Source of the DNA: Limisphaerales bacterium | Lineage (GTDB): Bacteria; Verrucomicrobiota; Verrucomicrobiia; Limisphaerales; SXTU01 | DNA: 64,000 bases | Direction: 5' to 3' | NCBI GenBank assembly: GCA_009773355.1 | Contig: WRPG01000011.1 | Location: 116,091 to 180,090, forward strand | Shown: one piece after another, positions 1 to 64,000 of the stretch | Layout: the number at the start of each line of letters is the position of its first letter | How positions within the stretch are numbered: position 1 is the first letter of the stretch | The notes under the pieces: model-generated | Seen by the model: only the letters and a program-made list of their open reading frames with translations | What the model was told of the DNA's origin: nothing | The model's database searches: none | Translations under genes and position numbers: made by a program

Positions 1-406
1 CGCCGGTCATCACCTTCATCGCCTTGAGCTCGGGCAGGTGGTCGCCCACCGGATCGTCGAGCAGAACCTTGCCCTCCTCCAGCAGGACGAGCGTGGCGAC
101 GCTGGTGACGAGCTTCGACATCGAGTAGACCCGGCAGATCGTGTCCTTCTGCATGGGGAGCTTGTGCTCCAAGTCGCGCCAGCCCGCGGCCTCGAAGTCC
201 ACGATCTTCCCGTCGCGCGCGATGAGCCAGACGATGCCGGCCTGCTTCCCCTCGTCCACGAGCCCGCGCATCGTCCGGTGCAACACCTCCAGCCGGTGCG
301 GATCGAAGCCCGCAGCTCCGGGCGGGGTGCTGGGAAGCTGCGCGGCCAGCGGGAGGCTGGCGAGGGCGCTGAGAGCGATGGCGAGGCGGATGGTGCGCAG
401 GTTCAT
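1..406 (-). CDS. Serine hydrolase, beta-lactamase/class C family (3' end outside window)
   Basis: This is the N-terminal ~135 residues of a secreted serine hydrolase; the rest lies beyond the left window edge. The start (MNLRTIRLAIALSALASLPLAAQ) is a clear signal peptide, so the enzyme acts in the periplasm or outside. The Ser-x-x-Lys nucleophile motif is visible as YSMSKLVTS, preceded by the usual 'G..D......T..RVYSMSK' context of class C beta-lactamase-like esterases (PF00144). The ATG overlaps the stop of the upstream gene by four bases (ATGA), so it is the last visible member of the minus-strand catabolic operon. In this family the reaction may be hydrolysis of an ester or amide; the substrate cannot be read here, and antibiotic resistance is not implied. 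Confidence 0.8.
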   Translation of the reverse strand, partial: MNLRTIRLAIALSALASLPLAAQLPSTPPGAAGFDPHRLEVLHRTMRGLVDEGKQAGIVWLIARDGKIVDFEAAGWRDLEHKLPMQKDTICRVYSMSKLVTSVATLVLLEEGKVLLDDPVGDHLPELKAMKVMTG

Positions 407-2526
407 GGGGCTTTGAGTTGTCGGATCCATTCTGTCAGGACGGGCAGGGCCGGGGAAAGCTCGTCGTTCACCGACACCTGCGGCATGCGGAAGGCGTCGT
501 TGCGCTGGAGCCGGAGCAGGAGGACGGATTTGGCGGGATGGCCCGGCGTCACCACGCGCGCGCCGGCGATGCCGAGGTCGCCGGCCATCAGTTCGCCGTT
601 GAGGAGCTTCTGTTCCGCGAGCGGGGTCGTGATGCGAGCGTCGAAGAATCCCCGCGAGGGGCCGCCGGGCCGGTGGCACGCGGAGCAGTTCACATCAAGA
701 TAGGAGCGAACGCGCAAATCGGGTGGTGCGGAGGTGTCGCCGAGGGGCGCGAGGCGCGGGAGGCCGGCGAAGTCCGCGTCGCGCAGCCTCGGGGTGAGCC
801 AGCCGCGCGTGTTCCATTCCTGAAGCTGTCGGCCGCGGTTGAGCTGGCGCGTGTTGACGGGCAGCAGGAACCCGGTGACGACGAAGTCGAGGTTCAACTG
901 CTGCTCCACGCCGGGCGAAAACCATCGCCGCCCCGGCGGGCCGGGCACCGGCACAATCTCCGAGTCCTCGACGAGCGCGGCATCGCGCCCGTCCGCCGCC
1001 CAGCGATACGCGGCGGCGCGGACGACGCGCGGGCCGGTGAACCACATCATGTGCGTCTCAAACGGCGTGCCGGCCGGATCGAGTTCATAGTGCTGCGCCA
1101 CGACCGAGCCGGCCGGGAACTCCCACTCGCCCTCGGCCGTGAACTTGATGGCCGCACCCGGCGGCACAGAGATCCAGCGCCGCGCACGCACGCCGGGCTG
1201 CCACGGCGGCGCGTTGATTTCAAAGGCGGTGAACCCGTCGCGCGGGCGCGGTTCCGGGAGTGAGGGGAAGACGCCCGTTTCAGAAAGGCGTTTGGGAATC
1301 GGCGGCGCTGCTGCCAGGCTCGCAGCACCCTTCTCACCGACGTGGCGGATGCGCACGAGCGAGCCGCTGTTCGCCGTGAACTTTTTCCCATCGCGCCAGA
1401 TCGTGCCGCGATTGAGCACGAGCAGCGAGCCATCCGGCGCGACCTCGACGGCCACGGGCGCGTTGCAGCCCTTGGCGAACGTGACCACGTTCGTCGGCGC
1501 GTCGGAATCGAGCGCCTTGACCCAGCGCGCCGCCCAGTCGGCGAAGAAGAACTTGCCGCGCCACGGGTCCGGGAAGAAGCCGGCGGCGCTCTCCGGGCGC
1601 TGGGCGCGCGGATAGAACGCCGCGCCCACGATGCTGCGCCCGATCACCGGCGGATAGGCATGGAGCGGGTTCTGGAACGCGGTATTCGTGGACATGCCCT
1701 CGGCTTTCGGCCAGCCGTAGTTCCCGCCCCGCACGATCTCGTTGACTTCCTCCCACGAGGTTTGCCCCACGTCGGTCGCGAAGAGGCGGCCCGTCTCCCG
1801 CTGAAACGCGAGGCCGAAGGGATTGCGCAGGCCGAGCGCCCAGATCGCGCGATACTTGCCCGAGGTCTGCGCGTGAAACGGGTTGTCCCCGGGGATGGTG
1901 CCGTCGGGATTGAGGCGGAGGATTTTGCCCGAGAGCGTGTCCAGCATCTGCGAGGTGCAGACGCCGTCGCTCGGAATGATCGGCTCGCCGATGGCGACGT
2001 AGAGCCTGCCGTCCGGCCCGAAGCGCAGCGGCCCGCCCTGGTGGCCGGCGGGGTGCCTGCCGCCGCGCTTCGACTGGTCGTCGCCCTCGAGCAGCACCTG
2101 CTCGCTGGCGGGGTCCACGGTGTTGCCGTGCAGCGTGAACCGCGAGAGCACATGGTGCGGAAAGGGCCGGTCCGTGACATAGAGCACGAACAGTTGCGGC
2201 GTGAACGGAAAGTCCGGATGCGGCGCCAGCCCCACCAGGCCGCGCTCCCAGTAATCATCCACGCGCAGGTTGAGCGCGGGCTTCTCCAGCAGCCGGCCGT
2301 CCTTCCAGACGCGGATGATGCCGGTCTGGTCCGCGATGAGGATGCGCCCGTCCGGCAGCGGCGCGATGGCCGTGGCGGCGTTGAGGCCGGTGGCCAGCGT
2401 CTCCTCGATGAAACCGGCGGGCAGTTCGGCACCGTGAACGAGGACTGTTGCGGTGGCACACGCCAACGCCAGCAACGGGCGGCAACGCCAAATGGTGCGA
2501 CGTGGGCTATGGCCGGTTCGGTTCAT
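403..2526 (-). CDS. PQQ-type sugar dehydrogenase (GSDH/sorbosone-like) with C-terminal cytochrome c motif
   Basis: A 707-residue exported protein. After a signal peptide, residues ~35-400 read as a six-bladed soluble glucose/sorbosone dehydrogenase propeller: LPDGRILIADQTG, GLVGLAPHPDF, GGPLRFGPDGRLYVAIGE, LRLNPDGTIPGDNPF and GLRNPFGLAFQ are typical. Near the C-terminus a single haem-c site (VNCSACHRPGG) is followed by a cytochrome-like tail in which methionines could provide the distal ligand. The architecture suggests periplasmic oxidation of a sugar or sugar acid with electrons passed to the attached haem. It overlaps the upstream 620-aa gene by 20 bp and the downstream serine hydrolase by 4 bp, so translation is probably coupled. 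PQQ dependence and substrate are inferred from the family. Confidence 0.82.
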   Translation of the reverse strand: MNRTGHSPRRTIWRCRPLLALACATATVLVHGAELPAGFIEETLATGLNAATAIAPLPDGRILIADQTGIIRVWKDGRLLEKPALNLRVDDYWERGLVGLAPHPDFPFTPQLFVLYVTDRPFPHHVLSRFTLHGNTVDPASEQVLLEGDDQSKRGGRHPAGHQGGPLRFGPDGRLYVAIGEPIIPSDGVCTSQMLDTLSGKILRLNPDGTIPGDNPFHAQTSGKYRAIWALGLRNPFGLAFQRETGRLFATDVGQTSWEEVNEIVRGGNYGWPKAEGMSTNTAFQNPLHAYPPVIGRSIVGAAFYPRAQRPESAAGFFPDPWRGKFFFADWAARWVKALDSDAPTNVVTFAKGCNAPVAVEVAPDGSLLVLNRGTIWRDGKKFTANSGSLVRIRHVGEKGAASLAAAPPIPKRLSETGVFPSLPEPRPRDGFTAFEINAPPWQPGVRARRWISVPPGAAIKFTAEGEWEFPAGSVVAQHYELDPAGTPFETHMMWFTGPRVVRAAAYRWAADGRDAALVEDSEIVPVPGPPGRRWFSPGVEQQLNLDFVVTGFLLPVNTRQLNRGRQLQEWNTRGWLTPRLRDADFAGLPRLAPLGDTSAPPDLRVRSYLDVNCSACHRPGGPSRGFFDARITTPLAEQKLLNGELMAGDLGIAGARVVTPGHPAKSVLLLRLQRNDAFRMPQVSVNDELSPALPVLTEWIRQLKAP

Positions 2527-4369
2527 GGCGGGTCACGGTGAGGTTGCCAATGGTCACATCGGTGTTGTGTGAGACGACGAGCGCGCCGCCAGCGGGGATG
2601 GCGTTGCGATCCTCGGTGGTTTCAAAGTCCCACGCAGCGGGTTCAGGCTGGCCCTCTTTCCAAGACTTCACGCGATAGCGTGCGGCGGCGCCGGGCAGGG
2701 TGTCCACGCGGAGCTTGAGCTGGTAGCGGATGCCCAGCTCCACGCGGCGTGGCTGCGGCTCGACCGCATGGGAAGCCCGCTTGTTTGCGCTTCCGCCGTG
2801 GAATATCCGCCAGGAGCTTTGCTCGAGCTTCTCCGCGAGGCGGAACTCGGCGACGGCACCGAGCGGATACCATTGAACGTGCGGCTGCTTCTTGTCGGCG
2901 AAGTGGCCGGGGAAACGCGCGGCGATGGCCGCGTGCGAAACCCCGTGGGTGGGCGGGCCTTTGAGTGGCGGGGCGTAGCTGTGAAAGGTGACGGCGACGG
3001 TCACGGTGTAGTCCGTCCAAGTGCGGTCGCCGAAGGCGAGGATGCGGTCGTAATACGGTTCGAGGATGCGCACGCCGTCGCGCTCCAGCTTCCAGTGGCC
3101 GTCCACGACCTGCACCGCGTCGGTGATGGACTTCACCTGGCTCCAATCAACGGTGTAGGGCAGCGGCCAAATGTTGCCGCGATGGCAATGCACTGTGACG
3201 CCGCGTTCCGCGCGCTGACCGGCGGTGTCCGTGGCGATGAGGCTCACGGTGTTTGCTCCGTCGCGCAACGCGTCGAAGTCGAGGTCCACGTTGAAGTCGC
3301 CCTGGCGGGCGAGGCGATAGCCGTCAGCACCCACCGAGAGCCGCACGGGCGCGGCGCCGTTGAGCGAATACTCGACCGTCGCAAGCGTCCCCGGTGATGT
3401 CACGCGGCCAAGGATGTTGACCCACATCTGCGGCACGCCGAGGCGGCCAAAGTGCTGCTCGTCGCCATGCCACACGTCAATCACGGGCGGCGCGGGCAGC
3501 GTGGCGGCCCTCGGCTTGGAGGCCGGCGTGCGGATGCGTTTCACCTCGGCCTCGATGGCAGTCTGCTCGGTGGCCGAGGTGAAACTGACACTGAACTTCG
3601 CGGGCAGGGTGGTGAGGGGCGGCGTGTGCTGCTTCGGGTCATCCCAGCCGGGCCGGCCGAAGCCGAAGACGGTCATCAGCGGCAGCGGTTCGCGCGCGCT
3701 GGGCGTGTAGGGCCACGGTGCGTAACTGGCGTCCGCGCCGTCATCCTGATGGTCCACCAGCAGCAGCGCGTGCGGCGATTCCTTCGCGCCGAACACGACC
3801 CAAGGCACGGCCTCGACCCAAGGCCGGCTCAACGGCGTGCGGTGGCCGTGCGGACGGATGACGAAATCCTCCGCCGTGTCCAGCACGCCGCCGGGCGTGC
3901 CTTCGTAGATGAACCAGTAGTTCCCGGGAATCTTCCGCAGCGTCAGCGTCGCGTGCGTGGGAAAGAAATCCCAGTCGCAGGCCGCATCGCCGTTCTTCGT
4001 TTCCGAGTGGATGCGGACATGGCCCGGCTCGCGCAGCGTGACGGTGGAAGTGAACCAGTTGGCATTCGTGTATTGGCCGAAGCCGTAGCCGCAGTGGAAG
4101 TATTTCACCGGCTGGCCGCACTTGGGCAGCCCGCGATACTCGCCCGCCGAGCGCCCGCCGTGCCGATAGGAAATCCAGTCGTGCCCATCGCGGTCGAGAA
4201 TGCTCGCGAAGCCCGCGCCGCGCTTGCCGTAAAGATACGTTGCGGTGGGCGTCTCGACCTTGAAGCACTCCAGGTCGCCAAAGAGCGTCACGTCCGAGAC
4301 GCGCAGGTCAGCGCCACCCGCTGCGCAGGCCAGCGCGAGCAGGAGGAAAAGAGTGGCGGGTGATTTCAT
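2507..4369 (-). CDS. Exported two-module protein: unnamed N-terminal domain plus LamG/DUF1080-like C-terminal domain
   Basis: A 620-aa secreted protein. I chose the ATG giving MKSPATLFLLLALACAAGGA, a clean signal peptide; the track's start is an upstream TTG. Residues ~25-290 form a module also found in the 759-aa protein of this locus (matching blocks: DRDGHDWISY, YEGTPGGVLD, MTVFGFGRPG). A middle segment (~300-400) looks like a bacterial Ig/fibronectin-type beta domain (LGRVTSPGTLATVEYSLNG). The last ~210 residues (RTWTDYTVTVAVTF, YQLKLRVDT, VTIGNLTVTR) resemble concanavalin-like LamG/DUF1080 jelly rolls. No catalytic residues could be assigned. A glycan-binding or lyase-type role in the locus is plausible but is inference. 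Confidence 0.65.
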   Translation of the reverse strand: MKSPATLFLLLALACAAGGADLRVSDVTLFGDLECFKVETPTATYLYGKRGAGFASILDRDGHDWISYRHGGRSAGEYRGLPKCGQPVKYFHCGYGFGQYTNANWFTSTVTLREPGHVRIHSETKNGDAACDWDFFPTHATLTLRKIPGNYWFIYEGTPGGVLDTAEDFVIRPHGHRTPLSRPWVEAVPWVVFGAKESPHALLLVDHQDDGADASYAPWPYTPSAREPLPLMTVFGFGRPGWDDPKQHTPPLTTLPAKFSVSFTSATEQTAIEAEVKRIRTPASKPRAATLPAPPVIDVWHGDEQHFGRLGVPQMWVNILGRVTSPGTLATVEYSLNGAAPVRLSVGADGYRLARQGDFNVDLDFDALRDGANTVSLIATDTAGQRAERGVTVHCHRGNIWPLPYTVDWSQVKSITDAVQVVDGHWKLERDGVRILEPYYDRILAFGDRTWTDYTVTVAVTFHSYAPPLKGPPTHGVSHAAIAARFPGHFADKKQPHVQWYPLGAVAEFRLAEKLEQSSWRIFHGGSANKRASHAVEPQPRRVELGIRYQLKLRVDTLPGAAARYRVKSWKEGQPEPAAWDFETTEDRNAIPAGGALVVSHNTDVTIGNLTVTRHEPNRP

Positions 4370-4388
4370 GCGGGCCAACGGGGCCGGG

Positions 4389-5306
4389 TCAGTTGTTCGA
4401 GATGTGTTTCAAGCTGTCCGCGATGAAACCGAAGACGCGGCGGTCGGTGTTCTGAATCTTCAAATCAATGCCGTGGCCCGCGCCGGGGACGACGACCAGC
4501 TCGTGGGGGATTTTCAACTTGGTGAGATGGGCGCACCAGTCGAGGTTGGGCTGATAGTTGGAGTCCTTGTCCCCGACCACCACCATGAGGCGAATCTTCG
4601 GAGCACCGGCGCGATTGGCGTAGAGTGTCGCGTTGTCCCAGGAGTTGTCCTTGGCGTTGATGAGCTTGGATTCGCCGCGACCGCCCGCGCCGGTCTCGGA
4701 CATGGACTTTTCGCGCTGATGCCCGCCCGACATGGCGACGCCGGTGCCGATGAGTTTGGGATGCTTGAGGATAATGCGCCCCGTGGCGCGGCCGCCCATC
4801 GAGTGGCCCAGCATCACTCGGCCCTCGGGGGCGGCGATGGTGCGGTAGGTCCGGTCAATGTGCGCGACCAGCTCGATGAAGCCGGTGCCGCCCTTCGAAT
4901 CCGCGGTGTCGATGTAGTTCGGGTTGCCGCCGTTCACGACGACGAAGAACGCCGCCGGGTAATCCTCAGACGTGAGCATGGGGCGCAGCGACGGGTAGCC
5001 TTGCACGCCCCGGCCCTCGTTGCCGTTGCCGCCGTGCAGGTAGTAGATGACCGGGAAGCGCCGGGCCTTGGCGTCCGGCGCATCGTAGCCGCGCGGGAGC
5101 GCCACGAAGTAGCCGATGTCCGTTGTGTTTGCCTTGCTGAAAAACGTGCCGTGGGTCAGTGCAGGGTCGGCCTTGATGGACGGCGGCACGACGTTGACCC
5201 ACTTTGCGGTGCCGGCTACGGGAGGCTCGGCCTTGTCTTGGGCAGCCAGCGACGAGGCGAGGAACATCACCAAGCAAAACCGGGAAATGAAGCTGTTGGT
5301 TTTCAT
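4389..5306 (-). CDS. Esterase D-like alpha/beta hydrolase
   Basis: A 305-aa exported hydrolase starting MKTNSFISRFCLVMFLASSLAAQ (signal peptide); the longer ORF in the track runs back through the previous gene. It belongs to the esterase D/feruloyl-esterase-like group (PF00756): FPVIYYLHGGNGNEG oxyanion region, the nucleophile elbow GHSMGG, and a C-terminal VVPGAGHGID histidine; the acid is probably the Asp in VVVGDKDSNY. Such enzymes commonly remove acetyl or feruloyl groups from polysaccharides. Its ATG overlaps the stop of the upstream alpha/beta hydrolase (ATGA), and 19 bp separate it from the next gene. Substrate is inferred only from the company it keeps. Confidence 0.82.
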   Translation of the reverse strand: MKTNSFISRFCLVMFLASSLAAQDKAEPPVAGTAKWVNVVPPSIKADPALTHGTFFSKANTTDIGYFVALPRGYDAPDAKARRFPVIYYLHGGNGNEGRGVQGYPSLRPMLTSEDYPAAFFVVVNGGNPNYIDTADSKGGTGFIELVAHIDRTYRTIAAPEGRVMLGHSMGGRATGRIILKHPKLIGTGVAMSGGHQREKSMSETGAGGRGESKLINAKDNSWDNATLYANRAGAPKIRLMVVVGDKDSNYQPNLDWCAHLTKLKIPHELVVVPGAGHGIDLKIQNTDRRVFGFIADSLKHISNN

Positions 5307-6097
5307 TTGATGTTCATGAGCAGGGCGGCCGTGGCCTCCGGCTGGCGCAGCATCGGGTAGTGGTCGCCTTCGATGATGTGCACTGGCCAGCCACGGTCGC
5401 GCGCACGCACGGTCGAAAAATAGAACGTGTCTGCCTCGGCTCGCTGGCCTTTCGCCACGGTGAGGATGACCGTCCTGGGAATCTTCGCGGCGGCGGGGTT
5501 TTTCAGCGCGACGGTTTCGGTGAAAGTCTTGAACGGCTGCGGCACCTGGCGCGGGGGCGGCGCGCTGGCCTTCATGGCCGGACGGACGAGGAAGCCGTCC
5601 TTGACGTTCTTGGTCGAGTCGGGCGCGTCGGGCCGGCGCGTGGTCATCAGGCTCTCCCCGTCCAGCGGGAGAAACGCGTCGAGGTAGATGACGTGGCGGA
5701 TGCGCTCCGGGATGCGCTCGGCGACGCCGGCAATCACGAAGCCGGCGTAGCTGTGCCCCAGCAGGTTCACGTCGCGCAGGTCCTCGAAAAGGATGAGGTT
5801 GACGATGTCCTCGATGTGCGTGCTGAGGCCGATGTTGGTCGTGGCGGTATGAAAATGCTCGCCGAGGCCGCTCAACGACGGCCGGTAAGTCTTCCAGCCC
5901 TTCGCCTCCATGAGCGCGGCGACCTGCTTGAACTGCCAGCCGCCGCCGGAAGCGCCGTGGACGAAGAGCATGACGGGCTTCTGCGGTGGCGCGGTCTGGT
6001 TGGCGGACGGCAGGGCGGACGGCGTCTGGCCCGAAGCGGCGGCGGCGCAGAGCAAACAAATCCACGTCAAAAGATAATGAAAAGCTGATGTGCTCAT
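5303..6097 (-). CDS. Alpha/beta hydrolase, esterase/hydroxynitrile lyase-like
   Basis: A 264-aa exported protein with the start taken at MSTSAFHYLLTWICLLCAAAASGQ (signal peptide) rather than the longer ORF. MLFVHGASGGGWQF marks the oxyanion loop, LLGHSYAGFV the nucleophile Ser, and IIEGDHYPMLRQP the catalytic His. The shape (HG-GG-W near the N-terminus and short cap) resembles the plant-like methyl esterase/hydroxynitrile lyase group (PF12697). It is fused into the operon by ATGA overlaps at both ends: with the sulfatase upstream and the esterase downstream. The exact ester bond cleaved is not readable from the sequence. Confidence 0.8.
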   Translation of the reverse strand: MSTSAFHYLLTWICLLCAAAASGQTPSALPSANQTAPPQKPVMLFVHGASGGGWQFKQVAALMEAKGWKTYRPSLSGLGEHFHTATTNIGLSTHIEDIVNLILFEDLRDVNLLGHSYAGFVIAGVAERIPERIRHVIYLDAFLPLDGESLMTTRRPDAPDSTKNVKDGFLVRPAMKASAPPPRQVPQPFKTFTETVALKNPAAAKIPRTVILTVAKGQRAEADTFYFSTVRARDRGWPVHIIEGDHYPMLRQPEATAALLMNIK

Positions 6098-7470
6098 CGG
6101 ACGGGTGCGACCTCCTTCTCCCACGCGGCCAGCAGTCCGCGCAATCGTTCGGCGTCCGCCGGGCGGCTGGCGAGCAGGTCGTGCGCTTCGGACTCGTCGG
6201 CGTCGAGGTCGAAGAGTCCCTCGACATCCGTGCGCTTGCCCACCACCCGGATGACATACTTCAACGCGCCGTCACGCGCGCCTTTCCAAGTGCTGTCGCC
6301 ACGGCGCTGCCGCCAGAAGACGGTGCGCGGCACCTCGGGCTGCTTGTCCGCGAGGCGGGCGAGCACATCCTGGCCATCGAAGGTGCGGCCCGCCGGGAGC
6401 TTCACGCCGGCGGCCCGCGCCATCGAAGCAGTCAGGTCGAAAGTCAAAGCCACTTGTTTGCTGATGGTCCCCGCCGGGAGCGTGCCGGGCCAGCGGACGA
6501 TGCACGGCACGCGGATGCCGCCCTCAAACGTCGTGCCCTTGCTGCCCCGCAGGCCCGTGGGCCGGGCGCTGGCGGTGCCGCCGTTGTCGCTCGTGAAGAC
6601 GACGAGCGTGTTGCTGGCGAGGCCCGCCTTGTCCAGCGCGGCGAGGACGCGGCCAACCGCCGAGTCCATCCGCTCAATCATGGCGGCGTAAATCGCAGGC
6701 GGGGCCTTGCCCTGCGGCCAGCGCGGCGAGTCATCGGACAGCGGCTGCGGCTGCCGCTCGTCCGGGCCTTGGAACGGCGAGTGCGGCGCGGTGAACGGCA
6801 GGTAGAGAAAGAACGGACCGGCGCGGTTCGCGGCGATGAACCGCTCCGCCTCGTCGGCGATGAGGTCGGTGAAATAGCCCTCGCGTTTCTCCGGGCGCCC
6901 GTCGAGGAACAGCACCTTCTTCTGCCCGTCAGGCGTCGGCTCGACGTGATGGAAGTAGTCCATGCCACCGCCCGCGCAGTAGAGCGCGCGGTCGAAGCCA
7001 TGCGCGCCCGGCGTGAACTTGTCCTCGTAGCCAAGATGCCATTTGCCGAACAGCGCGGTGGTGTAGCCCGCGCGTTTCAGCAACTGGCCGAGTGAAGTCT
7101 CGCTGGCCGGGAGGCCCAGGTCATGGGTCGTGCGCAGCCGGATGGCATCGTCGTAGCGGCCGATGTTGCCAGAACCAATCGCGCACTCCAGGCCGCCGAC
7201 GCGCTGCTGGTAGCGCCCGGTGAGCAACGCCGTCCGCGTCGGCGAGCACTCCGGGCCGTTCGAGTAGAATTGCGTGAAGCGAACACCCTGCGTCGCCAGC
7301 CGGTCGAGGACGGGGGTGCGAATGTCCTTCACGCCGTAGCAGCCGAGATCGCGATGGCCCAGATCGTCGGCGAGGATGAAGACAATGTTCGGCTTGGGCG
7401 GCGCGGCGGCTGCACAAAGCCAAGGGGCGGCGAGTGCGATGAAGAGGAGAAAAGCCAGGTGCGCCCTCAT
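6094..7470 (-). CDS. Type I sulfatase (formylglycine-dependent arylsulfatase family)
   Basis: A 458-aa exported sulfatase; the start MRAHLAFLLFIALAAPWLCAAAA gives a good signal peptide, whereas the 622-aa ORF includes upstream non-coding frame. PNIVFILADDLGHRDLGCYG supplies the metal-binding aspartates. CSPTRTALLTGR is the C-x-P-x-R signature in which the cysteine is converted to formylglycine, so a maturase (sulfatase-modifying enzyme) is needed from elsewhere in the genome. FGKWHLGY and FTSDNGG are further family blocks. It removes sulfate esters, presumably from a polysaccharide, which is the strongest hint that the locus handles a sulfated glycan. ATGA overlap with the downstream hydrolase indicates one transcript. 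Confidence 0.93.
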   Translation of the reverse strand: MRAHLAFLLFIALAAPWLCAAAAPPKPNIVFILADDLGHRDLGCYGVKDIRTPVLDRLATQGVRFTQFYSNGPECSPTRTALLTGRYQQRVGGLECAIGSGNIGRYDDAIRLRTTHDLGLPASETSLGQLLKRAGYTTALFGKWHLGYEDKFTPGAHGFDRALYCAGGGMDYFHHVEPTPDGQKKVLFLDGRPEKREGYFTDLIADEAERFIAANRAGPFFLYLPFTAPHSPFQGPDERQPQPLSDDSPRWPQGKAPPAIYAAMIERMDSAVGRVLAALDKAGLASNTLVVFTSDNGGTASARPTGLRGSKGTTFEGGIRVPCIVRWPGTLPAGTISKQVALTFDLTASMARAAGVKLPAGRTFDGQDVLARLADKQPEVPRTVFWRQRRGDSTWKGARDGALKYVIRVVGKRTDVEGLFDLDADESEAHDLLASRPADAERLRGLLAAWEKEVAPVR

Positions 7471-7574
7471 GTTCACTCCCGCGACCTTCAGGCCTTCGCT
7501 GATGGTGCAAGGTTGACCCTCGTCACCGGGATCATGGTGGCGCAAAGATCGGGAAACGGTTTGCCTTTCCGCAG

Positions 7575-8345
7575 TCATTTCTTCTCCCGCACTTTTTCCA
7601 ACAGCGCCCGGCCGAGCGCCTTCGCCTCGGGGGTGTGCTTGTGCCCGATTCCGGGCCAGGTCTTGAATTCCACGGCAAAGCCGAGCGAGCGCAACTCCCC
7701 GGTGAAACGGCGCGCGCCCTCGATGCGTGGCGGCGTGCCGGGCGGACCGCCGGAGCCACGGTCGTCCTCTCCGCAACTGACGGTGAAGGGAATGTGCTTC
7801 GCCGCACGGTTGATTCGGTCGTCCCCGTCGAGTTTTGCCCAGGACCCTCCCGAGTGTGCGGAGACGGCCGCGACGAGTTCCGGGTGGCGAAAGGCATACC
7901 GATGGGAGAACTGGGCGCCAGCGGAGAAGCCGTGCAGAAAAATCTTCGGGTGCAGCTTCCAAGTCTTGCCGGTCTGTGCGATCAGCTCCGAGAGCTTCGC
8001 TTCATGGGCCGGGCCGCTCATTTGGAAAATCTCGCGCGGCATCGTGGCCGGACGGGGGGCATCGGGATCGCGTTTGGGGTGCGCGAAACTCGGGCCAAGC
8101 ACAATCACGTCGTCGGAGTCTGTCGCCCACGACGCGACTCCGCCGGCTCCTTTGCCGGTCCCGCCCGCTCCGTGAACGGCGACGACCAGCCAGTAGGTTT
8201 TTCCAGCCACAGGTTTTTCAGTCGGCGTGTAAAGCCAGTGCGTCAGGCCGCTCGCATCCGGCATCGCAGTTTCGACGGCGTGCAGGGAACCGCAGAGCAT
8301 GGGCAGCGCGAGCGCGCCAATCAGGAGGAGCAGAAACGGTTTCAT
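7575..8345 (-). CDS. Exported alpha/beta hydrolase (PHB depolymerase/esterase-like)
   Basis: A 256-aa protein with signal peptide MKPFLLLLIGALALPMLCGSLHA. YWLVVAVHGAGGTGK is the oxyanion region, FLHGFSAGAQFSHRYAF the nucleophile elbow (G-F-S-A-G), and WPGIGHKHTPEA carries the likely catalytic His; the acid may be within CGEDDRGSG. The family includes carbohydrate esterases and polyester depolymerases. It is separated from the sulfatase by about 100 bp and from the upstream TIM-barrel gene by 127 bp, so it may be transcribed separately or as part of one long unit. It is the third alpha/beta hydrolase in 4 kb, consistent with a heavily esterified substrate. Confidence 0.8.
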   Translation of the reverse strand: MKPFLLLLIGALALPMLCGSLHAVETAMPDASGLTHWLYTPTEKPVAGKTYWLVVAVHGAGGTGKGAGGVASWATDSDDVIVLGPSFAHPKRDPDAPRPATMPREIFQMSGPAHEAKLSELIAQTGKTWKLHPKIFLHGFSAGAQFSHRYAFRHPELVAAVSAHSGGSWAKLDGDDRINRAAKHIPFTVSCGEDDRGSGGPPGTPPRIEGARRFTGELRSLGFAVEFKTWPGIGHKHTPEAKALGRALLEKVREKK

Positions 8346-8472
8346 TGTGGTTCGAGAAATATCAGACGAATAAACGCGAGGATGCGCGCGACTGGCCGGT
8401 GCGCACCGAGGCGTTGTTCAGGCGGCGGGTTCATGCAGGAGGTAAAGTTGGAATCGCGTTCACGCATGGTGG

Positions 8473-10752
8473 TCAGTCCTTCGCCTTCAAATGCAGCACC
8501 ACCGGGCCGTCGTGCGGCGGAGTGAAGCTCTGCACGGAGCCGCCGCGCACCGCTTCGCCTAACTGGCTCGCTTCGGTCCCGGGCGCGAACCACTCGACCG
8601 AAAATGTGGCCGAGGTGTTCCGCAGGTCCACCGTGAAGCCGCCGCGCCCCGGTTGGTAAGCGAGATACTCCCGGCCCGGATTCGCGAGGCAGTAGGCGGT
8701 CGAGGCCGCATCCGTGGAGGGCTGCATCGCGGCGAGATTGACCTTGCGCGACCAGGCGACGGTTTGCCCGATGCCTTTGCGCGACGCGACGGCTTCGGTC
8801 GGTGAGGCGTAGGCCCATTCCAGATACCAGATGTGATTGCCACGGCAGAACTGCTTCCAAAACCAGTCGTGGTCGCGCCGGGCGTTCCAGCCGAGATGGT
8901 CGGTGTCTGCGACAATGATTTTGCCCTGAAAATCCGGCGGCGGATTGGCTTTGAAGCCGAAGCCATTTCCGCCCGCTGCCGGCCCGTCCGACGGGGAAAC
9001 CCAGTCGGCGACACTTTGAAAGAGCATCTCGTTGCTGCCACGGCGCGCCCTGTCGCGGCTGTAGTAAAACGTGATGCCCGCCAGGTGTTGCTTCGGCATC
9101 CCCGCCTCGGCGCGGCGCACGAACCCGACCATGTGATTCTGCCACGGCGCGGAGTAGCTCCCGCCTTCGTTGGCGATTTCGTAGAGGACGTTGTCGAGGC
9201 CGTTGAGCGTTTCGAGCACCTTGCGGACATAGGCCTCCTGCACTGCGAGCACGCGCCGGCCCATCCCGGTGTCGCGCAACGAGTGGCTTTCCAAGCCCCA
9301 GCCATCGCCGTCCTCGTCGGCTTCGAGCCCGTTGATGTTGTTGGGTCCGGCGAGCGGATGATATTGCCACGCGTTGGTGACGTGCTGCACGCCCCAGCAC
9401 TCGAACAGCATGACCGCCACGTAAATTCCGCGCTCGCCAGCCAGCTTCACGCGCGAGCGCAGGCGCTCGAAATAGCCGTCGTCGAACTTGGACAGGTCGA
9501 ACTTGGGCTTGCCGTCGTTCGCCAAACCCGGCCCGGTGCGCTGCCACGGATGGGGCTGGCTGTGTTCGGTCTGTTTGGTCTTCGTGTCGCCCTCGGTCCA
9601 CTTGGGAAGCTCCCAGCGCCACAGCCGCGTGAAGTTGTGGCCGCTGGCCTCGAGCAGTTTCAGGAACGCGTCGAAATCGAAAACCGGCGGCGGCTCCGCG
9701 CCGGATTCGAGCCGGTGCCCGGTGTCCGGGAAGCTCTGCCAGATGTGCGAGCCGGCCAGATACACCGCGTGCAACGAGCCATCGGAATTTGTGGAGCCGT
9801 CGGCGAAGTAGCGCGGGTTCGTCGGATGCACGCGGAGCGGCCCGCGTGCGGCCGGCTTGGCTGCCGGTGTCCACTGCCCCGCAACCACTGCGAGTTGCGC
9901 GTGAGAAGCGGCGTCCTTGACTGCGCCTTCCACCAAGCCGAGGACGAACTTGTGCCCGGCACCGCGAAACTGCGGCTTGCCACCTGGTCCGCGCCCGAAG
10001 CCAAACACCACCATGCCGTCGGACGCATCGAGTCCGGCGCGCGTGCTGCCCATGAACCAGAGCGTGTCCGGCAACGCATCCTGCTCCGCCTGCGCGAGGA
10101 GGAGCACGCGGGGCGACTGGTCATCGCCGAAGTAGGCCCAGCGCCACTGCTCGAAGAGCTGGCGTTTGGTGTCAGTGATTTCGCGGCGCGGTCCGCCGGT
10201 GTCGGTGCCCCAGTAGTGCGTGCGCGGCGACCAGCGCCCGCCGATGGTGCCCTCGTAAAGAAACCACCACGCGTATTCAGCGGGAGCCTTCTCCATCGTG
10301 AACACGGCGTTCGTCTCGGTGAAACGCCACGACCACGCCCAGCGCCCGCTCTTGCTCACGGTGCGGATGGTGTCGCCACCCGCGAGCGAGCTCACGCACT
10401 GGTCATGGCCGGGATGGCCCGCGCCCGCGTCGGGGTTGTCCTTGCCAAAGACGGTGTTGGGAACGCCGCGAAAACCCGCCGCGGCGGACGCGGGGACTTC
10501 CTTCAACGGCTCCTTGCGAAAGGAAATCCAGTCCTTGCCGTCGCGGTCAATGAGCCGCGAGAAGCCGCCGCCCGCCTTGTCGTAGTGATACGTCGCGCTC
10601 GCCGTGGCGACCTTGAACTGCGCGCGCCCTTCGTGTTCCGCCTCGGTGATGGTCACGGCACGCGCGGATGCCAAGGCACCCAGCAACGCCAGCACGCCGA
10701 GGCAGCAATGGCTTCGTAAGCCGGCGCGCCGCGATGACGGCAGCCCGTTCAT
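8473..10752 (-). CDS. Glycoside-hydrolase-like TIM-barrel protein with shared N-terminal module and collagen-binding-like C-terminal domain
   Basis: A 759-aa exported protein. Residues ~35-300 are the module shared with the 620-aa protein of the same locus (DRDGKDWISF, YEGTIGGRW, MVVFGFGRG). At ~310 a typical glycoside-hydrolase entry 'NPRYFADGS...VYLAGSHIWQSF' opens a TIM barrel similar to DUF4038/GH5-like families; LYEIANEGG near residue 525 places an Asn-Glu pair as candidate acid/base. The C-terminus (ANPGREYLAYQPG..FTVDLRN..FSVEWFAPGT) closely resembles the beta-sandwich called 'putative collagen-binding domain of a collagenase' (PF12904) that commonly follows such barrels. Its ATG overlaps the stop of the upstream 420-aa gene. 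The substrate and second catalytic carboxylate are not assigned. Confidence 0.72.
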   Translation of the reverse strand: MNGLPSSRRAGLRSHCCLGVLALLGALASARAVTITEAEHEGRAQFKVATASATYHYDKAGGGFSRLIDRDGKDWISFRKEPLKEVPASAAAGFRGVPNTVFGKDNPDAGAGHPGHDQCVSSLAGGDTIRTVSKSGRWAWSWRFTETNAVFTMEKAPAEYAWWFLYEGTIGGRWSPRTHYWGTDTGGPRREITDTKRQLFEQWRWAYFGDDQSPRVLLLAQAEQDALPDTLWFMGSTRAGLDASDGMVVFGFGRGPGGKPQFRGAGHKFVLGLVEGAVKDAASHAQLAVVAGQWTPAAKPAARGPLRVHPTNPRYFADGSTNSDGSLHAVYLAGSHIWQSFPDTGHRLESGAEPPPVFDFDAFLKLLEASGHNFTRLWRWELPKWTEGDTKTKQTEHSQPHPWQRTGPGLANDGKPKFDLSKFDDGYFERLRSRVKLAGERGIYVAVMLFECWGVQHVTNAWQYHPLAGPNNINGLEADEDGDGWGLESHSLRDTGMGRRVLAVQEAYVRKVLETLNGLDNVLYEIANEGGSYSAPWQNHMVGFVRRAEAGMPKQHLAGITFYYSRDRARRGSNEMLFQSVADWVSPSDGPAAGGNGFGFKANPPPDFQGKIIVADTDHLGWNARRDHDWFWKQFCRGNHIWYLEWAYASPTEAVASRKGIGQTVAWSRKVNLAAMQPSTDAASTAYCLANPGREYLAYQPGRGGFTVDLRNTSATFSVEWFAPGTEASQLGEAVRGGSVQSFTPPHDGPVVLHLKAKD

Positions 10753-12011
10753 TTCTTGTATTCGATGAGCAGCACCGGGCCGGGCCAGTTAATCTCGAAC
10801 ATGTGGCCCATGAACGTCGAGAAGGTCGTGATCTCATTGCGGCCGGGCTTGAGGCGGGCAAGCGGAACCTCCAAGGCATCCTGATCGTAGTTGTGGAATT
10901 CGCCGAAGCGGCTGGCCAGGCGCTCGCCGTTGAGCCGCAGCTCGTGGACGCTGGTGTCCTCCACGTCGCCGCTCCACGTCGAGAGCACCAGCCGCGCGAA
11001 GGTCGCCCCGGCCAGGTCACTCTCTTTGAGCACGAAGCTGCCCTTGGGCGATTCCTTGCCGGCGCGCGACATCCATTTTTCGGGCACGACATCGCACTTG
11101 ATCATGCGCACGCCGCGATGGGCGCGCTTCTGCTCGAGGTTGCCGATGGGCGGCGTGAGATAAGTGAGTCCGGTGGTGTCAGTGATTCTGGCGCGGACGC
11201 GGACGGGCGCGGATTGGTCAGGCAGCCAGCGCGCGTCGTATTTCACGCGCCACGGCGCGCTCGTCACGGTGCCGAGGTGGTGCTGCAACACGCCGTGATG
11301 GGTCGAATACTGCCACTCGCGCCAGACGCCGTCGCCGTCCCAGTCGAAGTCGTCGTATTCGCCGATGAACTCGACGCGCACGATGGCACCGTTGGGGCTG
11401 CTGGCGCTCACTTCGAGCCGGAGCGTGTCGCCGAAGGTCGAGCCTTCCTTGGGCGAGATGAATTCGCCAGCCGGGTGCGGCTTCTTCGTGGCATCGTAAA
11501 ACACGCGCGCCGTGAAGTCGTAAATCCAGTAGAAGCCCCAGTCGTTGGCGAAGGCGATCTGCTTGCCGGCGGTGAAGCGGAACACGTTTTCGCCCTTGAC
11601 CAGTTGCGCGAGCGGGATGGGCGCGGCGTTGTTGCCGAGCAGCACGCGGTAAAAGCGCTGCGGCTCCGTCGGCGTGCCGGACAGCGTGGGCAGATCAATC
11701 CAGCCGTGGTCGTTGACGCGGAAGCGCTGGCCGGCGGTGCCGATGTGCCCGCCCCAATACTCGGCGCTCAACTCCGCGCGCGTCGCGCCGGCGACATCGA
11801 GCGTGAGCGGCTTGGGCACATGGCGCTTCATCGTGGCCATGCCGATGTGCTCGCCGGTGAAGACGCGCTTGGTGTCGGGATCGAGTTCCGCGAAATGCGT
11901 CGTGGGCGGCGCACCGTAAGTGTAGGTGACCTCGCGGAACACCTCCTGGCTTGGCGCGGATGACCCCGCCACGAGGGCGAGCAAGGCGAGGAAGGGGCGG
12001 CCGTAGTTCAT
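10749..12011 (-). CDS. Exported protein of unknown function, beta-sandwich-like
   Basis: A 420-aa secreted protein (MNYGRPFLALLALVAGSSAPSQ signal). It is rich in aromatic residues and predicted strands, with phrases typical of carbohydrate-binding beta-sandwiches: LRLNGERLASRFGEFHNYDQDALEVP and LVKGENVFRFTAGKQ read like galactose-binding-fold 'fictional family' sugar-binding segments, and a central PKEGSTFGDTLRLEVSASSPNG looks Ig-like. EYDDFDWDGDGVW has a calcium-loop look (DxDxDG). I see no catalytic motif. It lies 10 bp after the AraC gene and overlaps the TIM-barrel gene by 4 bp, so it is probably a binding or structural partner of that enzyme. Confidence 0.6.
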   Translation of the reverse strand: MNYGRPFLALLALVAGSSAPSQEVFREVTYTYGAPPTTHFAELDPDTKRVFTGEHIGMATMKRHVPKPLTLDVAGATRAELSAEYWGGHIGTAGQRFRVNDHGWIDLPTLSGTPTEPQRFYRVLLGNNAAPIPLAQLVKGENVFRFTAGKQIAFANDWGFYWIYDFTARVFYDATKKPHPAGEFISPKEGSTFGDTLRLEVSASSPNGAIVRVEFIGEYDDFDWDGDGVWREWQYSTHHGVLQHHLGTVTSAPWRVKYDARWLPDQSAPVRVRARITDTTGLTYLTPPIGNLEQKRAHRGVRMIKCDVVPEKWMSRAGKESPKGSFVLKESDLAGATFARLVLSTWSGDVEDTSVHELRLNGERLASRFGEFHNYDQDALEVPLARLKPGRNEITTFSTFMGHMFEINWPGPVLLIEYKK

Positions 12012-12021
12012 AGGCGGAGGT

Positions 12022-12888
12022 TCAGTTCAGCGCCGGCATCCGCTTGCGGAACTCGGTCGGGTTCACTTTCTTGGCGCGGCGGAAACTCCGGTTGAAGCTG
12101 GCCACGTTGGCGAAGCCGCAGGCCAGCGCGACCTCGGTGACGTTCATCTCGTGCTCGGAGAGCAGACGGCAGGCGCGGCCGATGCGCAGCTCGGTCACGA
12201 AGTCATGGAAGGTTTTCCCGGTGCGGGCCTTGAAGAAGCGGCTGAACGCGCCGGGACTGAAGTGCGCGGCGGCGGCGATCTCGTCGCGATGGATCGGCTC
12301 GGCGATGCGCTCCTGGATCAGCTCGCAGACCTTGCGGAGGCGTTCGCCATTCTGGTCGGGCAGCTTGGGCAGGAAGCCGGCGCTGCAAATCGGCACCAGT
12401 TCCTCCGAGCCGGCGAGCAGGTGCAGGAGTTGCAAGAGGTCCAGCACACGTTGGAAGCCCTCGTGCGACGGCATCGCCTGCATCAGCGCGGCGGCCGCCC
12501 GGCGGGCTTTGCCGCGCGCCTGCAAGCCCACGGCGGCGCGCTTGAGCAGGCGGTGGATCGGCTCGGCTTCCGACCGCTTGAAAAAATCCGCGCCGAGAAA
12601 GTCCTCCGTGAAATAGACGATGACGCAGTGGAGTTCGCGGTCGCGCCGCGTGGCCGGCTCATCGAACTGCCACGCGTGGGGCAGGTTCGGGCCGAGCAAG
12701 GAGACTTCGCCGGCCTCCAGCGGCCCGATGTTGTCGCCGACGATGCGGTGGCCCGCGCCCTTGATGACGAGCCCGAGCTGATACTCCGGGTGGAAATGCC
12801 AGGTGCAGTGGTAGCTCGGCCCGCGCAGTTCGAGGAGGCGGAGGGATTCCTGCGCCGGGTGGGTCACCTGATGGTAGGTCACTTTCAT
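12022..12888 (-). CDS. AraC-family transcriptional regulator with N-terminal cupin
   Basis: A 288-aa regulator. Residues ~10-100 form a cupin-like sensor (HCTWHFHPEYQLGLVIKG, GEVSLLGPNLPHAW) and the last ~100 residues are two helix-turn-helix motifs of the AraC/XylS type (IHRDEIAAAAHFSPGAFSRFFKARTGKTFHDF and VTEVALACGFANVASFNRSFRRAKKVNPTEFRKR). It is the first gene of the minus-strand locus, only 10 bp before the next gene, so it probably controls its own operon in response to a sugar bound by the cupin. The 217-bp space upstream, shared with the divergent prepilin gene, is the likely control region; no operator could be defined by eye. Confidence 0.9.
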   Translation of the reverse strand: MKVTYHQVTHPAQESLRLLELRGPSYHCTWHFHPEYQLGLVIKGAGHRIVGDNIGPLEAGEVSLLGPNLPHAWQFDEPATRRDRELHCVIVYFTEDFLGADFFKRSEAEPIHRLLKRAAVGLQARGKARRAAAALMQAMPSHEGFQRVLDLLQLLHLLAGSEELVPICSAGFLPKLPDQNGERLRKVCELIQERIAEPIHRDEIAAAAHFSPGAFSRFFKARTGKTFHDFVTELRIGRACRLLSEHEMNVTEVALACGFANVASFNRSFRRAKKVNPTEFRKRMPALN

Positions 12889-13105
12889 GGCAAGCTTGAG
12901 TTCGTCGAGTTCATCGCCCGCGCGCGGCTGGGTGGCTTGGGCAAAATCTTTTTACCCATGCCGGCGGGGCGGCACAACGCAAACCGCCGAAAGGTCACCG
13001 AAAGACAAAAACTCGGCACGGAGGGAGTAGCGACGGCCCGGCGGAAGGCTCAGGCTGAAACCGTCATCAACCATCAACCACCCACTCCATCCATTTCATC
13101 CACCC

Positions 13106-13906
13106 ATGAAGTCCCGAGCCTGTCCGGCCATTGACCAGCGCGCGTTCACCCTCATCGAGCTGCTCGTGGTCATCGCCATCATCGCGATTCTTGCCGGCAT
13201 GTTGCTGCCGGCCTTGAGCAAGGCGAAGGCGAAGGCCAAGACCACCCAGTGCCTGAACAACAACCGGCAACTGGGGATGGCGACGATCCTCTACAAGGAC
13301 GAGTTCGACGACCGGTTTTGCTTCGGCCCGTTCCGGGTCAACAACGCGGCGAGGCTGGTGAACCCCGGTGGCTGGGTGGCCATGCTCATCCCCTACATGG
13401 GCGGCAGCACCAATACCAACAGCCCGCCCAAGTCACTGGTCTGCTCCGCCGCCATGAACGATTTGCTGGGCCAGTTCCCGTTCAAGGTGCATTACCGGGC
13501 CAACCGGCACGTCTTTCGTGACACTACCTTCGCGGCGGCCCCGGCTCCGCTGCGCAGCGCGTTCATCCAGCAACCGTCGCAGATCAACATCCATACGGAG
13601 AAGGAGGCCAACAACGGCGGTTTCTCCGACGACGTGGGCGCCTTCAACGGCTATCGCACCAGTTGGAACTCCACCCCCGCCTCGCGGCTCAGCATGAGGC
13701 GACACAATGACGGCATGGTGGGCACGGCGGCGGATGGTCACGCTGAGTGGCTGCGGATGCCGCCTTTCAGCTTCGGAGCCGCCGCCCCCGCAAACCTGGA
13801 GGCGCTGGGGGACGTGGGCGGCGGTGATCAAACCGGTGCCAGTTGGCCCAAGGGCGGGCGGGAGAAGCTTTTCATTCGTTTCCAAAGTGCCGGCGGCGGC
13901 TTCTGA
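13106..13906 (+). CDS. Prepilin-type protein with H-X9-DG motif (first of tandem pair)
   Basis: A 266-aa type IV pilin-like/pseudopilin protein. The class III leader ends before [19 protein letters not shown], with the conserved Glu at +5 and a hydrophobic helix; the following [13 protein letters not shown] is characteristic of Verrucomicrobia/Lentisphaerae pseudopilins. Near the C-terminus [17 protein letters not shown] fits the prepilin-processing-associated H-X9-DG motif. It would be cleaved by a PilD-type peptidase and assembled into a pseudopilus or displayed on the cell envelope. A second member follows 28 bp downstream. Such genes are strongly amplified in these phyla, often with carbohydrate-use genes; a specific role here is unknown. 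Confidence 0.85.
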
Positions 13907-13934
13907 ACGTCGCCCAGTCTCAACCCAGCCTGCC

Positions 13935-14798
13935 ATGAAGTTCAAACCCCGCTCCGCCACTGTTTGCCGGGCCTTCACCCTCATCGAATTGCTCGTCGTC
14001 ATCGCCATCATTGCGATCCTGGCCGGGATGCTGTTGCCGGCCTTGAGCAAGGCCAAGCAGAAGGGGCAGGGCATCGCGTGCCTCAACAACAGCAAGCAAA
14101 TCCTGCTCGCGTGGCAGCTCTACGCCGGCGACCACGACGACCGCATGGCCTGGTGCGCCAACTCCGCGAACGCGGGCAAACAGGCGAACGCGGCGAGCTG
14201 GGTGGCCGGCTTCCTCGGCAAGCCGGGCACCAACCCCACCGACAACACGAACACCGACATGCTCATCGGCCAGGGCTTCGTGCAGTTCGGCTCCATCGGC
14301 CAATACACGAAGGTGTGGCAGGTCTACAAGTGCCCGGCGGACAAGAGCACTTTCGGCGGTGCCTCCCGCGCGCGGAGCATCTCGATGAACGGCTTCATGA
14401 ACCCGAACCCGACGAGCAGCCCGAGCGGCGGCCTGACCACCGGCGTCTATGCCACGCTCCCCAAGTTCAAGCGCCTCGGCGACCTCGTGTCCCTCTCGCC
14501 GGCAGACGCGATGGTGTTCTGGGATGAACACGAGGACAGCATCAATGACGGCTTCTTCCTGGTCGTGGGCAACGGCGCCAATCCCAAAAATCCCGCGCAA
14601 TACCGGATCGTGGACTGGCCCGCCTCGTATCACAACGGCTGCGCGGGCATCGCCTTCGCGGACGGCCACTCCGAGATTCACAAATGGCAGGATGCGCGCA
14701 CCATGCCGCGCGTCGGCCAGTTGCCGGCCGGCACCCAGGCACAGCCCAACAACCCCGACATCGGCTGGATGCAGGCGCACGCGACGGCGGTGCCCTGA
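13935..14798 (+). CDS. Prepilin-type protein with H-X9-DG motif (second of tandem pair)
   Basis: A 287-aa paralogue of the preceding gene. The start [20 protein letters not shown] is preferred over the upstream in-frame start in the track. Leader and helix are almost identical to its neighbour ([21 protein letters not shown], then [12 protein letters not shown]), while the globular part differs: a [10 protein letters not shown] segment and a [21 protein letters not shown]9-DG block. The near identity over the first ~35 codons, also at the DNA level, suggests recent duplication or gene conversion of the leader region. It is probably co-transcribed with the first prepilin and the DUF1080 gene. 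Confidence 0.85.
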
Positions 14799-14826
14799 CC
14801 CGGTCTCCCTCACCCAACATCCCAAT

Positions 14827-15552
14827 ATGAAATCCCTCGCAGTCCTGCTCGCTCTCGCCTTCGCCAGCGCCGTTTCAGTGGCGGCGGCGGAACCGGAATT
14901 CCAGCCCCTCTTCAACGGCAAGGACCTCACCGGCTGGGAGGGCAAGCCGGAGTATTTCTCGGTGAAGGACGGCGTGATTCACGCCGAGACCACAGCGGCC
15001 AATCCCCTGAAGAAAAACACCTTCCTCATCTACACCGCGCGGGAGTTCGGCGACTTCGAGCTGCGCTTCGACTACAAGTGCGTGGGCGGCAACTCCGGGA
15101 TGCAGTATCGCAGCGAGCGCCTGCCGGACTTCGTGCTCAAGGGCTACCAGTCCGACTTCGAGAACACCAACCGCTTCACCGGGATGTTCTTCGAGGAGAA
15201 CGGCCGCATGTTCATGGCCTATCCCGGCGAATACGTGACCGTGAAGCCGCTCACCGACGCGGACAAGGCGCAGGACAAGCGCGGCAAGGCCAGGGCGAAG
15301 CTGGACAAGGTGAAGTTCGCCACCACCGAGGAAAGCTTCAGCCACATCAAGGACGCGACCGCGTGGCACTCGATGACCATCATCGCCCGCGGCAACACGT
15401 TCGTTCACATCCTCGACGGCCGCGTGATGAGCGTGGCTGTGGACGAGGACGCGAAGAACTTCCGCAAGGCCGGCCTGCTCGGCCTGCAAGTCCACCAAGG
15501 CCCGCCGATGACGGTTGACCTGAAGAATGTCCGCATCCGCGAGCTGAAGTGA
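14827..15552 (+). CDS. DUF1080 (3-keto-disaccharide hydrolase-like) exported protein
   Basis: A 241-aa exported protein with signal peptide MKSLAVLLALAFASAVSVAAA followed by a concanavalin-like jelly roll: FQPLFNGKDLTGWEG, FSVKDGVIHAE, YKCVGGNSGMQYRS, WHSMTIIARGNTFVHILDGR and GLLGLQVHQGPPMTVDLKNVRIREL are hallmark blocks of DUF1080 (PF06439). Some members hydrolyse 3-keto-glucosides; for this protein catalysis is inferred from family only. It sits 28 bp after the second prepilin, so surface display and glycan handling may be linked. Confidence 0.85.
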   Translation: MKSLAVLLALAFASAVSVAAAEPEFQPLFNGKDLTGWEGKPEYFSVKDGVIHAETTAANPLKKNTFLIYTAREFGDFELRFDYKCVGGNSGMQYRSERLPDFVLKGYQSDFENTNRFTGMFFEENGRMFMAYPGEYVTVKPLTDADKAQDKRGKARAKLDKVKFATTEESFSHIKDATAWHSMTIIARGNTFVHILDGRVMSVAVDEDAKNFRKAGLLGLQVHQGPPMTVDLKNVRIRELK

Positions 15553-15643
15553 GCCGCGCCACCTCGAAGGTGTGGTTCAGTCGGTCGCGAGGGGCCATGA
15601 AATCGCCGTTGTCATCACGGGGCCGGCGGCTATGCTGTCGGCC

Positions 15644-16099
15644 ATGCGTTGCGCGTCTGGATTGGTTGCCGTCCTCCTCTTCCTCAGCGCCGCCCTCGCC
15701 CAGGCGGGCAGCGGCAAGGTGCTCAAGGTGCTGCCCCACTTCCTCGACCGCGCCGGCAAGTCTACGCTCTCGCCCAGCCTCTTCGAGCGCGACGCGTATC
15801 AAGCGCACTTGCGCAAGCACCCGGAGGAAATCAGCGCGCTGCGATTCGACGTGAACTGGTCGGCGGGCGGCGGGAAGTCTGCGGGTCTCAAACTGCGGGT
15901 TGAAGCGCGCGGCGGCAAGGCGGCGGCGCAGCCGAAGACGCTCGAAACCACCGTGAAGCCCGGCTGGACCGGCAGCGCGTGGTCGGCGGTGACGCTGGAC
16001 AAGGACGCCTACCACCAGCTCGGCAGCGTGGTCGCGTGGCGCGTGACGCTGTGGGACGGCGAGACGATGCTGGCGGAGCAGAAGTCGTTTTTGTGGTGA
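15644..16099 (+). CDS. Small exported protein of unknown function
   Basis: A 151-aa protein if started at MRCASGLVAVLLFLSAALAQAG, which gives a good signal peptide; the track's 175-aa version and an ATG 12 bp upstream are alternatives. The mature part is predicted mainly beta (VLPHFLDRAGKSTLSPSLFERDAYQ, RVTLWDGETMLAEQKSFLW) with a repeated VxWRVTLW-type strand. I do not recognise the family. It resembles small secreted accessory proteins common in Verrucomicrobia, and it lies between the DUF1080 gene and pyrF with no obvious functional tie to either. Confidence 0.6.
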   Translation: MRCASGLVAVLLFLSAALAQAGSGKVLKVLPHFLDRAGKSTLSPSLFERDAYQAHLRKHPEEISALRFDVNWSAGGGKSAGLKLRVEARGGKAAAQPKTLETTVKPGWTGSAWSAVTLDKDAYHQLGSVVAWRVTLWDGETMLAEQKSFLW

Positions 16100-16139
16100 G
16101 CGGGGCAGGGGAACCCTGTCCAAGTTGGAGTCCTGAAGC

Positions 16140-16850
16140 ATGAGCCAGTCGCGCAACCCCATCATCGTCGCCCTCGACGTGCCGCACTTGGAATCGGCCC
16201 TCGCCTTGGTCACGCAGCTCGCACCAGTCGTCGGCGCGTTCAAGGTGGGCAAGGAACTCTTCGTCGCCACCGGGCCGGACATCGTGCGGCGCATCCGCGA
16301 CACGGGCGCGTCCGTCTTCCTCGACCTCAAGTTCCACGACATTCCCAACACGGTTGCGAAGGCCGTGGAGGCGGCGGTGCGGCTCGACGTGCAGATGCTG
16401 ACCATCCACACCAGCGGCGGGCTGGCGATGATGCAGGCGGCGCAGCAGTCGGCGGAGGCAGCCGCGCTCCGCACCGGCAAGACGCAGCCGCTGGTGCTGG
16501 GCGTCACAGTGCTGACGAGCCTGAACACGAACGACCTGGCGGAAGTCGGCGTGCCGCACGACGTGGGCAATCAGGTCGAGCGGCTGGCGAGCCTGGCGGC
16601 CAAGGCGGGCTTGGGCGGGCTGGTTTGCTCCCCGCTGGAGATCGCCCGGCTGCGCCAGATCCTTCCGCAAAGTGTTCAGCTCGTGACCCCCGGCATCCGC
16701 CCCGCCGACAGCAAGGCCGACGACCAGAAGCGCACGCTCACGCCGAAGGAGGCGATGACAGCGGGCGCGAGCTGGCTGGTGATTGGCCGGCCCATCTGCG
16801 CCGCGCCGAACCCACGCGCGGCAGCGGAGGCGATTCTCGCTTCGCTGTAG
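16140..16850 (+). CDS. pyrF: Orotidine 5'-phosphate decarboxylase
   Basis: A 236-aa cytoplasmic enzyme converting OMP to UMP in the last step of de novo pyrimidine synthesis. IIVALDVPHLESALAL at the start and the catalytic block FLDLKFHDIPNTVAKAV (Asp-x-Lys-x-x-x-Asp) are diagnostic of the shorter, bacterial class of PyrF; LVTPGIRPADSKADDQKR gives the phosphate-gripper loop and WLVIGRPI the C-terminal barrel strand. The length is normal for the family. It stands 40 bp after the small exported protein and is followed by an inverted repeat that could end transcription. Confidence 0.95.
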   Translation: MSQSRNPIIVALDVPHLESALALVTQLAPVVGAFKVGKELFVATGPDIVRRIRDTGASVFLDLKFHDIPNTVAKAVEAAVRLDVQMLTIHTSGGLAMMQAAQQSAEAAALRTGKTQPLVLGVTVLTSLNTNDLAEVGVPHDVGNQVERLASLAAKAGLGGLVCSPLEIARLRQILPQSVQLVTPGIRPADSKADDQKRTLTPKEAMTAGASWLVIGRPICAAPNPRAAAEAILASL

Positions 16851-16854
16851 AGCA

Positions 16855-16947
16855 GGTTCAAAGTTTCAAGTTCAAGGTTCAAAGGTGTCCGGTGCATCCG
16901 AGCGCTTCAGCCCGACTTGGAACCTCGAACCTTGAACTTTGAACTCC
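16855..16947. repeat. Imperfect inverted repeat between pyrF and the 90-aa gene
   Basis: Two AT-richer arms face each other: GGTTCAAAGTTTCAAGTTCAAGG and the reverse complement of AACCTCGAACCTTGAACTTTGAACTCC, about 35 bp apart. Each arm is itself built of repeated TTCAA(A/G) units. It can fold into a long hairpin and sits directly after the pyrF stop, so it may act as a transcript end or simply be a dispersed palindrome. Its base composition is unlike the flanking genes. Confidence 0.7.
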
Positions 16948-17003
16948 TCATCCAACCCGACTTGCGCCTTGCAGTTTGAAGTCCGCCCGGTAGTTTCGCG
17001 CGC

Positions 17004-17276
17004 GTGTCACAACCGGTGAAAAAGACGAAGCCACCCAAGGCCGTGATGCTCGGCGTCGGACTCGACTCCGACGGGCACAAGCGCGTGACGACCGGCGACA
17101 ACTTCGCCCTCGTCGGCGGCTCGAAGGACACCCATGAGCAGATGACCGAGAAGGCCATCAAGATCAACGAGAAGCTCAAGCAGAAGGGCAAGCAGCTCGA
17201 AGAAGTCTCACGCGAGGAGTTCGACGACATCGCGCACTCCGTCGGCCTGCACAAGCACAGCCCACAGGCAAACTGA
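17004..17276 (+). CDS. Small charged protein of unknown function preceding nuoA
   Basis: A 90-aa cytoplasmic protein starting with GTG. It is lysine-rich (KKTKPPKAVMLGVGLDSDGHKR, EKAIKINEKLKQKGKQLEE) with a helical, possibly coiled-coil C-terminal half and no membrane segment. I do not recognise the family. It ends six bases before the nuoA ATG, so it is probably the first cistron of the complex I transcript, but nothing in it resembles a known complex I subunit or assembly factor. Confidence 0.65.
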   Translation: MSQPVKKTKPPKAVMLGVGLDSDGHKRVTTGDNFALVGGSKDTHEQMTEKAIKINEKLKQKGKQLEEVSREEFDDIAHSVGLHKHSPQAN

Positions 17277-17282
17277 TTTCCC

Positions 17283-17660
17283 ATGGGCGCCGACCAACAT
17301 CCTTACCTCTTCCTCCTCGTCTTCTTCGTGATGGCGCTGGGCTTCGCGGTCGGGCCGCTCATCCTCGCGATGCTGTGGGCGAAGATTTTTTCCCCGGCGA
17401 AACCCGGCGAGATGAAGAACGCGACTTACGAGTGCGGCCTGGAATCCAAGGGCGACGCCTGGGTGGCCTTCAAGTCCGAGTATTACCTCTACGGCATCCT
17501 GTTCCTCATCTTCGACGTGGAGACGATCTTCCTCCTTCCGTTCTGCGTCGCCTTCACGGGCCTGTCCGTGGGCGCGTGCCTGGCGATGCTCGTCTTCGTG
17601 CTCCTGCTGGTCGAGGGACTGGCGTGGGCGTGGGTGAAGGGAGTGCTCACTTGGAAATGA
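17283..17660 (+). CDS. nuoA: NADH-quinone oxidoreductase subunit A
   Basis: A 125-aa inner-membrane subunit of complex I with three hydrophobic helices. Diagnostic blocks are [15 protein letters not shown] (the conserved YECG loop with the redox-state-sensitive cysteine) and [21 protein letters not shown] (FDVEtxFL). Length matches the family. NuoA helps form the quinone-site junction with NuoH and NuoB/D. It is the first recognisable complex I gene of this operon and is separated from nuoB by a 97-bp space holding a hairpin-forming repeat. Confidence 0.95.
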
Positions 17661-17671
17661 AGACGGGAAAC

Positions 17672-17749
17672 GGAGTGCTGGAGTGCTGGAGTGCTGGAGC
17701 AATGCAGCCCCTTGGCCACCACTCCACCACTCCATCACTCCACCACTCC
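17672..17749. repeat. Hairpin-forming short-repeat element between nuoA and nuoB
   Basis: Three tandem GGAGTGCT units are followed, after about 20 bases, by four CACTCC(A/C) type units (CCACTCCACCACTCCATC). The second half is close to the reverse complement of the first, so transcripts would fold into a long imperfect hairpin. It lies just before the nuoB ATG. It may attenuate or protect the polycistronic message; it could equally be a neutral dispersed repeat. Confidence 0.75.
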
Positions 17750-17757
17750 GCCTGATT

Positions 17758-18366
17758 ATGGACGACGGACTCCGCAACGAACTCAGCAAGCAAGGCGTCG
17801 TGGTCGTGAAGCTCGAGGAGCTTTACAACTGGGGCCGCAAGAACTCCGTCTGGCCGCTCTCCTTCGGCCTCGCGTGCTGCGCCATCGAGATGATGGCCGC
17901 CAGCATGGCCCGCTACGACCTCGCCCGCTTCGGCGCGGAAGTCTTCCGCCCCTCGCCCCGGCAGGCGGACCTCATGATCGTGGCCGGCACCGTCACCAAG
18001 AAGATGGCCCCGCAGGTCGTGCGCCTCTACAACCAGATGCCGGAGCCGAAATACGTCATCGCCATGGGCGCGTGCGCCATCAGCGGCGGTCCGTTCAAGC
18101 AGGGCTACAATGTCCTCAAGGGCATAGACAGATACATCCCGGTGGACGTCCACATCCCCGGCTGCCCGCCCCGGCCCGAGGCGCTCATCCACGCCTTCAT
18201 GACCCTCCAGCGGAAGATTGACGCCCAGAAAGTCTTCGGCCCCGATCGCGCGCATTACTTCGACGCCAGCAAGCCCAGCGAATTCCCCGTCCCGCTCTTC
18301 GGCGAGCACGACTTGGTGCCGCCGAAGAATCCGAACGTGTGGGAACCGGCGGTGGTGGTGCGCTGA
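17758..18366 (+). CDS. nuoB: NADH-quinone oxidoreductase subunit B
   Basis: A 202-aa peripheral-arm subunit that carries iron-sulfur cluster N2, the last electron carrier before quinone. The ligand cysteines are visible: [21 protein letters not shown] and [11 protein letters not shown]. The start [13 protein letters not shown] is taken after the repeat; the track's longer ORF reads through that repeat and is unlikely. A C-terminal extension ([24 protein letters not shown]) of about 25 residues beyond the core is seen in several non-proteobacterial homologues. Confidence 0.95.
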
Positions 18367-18378
18367 ACTTGTCTTTCC

Positions 18379-19017
18379 GTGGAAACCCTTGAGCAAACCA
18401 AAGCCCGCGCCGAAGCCGCCGTGCCCGGCGCGCAGTTGAGCGTCGTGAAGAACGACAGCCCCAGCGCGCAGCATTCGTTGCTCGTGGATGTCGAGCACGC
18501 CTACGCCGTCGCCAAGTTCCTCCGCGATGACCCGCAGCTCCGCCTCGACTATTGCTCGAACGTCACCGGGGTTGATTTCCTTGATGCCGAGCTGTCCGAG
18601 AAGGTGAAGGTCAAGAAGGTCGTGGACGGCGTGGAGAAGGAGGTCGAGGAAGTGAAGAAGACCAAGCGCGCCGGCTACCTTGAAGCGGTCTATCACCTCT
18701 ACTCGATGAGCTTGAAGCACGGGCCGGTCATCCTGCGCCAGCGCACGCCGGGCCGCGCGGACCTGGTGAAGGTCACGTCGCTCACGCCGCTGTGGCGGAG
18801 CTGCGAGTTTCAGGAGCGCGAGGTGTTCGACCTCTACGGCGTGCTCTTTGACGGGCACCCGGACTTGCGGCGGATTCTGATGTGGGACGGTTTCAAGGAC
18901 TACCCGATGCGCAAGGATTACGTGGAGCCGGACGATTACGAATACGAGCCAACGCCGCACGATGAGGTGCTGGAGAAGGCGAAGGCGCATCAGGCAGCGC
19001 AGGAGGTGAAGGCGTGA
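18379..19017 (+). CDS. nuoC: NADH-quinone oxidoreductase subunit C
   Basis: A 212-aa separate NuoC (30-kDa subunit), GTG start. DYCSNVTGVDF, EAVYHLYSMSLKHGPVILR, LWRSCEFQEREVFDLYGVLFDGHPDLRRIL are family signatures. A highly charged stretch of about 20 residues (KVKVKKVVDGVEKEVEEVKK) interrupts the usual strand-strand connection near residue 75, and a helical tail follows the FKDYPMRKDY motif. Not fused to NuoD, unlike in enterobacteria. Its stop overlaps the next start (GTGA), which leads not to nuoD but to an unrelated pair of genes. Confidence 0.94.
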   Translation: METLEQTKARAEAAVPGAQLSVVKNDSPSAQHSLLVDVEHAYAVAKFLRDDPQLRLDYCSNVTGVDFLDAELSEKVKVKKVVDGVEKEVEEVKKTKRAGYLEAVYHLYSMSLKHGPVILRQRTPGRADLVKVTSLTPLWRSCEFQEREVFDLYGVLFDGHPDLRRILMWDGFKDYPMRKDYVEPDDYEYEPTPHDEVLEKAKAHQAAQEVKA

Positions 19018-19295
19018 GCGAAGGCGCGCTTAAGGAAACGGCGGCACCGTATCGGACGGGTGAAGCGCGCAGTGAGTTCGCGCCGCTGATTGATGAGTTG
19101 TATCGGGAGGAAGTGCTGGCTGCCCGCCGGATGGCCCCGGAGGAAAAATTGATTTTGGGGGAACGGCTGTTTCGCTGGGCCTGCGCCATCACGCTGGAGG
19201 GCATCAAACTCCAGCACCCGGAGGCCAGCGAGGCGGACTGCCAGCGTATGCTCCGCGAGCGGGTGGAACTCGGGCGCAAACTGGAGGCGCGGTGA
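19014..19295 (+). CDS. Small partner protein of a nucleotidyltransferase pair, inserted in the nuo operon
   Basis: A 93-aa, helix-rich cytoplasmic protein with GTG start overlapping the nuoC stop by four bases. The core ERLFRWACAITLEGIKLQHPEASEADCQRMLRERV recalls small proteins that often precede DUF6036-like nucleotidyltransferase genes in Planctomycetes, Verrucomicrobia and cyanobacteria (from memory). It ends in a GTGA overlap with the nucleotidyltransferase gene, so the two are translationally coupled. No helix-turn-helix or HEPN R-x4-6-H motif is evident. It could be an antitoxin or cofactor; this is inference from the pairing. Confidence 0.7.
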   Translation: MSEGALKETAAPYRTGEARSEFAPLIDELYREEVLAARRMAPEEKLILGERLFRWACAITLEGIKLQHPEASEADCQRMLRERVELGRKLEAR

Positions 19296-19843
19296 CCACC
19301 ATTGAAGATGTCACGCTGCGGGTGCTGGACGCGCTCAACGCATCGGGGACGCCGCATATGCTCGTGGGGTCGTTCTCCAGCAATCTTTACGGCATTCCCC
19401 GTTCGACCAAGGACGCGGACTTTGTCTTGGAATTGCAGGGCGACCTCGGGCGGACATTTTTCGCGAGCCTGGGTGCGGGCTTCGAGATTGACCCGCAGTT
19501 GAAGTTCGAGACCAACACCGGGACGTTCAAACAGGAACTGCGCTTCCAGGGAACACCCTTTACGGTGGAGCTGTTCCGGCTGTCTGACGATTCGTTCGAT
19601 CAGGAACGGTATCGTCGCCGGCTGCCGGCCAGGCTCTTCGGACGGCAGGCATGGGTGCCCACGGCGGAGGACGTCATCGTGATGAAGGTGCGCTGGTGCC
19701 GGCCCAAGGACCGCGAGGACGTTCGGAATGTTCTGACCGTGCAACGTGGAAAACTGGATTGGGCCTACATCGAGCAGTGGTGCCGCCAGCATGGCACGCT
19801 TGCCTTGTTGGAGGAAATCCGGCGGACTGTCCCTGACATCTGA
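19292..19843 (+). CDS. Nucleotidyltransferase-fold protein (DUF6036/AbiEii-like) inside the nuo operon
   Basis: A 183-aa protein with the minimal nucleotidyltransferase signature: VGSFSSNLYGIPRSTKDADFVL has Gly26-Ser27 followed by Asp41-x-Asp43, the metal-binding pair. The rest (FTVELFRLSDDSFDQERYRRR, WVPTAEDVIVMKVRW, KDREDVRNVL) is typical of standalone toxin-type or DUF6036 nucleotidyltransferases, with the third acidic residue probably in VELF. Substrate is unknown; relatives modify tRNA, proteins or small molecules. It is flanked by nuoC's small partner gene (4-bp overlap) and nuoD (3-bp gap), so it is expressed with complex I. Codon use looks a little less GC-biased than in nuoD, hinting at acquisition. 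Confidence 0.78.
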   Translation: MTTIEDVTLRVLDALNASGTPHMLVGSFSSNLYGIPRSTKDADFVLELQGDLGRTFFASLGAGFEIDPQLKFETNTGTFKQELRFQGTPFTVELFRLSDDSFDQERYRRRLPARLFGRQAWVPTAEDVIVMKVRWCRPKDREDVRNVLTVQRGKLDWAYIEQWCRQHGTLALLEEIRRTVPDI

Positions 19844-19846
19844 GCC

Positions 19847-21091
19847 ATGACCGCCCCTGTTGACACCTCCGACCCGAAGCAGCTCGGTGCTGACACCGAC
19901 GGAACGCAGTTCATGACGTTCCACGACCTCGCCTACGATGCGGGGAAGACGGTTTTTCAACGCAAAGCCCAGCCCGTCGGTCAAGGGCGCGAGGGCGAGT
20001 TGCTCGAAGTCGCGATGGGGCCGCAGCACCCGTCCACCCACGGCGTGTTCCGCATGGACGTGGTGCTTGATGGCGAGACGGTCGTGAAGCTCAAGCCGGT
20101 CTTCGGCTACCTGCACCGCAACCACGAGAAGATTGCCGAGAACACGAGCTACCTTGGCTCGATGCCCTACACGGACCGGCTGGATTACTTCTGCTCGCTG
20201 ACGAACAACTGGGCTTACGCGCTGTCCGTCGAGAAGCTCGCCGGGCTGCAAGTCCCCGAGCGCGCCGAATACATCCGCCTCATCACCGCCGAGCTGACGC
20301 GCGTGCTGAACCACACCTGCCTCGCGGGTTTTCTGCTCCAGGACATGGGCGCGCTCGGCACGCCGCTCATGTATGCCTTCCGCGAGCGCGAGAAGATTCT
20401 CGACCTCATCGAATCGCTCACCGGCGCGCGGATGATGTGCAACTACATGAGGTTCGGCGGCTGCCGTTGCGACTTGCCGGCGGGCTGGTTGGACGAAGCG
20501 AAGAAAGTCGTCGCGGAGTATCCCAAGTTCCTCGACGAGTTCGACGCGCTGCTGTCCGGCAACGAAATCCTCATGGCCCGCACGCAGGGCGTGGGCAAGT
20601 TGTCCGCCGAACTCGCCATCAGCGCCGGCATCACCGGCCCGATGCTGCGCGCCAGCGGCGTGGATTACGACCTGCGCAAGGTGGACAACTACGGCCTCTA
20701 CAGCCGCTACCCGTTCCGCGTCCCGCTTGGCAGCCACGGCGATGTGTATGACCGCTACATGATTCGGATGCTGGAGATGCGCGAGTCGCTGAAGATTCTG
20801 GAGCCGGCGCTGAAGGACATCCCCGAAGGCCCGGTCGTGGACCCGAAGGCGAAGCTCCGCGGCTTCCGCCCGAAGCCCGGCGAGGCTTACGGGCGAATCG
20901 AATCGCCGAAGGGCGAGCTGGGTTTCTACCTCATCAGCGACGGCAGCCCGAACCCGTATCGCTACCGCGTCCGCCCGCCAAGCCTCATCAACCTGACCAT
21001 CCTCGAAGACATGTGCCTCGGGCAGACGGTGGCGGATGCGATTGTGACCTTGGGCAGCGTGGACATTGTGCTAGGCGAAGTTGACCGCTGA
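19847..21091 (+). CDS. nuoD: NADH-quinone oxidoreductase subunit D
   Basis: A 414-aa 49-kDa subunit forming the quinone pocket with Nuo[13 protein letters not shown], the [12 protein letters not shown] histidine region, [24 protein letters not shown] and the C-terminal [17 protein letters not shown] are all present; length is normal. An N-terminal extension of about 30 residues ([19 protein letters not shown]) precedes the core. It is followed by a 40-bp space and then nuoI, so nuoE, nuoF and nuoG are absent from the place where they usually stand. Confidence 0.95.
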
Positions 21092-21131
21092 AATCTTGCA
21101 TCCCACAGCTCGAATCTTGAAACTCACCTAA

Positions 21132-21797
21132 ATGCTCGGCACCGGGATACTCAAAGGCATGGTCGAGACGGCGAAGAACTTCGCCGGCAGCTACCACGAC
21201 CCTGAGCGGCTCACGACCGTCGAGTATCCTGAGCAGCGCATCGCCTCGAAGGAGAACGCCCGGCAGTTTCCCTTCCTCGTCCACGACACCGAGGACCCGA
21301 TGAAGGGCCTGCGCTGTGTGGCCTGCCAGATTTGCGAGAAGGAGTGCCCGCCGCAGTGCATCTACATCGTCAAGAGCAAGGACAAGCGCGCGGACTACAA
21401 GGGCCAGATGCAGTTCTATCCGGCGACCTTCGACATTGACCTGTCGGTCTGCATGAGCTGCCAGATTTGCGTCGAGGTCTGCCCGTTCGAGTCCATCAAG
21501 ATGGACACCGAGTTCGAGCTGTCGAACACCGACCGCTTCGGCGGCCTGCTCGTCAACAAGCACCAGCTTGCCAAGTCCAACGAGCACTACCGCAAGATTC
21601 ACCCGACGGAAGCCGCCGCGTCTGACGCGGTGCTCGCCGCTGAAACCGCGAAGGCTCAAGCCAAAGCCAAGGCCGACGCCGAGGCGAAGGCCGCGAAAGC
21701 CGCCGCTGCTGCCGGACCTGTCGGTGCCGTGGCGTCGGCACCCGCTCCTAAACCCTCTTCCCCCGCTGCAGCCACGGCTGCGGCTCCCGCCGCGTAG
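21132..21797 (+). CDS. nuoI: NADH-quinone oxidoreductase subunit I (2x[4Fe-4S])
   Basis: A 221-aa ferredoxin-like subunit that wires electrons to cluster N2. Two complete [4Fe-4S] motifs are seen: CVACQICEKECPP and CMSCQICVEVCPF. After the conserved core (~150 residues) there is a ~65-residue low-complexity Ala/Lys tail (AETAKAQAKAKADAEAKAAK) ending in Pro/Ala, which is unusual and might be disordered or helical. Gene position before nuoH differs from the common H-I order. In complexes lacking the N-module, NuoI is the likely entry point for electrons from ferredoxin or another donor. Confidence 0.94.
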   Translation: MLGTGILKGMVETAKNFAGSYHDPERLTTVEYPEQRIASKENARQFPFLVHDTEDPMKGLRCVACQICEKECPPQCIYIVKSKDKRADYKGQMQFYPATFDIDLSVCMSCQICVEVCPFESIKMDTEFELSNTDRFGGLLVNKHQLAKSNEHYRKIHPTEAAASDAVLAAETAKAQAKAKADAEAKAAKAAAAAGPVGAVASAPAPKPSSPAAATAAAPAA

Positions 21798-21800
21798 CCC

Positions 21801-23060
21801 ATGGCCGATTTTTTTCAAGCCATCGACCAATTCCCGGTCACGCTGAAGCACTGGCTCATGACCCAGCTTGGCGGCGTGCTGCCGGAGTGGGCGGAGCCGC
21901 TGGTATCGGCGGCACTTTCCATCACGCCGATTCTTGCCGTCTTCCCGCTGATGTTCGCGCTCACCACCGTCATCGAGCGCAAGGGACTTGGCCGAATCCA
22001 AAACCGCATCGGGCCCAACCGCGTGGGCATCCCGCTCACAAACATCCGCCTCGCGGGCTTTGGCCAGTTCATCGCGGACGGCATCAAGTCGCTCATCAAG
22101 GAGGACGTCGTCCCGCGCGCGGCGGACAAGGTCGTCCACTTCCTCGCGCCCATCGCGCTGCTCATCCCCGTGCTGCTGACTTACTCGGTGCTGCCGTTCG
22201 GCCGAAACATGGTCCCGCTCGACCTGCCGCAGACCGGTCTGCTGTTCTTCTTCGCCGTCGGCGCGAGCACGGAACTCAGCGTGTTCATGGCGGGCTGGTC
22301 CAGCCGCAACAAGTATTCCCTCCTCGGCGCGATGCGGGCCATCGCGCAGATGGTCTCCTACGAAATCCCGCTCATCCTCTCCGCGCTGACGGTCGTGATG
22401 ATGGCCGGGACGCTGTCGTTGAGCGGCATTGTCGAGCGACAGATGTGGCATGTGGCAATGCCTGGGATTCCCGGAGACCAAGACGGCTTGCTGGCTCGTT
22501 GGTTCCTGTTCACGCCGTGGGGCCTCGTCGGCTTCTTCCTTTTCCTCACCGCCGCCGCCGCCGAGGCGAATCGCACGCCCTTCGATCTGCCGGAAGCCGA
22601 GTCGGAAATCATCGCGGGCTACTTCACGGAATACTCCGGCTTCAAGTTCGCCATCTTCTTCCTCGCGGAATACCTCGGCCTCTTCGCGATGTGCGGCCTG
22701 GGCATCACGCTCTTCCTCGGTGGGTGGCTGCCGCCGGTGAACTTCGCGCCGTTCACTTGGATTCCCTCGTGGTGCTGGTTCCTCGGCAAGCTCAGCGCGC
22801 TCATCGTCCTGTTCATCTGGCTGCGCGGCACTCTGCCCCGCCTGCGCACCGATCAGCTTATGGGCTTCGCGTGGAAATTCCTGCTGCCCATGACGCTCAT
22901 TAACCTCGTCGTCGCCGCGCTGTGGCACCTGCTGGCCAACAGCATCCCGCTCGTCGCCCGCTGGCCCCTCTGCTTCGCCATGCTCGCCGTGCCCTACTGG
23001 CTCCTCGGCCGCGGCTTCGAGGCCAAGTTCACCAAGCGCGAATACCGGTTTGCCAACTAA
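21801..23060 (+). CDS. nuoH: NADH-quinone oxidoreductase subunit H
   Basis: A 419-aa membrane subunit with about nine helices that joins the two arms of complex I. Key blocks: ERKGLGRIQNRIGPNRVG after TM1, LRAIAQMVSYEIPL-like AMRAIAQMVSYEIPLIL, and EANRTPFDLPEAESEIIAGYFTEYSGFKFAIFFLAEY, which carry the acidic residues of the E-channel. Length is above the E. coli protein because of a loop (SGIVERQMWHVAMPGIPGDQDG) and a longer C-terminus. It starts three bases after nuoI. Confidence 0.95.
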   Translation: MADFFQAIDQFPVTLKHWLMTQLGGVLPEWAEPLVSAALSITPILAVFPLMFALTTVIERKGLGRIQNRIGPNRVGIPLTNIRLAGFGQFIADGIKSLIKEDVVPRAADKVVHFLAPIALLIPVLLTYSVLPFGRNMVPLDLPQTGLLFFFAVGASTELSVFMAGWSSRNKYSLLGAMRAIAQMVSYEIPLILSALTVVMMAGTLSLSGIVERQMWHVAMPGIPGDQDGLLARWFLFTPWGLVGFFLFLTAAAAEANRTPFDLPEAESEIIAGYFTEYSGFKFAIFFLAEYLGLFAMCGLGITLFLGGWLPPVNFAPFTWIPSWCWFLGKLSALIVLFIWLRGTLPRLRTDQLMGFAWKFLLPMTLINLVVAALWHLLANSIPLVARWPLCFAMLAVPYWLLGRGFEAKFTKREYRFAN

Positions 23061-23079
23061 TTACTAAGCACTAATCACT

Positions 23080-23577
23080 TTGACTCTCCCCTTCGCCATC
23101 ATCGCAGGTCTGACCGTCGGCAGCGCCATCGCGGCGATGTCGCTGCGGAACCTGGTGCACTGCGCGTTGAGCCTCGTGCTGACGTTCGCGGGTTTGGCCG
23201 GCCTTTACCTCCAGCTCAACGCGGAGTTCGTCGGCTTCACGCAAATCCTCGTCTATGTCGGTGCGGTGGCCATTCTCATCGTCTTCGCCATCCTGCTCAC
23301 GCGCAGCACCGAGCCGAAGGACGAGCCGGCGACTGTGACCCCGTGGATTGGCATCGCGGTGGCCGTGGGCGCATTCCTCACGATGGCCCTCGCCGTCCTC
23401 GCCAGCCCCGTGGGCAAGCGCGTCGCCGCCCCCGCCCCGGAAGTCTCCGTCAAGACGCTCGGTCAGAAGCTGATGACCGATTACGTCCTACCGCTCGAAG
23501 TCATGGCCCTGTTGCTCACCGCCGCCATGCTCGGTGCGGTCATCATCGCGATGAAGGACAAGGAGGGCCAGCGATGA
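23080..23577 (+). CDS. nuoJ: NADH-quinone oxidoreductase subunit J
   Basis: A 165-aa membrane subunit with five hydrophobic segments. LVHCALSLVLTFAGLAGLYLQLNAEFVGFTQILVYVGAVAILIVFAILL contains the TM3 pi-bulge region (VYVGAVAILIVFAI) typical of NuoJ. The only start that fits is TTG, 19 bp after nuoH, which may lower its translation rate. The stop overlaps the nuoK ATG (ATGA). Confidence 0.93.
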   Translation: MTLPFAIIAGLTVGSAIAAMSLRNLVHCALSLVLTFAGLAGLYLQLNAEFVGFTQILVYVGAVAILIVFAILLTRSTEPKDEPATVTPWIGIAVAVGAFLTMALAVLASPVGKRVAAPAPEVSVKTLGQKLMTDYVLPLEVMALLLTAAMLGAVIIAMKDKEGQR

Positions 23578-23885
23578 CCCCGCTCTCCGGCTACCTCTTC
23601 GTCTCCGCGCTGCTCTTCTGCATCGGCTTGGCGGGCGCGCTCACGCGGCGCAACGCCATCATGGTGCTCATCGGCATCGAGCTGATGCTCAATGCGGCGA
23701 ACTTGAACTTCATCGCCTTCTGGCGCTTCAGCGAGAACCCCGAGACGATGACCGGCCTGACCTTCGCGCTCTTCTCCATCGCCATCGCCGCCGCCGAGGC
23801 CGCCGTCGGCCTGGCGCTCATCATCACGATTTACCGCCACTTCCGCACCGCGAACGTGGACAAGGTGGAGGACATGAAGGGATGA
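23574..23885 (+). CDS. nuoK: NADH-quinone oxidoreductase subunit K
   Basis: A 103-aa, three-helix subunit. LTRRNAIMVLIGIELMLNAANLNFIAFW and FALFSIAIAAAEAAVGLALIITIYR carry the two conserved membrane glutamates (IGIEL and AAAEAA) that relay protons between NuoJ and NuoN. Size is normal. Overlaps at both ends (ATGA with nuoJ and with nuoL) indicate tight translational coupling. Confidence 0.95.
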   Translation: MTPLSGYLFVSALLFCIGLAGALTRRNAIMVLIGIELMLNAANLNFIAFWRFSENPETMTGLTFALFSIAIAAAEAAVGLALIITIYRHFRTANVDKVEDMKG

Positions 23886-25978
23886 GTTGGATTCTGACGA
23901 ACCTCTGGCTCATCCCCGTGCTGCCGCTGCTGGCGGCGGGCATCAGCGCGTTGCTGAAGCGCCCGAACCGCTCGCTCGCAGCGGGCTTGGCAATCGGCTC
24001 GCTGGGCGCGTCGTTCTTGCTGTCGCTCATGGCCTTTGCGGAGACGCTCGGCAAGCACGGCCCGGCGGCGCGGCAATTCCACAACTTCGACTGGTTCGCG
24101 CTCGGCGACACCGTGGTCCGCCTCGGCTGGGTGCTGGACCCGCTCACGGCGGCGATGGTGGTGATGATCACCTTCGTCGGGTCGCTCATCTTCATCTTCA
24201 GCGTCGGCTACATGAGCCACGACGAGAACTTCACGCGGTTCTTCTGCTTCCTGTCGCTCTTCGCCGCCGCGATGCTCGGCCTCATCATCGCGAACAACCT
24301 GCTGCTGCTCTTCATGTGCTGGGAGCTGGTGGGCCTCGCAAGTTATCTCCTCATCGGCTTCTGGTTTCACAAGCCCAGCGCTGCGGCCGCGGCCAAGAAG
24401 GCCTTCATCACCACGCGCATCGGCGACGTGTTCTTCTTCCTCGGCATCGTGTGGCTCTACTCGGAGACGGGCACGCTGCTCTTCTACGACGGCGGGCGCG
24501 GCTGTCTCGAACAGGATGCGCTGTCCAAGATGGTCGCGCACACGACTATCGGCGGACTCGCGGCCAGCTCGGCGATTGGCCTGCTGCTCTTCTGCGGTGC
24601 GATTGGCAAGTCCGGTCAGGTGCCGCTGCACGTCTGGTTGCCGGACGCGATGGAAGGCCCCACGCCCGTCAGCGCGCTCATCCACGCGGCGACGATGGTG
24701 GCGGCGGGCGTCTTCCTCGTCGCCCGCGTGTATCCGCTAATGGAGATGCAACAGGCCGGCGTGTCCGAGCCGATTCCGCTCACCGCCGTGACGTGGATTG
24801 GCGCGCTCACCGCCATCTTTGGCGCGCTCGTCGCCGTCTCGCAGACGGACATCAAGCGCATCCTCGCCTACTCCACCGTGTCGCAGCTCGGCTACATGAT
24901 GATGGGCCTGGGCATCGGCGGCGTGGCGGTCGGAATGTTCCACCTGCTCACGCACGCATTCTTCAAGGCGCTGCTCTTCCTCGGCTCCGGCTCCATCATC
25001 CACGGTTGCCACGAGGAGCAGGACATCCGGCGCATGGGCGGCATCCGCAAATTCATGCCCGTGACCTTCGCGACCTACGCCATCGGCATGATGGCGCTGT
25101 CCGGCGTGCCGCTGGTCTTCTGCGGCTTCTGGTCGAAGGACGAGATTCTCACCGCCGCCTGGCTCTATCAGCCGAGCAAAATCCCCTTCTTCCTCGGCCT
25201 CGGTGGTGCGTTTCTCACGGCCTTCTACATGACCCGGCAAATGTGCTTTGTCTTCGCGGGCAAATATCGTGGCGGCCACGACGCGTCGCATGATGACCAT
25301 GGCCATTCGCATTCGCACGGCGACGCCCACGCGCACGCGCACGACCCGCACGAAAGCACGGCGGTGATGACTCTCCCGCTGCAAATCTTGGCCGCCTGCA
25401 CCGTGCTGCTCACGCTCGTCAGCACGCCGCTCTGGCCGTGGCTGCCGGAGTATCTCGTCGGTGAGGCCGCGCACTGGAGACCCGACAAACTCTTCAATGC
25501 CGGCACGCTCACGCTGCTCCTTGTCTCTGCCGTTGTAGTAGGTGCTGGCATCGGGCTGGGCTGGTGGTTCTATGGTTTGTTGCCTGCCGAGAAGGCTGAC
25601 GAGCCAGACCCGTTGGAGCAGCAGTTCCCCGAGCAGTTCGCTTGGTCGCGCGGCAAGTTCTTCGTGGACGAGCTGTATGCCGCGACCTTCGTGAAGTGGA
25701 ACACCCGTCTCGGCGAGTTGTGCCACAACCTTGACCGCCGTGTGCTCGACCTGCTCGTGTCCATTGTCGGCTGGGCGACCACTGGTTGCGCGGTTCTCGC
25801 GAAGCTCTTTGACGAGTTCGTGGTGAACAAGCTCTTCGACGCCGGCTGTGGTGAAGTCCGGCGCGGCGCGGAGGCTGCCTCGGAATTGCAGGGCGGGCAG
25901 ATTCACCAGTATCTCCGCAGCATCGGCCTCGCGCTGGTGCTCTTCGTCTTCATTCTCGCCGTGGGGTGCAACAAGTGA
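23882..25978 (+). CDS. nuoL: NADH-quinone oxidoreductase subunit L with His-rich loop
   Basis: A 698-aa distal antiporter-like subunit. The channel residues are present: FMCWELVGLASYLL (TM5 Glu), GAIGKSGQVPLHVWLPDAMEGPTPVSALIHAATM (TM7 Lys and the following His), DIKRILAYSTVSQLGYMMMGLG (TM9-10). Near residues 464-492 a loop carries about ten histidines (DDHGHSHSHGDAHAHAHDPH), absent from most homologues. The C-terminal lateral helix region (FVDELYAATFVKWNTRLGELC ... QGGQIHQYLRSIGLALVLFVF) looks of usual long-type size, without an evident extra insertion. Overlaps nuoK and the first nuoM by 4 bp each. Confidence 0.94.
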   Translation: MSWILTNLWLIPVLPLLAAGISALLKRPNRSLAAGLAIGSLGASFLLSLMAFAETLGKHGPAARQFHNFDWFALGDTVVRLGWVLDPLTAAMVVMITFVGSLIFIFSVGYMSHDENFTRFFCFLSLFAAAMLGLIIANNLLLLFMCWELVGLASYLLIGFWFHKPSAAAAAKKAFITTRIGDVFFFLGIVWLYSETGTLLFYDGGRGCLEQDALSKMVAHTTIGGLAASSAIGLLLFCGAIGKSGQVPLHVWLPDAMEGPTPVSALIHAATMVAAGVFLVARVYPLMEMQQAGVSEPIPLTAVTWIGALTAIFGALVAVSQTDIKRILAYSTVSQLGYMMMGLGIGGVAVGMFHLLTHAFFKALLFLGSGSIIHGCHEEQDIRRMGGIRKFMPVTFATYAIGMMALSGVPLVFCGFWSKDEILTAAWLYQPSKIPFFLGLGGAFLTAFYMTRQMCFVFAGKYRGGHDASHDDHGHSHSHGDAHAHAHDPHESTAVMTLPLQILAACTVLLTLVSTPLWPWLPEYLVGEAAHWRPDKLFNAGTLTLLLVSAVVVGAGIGLGWWFYGLLPAEKADEPDPLEQQFPEQFAWSRGKFFVDELYAATFVKWNTRLGELCHNLDRRVLDLLVSIVGWATTGCAVLAKLFDEFVVNKLFDAGCGEVRRGAEAASELQGGQIHQYLRSIGLALVLFVFILAVGCNK

Positions 25979-27519
25979 ACGGCCTGCCGCTCATCTCGAT
26001 ACTGACCTTCCTGCCGCTGGTGGGAGCCGCGCTCGTCTTCGGCGTGGACCGCGAGCGCCGGCAGCTTGCGCGCGGCATCACGCTGGCCGTCAACATCCTC
26101 GCGCTGGCCGTTGTCGCCGCGCTGTGGATGAACACCAACCCCGCCGACGGCGGGATGCAGTTCGTCGAGCGACACGTTTGGATTCCCACGCTCGGCATCG
26201 AGTATCACGTCGGCCTCGACGGACTCGGTCTCGTGATGCTGATGCTCGCCGCGCTGGTGATTCCCATGGCCGTGCTGGCCTCGGACAAGATTCAGGAGAA
26301 CGTCCCACTCTACTGCGGCCTGTTCCTCTTTCTACAAGGCGGCCTCTTCGGTGCGTTCACGGCGCTGAACTTCTTTCACTGGTTCCTGTTCTGGGAACTC
26401 AGCCTCATCCCCGCGTTCTTCCTCATCAAACTGTGGGGCGGCCCGCAGCGGTCGGACGCGGCACTCCAGTTCTTCGTTTACACGATGGTCGGCAGCATCG
26501 CGCTGCTGCTGGCGTTCGTCGGCCTGTTCCTCGCGACCGGCACCTTCGACTTCACCAAGCTCGCGGAGCTGGCGCGCACCAAGGCGCTCGGCCCGGCAGT
26601 TGAGGCGAAGTTCGCCTGGCTCGGCTGGGGCGCGGGCAAGGCGTATCTCGTCCTGTTTATCGGTGCGCTGCTGGGCTTCGCGGTGAAGGTGCCGCTGTGG
26701 CCGTTCCACACCTGGCTGCCGCTGACTTACGCCGAAGCGCCGACGCCCGTCTCGATGGCGCTGACCGGCGTGATGTCCAAGCTCGGCGTGTATGGCTTCG
26801 TGCGGCTGCTGCTGCCCATCTTCCCCGAGCCGATGCAGGCGCTGCTCACGCCGCTGCTCTGGCTGGCGGTGGCGACCATTGTTCTCTCCGCCTTCGCTGC
26901 CATGGCGCAACGCGACCTCAAGCGCATCCTGGCCTACTCGTCCATCAACCATCTGGGCTACTGCCTGCTCGGCGTCTTCGCCGCCGCGAGCGCCACGGGC
27001 ACCGCACTCGACCGCACGGCGGCGCTCAATGGCGTGGTGCTCCAGATGTTCAACCACGGCATCACCGCGAGCCTGCTCTTCTGCTTCGTGGCCTTCCTCG
27101 AAGACCGCAGCAACGGCGCGCGCGGCCTCGACGACTTCGGCGGCTTGCGCAAGGTCGCGCCGGTCTTCTGCGGGCTGATGGGCATCGCGCTGTTCTCGTC
27201 TCTCGGGCTGCCGGGCTTGAACGGCTTCATCGGCGAGTTCCTCATCTTCAAGGGCGTCTTCCCGCTTGTGCCGTGGGCGGCGGTGCTGGCGCTGCCGGGT
27301 CTGCTCGTCACCGCCATCTTCATCCTGACCGTCATCCAGAAGGTCTGGTGCGGCCCGCTCAACGAGAAGTGGGCGCGCCTGCCCGACCTCACCTACAACG
27401 AGGTCACGCTCGTCTTCCCCGCGACGCTGCTGATGTTCGTGCTCGGCGTGTGGCCGCAGTTCATCATCGCGGTCATCAACCCGACGGTCGCGCAGTGGGT
27501 GCGCCAGTTGCCCTTCTGA
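25975..27519 (+). CDS. nuoM1: NADH-quinone oxidoreductase subunit M, first copy
   Basis: A 514-aa antiporter-like proton-pumping subunit. I place the start at the GTG overlapping the nuoL stop (GTGA). All hallmark charged residues are visible: FLFWELSLIPAFFLIKLWGG (TM5 Glu), GFAVKVPLWPFHTWLPLTYAEAPTPVS (TM7 Lys238), VMSKLGVYG (TM8 Lys), DLKRILAYSSINHLGYCLLG and NGFIGEFLIFKG (TM12 Glu). It is therefore the canonical NuoM. A second, divergent copy follows three bases downstream. Confidence 0.94.
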   Translation: MNGLPLISILTFLPLVGAALVFGVDRERRQLARGITLAVNILALAVVAALWMNTNPADGGMQFVERHVWIPTLGIEYHVGLDGLGLVMLMLAALVIPMAVLASDKIQENVPLYCGLFLFLQGGLFGAFTALNFFHWFLFWELSLIPAFFLIKLWGGPQRSDAALQFFVYTMVGSIALLLAFVGLFLATGTFDFTKLAELARTKALGPAVEAKFAWLGWGAGKAYLVLFIGALLGFAVKVPLWPFHTWLPLTYAEAPTPVSMALTGVMSKLGVYGFVRLLLPIFPEPMQALLTPLLWLAVATIVLSAFAAMAQRDLKRILAYSSINHLGYCLLGVFAAASATGTALDRTAALNGVVLQMFNHGITASLLFCFVAFLEDRSNGARGLDDFGGLRKVAPVFCGLMGIALFSSLGLPGLNGFIGEFLIFKGVFPLVPWAAVLALPGLLVTAIFILTVIQKVWCGPLNEKWARLPDLTYNEVTLVFPATLLMFVLGVWPQFIIAVINPTVAQWVRQLPF

Positions 27520-27522
27520 GCC

Positions 27523-29016
27523 ATGCTCGCCTGGACCATCTACCTCTCCTTCGCCGGCGCGCTCGCGTGCCTGCTGACGCCGCGCGCGAATCCGCGCGCG
27601 ACGCGGGCGGTAGCGCTCGGGACGGCGCTGGCCGGGCTGCTCTGCGGCTTGATGGGCGCGGTGCAGTTCAAGCCGGAGAATGGCCTTGAAGTCATCACCA
27701 ACGTCCGCTGGATTCCCGCGCTGGGCATTGACTTCTCGCTCGCGGCGGACGGCATCAGCGTGACGCTTGTGCTGCTCACGGGCATCGCGGCGCTGGCGGG
27801 CGTGCTCTTCTCGTGGAACGTCGAGCACCGCACCAACGAGTTCTTCGCCTTTTTCTTCGCGCTCATCGGCGGCGTCTATGGCGTGTTCCTCAGCCTCGAC
27901 CTCTTCCTGCTCTTCGTGTTCTACGAGATCGCCATCGTCCCGAAATACTTCCTCATCGCCATCTGGGGTTCGACGCGGCGCGACTACGCGGCGATGAAGC
28001 TCGCGCTCTACTCGTTCATCGGCAGCGGCATGGTGCTCATCGGGATGCTCGCGGCTTACGCGGTGTCGGGACTTGCGAGCTTCGACCTGCAAGCGCTGGC
28101 GCAGCACTCCTTCGCGCCGGAGTTTCAGCGCTGGGCCTTCCCGCTGGTGTTCGTAGGCTTCGCAATTCTCGCGGGCATGTGGCCGTTCCACACCTGGGCA
28201 CCGACCGGTCACTCCGCCGCGCCGACCGCCGCCTCGATGCTGCTGGCCGGCGTGGTGATGAAGCTCGGCGCTTACGGATGCCTGCGCGTGGCGATGACGC
28301 TCTTCCCCGAGGGCCTCAAGATGTGGCAGACCGAACTCGCCGCGCTCGCCGTCACGGGCATTGTCTATGGCGCGCTCGTGGCGCTGGTGCAGAAGGACTT
28401 CAAGTTCGTCATCGGCTATTCGAGCGTGAGCCACATGGGCTTCGTGCTGCTGGGGTTGGCGACGCTCAACCTCGTCGGCTGGAGCGGTGCGGTGCTGCAA
28501 ATGTTCTCGCACGGCATTATCGCAGGCCTGCTGTTCGGCGTGGTGGGCCGGATGGTTTATGACCGCGCGCACACGCGGGAGCTGGACGCGCTGGAAGGCA
28601 TGGGCTTGCTGAAGGCGATGCCGTTCGCGGCGGTGACGTTCGTCATCGCGGGCTTCGCCTCGATGGGCATGCCGGGCTTCAGCGGGTTCATCGCGGAGCT
28701 GCAGGTGCTCATCGGCGCGTGGCAGGCGTTCCCCAAGCTCGCCATCATCGCGGGCGTCGGCATCATGGTCGGCGTGGTCTATACGCTCAAGACCACGGCG
28801 AAAGTTTTCTTCCCGGACAAGACTGCCGAAGCTGAACTTCACCATGACCACGGGCGCGAGCTGGACCCCATCTCGGTTCAGGAGCGTCTAGGCGCGGCGC
28901 TGCTGATTCTCTGCACGCTCGTCATCGGCCTGCACCCGCGGCTGTTGCTCGACCTCATTGTGCCCAGTTTCCAATCCCCGCTCTTCGACGGGCTGAGAAA
29001 GGTGGCCGGCCTGTGA
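27523..29016 (+). CDS. nuoM2: NADH-quinone oxidoreductase subunit M, second divergent copy
   Basis: A 497-aa NuoM-family protein. Conserved: FVFYEIAIVPKYFLIAIWG (TM5 Glu), VVMKLGAYG (TM8 Lys), DFKFVIGYSSVSHMGFVLLG, and GFSGFIAELQVLIGAW (TM12 Glu). In TM7, however, the canonical GFAVKVPLWPFHTW becomes GFAILAGMWPFHTW, so the middle lysine is replaced by Leu216. The adjacent loop (APTGHSAAPTAAS) gains a His. Loss of this lysine should change proton transfer in this subunit. Two adjacent NuoM genes recall the '2M' complexes described by Chadwick et al. (ISME J 2018); whether both are built into one complex here is inference. Confidence 0.9.
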   Translation: MLAWTIYLSFAGALACLLTPRANPRATRAVALGTALAGLLCGLMGAVQFKPENGLEVITNVRWIPALGIDFSLAADGISVTLVLLTGIAALAGVLFSWNVEHRTNEFFAFFFALIGGVYGVFLSLDLFLLFVFYEIAIVPKYFLIAIWGSTRRDYAAMKLALYSFIGSGMVLIGMLAAYAVSGLASFDLQALAQHSFAPEFQRWAFPLVFVGFAILAGMWPFHTWAPTGHSAAPTAASMLLAGVVMKLGAYGCLRVAMTLFPEGLKMWQTELAALAVTGIVYGALVALVQKDFKFVIGYSSVSHMGFVLLGLATLNLVGWSGAVLQMFSHGIIAGLLFGVVGRMVYDRAHTRELDALEGMGLLKAMPFAAVTFVIAGFASMGMPGFSGFIAELQVLIGAWQAFPKLAIIAGVGIMVGVVYTLKTTAKVFFPDKTAEAELHHDHGRELDPISVQERLGAALLILCTLVIGLHPRLLLDLIVPSFQSPLFDGLRKVAGL

Positions 29017-30506
29017 ACTCCGCCGACTACCTCACCCTGTTCACCGCGCTCGCGCCGGAGGTCATCGTCGTGCTCACGGCGCTGCTGGTCCTCGCTGCCG
29101 ACCTGCTTGGCATGCAGGACACCCCGCGCTCCTACCGCATGAGCATCGCGGCGGGGCTGACCACCGTCGGCTGCGCCGGGGCGGCGGGCTGGATGTTCCT
29201 GAACCCGACCGTCGGCAACTGGCACGGCGGGATGTTCGTCATTGACCCGCTCAACGAGGTGGTGAAGGCCATCATCCTGCTGCTGACTGTGTTCACCGCG
29301 ATGCTCTCGGTGGAGGCGAAGTTCACCCGGCACTGCGGGGAATATTTCGCCCTGCTGCTGCTGGCAACGGTCGGCATGATGGTGCTCGCGAGCACCGAGG
29401 ACTTGCTGATGATTTTCGCCTCGCTGGAGCTGGTCAGCCTCTCGCTCTACATCCTCGTCGCGTTCGACAAGTCCAGCCGCGCGTCCGCCGAGGCGGCGAT
29501 GAAATACTTCCTGTTCGGCGGCATGAGCGCGGCATTCCTGCTCTTCGGCTTCAGCCTGCTCTACGGCCTCACCGGAACGACGAATGTGTCGCGCATGGCC
29601 CACAAGGTTTTCACGCTCGGCCCCGACCCGCTGGCGACCGTGGCGCTGGTGATGATCGTCATCGGCTTCGGCTTCAAGATTGCGGCGGTGCCGTTCCACT
29701 TGTGGGCGCCGGACGCGTATCAAGGAGCGCCGCTGCCGTGCGCCGCGTTCATCGCCAGCGGCTCGAAGGTCGCGAGCTTCTTCGTCTTCGCCAAGGTCAT
29801 CCTGCTTGGCTTCGACCAGCTTGGCTGGGGCGACGGCAGCAGCGCCGCGAGCGGCTGGATTCCATTGCTGTCCATCGTGGCGGCGCTCTCGATGGTGCTG
29901 GGCAACCTCGCTGCCATACGGCAGACGAGCGTCCGTCGGCTGCTCGCCTATTCGGCCATCGCGCACGCGGGCTATATGCTCATCGGCTTCCTCGCGCTGG
30001 GTGGCGAGGCGTTCGCGTCGCTGCTCTTCTACGTGACGACCTACGCGCTCACGACCGTCGGCGCGTTCGGCGTGCTGGGCGTGGTCGAGGCACAGGTCGG
30101 GGGCGACCAGCTCAAGGATTTCGCCGGCCTGTCGCGCCGCGCGCCCGTGCTGGCCGCGTGTCTGATGATCTTCCTGCTCTCGCTCGCGGGCATCCCACCG
30201 CTGGCTGGCTTCTTCGGCAAGTTCTACCTCTTTGCCGCCGCGCTCACGAACGAGTCGCAGAGCCTGCCGTTCCTCTGGCTCGTCACCCTCGGCATCGCGA
30301 TGAGCTGCGTCTCGCTCTACTACTACCTGCAAGTCTTGAAACAGGTCTTCGTGGTGGAGGCTGATGAGGACGCGCGCCCGCTGTCTGTGCCGTTCCTCGT
30401 CCACGCCGTCGTGGTGCTGCTGGCTGCGGCGACCGTGCTCCTCGGCTGCATGCCCGACTGGCTGCTATACACGCTCCAACTGGCTATCGGTGAACTGGGG
30501 TGGTGA
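29013..30506 (+). CDS. nuoN: NADH-quinone oxidoreductase subunit N
   Basis: A 497-aa third type of antiporter-like subunit; GTG start overlapping nuoM2. Channel residues look intact: FASLELVSLSLYILVAF (TM5 Glu), GFGFKIAAVPFHLWAPDAYQGAPLPCAAF (TM7 Lys), ASGSKVASF (TM8 Lys) and PPLAGFFGKFYLF (TM12 Lys, the typical NuoN replacement of Glu). Length is normal. It is the last gene of the operon; about 180 bp then separate it from an acyl-CoA ligase on the same strand with no obvious terminator. Confidence 0.95.
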   Translation: MNSADYLTLFTALAPEVIVVLTALLVLAADLLGMQDTPRSYRMSIAAGLTTVGCAGAAGWMFLNPTVGNWHGGMFVIDPLNEVVKAIILLLTVFTAMLSVEAKFTRHCGEYFALLLLATVGMMVLASTEDLLMIFASLELVSLSLYILVAFDKSSRASAEAAMKYFLFGGMSAAFLLFGFSLLYGLTGTTNVSRMAHKVFTLGPDPLATVALVMIVIGFGFKIAAVPFHLWAPDAYQGAPLPCAAFIASGSKVASFFVFAKVILLGFDQLGWGDGSSAASGWIPLLSIVAALSMVLGNLAAIRQTSVRRLLAYSAIAHAGYMLIGFLALGGEAFASLLFYVTTYALTTVGAFGVLGVVEAQVGGDQLKDFAGLSRRAPVLAACLMIFLLSLAGIPPLAGFFGKFYLFAAALTNESQSLPFLWLVTLGIAMSCVSLYYYLQVLKQVFVVEADEDARPLSVPFLVHAVVVLLAAATVLLGCMPDWLLYTLQLAIGELGW

Positions 30507-30683
30507 TGCGGGGGCAAGGTGCTGCTTCGGGCTTCCTGATCGTTGCCTTGGCTGGGATCTCAGGGAGTTGGTGGCGAGGCATGTCGTCCTGCTTCGATAC
30601 CGTGAGTTCCCGGGCCGGTGGCTGATTTCCCGCTCGCACTTCCGCGCGGCTTTCCCATCATCAGCGCAACCGCCCCGCCGCGC

Positions 30684-32255
30684 ATGGAAACACCGCTCAC
30701 GCCCCTCGACTTCGCCCGCCGCGCCCGCCGGCTTTACCCCGAGCGGCTCGCCGTCGTGGACGGCGCGGTGCGCCTCACCTACCGGCAGTTTTTCGAGCGG
30801 TGCGACCGCTGGTCCGCCGCGCTGCAACGGCTGGGCGTTCAGCCCGGTGACCGCGTGGCTTCCATCGCGCCGAACACGCACGCGCACCTCGAATCCTTCT
30901 ACGCCGTGCCGCAGATCGGCGCGGTCACGGTGCCGATCAACTACCGGCTCACGCCCGCCGACTTCGCCTACATCCTCCGGCACAGCGGCGCGCGGGTGGT
31001 GTGCGTCCACGCCGATTACCTCGATGCCGTCGAGAGCATCAGAGCGCAGGTGCCGGAGGTGAAACACTTCATCGCCTTCGAGGGAGCGAAGCCCGGCTGG
31101 CTCGACTACGAAACCACCCTGGCCGCGTCGCCCGCCGAGTTCACCGCCGCGCCGGTCAACGAGCGTGAAATGATCTCGCTCAACTACACCAGCGGCACGA
31201 CCGCGAATCCCAAGGGCGTGATGATCACCCATCGCAACGCCCACCTGAACTGCGCGGGCCGCCTCATGCACACGCCCATGTCCTGCGCGGACCGCTACCT
31301 CTGGGTCGTCCCCATGTTCCACGCGAACGGCTGGACCTACGTCTGGACGGCCACCGCCGTCGGGGCCACGCATTATTGCCTGCGCAAGGCCGATCCGCGC
31401 CTCATCCTGGAAACCATCGCGTGCGAGGGCATCACGCTGTTCTGCGCCGCGCCCACCGTGCTCATCGGCATCGCCAACGCGCCGGAGGAACTGCGCCGTC
31501 TCGCTCCGCGCGGCGTGCGCGTGCTGACCGCCGGCGCGCCGCCCTCTGCCGCGACCATCGAACGCATCGAGGGCGAGCTGGGCTGGGAAATCACCCACGT
31601 CTATGGCCTCACGGAAGTTTCCCCCATCGTCACCCTCAGCGAGCCGCGCCCCGAGCACGCGCAGCTCGACGCCCGCCGGCGCGCCGAGATCAAGGCCCGC
31701 CAAGGCGTCGAATACCTTGCCGCCGCCGAAGTGCGGGTGGTGGACGACGAAGGTCGCGAGGTGGCCCAGGACGGCAACACGCTCGGGGAGATCATCATCC
31801 GCGGCAACGCCGTGATGGCCGGCTACTACAACGACCCGCAGGCCACTGCCGCCGCCATTCGCGACGGCTGGTTCCACAGTGGCGATGCTGCCGTGGTGCA
31901 TCCCGACGGCTACATTCAAATCCGCGACCGCTGGAAGGATGTCATCATCAGCGGCGGCGAGAACATCTCCTCTGTCGAGATCGAAGGCACATTGCTCCGC
32001 CATCCCGCCGTGCAGGAAGCTGCCGTCGTCGGCCTGCCGCACGAGAAGTGGGGCGAGACCCCGCACGCGTTCGTCGTGCTCAAGGCCGGCGCGGCGGCGA
32101 CCGCCGCGGACCTGCGCCAGTTCTGCCGCGACCAGCTCGCCCACTTCAAAGTCCCCGCCGGATTCACCTTCATTCCCGAGCTGCCCAAGACCGCCACCGG
32201 CAAAATCCAGAAATACATCCTGCGCGGCGGGCGGGCGAACGTGTCGGCGACGTGA
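30684..32255 (+). CDS. Acyl-CoA synthetase / AMP-dependent ligase
   Basis: A 523-aa ANL-superfamily enzyme activating a carboxylic acid as acyl-AMP and then acyl-CoA. Start taken at METPLTPLDFARRARRLYPERLAVVDG, which matches the family's usual N-terminus; a GTG further upstream is possible. Motifs: LNYTSGTTANPKGVMITHRN (P-loop), THVYGLTEVSPIV, GWFHSGDAAVVHPDGYIQIRDR, and the catalytic C-terminal lysine in PKTATGKIQKYILR. The sequence is closest in style to medium-chain/4-coumarate-like ligases. It follows nuoN by ~180 bp and is probably a separate unit; substrate unknown. Confidence 0.9.
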   Translation: METPLTPLDFARRARRLYPERLAVVDGAVRLTYRQFFERCDRWSAALQRLGVQPGDRVASIAPNTHAHLESFYAVPQIGAVTVPINYRLTPADFAYILRHSGARVVCVHADYLDAVESIRAQVPEVKHFIAFEGAKPGWLDYETTLAASPAEFTAAPVNEREMISLNYTSGTTANPKGVMITHRNAHLNCAGRLMHTPMSCADRYLWVVPMFHANGWTYVWTATAVGATHYCLRKADPRLILETIACEGITLFCAAPTVLIGIANAPEELRRLAPRGVRVLTAGAPPSAATIERIEGELGWEITHVYGLTEVSPIVTLSEPRPEHAQLDARRRAEIKARQGVEYLAAAEVRVVDDEGREVAQDGNTLGEIIIRGNAVMAGYYNDPQATAAAIRDGWFHSGDAAVVHPDGYIQIRDRWKDVIISGGENISSVEIEGTLLRHPAVQEAAVVGLPHEKWGETPHAFVVLKAGAAATAADLRQFCRDQLAHFKVPAGFTFIPELPKTATGKIQKYILRGGRANVSAT

Positions 32256-32362
32256 CCGGGGAGCGCGCCCCGGCTCCGGGTCGTGGCGGCGGTGTCTGGC
32301 GTGCGCCCGGCGAATTTCCTCCTGTCGCGCCAGTCGAAGCAGTGTATTTTCAGCGCCACTGC

Positions 32363-34891
32363 ATGAAGCTTAACGCCGCCATTGGGACGCTCGCCGCGTC
32401 CGCCGCCGCGCTGGTTGCCGCGCCGGTGGATTACGTGAGGGAAATCCAGCCGCTGCTCGCGCAGAATTGTTACCAGTGCCACGGCGCGACGCAGCCCAAG
32501 CACGGCCTGCGGCTCGACACCGCCGCCCTCGCGCTCAAGGGCGGGCAGGCCGGCCCCGCCATCAAGCCTGGCAAGTCCTCCGACAGCCTGCTGGTGCAGG
32601 TCATCTCCGGCACGCACAAAGATCTCGCGCGGATGCCTTACAAAAAGCCGCCGCTGTCCGCCGCGCAGATCGCGCTGGTGCGTCGGTGGATTGACGAGGG
32701 GGCGAAGGCCCCGGCCAATGAGGTGCCGGGGAGCAAGGCGCACTGGGCCTTCGTCGCGCCGAAGCGGCCGGCGGTGCCCACCATCGGCAATCGGCAATCG
32801 GCAATCGCCCATCCGATTGATGCTTTCATCCGTGCCCGCCTCGCGAAGGAAAAGCTCACGCCCTCGCCCGAGGCCGACCGGCCCACGCTCATCCGCCGGC
32901 TCTCGCTGGACTTGCTCGGCCTCCCGCCCAAGCCCGCTGACGTGGACGCGTTCGTGAATGACCAGTCCCCCGATGCCTACGAGAAGTTGGTCGAGCGCCT
33001 GCTGGCGTCGCCGCACTACGGCGAGCGCTGGGGCCGTTGGTGGCTGGACGTGGCCCGCTACGCGGACTCGAATGGCTACAGCATTGACGCGCCGCGCACC
33101 ATCTGGCGCTACCGCGACTGGGTCATCGCCGCGCTGAACCGCGATTTGCCGTTCGACCAGTTCACCATCGAGCAGCTCGCCGGCGACATGCTGCCCAACG
33201 CGACGATGGAGCAGAAGGTTGCGACGGGCTTCCATCGCAACACGCAGATCAACCAGGAGGGCGGCATTGACAAGGAGCAGTTCCGCCTCGAGTCCGTCGT
33301 GGACCGCGTGAACACCACCGGCGCGGCGTGGTTGGGCCTGACGGTGGGCTGCATGCAGTGCCACGACCACAAGTTCGACCCGCTCCTGCAGAAGGAGTAT
33401 TACGGCCTCTTTGCGATGCTGAACAACCAGGACGAGCCGGATCTCCCGCTCGTGTCGGCCGACCAGGCGAAGCATGTGGCCGAAATCGAGGCGAGAGTGG
33501 CGGGCTACATCGCGGACCTGTTCAAGAAGGACGCCGGCATCGTGGACCGCGAGTTGAAGTGGGAGACCAGCATGACGCCCGAGCAGCGGCAGGCGATGCC
33601 GCAGCTCTGGCGGGAAGTCTTCGACGTGCCGCCCACGCAGCGCACGGACGCGCAGAAGCTCGTGATGGTCACGTCCTACGTCGAGCACGCGGCGGAGAAC
33701 AAGACGCACCAGGCGGCCATCAAGAAGTTCCGCGCTGAGAAGCCCAAGGTGGAGACGACGATGGTCATGCGCGAGGCCGCAAAGGCCCGCCGCACCTACC
33801 TGCACATCAAGGGCGACTTCACCCGCGACGGTGGCGATGTGAAGGCGCACTTCCCGAGCGCGCTGCATCCCTTCAAGGGCGTAGCCGACCGCGAGCCGAA
33901 TCGCCTCGACCTCGCGCACTGGCTGGTGGACGAGGCGAACCCGCTCACCGCGCGTGTCGTGGTGAACCGCGTCTGGCAGCAGTATTTCGGCAAGGGTCTC
34001 GTGGACACGGAGAATGATTTTGGCACGCAAGGCTCGCTGCCGAGCCATCCGGAGTTGTTGGACTGGCTGGCGGTGGAGTTTCAAAAACCTTCCGGTAGCA
34101 GCCGAGGTAACGAGGCTCCGTCTGAGAAGGCAGCTAGTCAGAGTCTCCTCACGTCGGCTGCTACCCGGCCTTGGAGTTTGAAAGGCCTTCACCGACTCAT
34201 CGTCACCAGCGCCACCTACCGCCAGTCTTCCGCCGTGCGCGCCGACCTCCAGCGCGTGGATGCGAACAACAAGCTGCTCGCCCGCCAGAACCGGCTGCGT
34301 CTCGACGCTGAAATCGTCCGCGACGTGGGCCTCACCGCGAGTGGCCTGCTCACGCCGACACTGGGCGGGCCGAGCGTGTATCCACCGATTCCCGAGAACG
34401 CGATGGCGCTCGGCCAGCGCAAGCAGCCCTGGCCCACGAGCACTGGCCCCGACCGCTTCCGGCGCGGGCTTTACACGTTCTACTATCGCGCGACGCCGCC
34501 GCCGTCCATGAACGTCTTCGACGCGCCCGATGGCTACAGCACCTGCACGCGTCGCATCCGCAGCAACACACCGTTGCAAGCGCTCGCGCTGCTGAACGAC
34601 ACGGCTTACGTGGAGTTCGCTGAGGGGCTGGCGACGCGGGTGTTGAAGGAAGTTCCCGCCAACGACACGACCCGGCTCGAACACGCCTTCCGCCTCTGCC
34701 TTGCGCGCAAGCCGAGCGCGACGGAGGCAACGCGCCTTGGCGAACTGCTCAAGGCTGAAACCGCCAGCGTGACCGACGCGGAGGTGAAGGCCGTGAAGGC
34801 TCCCGCCGGCGTGGAGCCGAAACAGTTTGCCGCGTGGACGACGGTGGCGCGGGTGCTGTTGAATTTGGATGAAGCTATTACACGAGAATGA
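32363..34891 (+). CDS. PSCyt1-DUF1549-DUF1553 exported cytochrome-like protein with in-frame repeat insertion
   Basis: An 842-aa exported protein of the Planctomycete/Verrucomicrobia PSCyt family. Start at MKLNAAIGTLAASAAALVAAP (signal peptide). Residues ~25-110 hold a haem-c site QNCYQCHGATQ with MPYKKPPL downstream; ~150-350 are DUF1549 (PSCyt2: LLASPHYGERWGRWWLDVARYADSNGY, TVGCMQCHDHKFDPLLQKEYYG), the last ~280 DUF1553 (DLAHWLVDEANPLTARVVVNRVWQQYFGKG, SNTPLQALALLNDTAYVEFAE). Between LAVEFQKP and LKGLHRLIV lie ~25 foreign residues (SSRGNEAPSEKAASQSLL) encoded by a palindromic repeat. A 7-bp triplet repeat (GGCAATC x3) lies at ~32.79 kb. Always paired with DUF1501, as here; biochemical role unknown. 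Confidence 0.88.
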   Translation: MKLNAAIGTLAASAAALVAAPVDYVREIQPLLAQNCYQCHGATQPKHGLRLDTAALALKGGQAGPAIKPGKSSDSLLVQVISGTHKDLARMPYKKPPLSAAQIALVRRWIDEGAKAPANEVPGSKAHWAFVAPKRPAVPTIGNRQSAIAHPIDAFIRARLAKEKLTPSPEADRPTLIRRLSLDLLGLPPKPADVDAFVNDQSPDAYEKLVERLLASPHYGERWGRWWLDVARYADSNGYSIDAPRTIWRYRDWVIAALNRDLPFDQFTIEQLAGDMLPNATMEQKVATGFHRNTQINQEGGIDKEQFRLESVVDRVNTTGAAWLGLTVGCMQCHDHKFDPLLQKEYYGLFAMLNNQDEPDLPLVSADQAKHVAEIEARVAGYIADLFKKDAGIVDRELKWETSMTPEQRQAMPQLWREVFDVPPTQRTDAQKLVMVTSYVEHAAENKTHQAAIKKFRAEKPKVETTMVMREAAKARRTYLHIKGDFTRDGGDVKAHFPSALHPFKGVADREPNRLDLAHWLVDEANPLTARVVVNRVWQQYFGKGLVDTENDFGTQGSLPSHPELLDWLAVEFQKPSGSSRGNEAPSEKAASQSLLTSAATRPWSLKGLHRLIVTSATYRQSSAVRADLQRVDANNKLLARQNRLRLDAEIVRDVGLTASGLLTPTLGGPSVYPPIPENAMALGQRKQPWPTSTGPDRFRRGLYTFYYRATPPPSMNVFDAPDGYSTCTRRIRSNTPLQALALLNDTAYVEFAEGLATRVLKEVPANDTTRLEHAFRLCLARKPSATEATRLGELLKAETASVTDAEVKAVKAPAGVEPKQFAAWTTVARVLLNLDEAITRE
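34095..34164. repeat. GTAG...CTAC palindromic repeat inserted in frame within the DUF1553 gene
   Basis: GTAGCAGCCGAGGTAACGAGGCTC and, 20 bp on, GAGTCTCCTCACGTCGGCTGCTAC are imperfect reverse complements. The same arms occur at 47.0 kb and 48.2 kb (GCCTCCTCACGTCGGCTGC). It is translated as part of the host protein without breaking the frame. Terminal GTAG/CTAC resembles REP pairs mobilised by RAYT transposases. Confidence 0.85.
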
Positions 34892-34904
34892 TCGGAGTCC
34901 CTCT

Positions 34905-35050
34905 CATTAGCACCCGGCTTCAGCCGGGTGTGATCGGCGCACCAGAGGTCGGAGCCGTTTCAACGGCTTCGGCTCACGACGGACAAACCGTTGAAACGGT
35001 TTGTCCTGCCGTCGGCGACGCTGACACCCGGCTGAAGCCGGGTGCTAATG
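34905..35050. repeat. 146-bp composite palindrome between the DUF1553 and DUF1501 genes
   Basis: Perfect terminal inverted repeats of 27 bp (CATTAGCACCCGGCTTCAGC...) enclose two further palindromes: GGAGCCGTTTCAACGGCTTC and the perfect GGACAAACCGTTGAAACGGTTTGTCC. Each terminal arm also contains its own small hairpin (ACCCGGCTTCAGCCGGGT). The whole lies 33 bp before the DUF1501 ATG, so any transcript through both genes would carry this structure. It looks like a non-coding miniature repeat, not a gene. Confidence 0.88.
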
Positions 35051-35083
35051 AAAGGGCCAACCGACACACGCTCTGATTTCCGC

Positions 35084-36529
35084 ATGAACCACGAACCGCA
35101 AAACCCACTTCTAGCGACCACCCGCCGCCATTTCTTCAACCGCTGCGGCATGGGCCTCGGCTCCGTCGCGCTGGCGTCGCTGATGGCTGACAAGGCGAAG
35201 GCCGTGGTGCCGAAGCTGGTGAATCCCTTTGCGCCAAAGGGCGGGCACGCCACGGCCAAGGCCAAGCGCGTCATCTACCTGTTCATGGCCGGCGGGCCGA
35301 GCCAGTTGGAGCTGTTCGACTACAAGCCCAAGCTCGTCGAGTTGAACGGGCAGCCCATCCCGCAGAGCTACATCGAGGGCAAGCGCTTCGCGTTCATGGG
35401 CAGCAGCCACGGCGTGAAGTGCCTCGGCACGCGCAAGCACTTCGAGCGGCGCGGGCAGGCGGGCACCTGGATCAGCGACATGCTGCCTTACACCAGCGGC
35501 GTGGCGGACGACATCGCGGTGGTCACGACCTGCGCGACGAACCTCTTCAACCACGCGCCGGCCAAGCTGTTCATGAACACCGGCTCGGGGCAGTTCGGGC
35601 GGCCGAGCCTCGGTGCGTGGGCGACTTACGGCATCGGCAGCGAGGCGAATGATTTGCCGGGCTTCGTCGTGTTGCAGAGCGGGCCGCGCGGGCCGCGTGG
35701 CGGCGCGGTGAACTGGGGCAGCGGCTTCCTCCCGACGACGTTCCAGGGCGTTCCGCTGCGCGGGCAGGGCGAGCCGATTCTCAACCTCACCAGTCCCGCC
35801 GGCATCACCGCCGCTCGCCAGCGCCGCACGCTCGACGCGGTGCGCGACCTGAACCTCCAGCGCCTCGTCGCGACCGGTGACGACGAAATCAACACACGCA
35901 TTTCCGCCTACGAGATGGCGTATCGGATGCAGTCCAGTGCGCCGGAGCTGATAGATATTTCCGGCGAGAGCAAGGCCACGCTGGATCTCTACGGCGTGGA
36001 CCCGGCCAAGCCGTCCTTCGCGCGGAACTGCCTGCTGGCGCGGCGGCTCATTGAGCGCGGCACGCGCTTCGTGCAGCTCTACCACACGAACTGGGACAGC
36101 CACGGCGGCCCCGGCGAGACGCTGGAGGATGATTTTCCGAAGGTGGTGAAGGACGTGGATCAGGGCTGCGCCGCGCTGGTGAAGGACTTGAAGGCGCGGG
36201 GTCTGCTGGAAGACACGCTCGTCATCTGGGGCGGCGAATTTGGCCGCACGCCGATGGGCGAGAACCGCGACAAGACCGGTCGCAACCATCACATTGACGC
36301 GTTCTCGATGTGGTTCGCCGGCGGCGGCATCAAGGGCGGCCAGACCGTGGGCGAGACGGACGAACTGGGCTTCGGCGTCGCGCACGACCGCTGCCACGTC
36401 CACGACCTGCACGCGACGATCCTGCACCTGCTCGGCCTCGACCATCTCAAACTCACCTTCCGCTTCCAAGGCCGCGACTATCGGCTGACGGATGTTCACG
36501 GCGAGCTGATCCACAAGCTGCTGGCGTAG
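35084..36529 (+). CDS. DUF1501 Tat-exported protein
   Basis: A 481-aa protein of the DUF1501/sulfatase-fold group that accompanies DUF1549/1553 proteins. The start MNHEPQNPLLATTRRHFFNRCGMGLGS shows a twin-arginine-type leader (RRHFF). Core blocks: RVIYLFMAGGPSQLELFDYKPKL, LPYTSGVADDIAVVTTCATNLFNHAPA, GTRFVQLYHTNWDSHGG, LEDTLVIWGGEFGRTPMGE and GRNHHIDAFSMWFAGGGIKGG. The His/Asp-rich motifs suggest metal binding as in alkaline-phosphatase-fold enzymes, but no activity is established. Paired with the upstream gene across a long palindrome. Confidence 0.88.
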   Translation: MNHEPQNPLLATTRRHFFNRCGMGLGSVALASLMADKAKAVVPKLVNPFAPKGGHATAKAKRVIYLFMAGGPSQLELFDYKPKLVELNGQPIPQSYIEGKRFAFMGSSHGVKCLGTRKHFERRGQAGTWISDMLPYTSGVADDIAVVTTCATNLFNHAPAKLFMNTGSGQFGRPSLGAWATYGIGSEANDLPGFVVLQSGPRGPRGGAVNWGSGFLPTTFQGVPLRGQGEPILNLTSPAGITAARQRRTLDAVRDLNLQRLVATGDDEINTRISAYEMAYRMQSSAPELIDISGESKATLDLYGVDPAKPSFARNCLLARRLIERGTRFVQLYHTNWDSHGGPGETLEDDFPKVVKDVDQGCAALVKDLKARGLLEDTLVIWGGEFGRTPMGENRDKTGRNHHIDAFSMWFAGGGIKGGQTVGETDELGFGVAHDRCHVHDLHATILHLLGLDHLKLTFRFQGRDYRLTDVHGELIHKLLA

Positions 36530-36592
36530 CGAAGCGCGGTTTTCGCCCCGCGCTCCCCGGCACCGGTTGCCGCCCGCTTCGGAGTTTGGGCT

Positions 36593-36653
36593 AAAAACGG
36601 ACCCGCCGCGCCAACTGCAACTCGCGGGTCGCAGTTATTGGCGCGGCGGGCCG
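36593..36653 (-). terminator. Rho-independent-type terminator of amtB
   Basis: Read on the minus strand just after the amtB stop, TTGGCGCGGCGGG... arms (13 bp perfect: CCCGCCGCGCCAA facing TTGGCGCGGCGGG) enclose a loop of ~23 bases and are followed by CCGTTTTTAG, a short U-tract. Confidence 0.7.
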
Positions 36654-36669
36654 TGTCAGTCAGTTGAGC

Positions 36670-38187
36670 TTAACCGTGGTAGCCTTCCTCACCGTGCTCG
36701 GCCAGGTCGAGGCCGATGGTCTCGGTCTCTTCCGTCGGGCGCAGGCCGACCACGGCCTTCACGATGTAGGCGATGACCGCCGTGGCGACGACCGCCAGCA
36801 CGATGGTCAGGACGACCGCCTTGAGCTGCTCCATCCAGAGGCCGTTGCCGACCAACTCGAAGAGCTTGTTGGCCTTCGCATACGAGTTGGCATCGGTGAG
36901 GTTCGCATTCACGTCCTTGGTGGCGAGCACGCCGGTCAGGAGCGCGCCCATGGTGCCGCCGACGGCGTGGACGCCGAACGTGTCGAGCGCGTCGTCATAC
37001 TTGAACATCTGCTTGAGCTTGGTGCAGGCGAAGAACGGGACGATGCCGGCCAGCACGCCGATGATCATCGCGCCCTTGGCGCTCACGAAGCCCGCCGCCG
37101 GGGTGATGACCACGAGGCCGGCCACCGCGCCGGAGCAGAAGCCGAGGATCGAAGGCTTGCCGCGCACGAGCCACTCGAGCACGGGCCAGACGAAGGAGGC
37201 CACCGCCGCCGCCAGCGTGGTGGTCATGAAGGCGTTGCCGGCGATGCCGTCCGCCGCGACCGCCGAGCCGGCGTTGAAGCCATACCAGCCGACCCAGAGC
37301 ATGCCGGTGCCGACCGCGCAGAGCGTCATGCTATGGGGCTGCATGTTCTGTTTGCCGAAGCCGAGGCGCGGTCCGAGGATCAAACAGAGCACCAGCGCGC
37401 TCCAGCCGGAACTCATGTGCACCACCGTGCCGCCCGCGAAATCAATCGCGCGGATCTTGGCGTCGCCGTTCCACACGCCGTTCATCAGGCCGTCCACGCC
37501 CCACACCATGTGGGCGAGGGGGAAATAAACCGCGAACATCCAGATGGCGACGAAGAGCAGGATGGCCGAGAACTTCATGCGCTCCGCGATCGCGCCGATG
37601 ATGAGCGCCGGGGTGATGATCGCGAACATGAGCTGATACATGGAGAACACGTTCTGCGACACCCACGCGGAGTAATCCGTGTTCGGAGCCGACGTGACGC
37701 CGTTGAGGAAGGCAAACTTGCCGAAGCTGCCGAGGTAGGGCGAGCCCGCCGAAAACACCAGGCTGTAGCCGCACACGAACCACAGGATCGTGACCAGGCC
37801 GGCGATGCCGAAGCACTGCGCGACCACCGACAGGATGTTCTTCTTGCGCACCAGGCCGCCGTAGAAGAGCGCGAGGCCGGGCAGGGTCATGAAGAGCACC
37901 AGCGCGGCGCAGACCATCATGAAGCCGTTGTGGCCGGGGCCGGCGACATCATCGAGCTTCGAGGTGACGTTGGCCTTGGCGTCGGCGGAACCACGCGCGC
38001 CGTTGCCGATGTAGGCCTCCAGGTCCGCCACGCGTTGCTCGACGCTGGGGTCGGCCTTCTTGGGCGGTTCCGGCGCCTTCGCGGCCGGCGCGGCGGCTGG
38101 TGCCGCTGGCGGGGCCTGCGCCAGCAGAGGTTGTGTCGTGCCCGCCAGCAGCGAGAACAGGGTGAGGGAGAGAATCAGTTTCTTCAT
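36670..38187 (-). CDS. amtB: Ammonium transporter Amt family
   Basis: A 505-aa inner-membrane ammonium channel. It begins with a signal peptide (MKKLILSLTLFSLLAGTTQPLLAQ), then a Pro/Ala-rich linker and a short helical segment (PSVEQRVADLEAYIG) before the eleven-helix Amt core. The twin pore histidines are in DFAGGTVVHMSSGWSAL and LDTFGVHAVGGTMGALL; GFMMVCAALVLFMTLPGLALFYGGLVRKKN is the TM1-2 signature. It is downstream of glnK (36 bp), the usual pairing in which the PII protein plugs the channel when nitrogen is sufficient. Probably transcribed from the sigma-54 promoter ahead of glnK. Confidence 0.95.
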   Translation of the reverse strand: MKKLILSLTLFSLLAGTTQPLLAQAPPAAPAAAPAAKAPEPPKKADPSVEQRVADLEAYIGNGARGSADAKANVTSKLDDVAGPGHNGFMMVCAALVLFMTLPGLALFYGGLVRKKNILSVVAQCFGIAGLVTILWFVCGYSLVFSAGSPYLGSFGKFAFLNGVTSAPNTDYSAWVSQNVFSMYQLMFAIITPALIIGAIAERMKFSAILLFVAIWMFAVYFPLAHMVWGVDGLMNGVWNGDAKIRAIDFAGGTVVHMSSGWSALVLCLILGPRLGFGKQNMQPHSMTLCAVGTGMLWVGWYGFNAGSAVAADGIAGNAFMTTTLAAAVASFVWPVLEWLVRGKPSILGFCSGAVAGLVVITPAAGFVSAKGAMIIGVLAGIVPFFACTKLKQMFKYDDALDTFGVHAVGGTMGALLTGVLATKDVNANLTDANSYAKANKLFELVGNGLWMEQLKAVVLTIVLAVVATAVIAYIVKAVVGLRPTEETETIGLDLAEHGEEGYHG

Positions 38188-38223
38188 GTTCAGTTTGTTT
38201 CAGTGGGTTGCGGTTGGCGGGGT

Positions 38224-38670
<447 letters not shown>

Positions 38671-38672
38671 TT

Positions 38673-38688
38673 AGCAACGGCGGTGCCA
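38673..38688 (-). promoter_or_regulatory. Sigma-54 (-24/-12) promoter of glnK-amtB
   Basis: On the minus strand the sequence TGGCACCGCCGTTGCT matches the sigma-54 consensus TGGCACR-N4-TTGCW almost perfectly, with GG and GC separated by exactly ten bases. It lies 110 bp before the glnK ATG in the correct orientation, predicting a leader of about 100 nt. NtrC-type activator sites were not identified. Confidence 0.8.
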
Positions 38689-38828
38689 GCGGGCGCGGAA
38701 AGTTTTCCACACGCGAGATCGCCTTTGTTTTCAAGGCTTTCATCACGGCCAGCAAAACGGCTGCTCAATTCCATGAACTCTTTCCTGCCCGGAATTGCAC
38801 GGCCTGTCCCTTTTTAGCCAGCCGCGCC

Positions 38829-38885
38829 GTAGTCGCAGCCTTCAGGCTGCGCGTGACGGGATCGCAACCTGAAGGTTGCGGCTAC
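38829..38885. repeat. GTAG...CTAC palindromic repeat pair
   Basis: GTAGTCGCAGCCTTCAGGCTGCG and CGCAACCTGAAGGTTGCGGCTAC face each other about 12 bp apart; each arm is a hairpin (GCAGCC-TTCA-GGCTGC; CAACCT-GAAGGTTG). Located in the ~380-bp space between the glnK promoter and the ceramidase-like gene, which otherwise shows no gene. Confidence 0.8.
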
Positions 38886-38945
38886 GAGACGACGGAGCGG
38901 AATTTCCCGCTCGCCTTGCGCGTCCGATGCGGCGTGAATTCGCCC

Positions 38946-40328
38946 ATGCCCGCTCCGACCCGTCGCGCCTTCCTCGCGCAATCACTCGCCGCCACCGCCG
39001 CGCTCGCCGCCACCCGCGCCGCCGCCCAGCCCGCCGGCTTCCGACTCGCCGCCTTCTCCGCCGATGTCACCGTGCCCGCCGGCCACGGCATGATGGGCGG
39101 CGCGTGGCTCTCCAAATCCGTCGCCGACCCGCTCTTTGCCAAGGGCATCGTGCTCACCGGCGGCGAGAAACCCGTTGTGCTCGTCTCCGTGGACTGGTGC
39201 GAAATCCGCAACGCCGCCTTCGACCGCTGGCGCGACGTGCTGGCCGAGGCCGCCGGCACCGACCGCGCGCGCGTCCTTGTCTCCAGCACACACGTCCACG
39301 ACGCCCCGGTCGCCGATCTCGAAGCCGAGCGCATCCTCAAGCAGCACAAGTGCGCCGGCACCGTCTGCGACGTGGCGTTCCACGAAGTCGCCGTTCAGCG
39401 CGTGGCGAAGGCGCTGCGCGACGCGCTCAAGTCCGCTTCGCCCGTCACGCAGATCGGCCTCGGCCAGGCGCGGGTCGAGAAGATTGCCTCCAACCGCCGC
39501 TACCTCCTGCCTGACGGCAAGGTGTCCTACAGCCGCGGCAGCGCCACGCGCGATGCCCTGGCCAGCGCGGCGGGCGAGGACACCACGGACCCGATGCTCA
39601 AGACCTTAAGCTTCTGGAATGGCAACACTCCGCTCGCCGCGTTGAGCAACTACGCCGTCCACCCGATGAGCTACTACCGCACCGGCGACGTCTCGGCGGA
39701 CTTTCCCGGCCTCGCGCGGCGGCGGCGGCAGGAGGACTTGCCGAACGTCGCGCAGGTCTATTTCTCCGGCTGCAGCGGCAACGTCACCGCCGGCAAATAC
39801 AACACTGGCGCACGCGAGAACCGCCCCGTGCTCGCGGGCCGGCTTTACCAGGCGATGGCCGAGGCGTGGCGCGACACGAAGAAAGTGCCGCTGGAACGCA
39901 TCACCTTTCGCTCCGTGCCGCTGACCTTGGAACCGCGCAACGAACCCGACGGCTTCACCGTGGCTGGCTCCACCAAGCTGCTCGCCCCCGACCAGAAGCC
40001 CTTCGCGCAATGCCTCGCCGCCATGAACCTCTCCTGGCGCAAGCGCGCCGCCACCGGCCAGCCCATTGACGTGCCCGCCGTGGACTTCGGCCCCGCGCAA
40101 TTCCTCCTGCTCCCCGCCGAGGCCTACGTCGAGTTCCAGCTTCACGCGCAGGCGGTGCGCCCCGACTCCTTCGTCATGGTCGCGGGCTACGGCGAGAGCG
40201 CGCCCGGCTACATCCCCATCGAGCGCGCGTGGGAGGAAAAGGACGGCAACCTCCACGACTGGTGCTGGGTCGCCCCCGGCAGCGAGGCCCGCATGAAGGC
40301 GGCGATTGAGGCGGCACTGCGGAAGTGA
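38946..40328 (+). CDS. Tat-exported neutral/alkaline ceramidase-like protein
   Basis: A 460-aa protein starting MPAPTRRAFLAQSLAATAAL, a Tat leader. The mature part has the N-terminal domain of neutral/alkaline non-lysosomal ceramidases (PF04734): AAFSADVTVPAGHGMMGG, ARVLVSSTHVHDAP, LSNYAVHPMSYYRTGDVSADFPGLARR and FSGCSGNVTAGKYN, whose His residues would bind the catalytic zinc. Verrucomicrobia and Planctomycetes carry many such proteins whose substrates are probably not ceramides. It stands alone between palindromes and an unrelated toxin cassette. Confidence 0.85.
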   Translation: MPAPTRRAFLAQSLAATAALAATRAAAQPAGFRLAAFSADVTVPAGHGMMGGAWLSKSVADPLFAKGIVLTGGEKPVVLVSVDWCEIRNAAFDRWRDVLAEAAGTDRARVLVSSTHVHDAPVADLEAERILKQHKCAGTVCDVAFHEVAVQRVAKALRDALKSASPVTQIGLGQARVEKIASNRRYLLPDGKVSYSRGSATRDALASAAGEDTTDPMLKTLSFWNGNTPLAALSNYAVHPMSYYRTGDVSADFPGLARRRRQEDLPNVAQVYFSGCSGNVTAGKYNTGARENRPVLAGRLYQAMAEAWRDTKKVPLERITFRSVPLTLEPRNEPDGFTVAGSTKLLAPDQKPFAQCLAAMNLSWRKRAATGQPIDVPAVDFGPAQFLLLPAEAYVEFQLHAQAVRPDSFVMVAGYGESAPGYIPIERAWEEKDGNLHDWCWVAPGSEARMKAAIEAALRK

Positions 40329-40367
40329 ACGGCTTGCGAATCACCATTGAGGCAGATTCGGCTACCA

Positions 40368-41120
40368 CTACATCCACTGACCCCAAGGCTGTAAATCGGC
40401 ACCAAGGTTGTCGATCGCCTGAAATATTCGAGCAACGTCATCACGTAGAAACAAACTAGCTTCGTAGCCAACTACACGAAAAACTGGCGCGATTGAGTTT
40501 TTTGCTGCTGAATCAAAGTAGAGTATCGGAGGGATTGTCGAGTTAACTCGAACCGGGGAGACGCAGCCGCAATGAACGCACTGTTGGCATCCCGTGTCCT
40601 TGATACTGATTGGAAGTAGTATTCGATACACAGGCGCTTGGGTCAGGCCGTAGAACCGCACCTTCCCGTCCGCTTGGCGAAGCTCATGTCTGACGTTTGG
40701 CAGGAAAATATCGGAGCAAGACAGAACATCTAATATCCGCATACTAAACAGTATTCCACCCGGCTCAACGCGTTCGATTTCAAATAAGTGTTTCGGCGAA
40801 CTTCCATGAGCGTAAATATCGAACTCGCCCACCTGGGCACCCGGCATTAGCAGGACATCTTCACCATAGATCGCTTTGCCGCAGGCCTGGATTTTCTCAA
40901 AATCCGCCAGGCCAACGCTTGGTGTATCCCAATTGTCATCAAACACGAAACCTTTCAGTTCGGCTGGACGAACCAACGGATACCCAAAATTCACCGCCGT
41001 AACTCCATGGCAATGTTCGCAATCAAGGTTCGGAAGCCGTCCAGACGCCGTGCTAGAGAAAGAACACGGATGCGTGCGGGGAAAAGACAACCGGGGGATT
41101 GAAGCGTTAGTAACACTCAT
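40368..41120 (-). CDS. Double-CxxC immunity protein (SitI6/Gmx_para_CXXCG-like)
   Basis: A 250-aa cytoplasmic protein with two zinc-ribbon-like cysteine knuckles, LDCEHCHGV near residue 34 and GCQQCVHCGC near 180. The order of blocks (LPGAQVGEFDIYAHG before the middle, CVHCGCVSPVRV, then a C-terminal FLRDDVARIFQAIDNLG 'host helix') matches my memory of the Myxococcus double-CXXCG family (PF09535), which serve as immunity proteins for SitA lipoprotein toxins. It lies 35 bp downstream of the RHS C-terminal toxin gene on the same strand, the expected toxin-immunity arrangement. GC content is visibly lower than in neighbours, indicating transfer. Confidence 0.75.
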   Translation of the reverse strand: MSVTNASIPRLSFPRTHPCSFSSTASGRLPNLDCEHCHGVTAVNFGYPLVRPAELKGFVFDDNWDTPSVGLADFEKIQACGKAIYGEDVLLMPGAQVGEFDIYAHGSSPKHLFEIERVEPGGILFSMRILDVLSCSDIFLPNVRHELRQADGKVRFYGLTQAPVYRILLPISIKDTGCQQCVHCGCVSPVRVNSTIPPILYFDSAAKNSIAPVFRVVGYEASLFLRDDVARIFQAIDNLGADLQPWGQWM

Positions 41121-41155
41121 GCTCGCAGGACTGCATCACAGATCAGATGTCAAAA

Positions 41156-42157
41156 TTATTTCTTGCCAGGATAAGGGCGGATGTTGTCGATGCCAAGGCC
41201 AACTTTGAGCGCCACGCCAACTGCGAACCCTGCGACGAACGACTTATTCTTCCAGTTGTTGTCACCGGAATTGGCTTTGTCTCTGGCGTTTTCCCAAATT
41301 CGATTCCAGGCTCCACCAGTTCCGTCTCTTCCATTGCTGTGAACTGCACCATGTTGCCAGTTTGGAATGTTTGTTGAGAGATCGTGTGGGTTTGTCCTGC
41401 TGAGGGCGAAAAATTGGCTAAGCCCTTGGGCTTTGGGTGTGAGATGGTGATCACGACCGCGCCCATCCAGTGGTCCGTGAGTAGTTGAGGCTACAGAATG
41501 CTGTAGTTCATTGATTTCAGAAATCAGATCAACAAAGATATTGTCATCTGCTTCCAAAATCCCCGCTTTGAAGTGCTCAAAATCCTGAAGGTCTCCAAGA
41601 TAGCTCTTGAGTTTAGTGTAGATTCTTGAGGCGGAACCGGCACCCTCAGCTCCGATACCAGCTCCCTCAGCTTGAACCGCTTGCTCCTCTGTGAGGTTGT
41701 TCAAACCAAGAGGGTCGAACGAGTTGACCGGGTTGTTCAGGCAGAACGCATACAGATTGATTCCGCCTTCCTCCTGTAGCGGATCGCGGTTGAGCCACTT
41801 GGCCTGGGTGGGGCTGTAGTAGCGGTAGCCGTAGTAGAGCAGGCCGGTCTCGTCGTCGGTGTATTTGGTGCTGAAGCGGAAGGGGTTCAGCAGCGCCGCA
41901 TCACCGGTCACGCGCAACGGCTCCCCAAACGGCGCATACTCGTAGCGCGCGCTCGGCTGCCCGCTCCCCGCATTCACCAGCGCCATCACGTTTCCGTTGC
42001 CATCGAAGCAGGGGAGGTGAGTGGCAAGTCCGTTGGTTGAGTGCTGAGAGATGGCGAGGAGGCCACCAATGCCGCCCGCCTGGTCCGCCGTGCCGCTGAG
42101 GTCCAGACCCCAGAGGAAACTCTTGGTCAGGACGGCGGCGTTGGTGCCCTGCGGCAC
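41156..42157 (-). CDS. Truncated RHS-repeat protein with C-terminal HNH-like toxin domain
   Basis: A 333-aa ORF (GTG start). Residues ~1-155 are the RHS-associated core: SFLWGLDLSGT, FDGNGNVMALVNAGSGQPSARYEY, YDDETGLLYYGYRYYSPTQAKWLNRDPLQEEGG-type sequence and LNNPVNSFDPLGL, after which variable toxin tips begin. The tip carries GRDHHLTPKAQGLSQFF, then IPNWQHGAVHSNG and TGGAWNRIWENA, resembling DUF2380/SitA-type HNH toxins (HH...P...H..vH..GGxWN..W). Codons continue in frame upstream (SALDV) until a TAG stop created at the edge of a palindromic-repeat cluster, so the large RHS shell is missing: an orphan or displaced toxin cassette. Tip region is lower in GC than the RHS core. Confidence 0.78.
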   Translation of the reverse strand: MPQGTNAAVLTKSFLWGLDLSGTADQAGGIGGLLAISQHSTNGLATHLPCFDGNGNVMALVNAGSGQPSARYEYAPFGEPLRVTGDAALLNPFRFSTKYTDDETGLLYYGYRYYSPTQAKWLNRDPLQEEGGINLYAFCLNNPVNSFDPLGLNNLTEEQAVQAEGAGIGAEGAGSASRIYTKLKSYLGDLQDFEHFKAGILEADDNIFVDLISEINELQHSVASTTHGPLDGRGRDHHLTPKAQGLSQFFALSRTNPHDLSTNIPNWQHGAVHSNGRDGTGGAWNRIWENARDKANSGDNNWKNKSFVAGFAVGVALKVGLGIDNIRPYPGKK

Positions 42158-42208
42158 GTCCAGTGCGCTGTCCTACGGTGGGTATGGCCGCGCTGAATGG
42201 TGGGAACG

Positions 42209-42233
42209 AGGCCGCCCGCAGGGCGGTCCTACC
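42209..42233. repeat. Single palindromic arm ending in CTAC
   Basis: GAGGCCGCCCGCAGGGCGGTCCTAC (reverse complement GTAGGACCGCCCTGCGGGCGGCC) is a compact hairpin with the same GTAG boundary as the other repeats. It is the first of three adjacent elements filling the ~420-bp space between the truncated RHS gene and the DMFase-like gene, which holds no convincing ORF. Confidence 0.7.
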
Positions 42234-42244
42234 GGGCGAGGCTT

Positions 42245-42336
42245 GTAGGAGACGAGGTGACGAGTCTCTGAATGGGTTCCTAGTTTTGCATTCCGGGTTC
42301 TGATTTTGAAATGAGACTCCTCACGTCGTCTCCTGC
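42245..42336. repeat. GTAGGAGACGAGG palindromic repeat pair
   Basis: GTAGGAGACGAGGTGACGAGTCTCTGA and GAGACTCCTCACGTCGTCTCCTGC are imperfect reverse complements about 40 bp apart; sequence family related to the GCAGCCGACGTGAGGAGGCTC repeats elsewhere in the window. Confidence 0.78.
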
Positions 42337-42341
42337 ACGGG

Positions 42342-42414
42342 GTAGCGCGACATTCCAATGTCGCGGCTTCGGCGCAGGAGGACGCCACGACGCGACTTCG
42401 GAAAGTCGCGCTAC
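42342..42414. repeat. GTAGCGCGACATTCCAATGTCGCG palindromic repeat pair
   Basis: GTAGCGCGACATTCCAATGTCGCGG and GCGACTTCGGAAAGTCGCGCTAC form two hairpins in head-to-head order with GTAG/CTAC ends; closely related to the element at 48.1 kb (CGACATTCCAATGTCG). Confidence 0.82.
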
Positions 42415-42580
42415 CTCGCAGGTCAGCGCTGCCAGCCTGGCCACTGACTTTCAAAAACCGCCCCAGCGGGATGCTTTCAGATGGAGGGACGGCGGGACAC
42501 GTCGGCAGTCCGCCAAACTGGCAGAGGCTCACATTCCCCCAACTGCGCCCAGCCGCCGTTGCGTTCGCTTCACGGATGGC

Positions 42581-44125
42581 TCACGCGCCGCAGCGCTTCA
42601 GCAGGTTTTGCGTGATGCGCTGCACGCGGGCGTCGGGGCCGTGCGGGCGGCTCCAGTGGCTCCACGGGAGGATGTGGCCGGGCGGCGTGCTCAAGCCCTG
42701 CGGCCACCAGATGGTCGCGGCGTTGAAGACGAGGTTGCCTTTCGGGCCGGGGAAGATGGTCGCGGTCCAGTGCGCGGGCGTGGTGCCGCCGCGCCAGACC
42801 GTGCCCTCGGCCACCACTTCGAGGCCGGGGATGTTCGCGGGAGAACCGTGGTGTTCCCAGCCGACGAGGCCGCGCACGGAGTCGCCTTTCTTCATCCCGG
42901 TGCCCTCGAAAATCCAGTGGTCCGGCTTGGTGCAGACCCAGTCGCCCCCACCGTTGAAGGGCACGATGCTGCGCGCGCCCATGATGTCCGCCTCGTTGCG
43001 CGGGTCGCGCTTCCAGTCCTTGGTGAACACGCTGATGGACTCCTCAACTTCCTTGTCGGTCAGGCCCGCGTAGATGCCGGTGCGTTGGAGGATGCGGTTG
43101 GCCTGACCGCTGGAGGATGGCTTGAACGGCGTTCGCCCGAAGACGGAGTTGCCGCAGAGCCACAGCGCGTGCGTGCCGGAGTTGATGGCGGACTTCACGG
43201 CGTCATATTGCCGCACGTCCCAATACTCGTCGTGGCCGACGCTGAGGAAGGTCTTGCAGCGGGTGATTTGCGCGGCGTCGAGGCAATCCACGTTCGAGCA
43301 ATAGGTCACGTCGTAGCCGTGCTGCTCCAGCCAGTAGGCGAGCGGGAACTCCCACAGCAGATACTCGCCGGAGCCGATGGACAGCGGGTGTTCGTAAATC
43401 TGCGCATACTTGCCGTAGGGCCGGTCGAAGCTCACCTCGGTGCCGACGGCGTGCGCGCCGCGCGGGTCGGTGTAGAGCGAGTAGCTGTCGGGCCATTTGT
43501 TGTAGGCCTGCCAGGTGTTGTCGCTGCACTGAAAGAGGATGTCCGCCGGGCGGTCGTCGCGGACGATGAAGATGATGTAGCTCTGCCAATAAGGCTCCGT
43601 GGCCTTGTCCGGCACGGTGGTGAGGCGCGTGAGATAAACGCCGCTGGGCCAGACCGAGGGAATCTTGAAGGAGATGACGGGTGCCCATTTGCACTCGCGC
43701 AGGCGGTTCTCACCGACGGGCGGGTCGGCCTGCTTGGTGCCGGGAATGGGACCTTCCGACATCATCAGCCGCGCGCCGCGGCCGCCGTAGTAGCCGGTGC
43801 GAAAAATCTCGAACCTGAACTTCGCGTCCGGGTTGACGCTGATCATGAAGTCCAGCGTCTCGCCGGCCTTGACGCTCTGGCGGGAGCAGTAGCCCTCGAT
43901 GGCGGGCGCACGGTGGCCGCCGGTCTTGTCGAGGCGGACGCGGGTGAGTTGCCAGTCGAGGGAGCCGGGCCTGGCGTTTTCCTCGGCGATGAGCGAGCGG
44001 CGGCGCGGGCCGGCGGCTCTTGATTTCTGCTGGGCGTGGCTTTCGCTGGCGGCGAGCGCGGCGGCGCTGGCGGCCGTGGCCTGGAGGAATTCACGACGGC
44101 CAAGACGGGAGGGGCGAGGTTTCAT
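42581..44125 (-). CDS. Tat-exported N,N-dimethylformamidase beta-subunit-like protein
   Basis: A 514-aa protein with Tat leader MKPRPSRLGRREFLQATAAS. The body matches the large-subunit C-terminal domain of N,N-dimethylformamidase (PF20254): IEGYCSRQSVKAGETLDFMIS (beta domain), FRTGYYGGRGARLM, SGVYLTRL, DILFQCSDNTWQAYNKWPDSYSLY, LLWEFPLAYWLEQHGYDVTYCSNVD and FLSVGHDEYWDVRQYDAVKSAI. The tyrosine/glutamate/histidine residues in the GHDEYW block would coordinate the mononuclear iron in true DMFases. No small subunit is next to it, and export is unlike the characterised enzyme, so the real substrate is open. Confidence 0.82.
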   Translation of the reverse strand: MKPRPSRLGRREFLQATAASAAALAASESHAQQKSRAAGPRRRSLIAEENARPGSLDWQLTRVRLDKTGGHRAPAIEGYCSRQSVKAGETLDFMISVNPDAKFRFEIFRTGYYGGRGARLMMSEGPIPGTKQADPPVGENRLRECKWAPVISFKIPSVWPSGVYLTRLTTVPDKATEPYWQSYIIFIVRDDRPADILFQCSDNTWQAYNKWPDSYSLYTDPRGAHAVGTEVSFDRPYGKYAQIYEHPLSIGSGEYLLWEFPLAYWLEQHGYDVTYCSNVDCLDAAQITRCKTFLSVGHDEYWDVRQYDAVKSAINSGTHALWLCGNSVFGRTPFKPSSSGQANRILQRTGIYAGLTDKEVEESISVFTKDWKRDPRNEADIMGARSIVPFNGGGDWVCTKPDHWIFEGTGMKKGDSVRGLVGWEHHGSPANIPGLEVVAEGTVWRGGTTPAHWTATIFPGPKGNLVFNAATIWWPQGLSTPPGHILPWSHWSRPHGPDARVQRITQNLLKRCGA

Positions 44126-44998
44126 GGTGAAATGAGTGAAGGGGAGATTGGCGCGGCGGGGGGATTATTCAACGATGGTGTTTGCCAGGCGCCGCAGCCG
44201 GACGCGGGTGTGGCTGGCCGACGGCGGTTCACCAGCTTGAAACGCGACGCCACCCAAGCCCGATGGAAGGCCGGCGTTTTCGCGGACGGCGAGGCAGTTG
44301 GTCCGCTGGGAAGTCGGTTCAACGCTTCCAGCGGCAGCGCGCCAAGCCGGGCTGGAAACACTGAACCTTTTCGCCTCGCTCAGAACGGTCCTTGCTTGTC
44401 CGCTGACTCGTGGCGGGGGAGCCACGTCAGTTCCGCCGCCGTGGGCCGGGTCGGGCCGGCCTCGGGCAGCGGGGCGGTGACGAAATGAACCGGAATCTGG
44501 CGGACGCGCGGACGCCGCTGCCAGACCACTTCCACCGTGGTCGGGCTGGCCGTCTGGACCTCTGGATACGCGCGGGCCATGTGAGTCGCATTGCTTGACG
44601 GAAACGCACCGCCTCCGTCTTCAAAAAGAGCGACGTTGCCGGCGGTTTTTCGTCGTGGCCGACGCGAGTGAAGCCCTGTCGCATCGGCGAACCGCTCGGC
44701 AACGTCGCCCGGGACTGCCGTTGGTTTGGTCGGGCAAAGCTGTCCGGACTTGCCCCGGCTGCTCGCGGGCGACGAGCAAGTGCTCTTTAGCAATGGCCTT
44801 GCCAGCCGAAAGCGGTGCGGCTTTGGCGGGCGAGAACGACGCTTTTGCAGGGGATTACGCACAGGTGATGGCAAACCTTTCTCCGCCGCCCCAGCGCTCA
44901 AGCGCGGCCTTCGCGCATCGCGCACGAAAAGCACGCAGGAAACGAAAGACGAACTTCCCCGTTTCACCCGCCCGCGCGCGTTGCTACCGTCCCGGCCC
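44126..44998. other. About 870 bp without a confident gene
   Basis: All frames here give only proline/arginine-rich ORFs typical of high-GC shadows. The best minus-strand candidate is the last ~66 codons of the 44380-44967 ORF (MARAYPEVQTASPTTVEVVW...), which has no detectable ribosome site or family. Short GC-rich inverted repeats occur near 44.3 kb. The stretch may hold the promoters of the divergent DMFase-like and methyltransferase genes, or a decayed gene. Confidence 0.5.
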
Positions 44999-45865
44999 GT
45001 GTCGGCCCCCGGCTACAGCCTCGTCACCCTCGCCAACGGCGTCCGCAGCGTCCGCTCCCACGCGGAGGCGGAGACGTTTCATCCCGTCGTCGGCCCGGTG
45101 GCGGAGGCGGAGGCGCTCTACGTGCGGCAGCTCCGGCTGCGCGAGCGGCTGGCGGGCCACGCGGGCGAGTTCGTCATCTGGGACGTGGGCCTCGGCGCGG
45201 CGGCCAACGCGCTGACCGTCCTGCACGCCACGCGCGATCTGCCGTGCCGGGTGCGGCTCATCAGCTTCGATCACACGCTGGAGCCGTTGAGGTTCGCGCT
45301 TCAGCACGGGGAGGAACTCGGCTACTTCGGCGGCTATGAGCCGCTGGTCACGACGCTGCTGGCCGAGGGCAGGGCCGCGCAGCAAGATGGGAGGCAATGT
45401 GTCGCATGGGACGTATGCGTCGCAGACTTTCCAACGTGGCTGCGCCGGTCGGAGCCTCGCCTCACCGCCGGATTGCCGCCCGCCCCGCACGCCATTCTCT
45501 TCGACGCCTTCTCCCCCGCGAAGAACCCGGCGATGTGGACGCTCCCGCTCTTCACGCAGCTATTCCGCCGCCTCGACCCAGCGCGCCCCTGCGCCATGCC
45601 CACCTACTCGCGCGCCACGCTGCTGCGCGTGACGTGGCTGCTGGCGGGCTTCTTCGTGGGCGTGGGCCATGCGACGGGCGAGAAGGAGGAAACCACCCTT
45701 GCCGCAAACACCCTCGACCTGCTCGACGAGCCGCTCGACCGCAAGTGGCTGGAACGCGCCCGCCGCTCCACCAGCGCCGAGCCGCTGCACGAAGCGAAGT
45801 ATCGGCAGGCTCCGCTCGCGCCCGAGACGTGGGAGCGTTTGCAGGCGCACCCACAGTTCGCATGA
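44999..45865 (+). CDS. MnmC-like SAM-dependent methyltransferase
   Basis: A 288-aa protein, GTG start (VSAPGYSLVTLANGVRSVRS); longer starts in the track run into non-coding sequence. TLANGVRSVRSHAEAETFHPVVGPVAEAEALYV followed by FVIWDVGLGAAANAL (the SAM-binding D-x-G-x-G) and PHAILFDAFSPAKNPAMWTLPLFTQL is the pattern of the Methyltransf_30 domain (PF05430) that, in MnmC, methylates the aminomethyl group of wobble uridine in tRNA. No FAD-dependent half is attached, as in many non-proteobacteria. It overlaps the tRNA-dihydrouridine synthase gene by ATGA, supporting a tRNA-modification role. Confidence 0.82.
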   Translation: MSAPGYSLVTLANGVRSVRSHAEAETFHPVVGPVAEAEALYVRQLRLRERLAGHAGEFVIWDVGLGAAANALTVLHATRDLPCRVRLISFDHTLEPLRFALQHGEELGYFGGYEPLVTTLLAEGRAAQQDGRQCVAWDVCVADFPTWLRRSEPRLTAGLPPAPHAILFDAFSPAKNPAMWTLPLFTQLFRRLDPARPCAMPTYSRATLLRVTWLLAGFFVGVGHATGEKEETTLAANTLDLLDEPLDRKWLERARRSTSAEPLHEAKYRQAPLAPETWERLQAHPQFA

Positions 45866-47007
45866 GCCCAGCACCCTCTTGGACTGCGCCGGCAGAGCGC
45901 AGCGGCGACGGCGCTTTGGCCTCCCGCGGAGCGGAATCGCCCGCCACAGGCTGCTCCGCAGGACAGAAAAGCGGCGTCGCGCTCCGCTTGCCGCCGCACT
46001 CCACATGGCTCGCCCTCGCACCGATGCAGGACGTGACCGACCGCGCGTTCATGACGCTCATGGCGCGCTACGGCGGGCCGGACGTTTACTGGACCGAGTA
46101 TCTCCGCGTCCACGCCGTCTCGACGCCGGAGAAGTGGATCGTCCAGTCCATCAAGGAGAACGCCACGGGCCGGCCCATCGTCGCGCAGATGATCGGCAAC
46201 GACATCCCGTCGCTCGTCCGCACGGCGAAGTTCCTCCAGCAACTGCCGGTCGCAGCGATTGACCTGAATCTCGGCTGCCCCGCGCCGGTGGTCTATCGCA
46301 AGTGCGCCGGCGGCGGCCTACTGCGCGAGCCGGCGCGTGTGGACGCCATCCTCGGCGCGCTGCGCGAGGCGGTGACGATTCCCTTCACGGTGAAGACGCG
46401 CCTGGGCTTCGACTCGCCGGCGGTCTTCGACGAGCTGCTGCCCATCTTCGCGCGGCACTCGCTGGACCTGCTCACCGTCCACGCGCGCACGGTGCTGGAG
46501 ATGTATCGCAGCGAGGTGCATTATGACTTCATCGCGCGGGCGGTCGCGGCGATGCCCTGTCCGGTGATGGCAAACGGCAACGTGTATTCCGCCGCGAAGG
46601 CCGCCGAAGTGCTCCGCCACACGGGCGCGCGCGGGCTGATGATCGGTCGCGGCGCGATTCGCAACCCGTGGCTCTTCACCCAAATCCGCCAGCACCAGCG
46701 CGGCGAGCCGCTCTTCGTCCCGCGCGGCCGCGATGTGCTGGGCTACATCCGTGCGCTCTACGACGCCGTCTGCACGCCGGGCATCCGCGAGTCCTCGCAG
46801 GTGCAGAAGATGAAGAAGTATTTGAACTACGTCGGCCTCGGCGTGGACGCGGAGGGGAAGTTCCTGCACCAAATCCGCCGGGTCACGACCAGCGCCGAGT
46901 TCTTCCGCGCCTGCGAGGCGTTCCTCGACCACGACCGGGCGATGTCGCTGGAGCCGTTTCCAATCGCGCTGAAGGAGACGGACCTGCTGGCGGGGGAACA
47001 CTTGTAG
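45862..47007 (+). CDS. dus: tRNA-dihydrouridine synthase with N-terminal repeat-derived segment
   Basis: A 381-aa FMN-dependent enzyme that reduces uridine to dihydrouridine in tRNA. LALAPMQDVTDRAFMTLMARYGGPDVYWTEY (FMN-binding start of the barrel), IVAQMIGNDIPSLVRTAKFLQ, AIDLNLGCPAPVVYRKCAGGGLL, TVKTRLGFDSP, LLTVHARTVLEMY and VMANGNVYSAAKAAEVL-TGARGLMIGRGAIRNPWLF are conserved. The first ~45 residues (SGDGALASRGAESPATGCSA ...) are not part of the family and are encoded by GC-rich repeated sequence with inverted copies of CGCAGCGG/CCGCTTTT; true translation could start later, but no better start lies close to the barrel. Subfamily (A/B/C) not assigned. Confidence 0.88.
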   Translation: MSPAPSWTAPAERSGDGALASRGAESPATGCSAGQKSGVALRLPPHSTWLALAPMQDVTDRAFMTLMARYGGPDVYWTEYLRVHAVSTPEKWIVQSIKENATGRPIVAQMIGNDIPSLVRTAKFLQQLPVAAIDLNLGCPAPVVYRKCAGGGLLREPARVDAILGALREAVTIPFTVKTRLGFDSPAVFDELLPIFARHSLDLLTVHARTVLEMYRSEVHYDFIARAVAAMPCPVMANGNVYSAAKAAEVLRHTGARGLMIGRGAIRNPWLFTQIRQHQRGEPLFVPRGRDVLGYIRALYDAVCTPGIRESSQVQKMKKYLNYVGLGVDAEGKFLHQIRRVTTSAEFFRACEAFLDHDRAMSLEPFPIALKETDLLAGEHL

Positions 47008-47016
47008 CCGCTCAAG

Positions 47017-47113
47017 GTGGCAGCCGACGTGAGGAGGCTCTGATGAAGAGGCAGGTCAAGCTGTGCATGACACGGATCGAGTTCAGTCAGAGCCTCCTCA
47101 CGTCGGCTGCCAC
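47017..47113. repeat. Perfect 27-bp inverted repeat pair (GTGGCAGCCGACGTGAGGAGGCTCTGA)
   Basis: The two 27-bp arms are exact reverse complements separated by ~43 bp. The arm differs by one base from the GTAGCAGCCGACGTGAGGAGGCTC form used elsewhere. It sits between the convergent dus and lipoprotein genes and could act as a bidirectional transcript end. Confidence 0.88.
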
Positions 47114-47118
47114 GAGGT

Positions 47119-47502
47119 TCAGTCGCTCCGCACCGTGTCACCCACGCGCGCCTCGCCCTGCGTGAGGTCCGCCGCGAAGTTCGCGCCGCGCGCCTGGTTG
47201 GACACTACGACCACGCCGACCTTCTGGCCGTCGCGATAGACGTTGAGCGTTTGCTCCACCGGCGGCAGGCGGCCGAGGGTGCCCTCGACCACGACGTATT
47301 TCAGCGGCGCATTCACCAGCACGACTTTCCCGGAGAACGCCGACACCGGCTGGATGACGGGCGCGGGGTTCGGCTGGGCCTTGCCCGACGATTTCGCCCT
47401 TTCCTTGGGAGTGGCCTTGGCGGCCTCGTCCTTCGCCTCCTTCGGGCTGGCGCAACCCGCACCGGCAAGGACGACCATCAGCAGAACGGGGAGGCAGCGC
47501 AT
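47119..47502 (-). CDS. Small putative lipoprotein
   Basis: A 127-aa protein started at MRCLPVLLMVVLAGAGCASPKEA, where the cysteine after LAGAG fits a lipoprotein signal although the -3 residue is not ideal. A charged Lys/Ala linker is followed by a compact beta domain (FSGKVVLVNAPLKYVVVEGTLGRLPPVEQTLNVYRDGQKVGVVVVSNQARGANFAADLTQGEARVGDTV) that resembles the small OB-like 'FlgT C-terminal/DUF-type' domains found in Verrucomicrobia lipoproteins. Function unknown; envelope location likely. Confidence 0.68.
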   Translation of the reverse strand: MRCLPVLLMVVLAGAGCASPKEAKDEAAKATPKERAKSSGKAQPNPAPVIQPVSAFSGKVVLVNAPLKYVVVEGTLGRLPPVEQTLNVYRDGQKVGVVVVSNQARGANFAADLTQGEARVGDTVRSD

Positions 47503-47655
47503 GGCCACGAGTTACGCCGAAGCCACCGGGCACGGTCAATCGGCAAAAACCTGAGCCGCCAGTCTGTCTGGAGGAAAAGAAGACTGGCCCGGTCGCGGTT
47601 CGCTGCTAACTTCCGCCGTGCCCGCCGCGTGAAGCGCGGGCCACCAACCCAGATT

Positions 47656-48075
47656 ATGGAAATCGCTATCGCTCCGACCTCCGCCGTGGACGAGAAAATC
47701 CGCGACCTCTGCCAGGCCATCCTCGACCGGCCCGATTTCGGCGACCTGCGCCGCCGCATTGACGCCTTCATGGCCGACGAGAAGGTGAAATACGAATATC
47801 AGATGCTCAACGACTCCGGCGCGCTGCTCCAGCAGAAGCAGCAATACGGCGTGCAGATCACCGAGGAGGAGATCGGCCGCTTCGAGGCGCTGCGCGACAG
47901 CTTCATGAAGAACCCGGTGGCGACCGAGTTCCTCGACGCCCAGCAGGAGGTGTCGCGCGTGCAGGAGAGCATCATGAAGCACATCCAGAAGACGCTGGAA
48001 CTGGGCCGCGTGCCGACGGTCGAGGACATGAACGACGGCGGTTGCTGCAACAACCACGGCTGCGGGTGCGCCTGA
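47656..48075 (+). CDS. YlbF/YmcA family protein with cysteine-rich tail
   Basis: A 139-aa helical protein. The start MEIAIAPTSAVDEKIRDLCQAI is chosen over the longer ORF. Residues ~10-115 form the Com_YlbF coiled-coil domain (DFGDLRRRIDAFMADEKVKYEYQMLNDSGALLQQKQQYG, FMKNPVATEFLDAQQEVSRVQESIMKHIQKTLELGRVP). The last residues GGCCNNHGCGCA hold five cysteines and a histidine, a possible metal or [Fe-S] site; in Bacillus, YlbF/YmcA with YaaT also bind iron-sulfur clusters and guide RNase Y. The tail is the notable feature; cellular role here is inference. Confidence 0.82.
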   Translation: MEIAIAPTSAVDEKIRDLCQAILDRPDFGDLRRRIDAFMADEKVKYEYQMLNDSGALLQQKQQYGVQITEEEIGRFEALRDSFMKNPVATEFLDAQQEVSRVQESIMKHIQKTLELGRVPTVEDMNDGGCCNNHGCGCA

Positions 48076-48093
48076 GCAGTTGGGCGGTGCACA

Positions 48094-48164
48094 GTAGCTC
48101 GACATTCCAATGTCGAGTTCGGCGCTGGCGGACGGCCTGACTCGACATTGGAATGTCGAGCTAC
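48094..48164. repeat. GTAGCTCGACATTCCAATGTCGAG palindromic repeat pair
   Basis: GTAGCTCGACATTCCAATGTCGAG and CTCGACATTGGAATGTCGAGCTAC are near-perfect reverse complements with ~23 bp between them; each arm is a hairpin by itself. Textbook head-to-head REP pair with GTAG ends. Confidence 0.88.
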
Positions 48165-48177
48165 TTTGGGGGAAGCT

Positions 48178-48204
48178 GGAGCCTCCTTACGTCGGCTGCT
48201 ACCG
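48178..48204. repeat. Single REP-like arm (GGAGCCTCCTTACGTCGGCTGCTAC)
   Basis: A lone copy of the GCCTCC(T)ACGTCGGCTGCTAC arm found paired at 34.1 and 47.0 kb; it lies 14 bp after the preceding element and just beyond the 3' end of the phosphoesterase gene. Confidence 0.75.
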
Positions 48205-48215
48205 GATGCGGAGGT

Positions 48216-49118
48216 TCACGCCCGCCACTTCAACTCGGTCATCTTCCCGTGCGCGGGGTGCTGCTCGTTGTGCGAGCGAAGTTCGAGCGTGGCGCTGCCG
48301 AACTTGAGGAGGCAATCCACCCAGCCCGTCGGCTGGTCTTTCGCGAAGGCGTAGGACACGGCGGGAAGGTTCACGAGGTGCAGGCCGTCCTTCTCCTTCA
48401 GCTCCCACTTGTGCGAGTGGCCGTAGAAGAGCGCCTTCACCTGCTTGCGAGGGAGCAGCACCTCGAAGAGTTCGTTGGTGTCGAGGAGCGCGCTGTTGGG
48501 CTTGGTGGGGTCGAGGTGGACGTTGTGATGCACCATCACGAGCGCGGGCTTGTCCTTGTGCTCGTCGAGCGCCTTGGCCAGCCAGTCGCGCTGCGCGGTG
48601 TCGAGCTTGCCGGGCGGTTTGTCCACCACGTCGAGCGAGTCGAGGAGGAACCAGTTCGCGTGCGCGGATTGGATGACGGAGATGTGCTTGGTCTGCACGG
48701 GACGCGCGGCGTCGCTGGCGACGTTGAGGGCCTTCCAGAAGTTGGCGCGGTCGTCGTGGTTGCCGAGGGTCATGTGGACGGGCAGGCGGGCCTCGGTGAG
48801 CGGCTTGAGCAGCGGGATGAAGGTGGCGTATTCGTCCACGAGGCCGGCCTTGAGCGCGCAGTCGCCGTTGATGAAGACGGCGGCGGGCGCGGTCGGGAGC
48901 GCGGTGACTTCCTTCACGACCGCGCGGAGGTGGTCGGCCATGTTCGTCTCGCGGGCGACGGACTCGGGCTTCGGCCCGATGTGCGTGTCCGAGAGCAAGG
49001 CCCAGCGGGAGGACGCGCCGGCCTCGGCGGCGAAAAGCTCGCGTGAGGCGAACAGGCCGGCGGCGGCGAGGGCGCTGTGGCGGAGGAAGTCGCGGCGGGG
49101 AGAGAGGTGAAGGGGCAT
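48216..49118 (-). CDS. Tat-exported metallophosphoesterase
   Basis: A 300-aa calcineurin-like phosphoesterase with leader MPLHLSPRRDFLRHSALAAAG (RRDFL, Tat). All five metal-binding blocks are present: LLSDTHIG, FINGDCALKAG, MTLGNHDDR, LVMVHHNVH and LFYGHSHKW. It would hydrolyse phosphomono- or diesters outside the cytoplasm; substrate unknown. The 3' end is bordered by two palindromic repeats and the 5' side by a third. Confidence 0.92.
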   Translation of the reverse strand: MPLHLSPRRDFLRHSALAAAGLFASRELFAAEAGASSRWALLSDTHIGPKPESVARETNMADHLRAVVKEVTALPTAPAAVFINGDCALKAGLVDEYATFIPLLKPLTEARLPVHMTLGNHDDRANFWKALNVASDAARPVQTKHISVIQSAHANWFLLDSLDVVDKPPGKLDTAQRDWLAKALDEHKDKPALVMVHHNVHLDPTKPNSALLDTNELFEVLLPRKQVKALFYGHSHKWELKEKDGLHLVNLPAVSYAFAKDQPTGWVDCLLKFGSATLELRSHNEQHPAHGKMTELKWRA

Positions 49119-49154
49119 GGCGGGGAGAGGTTAGTGCTTAGGAAGCGCTGATTT

Positions 49155-49238
49155 AACCACGAATGGACACGAATCAACACGAATAGGGCGGCATCGGGCC
49201 TGGATTTCATTTGTGTTCATTGGTGTCCATTCGTGGTT
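49155..49238. repeat. AACCACGAATGGACACGAAT inverted repeat
   Basis: AACCACGAATGGACACGAATCAACACGAAT and ATTTGTGTTCATTGGTGTCCATTCGTGGTT are imperfect reverse complements 24 bp apart, each arm itself made of three CACGAAT-type units. The same kind of ACCACGAAT repeat is, from memory, common in Bacteroidetes, cyanobacteria and Verrucomicrobia intergenic regions. Confidence 0.8.
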
Positions 49239-49267
49239 GAAAGCTTCTTCAACGTTTCGTTTGGCAA

Positions 49268-49480
49268 TTAGTGGTTGGCATCAGGCCGGGGGTAGCGGCC
49301 GAGGACGGCGAGGCACAGGAACCCAAGTCCAGCGAGACCGGACAGCAAGATGAACGGCGGTGGCACATCCTCAACGCCCGAGGCACCCAGCTTGGTTAAA
49401 TGCCAGGCCACGCCGAAGCTGCCGACTCCCAACAGCAGGCAGGCCAGTCGTAAGAAACTCGTTGCGCGCGCCCATTTCAT
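49268..49480 (-). CDS. Small two-helix membrane protein
   Basis: A 70-aa ORF with two hydrophobic stretches (FLRLACLLLGVGSFGVAWHL and FILLSGLAGLGFLCLAVLG) and charged ends, a coherent small membrane protein. No family recognised. It stands alone between an intergenic palindrome and ~190 bp without an evident gene. Confidence 0.55.
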   Translation of the reverse strand: MKWARATSFLRLACLLLGVGSFGVAWHLTKLGASGVEDVPPPFILLSGLAGLGFLCLAVLGRYPRPDANH

Positions 49481-49668
49481 TCGTTGTGCCTCATCATTGA
49501 TGCCTGACGACCCATGGTCAACGACGGCCCGCAGCCGCGCTGCAAAGCCGGGGAGCCGATGGGAAACGCCTCGAAACGCCCCACCTCGCCGTGAAGTATT
49601 CCGCCCCGCAGGAATCGCTCTTCTGGAAGAAGTGAGGAGGGACGCCGCTCAGCCGGCTCGAAGTGGGT

Positions 49669-50124
49669 TCAAGGCTTCCGGTCGTAACCGCCCAAGTCAG
49701 TTCCATCCAAGCTCCAGATGAACACCCGGCGTGCTTTGTGCAAATCGCACTGGCGTTCCCACTCCTTGATGATTGAGAGGTCGCCCATCCCGACGCCGCG
49801 CATCGCCTGGTCGGGGAACTCATCCAACCAATTCCTCAGCGCAACCACTTCCCAAAACGGCGTCGCCGTCCAAGGTGCCGTGCCATCAATTGCTTTGCCA
49901 ACTTCGCTGCAAAATCGCAGGGCCGCCGTGCGTCGTCTTCCTCCATCTGACACTTTGGCAATGTGGTTCCCGGTTTCGATTACGGCAGTCATGGGCAGTA
50001 GCAACGTGGTCCGTTGCTCGATAAGCTGCGTCAACTCTGACAGCATCTCCTCACAGTGCTGATCCCTGCCAGGCACCTTGAGGAGGTTGCAGAACACCGA
50101 CGTATCAATCAGCGCGATGCTCAT
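49669..50124 (-). CDS. PIN-domain nuclease partner of an AAA ATPase
   Basis: A 151-aa PIN-like protein. ALIDTSVFCNLLKV supplies the first Asp (Asp7), MTAVIETGNHIAK the conserved Glu50, GMGDLSIIKEW the third and FIWSLDGTDLGGYD the last acidic site, i.e. the four acidic positions of PIN ribonucleases. Its ATG overlaps the stop of the ATPase gene (ATGA), so the two are made together. No antitoxin gene precedes it, unlike VapBC. The likely role is an RNA- or DNA-cutting effector controlled by the ATPase; activity is inferred from fold and context. Confidence 0.78.
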   Translation of the reverse strand: MSIALIDTSVFCNLLKVPGRDQHCEEMLSELTQLIEQRTTLLLPMTAVIETGNHIAKVSDGGRRRTAALRFCSEVGKAIDGTAPWTATPFWEVVALRNWLDEFPDQAMRGVGMGDLSIIKEWERQCDLHKARRVFIWSLDGTDLGGYDRKP

Positions 50125-51425
50125 GGCTGGGCCTGCCGAAGTTGCTCCACGTAGGCCAGCCCCGACGCGCGGCGCTCGTCCGGCGTCTGCGCTTGCTTGA
50201 CCATCCGGTCCAGCACGCCCTGCGTCACCAGCCTGCCCAGCGGACCCTGGGCAATGAGTTCGGGATAGTTTGGCAGGTCTTCCAAGCGCACCAGCCGACT
50301 GTCGCCCTCCTTCGGATCGCGATAGCAAAACACCACATCGGGCACCGCACTGTTTGGCAGGGAGTCTAGCAGCGCCGGGTTGTGACTGGTGATAAGCACT
50401 GCCAGCTTCCGCTTCTCCGCGACATCTTGCACCTTCGCCAGCAACGCTCGGGCACGACTAGGATGGATGCCGTTATCCACCTCCTCCATAACCACGGTCG
50501 AATACTCGGGAGCAGAGAGAAGTGCCGCCGCCACTGCGAGGACTCGAAGTGTGCCATCGGAAAGAAGTGACGCATCCCGCTCAGTCTTGGTTGGGCCGAA
50601 CAACTCTTCCAGCAGGACCAGCACCTCATTGCGTGGCCCACGCAAGAAATCGAAACCCGTGATGTGCTGCTCGGGCAAATCTTTGATGAAATCGAGCACC
50701 GCACCTTTCTTTGGCTCATCTTTCGATAAGCCACAAAGAACACTGGAGAGATTAGCTCCATCCCCTCGGAGCTTCGCATCATCCGCGAAGCTAGGATTTC
50801 GCATCCGTTGGGGGATCGGATCCAGAAAGAACACGTTCGCCAGTGATTCCATGAAGCCGCGGCACGCTTGAGGGATCGTTGCCTGTGCCCTCTTGTGCTT
50901 GGCTTCAAAGCGAGCAGGGGTCAATAGTTGCGTAAAGACGGCCTGCTGATCCGTGCATAGAATTTCCGGCTTAATTCCGCCGATTGAGAAATTATTGTAA
51001 GCGACATGAAGATCATGTCCATGGTCGCCGGTTCGTCGTCGCACGTCATAGAGCGGAACTTTCACGCCCTGAGCCTCCATCCGCTCCTTCGCAATGCGTA
51101 ATCCGCTTCCGTTGTGCCGTATTGTTACGGAAAGCGCCTCCCACTCGGTCTGGCGTAGGTGACATGAAAACGAAAACTCGCTCCAGCCATCCCTTGCTAG
51201 TTGAGCTGGAACGCCTCGGACTGACAGTTCCTTTTCCTGAACGGCACGGAAAACGTCCTCCAACCGCTGCCCACGTGCCAGCCACGACAACATTTGAAGC
51301 CCCTCGATGAGGTTGCTCTTGCCGGAGGCATTGGCTCCCACAAGCAACGTCAGCGTTCCAAGATTCAAGGTTCCGCGCTTGTAGCTGCGGAAATTCTCCA
51401 GCGTGAAGGAGTGGAGTCTAGCCAT
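50121..51425 (-). CDS. AAA_15/AAA_21-type ABC-like ATPase (RecF/OLD-like)
   Basis: A 434-aa P-loop protein beginning LHSFTLENFRSYKRGTLNLGTLTLLVGANASGKSNLIEGLQML (Walker A GANASGKS, typical of SMC/RecF/OLD-like ATPases). SLLSDGTLRVLAVAAALLS is the ABC signature region and STVVMEEVDNGIHPSRARALLAKV Walker B; LITSHNPALLDSLP gives the H-loop. No TOPRIM nuclease domain is attached, in contrast to OLD proteins; instead a separate PIN gene overlaps it. Comparable sensor-ATPase/effector pairs (PtuA-PtuB, AriA-AriB) are anti-phage systems. GC and codon use are clearly lower than in the flanking genes, supporting horizontal gain. Confidence 0.88.
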   Translation of the reverse strand: MARLHSFTLENFRSYKRGTLNLGTLTLLVGANASGKSNLIEGLQMLSWLARGQRLEDVFRAVQEKELSVRGVPAQLARDGWSEFSFSCHLRQTEWEALSVTIRHNGSGLRIAKERMEAQGVKVPLYDVRRRTGDHGHDLHVAYNNFSIGGIKPEILCTDQQAVFTQLLTPARFEAKHKRAQATIPQACRGFMESLANVFFLDPIPQRMRNPSFADDAKLRGDGANLSSVLCGLSKDEPKKGAVLDFIKDLPEQHITGFDFLRGPRNEVLVLLEELFGPTKTERDASLLSDGTLRVLAVAAALLSAPEYSTVVMEEVDNGIHPSRARALLAKVQDVAEKRKLAVLITSHNPALLDSLPNSAVPDVVFCYRDPKEGDSRLVRLEDLPNYPELIAQGPLGRLVTQGVLDRMVKQAQTPDERRASGLAYVEQLRQAQP

Positions 51426-51506
51426 GTCGGTAGCCTACAAGCTTTCCAGGCAAATGTGAAACCCTGAGTAAAAACCATGAAGGGTTTTTCGTGAGCACGG
51501 CTACCT

Positions 51507-52457
51507 TCACGGAGCCGGGTTCAAAATCGTCAGCGTCCTGATGCTGCCCGTCGTCGTGCCGTTGGCGTTCGTCACGCGGGTGCGGAGTTTCACCACCTGG
51601 CCCACGGTGAAGGGGCCGAGGGCGTTGCCGCTCGGGTCGGCGGGGGCGGTGTGGGTGAAGTCGGTGTCCACACCTTCCACCATCCATTCCACAGTGCTCG
51701 TCGCGCCGGTGGTGTAGGTGCCGTTCTCGTAGCTCACGAGGAGTTGCAGGCCGTTCACGCCGCCTTGCAGGACGCTGACGATGCCCAGCGTGCCGGGGAG
51801 GTTCGCGCCGGTGGTGATGCCGGCCAGCGCCTCGGCCAGTGCGGGGTTGGTGCGGGCCTCGGCTTCGAGCTTGGCGTAGAAGCGTTTGTTGAGGCGGTCC
51901 ACGGTGGCGGCGGCGCTGCGCAACGCGGTGCGGGCGTCGGTCACGTCCACGGCGCGGTCCTCGACGGTTTGTTCGAGGGCGGGCTGGGCGTTCATGGCGG
52001 TGGTGAGGTCGGCCACGCCTTTGCCGCCGGCGGTGATGGCACCGCGCGGCGGGACTTGCGCGGTGAGGAAGGTGTTGATGCGGGTGACGGCGCTGACGAC
52101 TTTTTTGCCGCGCGACAGGGCCAGCTCGGTGGTGCGGGGGACGATGGCGTAGGCGGGGTCGAGGAGGTCAATGAGCGCGGCCTCGGTGATGACGGTGTCG
52201 TCCAGCTCGCCCTCGGCGGATTGCGGGAGGGCGAGGGTGAGGCCCTGGATGCCGAGGAAGCCCTGATTCTCGGCGTTGACGGCGGCATCGGAGTCGGCGA
52301 TGGCGTTGTCGCGGGTCTGGGCCAACGGGTTGAGGGCGTCGGCCAGGGCGAGCAGCCCGGCGGCGTCCACGGCCCCGACTTTGAGGGTGGGGACGTATTG
52401 GTTGATGACCGCGACGGTTTGTCCGGTCCGGTTTTGGATGGCTTGATAGTATTCCAT
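51507..52457 (-). CDS. 316-aa protein of unknown function, helical with C-terminal beta domain
   Basis: The start MEYYQAIQNRTGQTVAVINQYVP is preferred; the longer ORF reads through intergenic sequence. The first ~210 residues are alanine-rich and predicted helical (ALADALNPLAQTRDNAIADSDAAVNAENQG, DRAVDVTDARTALRSAAATVDRLNKRFYAKLEAEA), the last ~100 look like a fibronectin/Ig-type sandwich (YTTGATSTVEWMVEGVDTDF, GQVVKLRTRVTNANGTTTG). No signal peptide or known family. This layout is common in Verrucomicrobia hypothetical proteins. It is followed on its 5' side by an unusual 21-bp minisatellite. Confidence 0.7.
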   Translation of the reverse strand: MEYYQAIQNRTGQTVAVINQYVPTLKVGAVDAAGLLALADALNPLAQTRDNAIADSDAAVNAENQGFLGIQGLTLALPQSAEGELDDTVITEAALIDLLDPAYAIVPRTTELALSRGKKVVSAVTRINTFLTAQVPPRGAITAGGKGVADLTTAMNAQPALEQTVEDRAVDVTDARTALRSAAATVDRLNKRFYAKLEAEARTNPALAEALAGITTGANLPGTLGIVSVLQGGVNGLQLLVSYENGTYTTGATSTVEWMVEGVDTDFTHTAPADPSGNALGPFTVGQVVKLRTRVTNANGTTTGSIRTLTILNPAP

Positions 52458-53057
52458 AGAGCGAGACGGGGTTGAGTTTTCTTGGGAACGGGCTGATTCC
52501 GCCAAAGAAACGGCTTTTTGGCAAGGGTAAATGTGGATTTTCCGCACGGAACTGGTTTCTGAGGGGCACCAAGGCATTTACCGGGCGGGCCAAGGCATTT
52601 CGGGAGGGCGTCCGGTCATTTACCGGCTCCCCCAAGTCATTCACCGGGCGGACCAAGCCATTTACCACTCGCGCCAAGTCATTTACCTGGTGGAAAAAGT
52701 CATTTACCACCCCCACCAAGTCATTTACCAGGCGCAAAAAGTCATTTTGCGTTCAGTGTTTTTGGGGCGTTTCTGAAGATTTTCGGGTTTTGAGGGGTTT
52801 TAGGCGGTTTCGGGAGGGTGGGAAGGCGTTCAGCGGAGGCAGCGGGGCTTTACCGGCCTAAAGTGCGCCGTTTTGGCTCATCCCGAGGTTGGCAAGCGAA
52901 TGGGGACAAGCGAATTCATCCCCCGAATCAGCCCAAACACTCTGAAGACTTTTCCTTCCAAATCGCGACGGACACGCAGCCGGAAACGGATAACTATTGA
53001 AATGCGATCGTCAGCAACTGCGGCGAGGCAAGCACGTGCGGCTGGGGCAGTCGCAAC
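52458..53057. other. ~600-bp space dominated by a 21-bp minisatellite
   Basis: Between the 316-aa gene and the AIPR gene there is no convincing ORF. The left third is the 21-bp tandem repeat described separately. The remainder (52.76-53.05 kb) has lower GC and only short ORFs; no promoter or RNA structure stood out. Confidence 0.6.
52571..52759. repeat. 21-bp tandem repeat, nine units (AAGTCATTTACC-N9)
   Basis: Units begin every 21 bp exactly (52571, 592, 613, 634, 655, 676, 697, 718, 739), with conserved AAG(T/G/C)CATTTACC cores and variable spacers. Because 21 is a multiple of three, both strands stay open: plus reads KSFTxxx heptads, minus reads VNDLxxx heptads (VNDLVGVVNDFFHQVNDL). Confidence 0.9.
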
Positions 53058-54879
53058 TCACGTGAATGAAAACGACTTCAAATCGCGATTCAGCGTGCTG
53101 CCTTTGTAGTATCCGTCAAAATTTACTTCGAGAATTTCCTGTCCTGTGTTTGGATCTTTTGTCTTCAAGAAATAAGCGCCGTTGTGCCGCTGTAGGATTA
53201 CGTAGGACTCAAAGCCAAGCCACCGCGCCAACACTTTGTCAGTCTCCTCCTTCGCTTTTTGATCGTAGCCCTCGTTTGGAATGTCCTTGGAATGCGCCCG
53301 TGAAGCCACGGAAGCGATGGCATACCTCCCATACCGCAAGCCTTGCCCGAAATTCGCGACTCCGAATCGGTTGTTTGGTGAGGCGGCAAAGCTCCGCTCC
53401 ACACTGCCGAGATATTCAAGGCACTTGAACCCAAAGAAAACTGCGCGATGGTCCGTCCTACCATCGATAAGATTGCTGAACGCCGCTTTCGCGAACAGCT
53501 TCTTTGCGCTTTGTCGGCGTGCCTCGGACACCTGGCCTTTGAGTGCGCAACAAACCCGCAACACGAGCTCTCTGTCGATAATCCGATGGGAATCAATGTA
53601 TTTCTGTCTCAACCCATCCAAAAACTCACCGCGTTTGCGCTCGTAAAAGTATCCGAATGCGGAGTAGAGATTTTTCTGGAGTTCAATTTGAACCTTATCG
53701 TTCGACCTTCGGTCAGCTTCGCTGACTGCCGTTTGCTGATTTGTTGCTTTCGAGATCGCTTCGATGAGCTTGAGCTTCCCATCGTTGTCTGCTTGTGGAA
53801 ACGTGATGACCTTCAGCATCACCTCCTTGTCTTGGAACACGTTTGGGTCTTTCCCGCTCTCGACATGCTCTTCAAAAATGCGGCACAGAGTAAACGCCGT
53901 CTGGCCGCCGTTGATGATCTGGGGATTTTTGATGTGAAGTTGTCCTTTGTCCTTCTGTCCGATCTTCTCGCTCAAGTTGGTTTCATCTGAAAGGATGGTG
54001 ATGCCATTGTTGAAAAGGGCGAACTCGTTGGATTTCTTCTCTGTCACAGTGCTTGCGATCTCGCGGTTCACAGGATTCGTTTGCAGGTCGAGGTAGCTTC
54101 GCGGGTTAAATCGCAAAACCGAATTTTTGTATTTGTGTAGGACCTTCGCCACCTCAAGCGTTGGAACAAAGATAATCGTGATGTCGCAAGTTGCATGTTC
54201 GGTCGCGACTGGATAGTTGATTCTGGATTGAGAGAGTTCCTTGTTGGTCAGGTGCAGCTTTATGAACAAATCAGCCACATTGAAGAAAGTCCCGCTGACT
54301 ACCGGAAAGACCAATTCTTCGTAGGTGCGATCAAAATCAAAAAACGACGGCGGCGAACCCGCCCGTAAGTTTTTTGAGATCGGATGGTTTCGCGTTCTTC
54401 AGATTTGCGAGTAGCACGACTTGCCACTTGTAGCGGGCTGGATCAGGTAGCTCTTTGATTCGTTCGAGCATCGCCTGAATCTTCCCGTTGTATTTGTTTC
54501 CGTCTTCGTCCTCAGTCATGCCCTCCGAAATCCGATCAGCATCCATCTTCAGGACTTCTTTTAGTTCAATCTGTTTGCCCTCAAAATTCGGTGCGTTCGT
54601 GCGGAATTTCGACTGGAGGACAAAAATCGTCTTCGTTTCGACGTCGATGTAGTAGGCGTCAATTCCTCCGTCGTAACTGCCGTCAGTTACGAATCGTTCG
54701 CGTTCGCCGAATTCCAGCAGGCCGAATCGCACTTTCAAGAACAGATGGATGAAGGCTTTTGCCCGCGCAAAGTCCAGCTTCTCCAGTTCGGTCGGCAGCG
54801 CGTGATAGCTCTTGAATTCTTTCGGCGCTTCGGAACGAAGTTGATCAAGCACGTTAACGAGAGTGGCGTATTTGCTCAT
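53058..54879 (-). pseudogene. AIPR-family abortive-infection protein split by a frameshift
   Basis: Two adjacent ORFs in different frames make one ~600-aa AIPR protein (PF10592). The first (180 aa, MSKYATLVNVLDQLRSEAPKEF ... DGGIDAYYID) carries a nuclease-like N-terminal region (GGIDAYY...VLQSKF, recalling the D-ExK core of PD-(D/E)XK folds). The second (418 aa) contains EFALFNNGITIL and IINGGQTAFTLCRIF, the AIPR hallmark. At GATCTCAAAAAACTTACG, a run of six A's, removing one A joins KKLTGG... to the open frame ...NLRAGSPPSFFDFDRTYEELVFPVVSG. So the break is a single extra base in a homopolymer: real inactivation, phase variation or a sequencing error. Low GC marks it as acquired. Confidence 0.82.
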
Positions 54880-54906
54880 GGCTATTTTGCTTTTGGAGAT
54901 TCAGAT

Positions 54907-55134
54907 CTATTTACACTCGTGAACGGAGTTAACCTTCGACTTCACGCTTTCATCCGACTTGATCAGTGGTGGCCAGGCTCGTTTGAAGCGTTCACCTGCC
55001 AGTTTCCTCGTCGCGTCGAAGCCCAGCTTGCTGCAAATGGCGATTTCGCTCGTGGCGTGGTCGAGCACCTCGGACGGGCCTCTGGTGTAGATGCTGTCGC
55101 ACTGCGGGTCTGTGCGGGTGAAGTCGGTGTCCAT
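54907..55134 (-). CDS. Possible small protein, 75 aa
   Basis: An ORF just downstream (9 bp) of the sugar isomerase-like gene, beginning MDTDFTRTDPQCDSIYTRGPS with a purine-rich GAGGGAAAGG before the ATG. The composition (EVLDHATSEIAICSKLGFDATRKLAGERFKRAWPPL) is balanced and not shadow-like, but no family is recognised and it might be a chance ORF. Nothing suggests export. Confidence 0.4.
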   Translation of the reverse strand: MDTDFTRTDPQCDSIYTRGPSEVLDHATSEIAICSKLGFDATRKLAGERFKRAWPPLIKSDESVKSKVNSVHECK

Positions 55135-55143
55135 GCCTTTCCC

Positions 55144-56235
55144 TCACGCCCGCAGTCCGAGGCCGAGCACTTCCCGGCAATACTTGATGCTGCGCTCGAC
55201 TTCGCCGCGTTGGTAGTCCTGCTGGGCCTTGTTGCCGTCCACGCCGGCGGGGGCCTTGAACGGCTCAATCTTCTTCCCGCGCTTCGCCAGCGCGATGAAA
55301 CGCGCGAGGTCGCTCGCCTTCGCCTTGGGGAAGGTTTTCCAAATGTCCTGTTTCCAAATCGCGAACTCGCGCGCGAAGCCGGAGATGGTCTCGATGTGGA
55401 CGGCCACGCCGGGGCAGTGCTGCTCGAAGAGGTCGAAGAACGCGGGCAGGTCCAGGCAGCCCTCGCCCATCGCGGTCCACTGCACGGTCACGCCGTTGGC
55501 GGACTCCCAGACCATGTCGTCGCGCAGGCTGGTGGTGAGGACGTAGGGCGCGAGGGTTTCGAGGCTGGCGAGCGGGTCTTCGAGGGTCCACGCGGCGTTG
55601 CCGGAGTCGAAGTTCACGCCCACGAAATCCTTGCCGGCGGCCTCGACGAGCTGTTGCAGCTCCCACGCCTGCATGTCGCCCGCGTGGTTCTCGACGGCGA
55701 CCTTCACGCCCGCGTCCATGGCGCGGCTGCGCTGGGACTTGAGCACCTTCACGGTGTCGGCGATGCGCGCCTCGATGCCGCCTTCGGTGCTGCGGTCTTC
55801 CTGCCCGCCGAGGACGACGCGAAAGGCCTTCGAGCCAATCGCCTTGCTCATGCGCAGGCCCAGCGCGAGGTGCTCCTCTGCCGTGCCCCAGTCCTTTTTG
55901 AAGCGCTTCGCGGTCGGGCAGATGCTCCACGAGCCGAGTTCGATGGTGACGCCCTTGCCGGCGGCGTATTTGCGAACTTCGGCGAGCGAGGCGTCGTCGT
56001 GCTTGCCTTCGAGCGGGCCGAAGTCGGTGATGAAGAGCGAGTCGCAGCCGAGCTTCTCGGAGTAATCAATGAGCTGCCGGGCGTTCCACTTCATGGCGCG
56101 CACGGCGAAGTTGTCGAAGCCGAGCTTGTGGTTGCGCTTCTTCGCAGGCGCGGCAACCGCAGGCAACGCGGCCAGCGTGGCGGCAGCGGCAGTGGCGCGG
56201 ACGAAGTCGCGGCGGGACAGGGACGAAGTGTTCAT
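55144..56235 (-). CDS. Tat-exported sugar phosphate isomerase/epimerase-like TIM barrel
   Basis: A 363-aa protein with leader MNTSSLSRRDFVRATAAAATL (RRDFV, Tat) and an AP-endonuclease-2/xylose-isomerase-like barrel (PF01261): GCDSLFITDFGPL, VTIELGSWSICP, AFRVVLGGQEDRS, VKVAVENHAGDMQAWELQQLV, FVGVNFDSGNAAW and VAVHIETISGFA place the metal-binding Glu/Asp/His residues at strand ends. Exported members are typical of Verrucomicrobia/Planctomycetes and often oxidise or isomerise sugars for cell-surface catabolism. It stands alone with a palindrome upstream. Confidence 0.85.
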   Translation of the reverse strand: MNTSSLSRRDFVRATAAAATLAALPAVAAPAKKRNHKLGFDNFAVRAMKWNARQLIDYSEKLGCDSLFITDFGPLEGKHDDASLAEVRKYAAGKGVTIELGSWSICPTAKRFKKDWGTAEEHLALGLRMSKAIGSKAFRVVLGGQEDRSTEGGIEARIADTVKVLKSQRSRAMDAGVKVAVENHAGDMQAWELQQLVEAAGKDFVGVNFDSGNAAWTLEDPLASLETLAPYVLTTSLRDDMVWESANGVTVQWTAMGEGCLDLPAFFDLFEQHCPGVAVHIETISGFAREFAIWKQDIWKTFPKAKASDLARFIALAKRGKKIEPFKAPAGVDGNKAQQDYQRGEVERSIKYCREVLGLGLRA

Positions 56236-56288
56236 GGGTGCGGAGCTTGGCAAAGGTTCCCGTGCGTGCCAAGCGCGGCTTCACAAGG

Positions 56289-56361
56289 CAGTATTCAGTA
56301 ACCAGTGTTCAGTATTCAGTGTGCTGTGCCTGCCGTGACTGAACACTGACTACTGAACACT
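56289..56361. repeat. CAGTATTCAGTAACCAGTGTTCAGT inverted repeat
   Basis: CAGTATTCAGTAACCAGTGTTCAGTATTCAGTG faces TGAACACTGACTACTGAACACT across ~20 bp. Both arms are made of (A/G)TTCAGT-type units. It is AT-richer than its surroundings, in the 250-bp space between the isomerase-like gene and nrdR. Confidence 0.75.
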
Positions 56362-56488
56362 TGGCTTTCCACCCCTCACTCCGGCGAATCAAGGCTGGCC
56401 CCGAAATCTCCCGGCAAAAAGCCTTGCTCCCACCATTAGCAGGGTGTTACCAACACTCAGCGTCTATTTGCAGTGGTCAGGCGCGTTT

Positions 56489-56974
56489 ATGCGTTGTCCC
56501 AAGTGCGGCTGCCTCGACGACAAAGTCATTGATTCCCGGGGTTCACGGGAAGGCTCCACCATCCGCCGCCGGCGCGAGTGCCTCAAGTGCGCCCATCGCT
56601 TCACCACCTACGAGGAGATTGAGCACGCCGGCCTGAGCGTCGTGAAGCGCGACGGCCGCCGCGAGGAGTTCACCAAGGAGAAACTGCTCGGCAGCCTCAA
56701 GGCCGCCTGCGCCAAGCGCCCCGTGCCCGCCGCGGAAATCGAGGCGCTCGCCGAGACCATCACCGACCGCGTCACCGACGAGTTCGACTCCGAGGTGCCC
56801 AGCAAGGCGCTGGGCGAGCTGGTCATGGCCCGCCTGCGCGAACTCGACAAGGTCGCCTACGTCCGTTACGCGAGCATCTACCGGCGCTTCGAGGAGGCGG
56901 AGGACTTCCTCGACGCGCTCAAACAAGTGGAGGGCAAAAGTGATACAGCTACATTCCCATTGCCTGGTATTTGA
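56489..56974 (+). CDS. nrdR: Transcriptional repressor NrdR
   Basis: A 161-aa regulator of ribonucleotide reductase genes. The start is the ATG of MRCPKCGCLDDKVIDSR, giving the zinc ribbon CPKCG...CLKCAHRFTTYE, followed by the ATP-cone (VVKRDGRREEFTKEKLLGSLKAACAKRPV ... VPSKALGELVMARLRELDKVAYVRYASIYRRFEEAEDF). Size and order are normal. No nrd gene is in this window. It overlaps the following gene by 35 bp. Confidence 0.95.
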   Translation: MRCPKCGCLDDKVIDSRGSREGSTIRRRRECLKCAHRFTTYEEIEHAGLSVVKRDGRREEFTKEKLLGSLKAACAKRPVPAAEIEALAETITDRVTDEFDSEVPSKALGELVMARLRELDKVAYVRYASIYRRFEEAEDFLDALKQVEGKSDTATFPLPGI

Positions 56975-57503
56975 GACGGCCAACGGCGAGCACATCCCCT
57001 GCTCGGTCGAGGATGTGAGCGTCGAGGTCATCGGCGAGGCGGTCGAGCAGCTCGACCACGACATCGTCAAGCAGGCCGCCGCCGCCGTGCTTCACTACTT
57101 CAAGGTCGAGCGGAAGCAGACCGTCGTGACCATCGCGGAGTTCACCGCCGCGCTGGAGGAGGTGCTGCGCGGACTCGGCCTCATCGTCACGAGCACGGAG
57201 ACCAAGCCCGCGCCCGCGCTGGCCGGCCCCGTGGCGGAGTCGAGCCTGGACGACCTCGCGGCTGAAACCGGCGACGGCGGGGAGCTGCTCTTCTTCCCGC
57301 GCCTGCGCGAGGAGATGCGCCAGCAACTCAGCCAGTCCCCGCGCCTCGTGCGCTTCAACGGCCTGCACGACTGCGTGAAGCGCCTCGTGGGCGCGCGCCG
57401 CTGGTGCGACCGTTGCCGCGCGATGAGCGACCAGATTGTGGGCTACCTCCGCCAGTGCCTCGACGAGAACCACCGCGCGGACTGCGCGCTGGTGGTGAGT
57501 TGA
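56940..57503 (+). CDS. Conserved-looking protein of unknown function overlapping nrdR
   Basis: A 187-aa protein with GTG start inside the nrdR 3' end. The first half (VEDVSVEVIGEAVEQLDHDIVKQAAAAVLHYFKVERKQTVVTIAEFTAALEEVLRGLGL) resembles an ATP-cone-like helical arrangement, and the second half has a CDRCRAMSDQIVGYLRQC segment with paired cysteines that could bind zinc. No family recognised. The long overlap suggests co-translation with NrdR, so a link to nucleotide-reductase control is possible but unproven. Confidence 0.65.
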   Translation: MIQLHSHCLVFETANGEHIPCSVEDVSVEVIGEAVEQLDHDIVKQAAAAVLHYFKVERKQTVVTIAEFTAALEEVLRGLGLIVTSTETKPAPALAGPVAESSLDDLAAETGDGGELLFFPRLREEMRQQLSQSPRLVRFNGLHDCVKRLVGARRWCDRCRAMSDQIVGYLRQCLDENHRADCALVVS

Positions 57504-57578
57504 AGACGTGCGTGAGTAGACTGGCAGTTTGGATGTGATTCACTGCTCAGTAGGTAGACAACGAACGATGCCAAGACC

Positions 57579-57773
57579 ATGAACATGATTGACACCACCT
57601 GCCGAAGGTTGCGCGACATCGGCATTTTTCTTCTGGGAGTCGCGGCGATTACGATGACTGTCCACTACATCTACGCGTGGAAGACTTCTCCAGAGCAGGA
57701 GATGAAAAGTCTGATTCAAGGTCACTTCTATCGTGAGATGCAAAAGGCGTTTGCCGAGTCCGCCAAGAAATAG
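57579..57773 (+). CDS. Small single-pass membrane protein
   Basis: A 64-aa ORF with one transmembrane helix (DIGIFLLGVAAITMTVHYIYAW) followed by a charged amphipathic tail (PEQEMKSLIQGHFYREMQKAF). Its composition is coherent and its GC is lower than its neighbours. It ends 12 bp before the HIT gene. No family recognised. Confidence 0.55.
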   Translation: MNMIDTTCRRLRDIGIFLLGVAAITMTVHYIYAWKTSPEQEMKSLIQGHFYREMQKAFAESAKK

Positions 57774-57785
57774 TTCGACGCCTCC

Positions 57786-58127
57786 ATGAGCAAAACCCTC
57801 TTTGAACGCATCGCCGCGAAGGAGATTCCGGCGAACCTGGTCTACGAAGACGAGCACGTCGTCGCCTTCCGCGACCTCCACCCGCAGGCACCCACGCACA
57901 TCCTCATCGTGCCGCGCAAGCCCATCCCCCGCATCGCCGAGGCCACGCCCACCGACCACGCCTTGATCGGCCACCTGCTGCTGAAGGCGGCGGAAGTCGC
58001 CGCAAAGGTTGGCCTCACCAACGGCTACCGCCTCGTCATCAACAACGGTCCCGACGGCGGCGAATCCGTCCCGCACCTCCACTGCCACATCCTCGGCGGC
58101 CGCGCGATGAGCTGGCCGCCGGGGTGA
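57786..58127 (+). CDS. hinT: HIT-family nucleotide hydrolase (HinT-like)
   Basis: A 113-aa histidine-triad protein: TLFERIAAKEIPANLVYEDEHVVAFRDLHPQAPTHILIVPRKPIPRI, YRLVINNGPDGGESVPHLHCHILGGRAMSWPPG. The triad H-x-H-x-H (HLHCHILGG) is complete and the C-terminus MSWPPG is typical of HinT, which cleaves adenosine 5'-phosphoramidates. Full length, cytoplasmic. Confidence 0.93.
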   Translation: MSKTLFERIAAKEIPANLVYEDEHVVAFRDLHPQAPTHILIVPRKPIPRIAEATPTDHALIGHLLLKAAEVAAKVGLTNGYRLVINNGPDGGESVPHLHCHILGGRAMSWPPG

Positions 58128-58351
58128 ATGATTGAGCCGAAGGGAAACCAAGGGCGCTTCACCCGCTCACCACGGCTCAAGGGTTCAACCCGAAGTCCGA
58201 AGCTGGCCGAACGGAACGAAAGAAAACGAAAGGGAGGGAGGCGCTTGGCGAACCTGGGACGGAACCGTTTCCCCCGCGCCTTCCGGGTTGCCGTCACGGT
58301 CCATTTCGGCGGCGTTCGATTCCTTCGGCAATTCCTTTTCGGAGTTGGGGT

Positions 58352-59188
58352 TCAAAGCACCTGCACCACCAGCGCCGTGGCATTGTCGCGGCCATCGTTG
58401 CGGACCGATTCCTCCACCATGTGGCGGGCGCGATTGGCGGTCGCGCCGGTGTCCTCCGGCTCGCGCAGCAGGTCAACGATGCGGTGGTCGAAGAGGCCCG
58501 CCATCAGGCCGTCGGTGCAGAAGAGGAAGATGTCGCCCGGCTCGCAGCCCACCGCGCCGACCTGCGGATCCACGTAGCGGTTGTCGCCGCCGAGGGCTTT
58601 TTGCAGCACGTTGCGGCGCGGGTGCGTGCGGGCCTCGTGCTCGGTGAGCTGGCCGTTGCGCAGGAGCCAGCCCACATGGGTGTCATCGGCGGTGAGCTGC
58701 TTGAGCGGGCCGCCGCGCGCCGGCAGGTAGTAAATCCGGCTGTCACCGACGTGGCCGAAATACATCCAGCCGGGCGTGAACCAGCCCAGGCTCAGGGTTG
58801 TGGCCATGCCGGCGCATTCCTCGTAGCTGCCGCCCACATAAACGAGCGCGCGGTGAATCTGGTCGAACAGCTCCGCCAGCACGTCGTTGACGCCGGCGTT
58901 GAGGCCGTGGGCGGACAGGTGAAACGAGCGCGGCAGCAGGGTCGTGATCTTTTCCACGGCGATGCGGCTGGCATATTCCCCGGCCATCGCGCCGCCCATC
59001 CCGTCACTCACGGCGAAGGCGAAGTCCGCATTGTCCGTGGAGGCCTCGCCGGCCTTGCCGAGCCGCCGCACCTCGCGCGCGTCGAACTGGAGCGTGAGGA
59101 AGGCATCCTCGTTGTTCTTGCGCACGCGGCCCACGTCGGTCCAGCCGGACCAGCGCAGCGTCATGGAGGCGGGACTGGACGGGGTCAT
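58352..59188 (-). CDS. PP2C-type serine/threonine protein phosphatase
   Basis: A 278-aa PPM phosphatase. SGWTDVGRVRKNNEDAFL (motif 1), FAFAVSDGMGGAMAGEYAS (DGMGG metal site), AGMATTLSLGWF, FGHVGDSRIYYL, LTADDTHVGWLLRNGQL, GDIFLFCTDGLMAGL and GRDNATALVVQVL (the final metal-binding D-N) are all in order. Its ATG overlaps the stop of the mini-kinase gene, so an opposed kinase/phosphatase pair is co-expressed. No membrane or sensor domain is attached. Confidence 0.93.
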   Translation of the reverse strand: MTPSSPASMTLRWSGWTDVGRVRKNNEDAFLTLQFDAREVRRLGKAGEASTDNADFAFAVSDGMGGAMAGEYASRIAVEKITTLLPRSFHLSAHGLNAGVNDVLAELFDQIHRALVYVGGSYEECAGMATTLSLGWFTPGWMYFGHVGDSRIYYLPARGGPLKQLTADDTHVGWLLRNGQLTEHEARTHPRRNVLQKALGGDNRYVDPQVGAVGCEPGDIFLFCTDGLMAGLFDHRIVDLLREPEDTGATANRARHMVEESVRNDGRDNATALVVQVL

Positions 59189-59577
59189 GCGGGGGAAGCG
59201 GGGTCCGGCAACAGCGTGGCCAGCTCGAAATCAATCACGCAGAACCGCCCGTCGGACGTGCGGTAGGTGACGTTGCGCACGTCGGGGTCGTCGTGGCGCA
59301 CGCCAAATTTTTCCAGCTCGGCGAACAGCTCGGCCCGCCGGTGCTCACCGAGGTGTTCCACGCGCCCGCCGCAGTTCGAGGTGACGATGCGCAGTTTCTC
59401 GGCGTCCGCCTCCAGCAGGCGGGGCACGAAGTTGCAGCCGCGCGCCTCCAGGTGGCGCAGCACGCGCACCTCGTTGGCGAAGCGCTCGGGGGCGTTCGAG
59501 CCGTGGAAGACTTTGATGACCCGGCCGTCGAAGGTCAGGTTCACCGTCGCCCGCAGCGTGTCTTTGACTTTGAGCAT
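59185..59577 (-). CDS. Minimal protein-kinase-like protein (130 aa)
   Basis: Start taken at MLKVKDTLRATVNLTFDGRVIKVF; the 223-aa ORF extends into non-coding sequence. It has the kinase core but little else: GRVIKVFHG (candidate ATP-binding Lys), RFANEVRVLRHL (C-helix Glu), FGVRHDDPDVRNVTY (catalytic loop H-x-D-x4-N) and FCVIDFELATLL (D-F-E in place of D-F-G). This resembles small Bud32/RIO/Kdo-kinase-like bacterial proteins. At 130 residues it is about half the usual size and has no glycine-rich loop. Overlaps the PP2C gene by 4 bp. Confidence 0.72.
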   Translation of the reverse strand: MLKVKDTLRATVNLTFDGRVIKVFHGSNAPERFANEVRVLRHLEARGCNFVPRLLEADAEKLRIVTSNCGGRVEHLGEHRRAELFAELEKFGVRHDDPDVRNVTYRTSDGRFCVIDFELATLLPDPASPA

Positions 59578-59793
59578 CGCACCGTCCGCGCGCTGGCGCG
59601 GACGCGGCGGAGGATGCCCCAGGCAAGGCGGGTTGAAAAGCAGTGAGGCATCGAAATATGCAGCGTGGCCAACTTTAGCCAGCGCGCCGAAGCGTGGCGG
59701 CGTCGCGCGGGCGGCGTTCAAAATAATGAACTTCATTGATACCAGCGGAAACATTGGCCTTGACGCCCATTGGCCGGAAAAACCCTTGCCCCG

Positions 59794-59809
59794 TGGCATT
59801 CGCCCTGCT
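59794..59809 (+). promoter_or_regulatory. Probable sigma-54 promoter of glnII
   Basis: TGGCATTCGCCCTGCT fits the -24/-12 form: GG and GC ten bases apart, TGGCA upstream element and TGCT downstream. It lies 80 bp before the glutamine synthetase ATG, correctly oriented. It matches the consensus less closely than the glnK site. Confidence 0.6.
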
Positions 59810-59888
59810 GAACTGTCCGCCGAGCGATTCACGGGGAAGCAGGAGCTTCTTTGCATCGTGCCTTACTGAACTAACAACACTCACGCAC

Positions 59889-60935
59889 ATGGCGAAATAC
59901 AAACTCGAATACCTCTGGCTCGACGGCTATGAACCCGTCGCAAACATCCGCGGCAAGACCCAAATCAAGGAATTCGCGAGCTTCCCGAAACTCGAGCAGC
60001 TCCCGATGTGGGGCTTCGACGGCAGCTCCACCCGGCAGGCCGAAGGCCGCAGCTCCGACTGCATGCTCAAGCCCGTCGCGGTCTATCCCGACTCGACCAA
60101 GAAGAACGGCGTGATTGTGATGTGCGAGGTCATGATGCCGGACTGCAAGACGCCGCATCCCAGCAACGGCCGCGCGACGATCCCCGATGATCCCGGCGCC
60201 TGGTTCGGCTTCGAGCAGGAGTATTTCCTCTACAAGGACGGCAAGCCCCTCGGCTTCCCGTGCGGCGGCGGCTTCCCCTATCCGCAGGGCGAATACTACA
60301 CCGGCGTCGGCTACAAGAACGTCGGCAGCATCGCCCGCGAGATCGTGGACACGCACCTCGACCTCTGCCTCGACGCCGGCATCAACCACGAAGGCATCAA
60401 CGCCGAGGTGGCCAAGGGCCAGTGGGAATTCCAGATCTTCGGCAAAGGCTCCAAGAACGCCGCCGACCAGATGTGGGTGGCCCGCTACCTCCTGATGCGC
60501 CTCTGCGAGAAGTATGAGGTGGACGTCGTCTGGCACTGCAAGCCCCTCGGCAAGGATGTGGACTGGAACGGCTCCGGCATGCACTCCAACTTCTCGACCA
60601 CCTACATGCGCGAAGTCGGCGGCAAGGACTACTTCGAGGCGCTCATGGCCGCGTTCGACAAATACAAGAACGAGCACATCGCCGTGTATGGCCCGGACAA
60701 CCACCTCCGCCTCACCGGCCTGCACGAGACGCAGTCCATTGACAAGTTCAACTACGGCGTCGCCAACCGTGGCGCGTCCGTGCGCGTCCCGCACAGCTTC
60801 GTGAACAACGACTATCGCGGTTACCTCGAAGACCGCCGGCCCAACTCCCAGGGCGACCCCTACAAGATCGCGGGCCGCATCCTGCAGACCATCCAGACCG
60901 TTCCGACCCCCGCCGTCAAGAAGGGCAAGAAGTAA
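59889..60935 (+). CDS. glnII: Glutamine synthetase type II (eukaryote-like)
   Basis: A 348-aa enzyme making glutamine from glutamate and ammonia with ATP. It is the short GSII form, not [47 protein letters not shown] (GSII version of the DGSS motif), [49 protein letters not shown] and [13 protein letters not shown] is decameric and not adenylylated. The start [13 protein letters not shown] is well supported. A sigma-54-like promoter upstream suggests expression on nitrogen limitation together with glnK-amtB. Confidence 0.95.
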
Positions 60936-61034
60936 CGGCTGCCGCGCCGGCTCCGTTCCCCGGGCCGTCGCGCGACCCACTCTGGTCCGGCATCGGTGCC
61001 GGGCCGCTGAACGGGGAACCCTGTTGAACACGAC

Positions 61035-61064
61035 ACGGCGCGGGCTTCGGCCCGCGCCGTTTTT
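61035..61064 (+). terminator. Rho-independent terminator of glnII
   Basis: ACGGCGCGGGCTTCGGCCCGCGCCGT is a perfect 11-bp stem with a UUCG-type tetraloop followed by TTTTT, ~100 bp after the glnII stop. Confidence 0.85.
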
Positions 61065-61147
61065 GCTTTGGTGCCGGCGGTTTGCAACCGCCGCGCCTTT
61101 TCCCTTTTCATCCCCGGCACGTTTCGCCAGCCTTCGCGCCGATACCT

Positions 61148-62188
61148 ATGGCAAAAGCGCATTCTTACAAATTCTGTTTCGGTCCGTGGAACATCAGCGA
61201 GGGACAAGACCCCTACGGCCCGCCCGTCCGGCAGCCGCAGACCTTCGAGTGGAAGCTGGCCCAGCTCAAGCAGCACGGCTTCGACGCGATGATGTTCCAT
61301 GACGATGACGCGGTGCCCGGCCTCGACGGCAAGTCCGCGAAGCAGATCGTCAAGGAGGCGCGCGAGCTCAAGAAGCGCCTCGACGGCCTCGGCATCGCCG
61401 CCGAAATGGTCGCGCCGCGCCTGTGGTTTCACCCGAACACCATTGACGGTGCCTACACCAGCAACGACCCCAAGTGTCGCGCCTATGCCATCGAACGCTC
61501 GAAGGTGTGCATAGACATCGCCCACGAGCTGGACACCGATCTCATCGTCCTCTGGCTCGCCCGCGAAGGCAGCTACATCCGCGAGTCGAAGAACGCCCGC
61601 CGTTGTGTGGACTACCTGGTCGAAGCGTTTGACAAGATGCTCGGCTACGACAAGAGCATCCGCCTCTCCATCGAGCCCAAGCCCAACGAGCCGATGGACC
61701 ACGCCTACATCCCCACCATCGGCCACGCGCTCGCCATCGCGCAGCTCACGCGCGATCCGAAGCGCGTCGGCTGCCTGATCGAGAGCGCGCACGCCATCCT
61801 CGCGGGCCTCGATCCGGCGGACGAGATTGATTTCGCCTGCGCCTTCGGGAAGCTCTGGTCGCTCCACCTCAATGACCAGAACGGCCTCAAGTATGACCAG
61901 GACCGCCCCTTCGGCTGCACGAACCTCCGCAGCGCCTTCGACCAAATCCGTTCGCTTGAGCGCAACGGCTACGGGCGCAAGGGCGAATACGTCTGCTTCG
62001 ACGTGCATCCCTTCCGCACCACGAAGGAAGAGCACTGGCTCGACCATCTCACGAACAGCCGCCGCACCTTTCTCCGCCTGTTGGAGAAGGTCCGCAGCTT
62101 CGACGAGAAAGCCGCGCAAGCCCTCGTCGCCGACCGCAACTACCAGGCGCTCGACCAGTTGGTCATCGAGCACCTGATGGGCAAGTGA
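61148..62188 (+). CDS. Xylose isomerase-like enzyme
   Basis: A 346-aa cytoplasmic TIM-barrel protein. YKFCFGPWNISEGQDPYGPPVRQPQ, FDAMMFHDDDAVPG (HDDD), LSIEPKPNEPMDHAYIPTIGHAL (catalytic E-x-K-P), GCLIESAHAILAG (E-x-x-H), LWSLHLNDQNGLKYDQD (D-x-N-x-Q) and EYVCFDVHPFRTTK are the family's metal-site blocks in the actinobacterial/short XylA style. It may isomerise xylose, glucose or rhamnose; the GPW instead of SFGLW start argues for a divergent sugar specificity. A strong terminator upstream separates it from glnII. Confidence 0.87.
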   Translation: MAKAHSYKFCFGPWNISEGQDPYGPPVRQPQTFEWKLAQLKQHGFDAMMFHDDDAVPGLDGKSAKQIVKEARELKKRLDGLGIAAEMVAPRLWFHPNTIDGAYTSNDPKCRAYAIERSKVCIDIAHELDTDLIVLWLAREGSYIRESKNARRCVDYLVEAFDKMLGYDKSIRLSIEPKPNEPMDHAYIPTIGHALAIAQLTRDPKRVGCLIESAHAILAGLDPADEIDFACAFGKLWSLHLNDQNGLKYDQDRPFGCTNLRSAFDQIRSLERNGYGRKGEYVCFDVHPFRTTKEEHWLDHLTNSRRTFLRLLEKVRSFDEKAAQALVADRNYQALDQLVIEHLMGK

Positions 62189-62247
62189 CCCGGTGGGGCG
62201 AGGCTCCTGACGAGCCGGAGTCGTAGCCGAATGCCAGCCTGTCGCGC

Positions 62248-62955
62248 ATGAACTCACCCGTCACCACCGCCCCGCCCGGCACGACGAACCGCGAATTCCT
62301 CGAACAGTTCGCGCAGCCCGGCCGCGTCGGCTTGTGCGGCGGCGACTCGCTCATTGACAGGGGCATCGCTGCCGCCGAGCGCCACGCCACGCCCGATGGT
62401 CGGTGGAGCCGCTGGACCCACGCCTTCGTCTTCGGCGAGCGGCGCAGCGACGGCCATCTCTGGATCATCGAGTCCGACATGCAGGTGCAGCGCCGCCACG
62501 TCCAGTTCGGCGTGCAGGAGAACCGCACCACCAAATACCACGACGAGCGGCTCTACTCCTCGCTCGCCATCCTCGACTTCCAGCTCCCGCCGGAGCAGGT
62601 GAACCGTGTCGTGGCCGAGGGGCTTGAGCTTGTCTCCGGCCGCATCCGCTACTCGCTCCGCGAAATCCTCGGCATCCTCATCGCCCTGCGGCATCCGACG
62701 CTGCGCCCGCGCGGCAACCTGCTCGTCCGCGACCATTCCTTCTTCTGCTCCGCGCTCGTCCGCCACATGTTCTCCAAGGCCGGCCACGACCTCACGCCCG
62801 GTCTGGATGTGAAGCACACCGCGCCGGAAAACCTCTTTCGCTCACCTGTGCCGCACTGCGCGTGGGTGCTGGAGCGCGCCATGCCGCACAGTCACTTGCG
62901 CGCCTTGGCCAAGCGCGTGAAGCAACGCGTGCGCGCGCGCCTCGGTCGTGACTGA
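62248..62955 (+). CDS. Permuted papain-like (YiiX/C92, NlpC/P60-related) protein
   Basis: A 235-aa cytoplasmic protein. RVGLCGGDSLIDRGIAA resembles the 'GDIv' opening of the YiiX/YebB group, WTHAFVFGERRSDGHLWIIES supplies the catalytic His, and SFFCSALVRHMFSKAGHDLT the nucleophilic Cys, the permuted order (His before Cys) of that family. The basic tail (LRALAKRVKQRVRARLGRD) is unusual. Role is probably amidase or thioesterase; substrate unknown. Followed 9 bp later by a rhomboid gene, so both may form an operon. Confidence 0.65.
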   Translation: MNSPVTTAPPGTTNREFLEQFAQPGRVGLCGGDSLIDRGIAAAERHATPDGRWSRWTHAFVFGERRSDGHLWIIESDMQVQRRHVQFGVQENRTTKYHDERLYSSLAILDFQLPPEQVNRVVAEGLELVSGRIRYSLREILGILIALRHPTLRPRGNLLVRDHSFFCSALVRHMFSKAGHDLTPGLDVKHTAPENLFRSPVPHCAWVLERAMPHSHLRALAKRVKQRVRARLGRD

Positions 62956-62964
62956 ACAACGCCG

Positions 62965-63537
62965 ATGGCCCGTTCCCGACAAGCTGGTTTCCTTGGCGCC
63001 CTGCAAGCCAGCTTCCTGCTGGTGGGTTTGATGTTTTTCATCAAGGCCGTCGAACTCAGCGCGGACGTTTCCTTCGCCGGCTTCGGCATCGTGCCGCGCG
63101 ACGAGCGCGGGTTGATTGGCCTGCTCTTCAGTCCACTCCTGCACGGCAACGCCGCGCATCTGCTGGCGAACGCCGCGCCGCTCTTCGTGCTGCTCACGCT
63201 GCTCTTCTGGGACCGCAAGTATCACCCGTGGCGCACGCTGGCGTTCATCTGGCTGGCGAGCGGCCTCGGCACCTGGCTCATCGGGCGGGGCATGACGAAC
63301 GGCCAGCTCACGGTCCACATCGGGGCCAGCTCGGTGATTTATGGGCTGGTCGTGTATCTGCTCGTCGCGGGCTTCCTGATGGACAGTTGGCGCGCGGTCT
63401 TCGTGGCAGTGGGCGTGGGCATCGCTTACGGCGGCATCATCTACGGCGTGCTGCCGCAGTCCGGCCCCATCTCGTGGGAAGGCCACTTGTGCGGGGCCAT
63501 CGCCGGCTTCTTCACCGCACGGCACAACCACGCGTGA
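62965..63537 (+). CDS. Rhomboid-family intramembrane serine protease
   Basis: A 190-aa membrane protein with six predicted helices. HGNAAHLLANAAPLFVLLTLLFW is the N-terminal HxxxH...N segment, TVHIGASSVIYGLVVYL the Ser-containing GxSx loop (GASS), and ISWEGHLCGAIAGF the catalytic His helix. It is a complete, if short, bacterial rhomboid that would cut single-pass membrane proteins. No substrate is evident. Confidence 0.9.
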   Translation: MARSRQAGFLGALQASFLLVGLMFFIKAVELSADVSFAGFGIVPRDERGLIGLLFSPLLHGNAAHLLANAAPLFVLLTLLFWDRKYHPWRTLAFIWLASGLGTWLIGRGMTNGQLTVHIGASSVIYGLVVYLLVAGFLMDSWRAVFVAVGVGIAYGGIIYGVLPQSGPISWEGHLCGAIAGFFTARHNHA

Positions 63538-63584
63538 CGCAACTCCCGGCTTCCCGCGCGGGCGGGGCCGGCTAGACTCCCGGC

Positions 63585-63914
63585 ATGACCTCTTCGCTGC
63601 TTCGCACTGTGCTGGGCCTGCTCGTTGCGTTGTCCGCCAGCCAAGCCGCCGCGCAGACCGTTCCCGTCTATGGCGACATCACGGATGCCACAACCGGCAA
63701 GCCCGTTGCTGCGCGGCTTTATTTGCGTGGCGACACCGACGGCAAGTGGCATTTCCCAAAATCCGTCCCGCCGTTCGGCTCCGCCGTGCGCTACGAGAAG
63801 CGCAGCGGGTTCAACACCAACGCCACCGAGTATCACACCACGCTCTCGGCGCACCAGTGGGTCGTGGAGCTGCCGCCGGGCGGCTACACCGCCGTCGTCG
63901 AGCGCCAGGGCTGA
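63585..63914 (+). pseudogene. 5' remnant of an exported carboxypeptidase-regulatory-domain protein (CehA/McbA-like)
   Basis: 109 aa with signal peptide MTSSLLRTVLGLLVALSASQAAAQ followed by VYGDITDATTGKPVAARLYLRGDTDGKWHF ... TEYHTTLSAHQWVVELPPGGYTAVVERQG, which reads like only the first domain of the long CehA/McbA-type metallohydrolases known in this phylum. The frame ends abruptly just where the sequence changes to a minus-strand reading frame that looks like the end of a transposase gene. Most likely an insertion has cut this gene. Confidence 0.55.
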
Positions 63915-63928
63915 CGCATCAAAATAGT

Positions 63929-64000
63929 TCAGGTCGCTTTGAGCAGGCGGAGGAGGTAGTCGGGCTTGAGGGCAGCGTTGAGTTGTTTGCCCTTGGCCCC
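63929..64000 (-). mobile_element. Probable end of an insertion sequence (C-terminus of a transposase, runs off window)
   Basis: On the minus strand GAKGKQLNAALKPDYLLRLLKAT ends in TGA, a typical transposase C-terminus in tone, and the flanking plus-strand gene stops within 15 bp of it. Family cannot be determined from 23 residues. Confidence 0.4.

Follow-up and report, generated by a model that had tools for sequence, protein, structure and literature searches.

The closest characterised relative of the toxin-like protein considered here is MenT1 (Rv0078A) of Mycobacterium tuberculosis, a nucleotidyltransferase (NTase) that modifies tRNA (PMC10435456). The toxicity of MenT1 requires residues D41, K137 and D152, and T39 is a site of self-phosphorylation induced by the antitoxin (PMC10435456, PMC11375011). 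That antitoxin, MenA1 (Rv0078B), is a protein of 68 amino acids that lacks a DNA-binding domain and is encoded directly upstream of MenT1 (PMC10435456, PMC11375011), and the MenAT1 module is without transcriptional autoregulation (PMC11375011). A toxin of the same superfamily is found in AbiE (AbiEi/AbiEii), a type IV toxin–antitoxin (TA) system of phage defence. AbiEi antitoxins are larger, two-domain proteins that include a DNA-binding domain. A literature search for TA modules within the nuo operon found no relevant paper.

We analysed a window of 64,000 nucleotides (the whole stretch of DNA under study) from a Limisphaerales bacterium, lying in contig C42 of a 6.16-Mb assembly in 162 contigs (genome G000), in which two small genes are enclosed between nuoC and nuoD. 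Our reading, held with considerable confidence, is that these genes form a TA module of the MenA1–MenT1 type that is a passenger at the nuoC/nuoD junction and is probably expressed on the nuo transcript. All genes of the locus are on the forward strand. The left flank is nuoC, encoding the 30-kDa subunit of complex I (18379–19017; Complex1_30kDa, PF00329, E = 2.6e-32), whose TGA stop shares a 4-bp overlap, GTGA (19014–19017), with the GTG start of the first inserted gene. This menA-like gene (19014–19295) encodes 93 amino acids, a putative member of the Rv0078B (MenA1) antitoxin family as judged by hhalign, the Pfam matches of partner proteins and a three-helix model. Its stop in turn overlaps, by another 4-bp GTGA (19292–19295), the GTG start of the menT-like gene (19292–19843), which encodes an NTase of 183 amino acids, a putative toxin of the MenT1/AbiEii type on the basis of DUF6036, 8AN4 profile and Foldseek matches. 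A spacer of 3 nt, gcc (19844–19846), separates the toxin stop from nuoD, which encodes the 49-kDa subunit of complex I and begins with a new ATG (19847–21091; Complex1_49kDa, PF00346, E = 6.7e-92). Comparison of junctions indicates that the direct joint of nuoC to nuoD in most relatives is an identical GTGA overlap, and that the opening codons of nuoD in the window are unlike those of its congeners. The nuoD start contains an imperfect 30-bp tandem duplication (19858–19897; TGTTGACACC / TGCTGACACC), because of which the N-terminus of the protein is longer than in congeners. Elsewhere in the window (13106–14798), two adjacent ORFs have a prepilin-type N-terminus in common.

Both inserted ORFs are more than chance frames, since their homologues keep the same order and spacing: at 49 named loci the NTase gene has a small ORF no more than 20 nt away, and at 35 of them the two overlap by 4 bp. 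In the window and in related pairs, the antitoxin-like gene stands directly upstream of the toxin-like gene, as in MenA1–MenT1. Relative to the copies in genome G093, pN/pS is 0.169/0.734 for the NTase gene and 0.195/0.631 for the small gene, the comparison value for nuoC being 0.200/0.511; purifying selection is acting on both cassette genes. The GC3 of the module is 0.76–0.78, against 0.84–0.92 for the nuo genes.

The NTase matches DUF6036 (PF19502; E = 9.9e-7, 29.1 bits against a Pfam cut-off of 23.6), a family for which a literature search found no paper that names it, and its match to DUF2204 (PF09970) falls just under the Pfam cut-off. Across a profile of 58 NTase relatives, 23 of which match the AbiEii family PF08843, the residues G26, P36, R37, T39, D41, D43, E126, K132, W135, D143 and W163 are invariant. 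In two sequence profile searches, M. tuberculosis MenT1 (8AN4) came out as the best PDB match (E = 3e-7 and 3.7e-7), and the profile alignment places K132 and D143 of the NTase opposite K137 and D152 of MenT1. All five catalytic positions of MenT1 (T39, D41, D43, K137, D152) are thus present, as T39, D41, D43, K132 and D143, the first three within the motif T39-K-D41-A-D43 encoded by codons 39–43 (19406–19420 of the window). The AlphaFold2 model of the protein (pLDDT 93.8, pTM 0.89) was compared with the PDB using Foldseek, and the top five matches are five MenT1 chains from MenT1 or MenAT1 structures (E = 6.1e-8 to 1.5e-6), with JHP933 and ANT(2'')-Ia ranked below them. Over the whole length, the TM-score to MenT1 is 0.59–0.65, with an rmsd of 5.8–6.8, which denotes a family relation without near identity. 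The orientation of the lobes in the model, and the substrate, may differ from those of MenT1.

The small partner was connected to MenA1 through intermediates. Its AlphaFold2 model has helices at residues 23–39, 42–67 and 73–92, with pLDDT of about 90–98 in these segments, and a disordered N-terminus. A Pfam search with the window's protein itself gave no match at E ≤ 1, the PF18993 and AbiEi families included. When the six closest copies of the small protein were aligned with ten more distant partners using hhalign, the two groups matched with a probability of 98.5 (E = 3.1e-15, 40% identity), and all ten of the distant partners match PF18993, the 'Rv0078B-related antitoxin' family. PF18993 is also matched directly by 24 of 49 partners of related NTases, the best at 2.3e-11. 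By these sequence relations the small protein is homologous to the Rv0078B (MenA1) antitoxin family and is a putative antitoxin. A fold search with its model gave no significant match, MenA1 (8an5_C) aligning over 37 residues with an rmsd of 0.9 and E = 5.0. A direct PDB sequence match to MenA1 had been sought and was not obtained, as the short helical profile drew helical repeat proteins and designed proteins. In its own genome, the search for PF18993 gave nothing above the cut-off, with one sub-threshold match elsewhere (contig C50, E = 0.058).

The assignment of the pair to the MenAT1 type follows from the fold and residues of the toxin together with the homology of the antitoxin, the latter half by way of the intermediates. 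Neither PADLOC nor NCBIfam recognises the pair. A competing assignment, to an AbiE (type IV) or a HEPN-MNT module, has in its favour that the NTase domain shares their superfamily and that AbiEii is matched by the 23 relatives counted above. The partner is, however, a 93-residue three-helix protein without an AbiEi Pfam match, the Rx4-6H motif of HEPN proteins was not found in its sequence, and its homology is to PF18993, while Foldseek ranks MenT1 first; we therefore regard this assignment as very unlikely. A preliminary description made from the letters of the DNA had placed ORFs of 93 and 183 codons between nuoC and nuoD with 4-bp GTGA overlaps and a 3-nt gap, which is exact to the base, and had called the first product helical, in agreement with the three-helix model, and the second a GS...DxD nucleotidyltransferase, which corresponds to G26-S27...D41-x-D43. 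Its guess at a DUF6036/AbiEii-type toxin module was right in kind, and the fold, the profile matches and the homology of the antitoxin refine it to the MenA1–MenT1 type.

How often the nuoC/nuoD junction is occupied was examined across the order, in a survey for inserts that covered nuoC/nuoD among the nuo junctions. The plain 4-bp overlap of nuoC and nuoD is present at 45 of the 69 scored junctions, and the pair is absent from all ten other congeners that have both genes, in which nuoC overlaps or abuts nuoD. A MenAT module is found at the junction in five genomes belonging to four families (G000, G093, G209, G154 and G090; L093 is the contig of locus L174 in G093 and L098 that of L173 in G209, and neither was counted twice), and in G000, G093 and G154 the left joint is an overlap of reading frames. 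The G093 copy and the window share 73% identity in the toxin and 68% in nuoC. Since the arrangement recurs in several independent assemblies, misassembly can be argued against. In G154 (L175) and G090 (L176) the MenT-like gene and nuoD are separated by an extra ORF of about 400–430 amino acids, whose product we take to be similar to PQQ-repeat or BamB-like proteins. Remnants are visible at the junction in two further genomes, G187 having a MenA-like gene only, which overlaps nuoC, and G224 a toxin fragment only. The MenA-like ORF of G187 (L245, about 608–889) is apparently complete, as if the toxin had gone first.

Named relatives of the cassette occur mostly in Verrucomicrobiota, with some in Planctomycetota. 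In a tree of 117 toxins, one clade (100/99) is made up of nine copies adjacent to cysN, from nine genomes, and several of these lie directly between cysD and cysN. The sister of this clade comprises eight copies (100/98), namely all five from nuoC/nuoD and three located elsewhere (G012, G050, G208). Close relatives of the pair are also present at alaS, a HemN-like gene and ilvD, and at stand-alone loci; we took the identities of cysD, cysN, alaS, ilvD and the HemN-like gene from reading the flanking protein sequences. In locus L007 (G003, 766–2661, reverse strand orientation), the MenT-like and CysN-like sequences are contained in a single open frame of 631 amino acids with no stop between them, representing a fusion or an internal start. 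The window's own genome has a second MenT-like gene, 43% identical and stand-alone with a small upstream partner (L002; contig C85, 46567–47118).

The preliminary description had proposed that the position reflects a role, with the NTase nucleotidylating a complex I subunit or otherwise regulating NADH dehydrogenase, or with control of the toxin coupled to respiration. Such functional coupling could draw on the filling of the junction in five genomes of four families with remnants in two more, on the left-side frame overlaps in G000, G093 and G154 and on purifying selection. Against it, nuoC and nuoD do without the pair in ten of ten congeners and in most of the order, the sister clade resides at cysN and others near alaS, ilvD or the HemN-like gene or alone, even the nuo clade has three members outside nuo (G012, G050, G208), and the closest characterised relative targets tRNA (PMC10435456). 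These observations leave a role specific to complex I unsupported, and we consider it extremely improbable.

The alternative named in the same description, chance insertion, oversimplifies as well. In this account a mobile TA module was inserted at random and neutrally, its position being without significance, and related pairs are indeed distributed over many loci while the congeners are empty. A general preference of the cassette for tight operons was considered and rejected (9 of 58, compared with 25 of 167 control genes), and the lack of such enrichment is likewise in keeping with random insertion. The account is nevertheless unsatisfactory because the nuoC/nuoD junction recurs: the same junction is filled across families, with remnants in two genomes, and clades follow the junction (nine of nine for cysD/cysN, five of eight for nuoC/nuoD). 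Nor were signs of an insertion vehicle found. The insert consists of two ORFs only, with no transposase, and no terminal inverted repeats were found at it; TGAGC occurs at both ends, although 5 bp is too short to count and could be due to chance. Searches of INPHARED and IMG/VR returned no viral or phage carriers or homologues, and the plasmid matches were only five, cyanobacterial and at most 30% identical. We judge random insertion to be unlikely. With respect to synteny, the order of nuoC, the two genes and nuoD is thus missing from close relatives and present in distant ones, and the absence from congeners and the many loci that the preliminary description had named as pointing to a mobile module were both observed, alongside a distant synteny of the kind it had proposed to check for.

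It is also conceivable that nuoC/nuoD serves small cassettes, TA pairs and others, as a general landing site because inserts that keep the start–stop overlaps are tolerated there; the MenAT lineage would then be one occupant. Two other kinds of insert are found there. A toxin of the ParE type (PF05016, E = 7e-16 and 3e-17), accompanied by a 63-aa partner, is located at nuoC/nuoD in L049 (G032) and L232 (G059), and an orphan ORF of 71 amino acids without a Pfam match (MTKDEIK..RPFRPFKV..) in L048 (G012), L231 (G061) and L249 (G181), from two families. Because the junction has also accepted these, it may be a tolerant site. The MenAT occupants, however, fall into a single clade that they share with three outsiders, a pattern that speaks for inheritance or transfer mediated by the flanks rather than repeated independent landing, and among the nuo junctions the survey for inserts covered nuoC/nuoD. 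We view a general landing site as a real possibility, albeit short of probable. The genus tree gives the window's genome a weakly supported, nested position above G006, and on the nuoC plus nuoD tree the presence of the module requires at least three changes. The nesting in the genus tree and the lower GC3 of the module favour, without proving, a gain by the window's genome at a pre-existing junction over repeated exact loss in congeners.

Our preferred reading, a MenAT1-type module carried as a passenger, leads to the following proposal for its operation. No sigma-70-like promoter was found in 16850–20200, in a scan that may not cover the promoters of this phylum; with no recognisable promoter of its own and with an antitoxin that, like MenA1, has no DNA-binding domain, the module is most likely expressed from the nuo transcript. 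On one nuo messenger, the GTGA overlaps would lead to synthesis of NuoC, antitoxin, toxin and NuoD in that order. The 93-aa antitoxin, made first, would bind the toxin and block its active site, and may also promote self-phosphorylation of the toxin on T39. If the supply of antitoxin failed, free toxin would, by analogy with MenT1, add nucleotides to the 3' ends of tRNA, and translation would stop. In E. coli, MenT1 itself is reported to be non-toxic. The module would be a passenger at a junction already present in the genus, belonging to a lineage that occupies nuoC/nuoD in several families and has presumably been lost often, sometimes leaving behind the antitoxin or a toxin fragment.

A more far-reaching version, which at present we find doubtful, is that in this order of Verrucomicrobiota MenAT-type modules are long-term residents of nuoC/nuoD and cysD/cysN, junctions within housekeeping operons, spread by recombination between flanking genes, and that the benefit of such locations would be a host operon in place of a promoter and autoregulation of their own. 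If this were true, shutdown of the host operon, through phage infection or loss of respiration, would end the supply of antitoxin and release the toxin. The nuoC/nuoD lineage and its cysN sister may exemplify a dependence of TA modules on host operons, and their residence there opens a general question to testing, namely whether TA modules that do not regulate themselves need such operons in order to be expressed and to persist. The analysis also provides a probable identity for a widespread two-gene cassette to which NCBIfam and PADLOC are blind and of which Pfam labels only the toxin half, as DUF6036. It enlarges the MenA1 antitoxin family far beyond the 21 genes of the MenAT1 paper. A module of the MenAT1 kind is in itself already known; the unusual part is the recurrent junction.

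Among known systems, the ParE-type pairs of G032 and G059 resemble the window's pair in their nuoC/nuoD location and gene order, with a toxin from an unrelated family. DUF6036 (PF19502) and DUF2204 (PF09970) resemble the NTase in sequence but are families without an assigned function. AbiE has in common with the pair the toxin superfamily, as shown by PF08843 in 23 of 58 relatives, but the window's partner does not resemble the DNA-binding antitoxin AbiEi, and PADLOC gives no match. The nearest system is MenAT1 of M. tuberculosis. The window's toxin is only about 20% identical to MenT1, its antitoxin has 93 residues instead of 68, with an additional disordered N-terminal extension, and the pair, known here from sequence and models, sits inside a housekeeping operon. 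What the two have in common is the order of antitoxin followed by toxin, the NTase fold, the active-site residues T39, D41 and D43 with the lysine and the further aspartate, and a small antitoxin, of the PF18993 family by homology, that has no DNA-binding domain.
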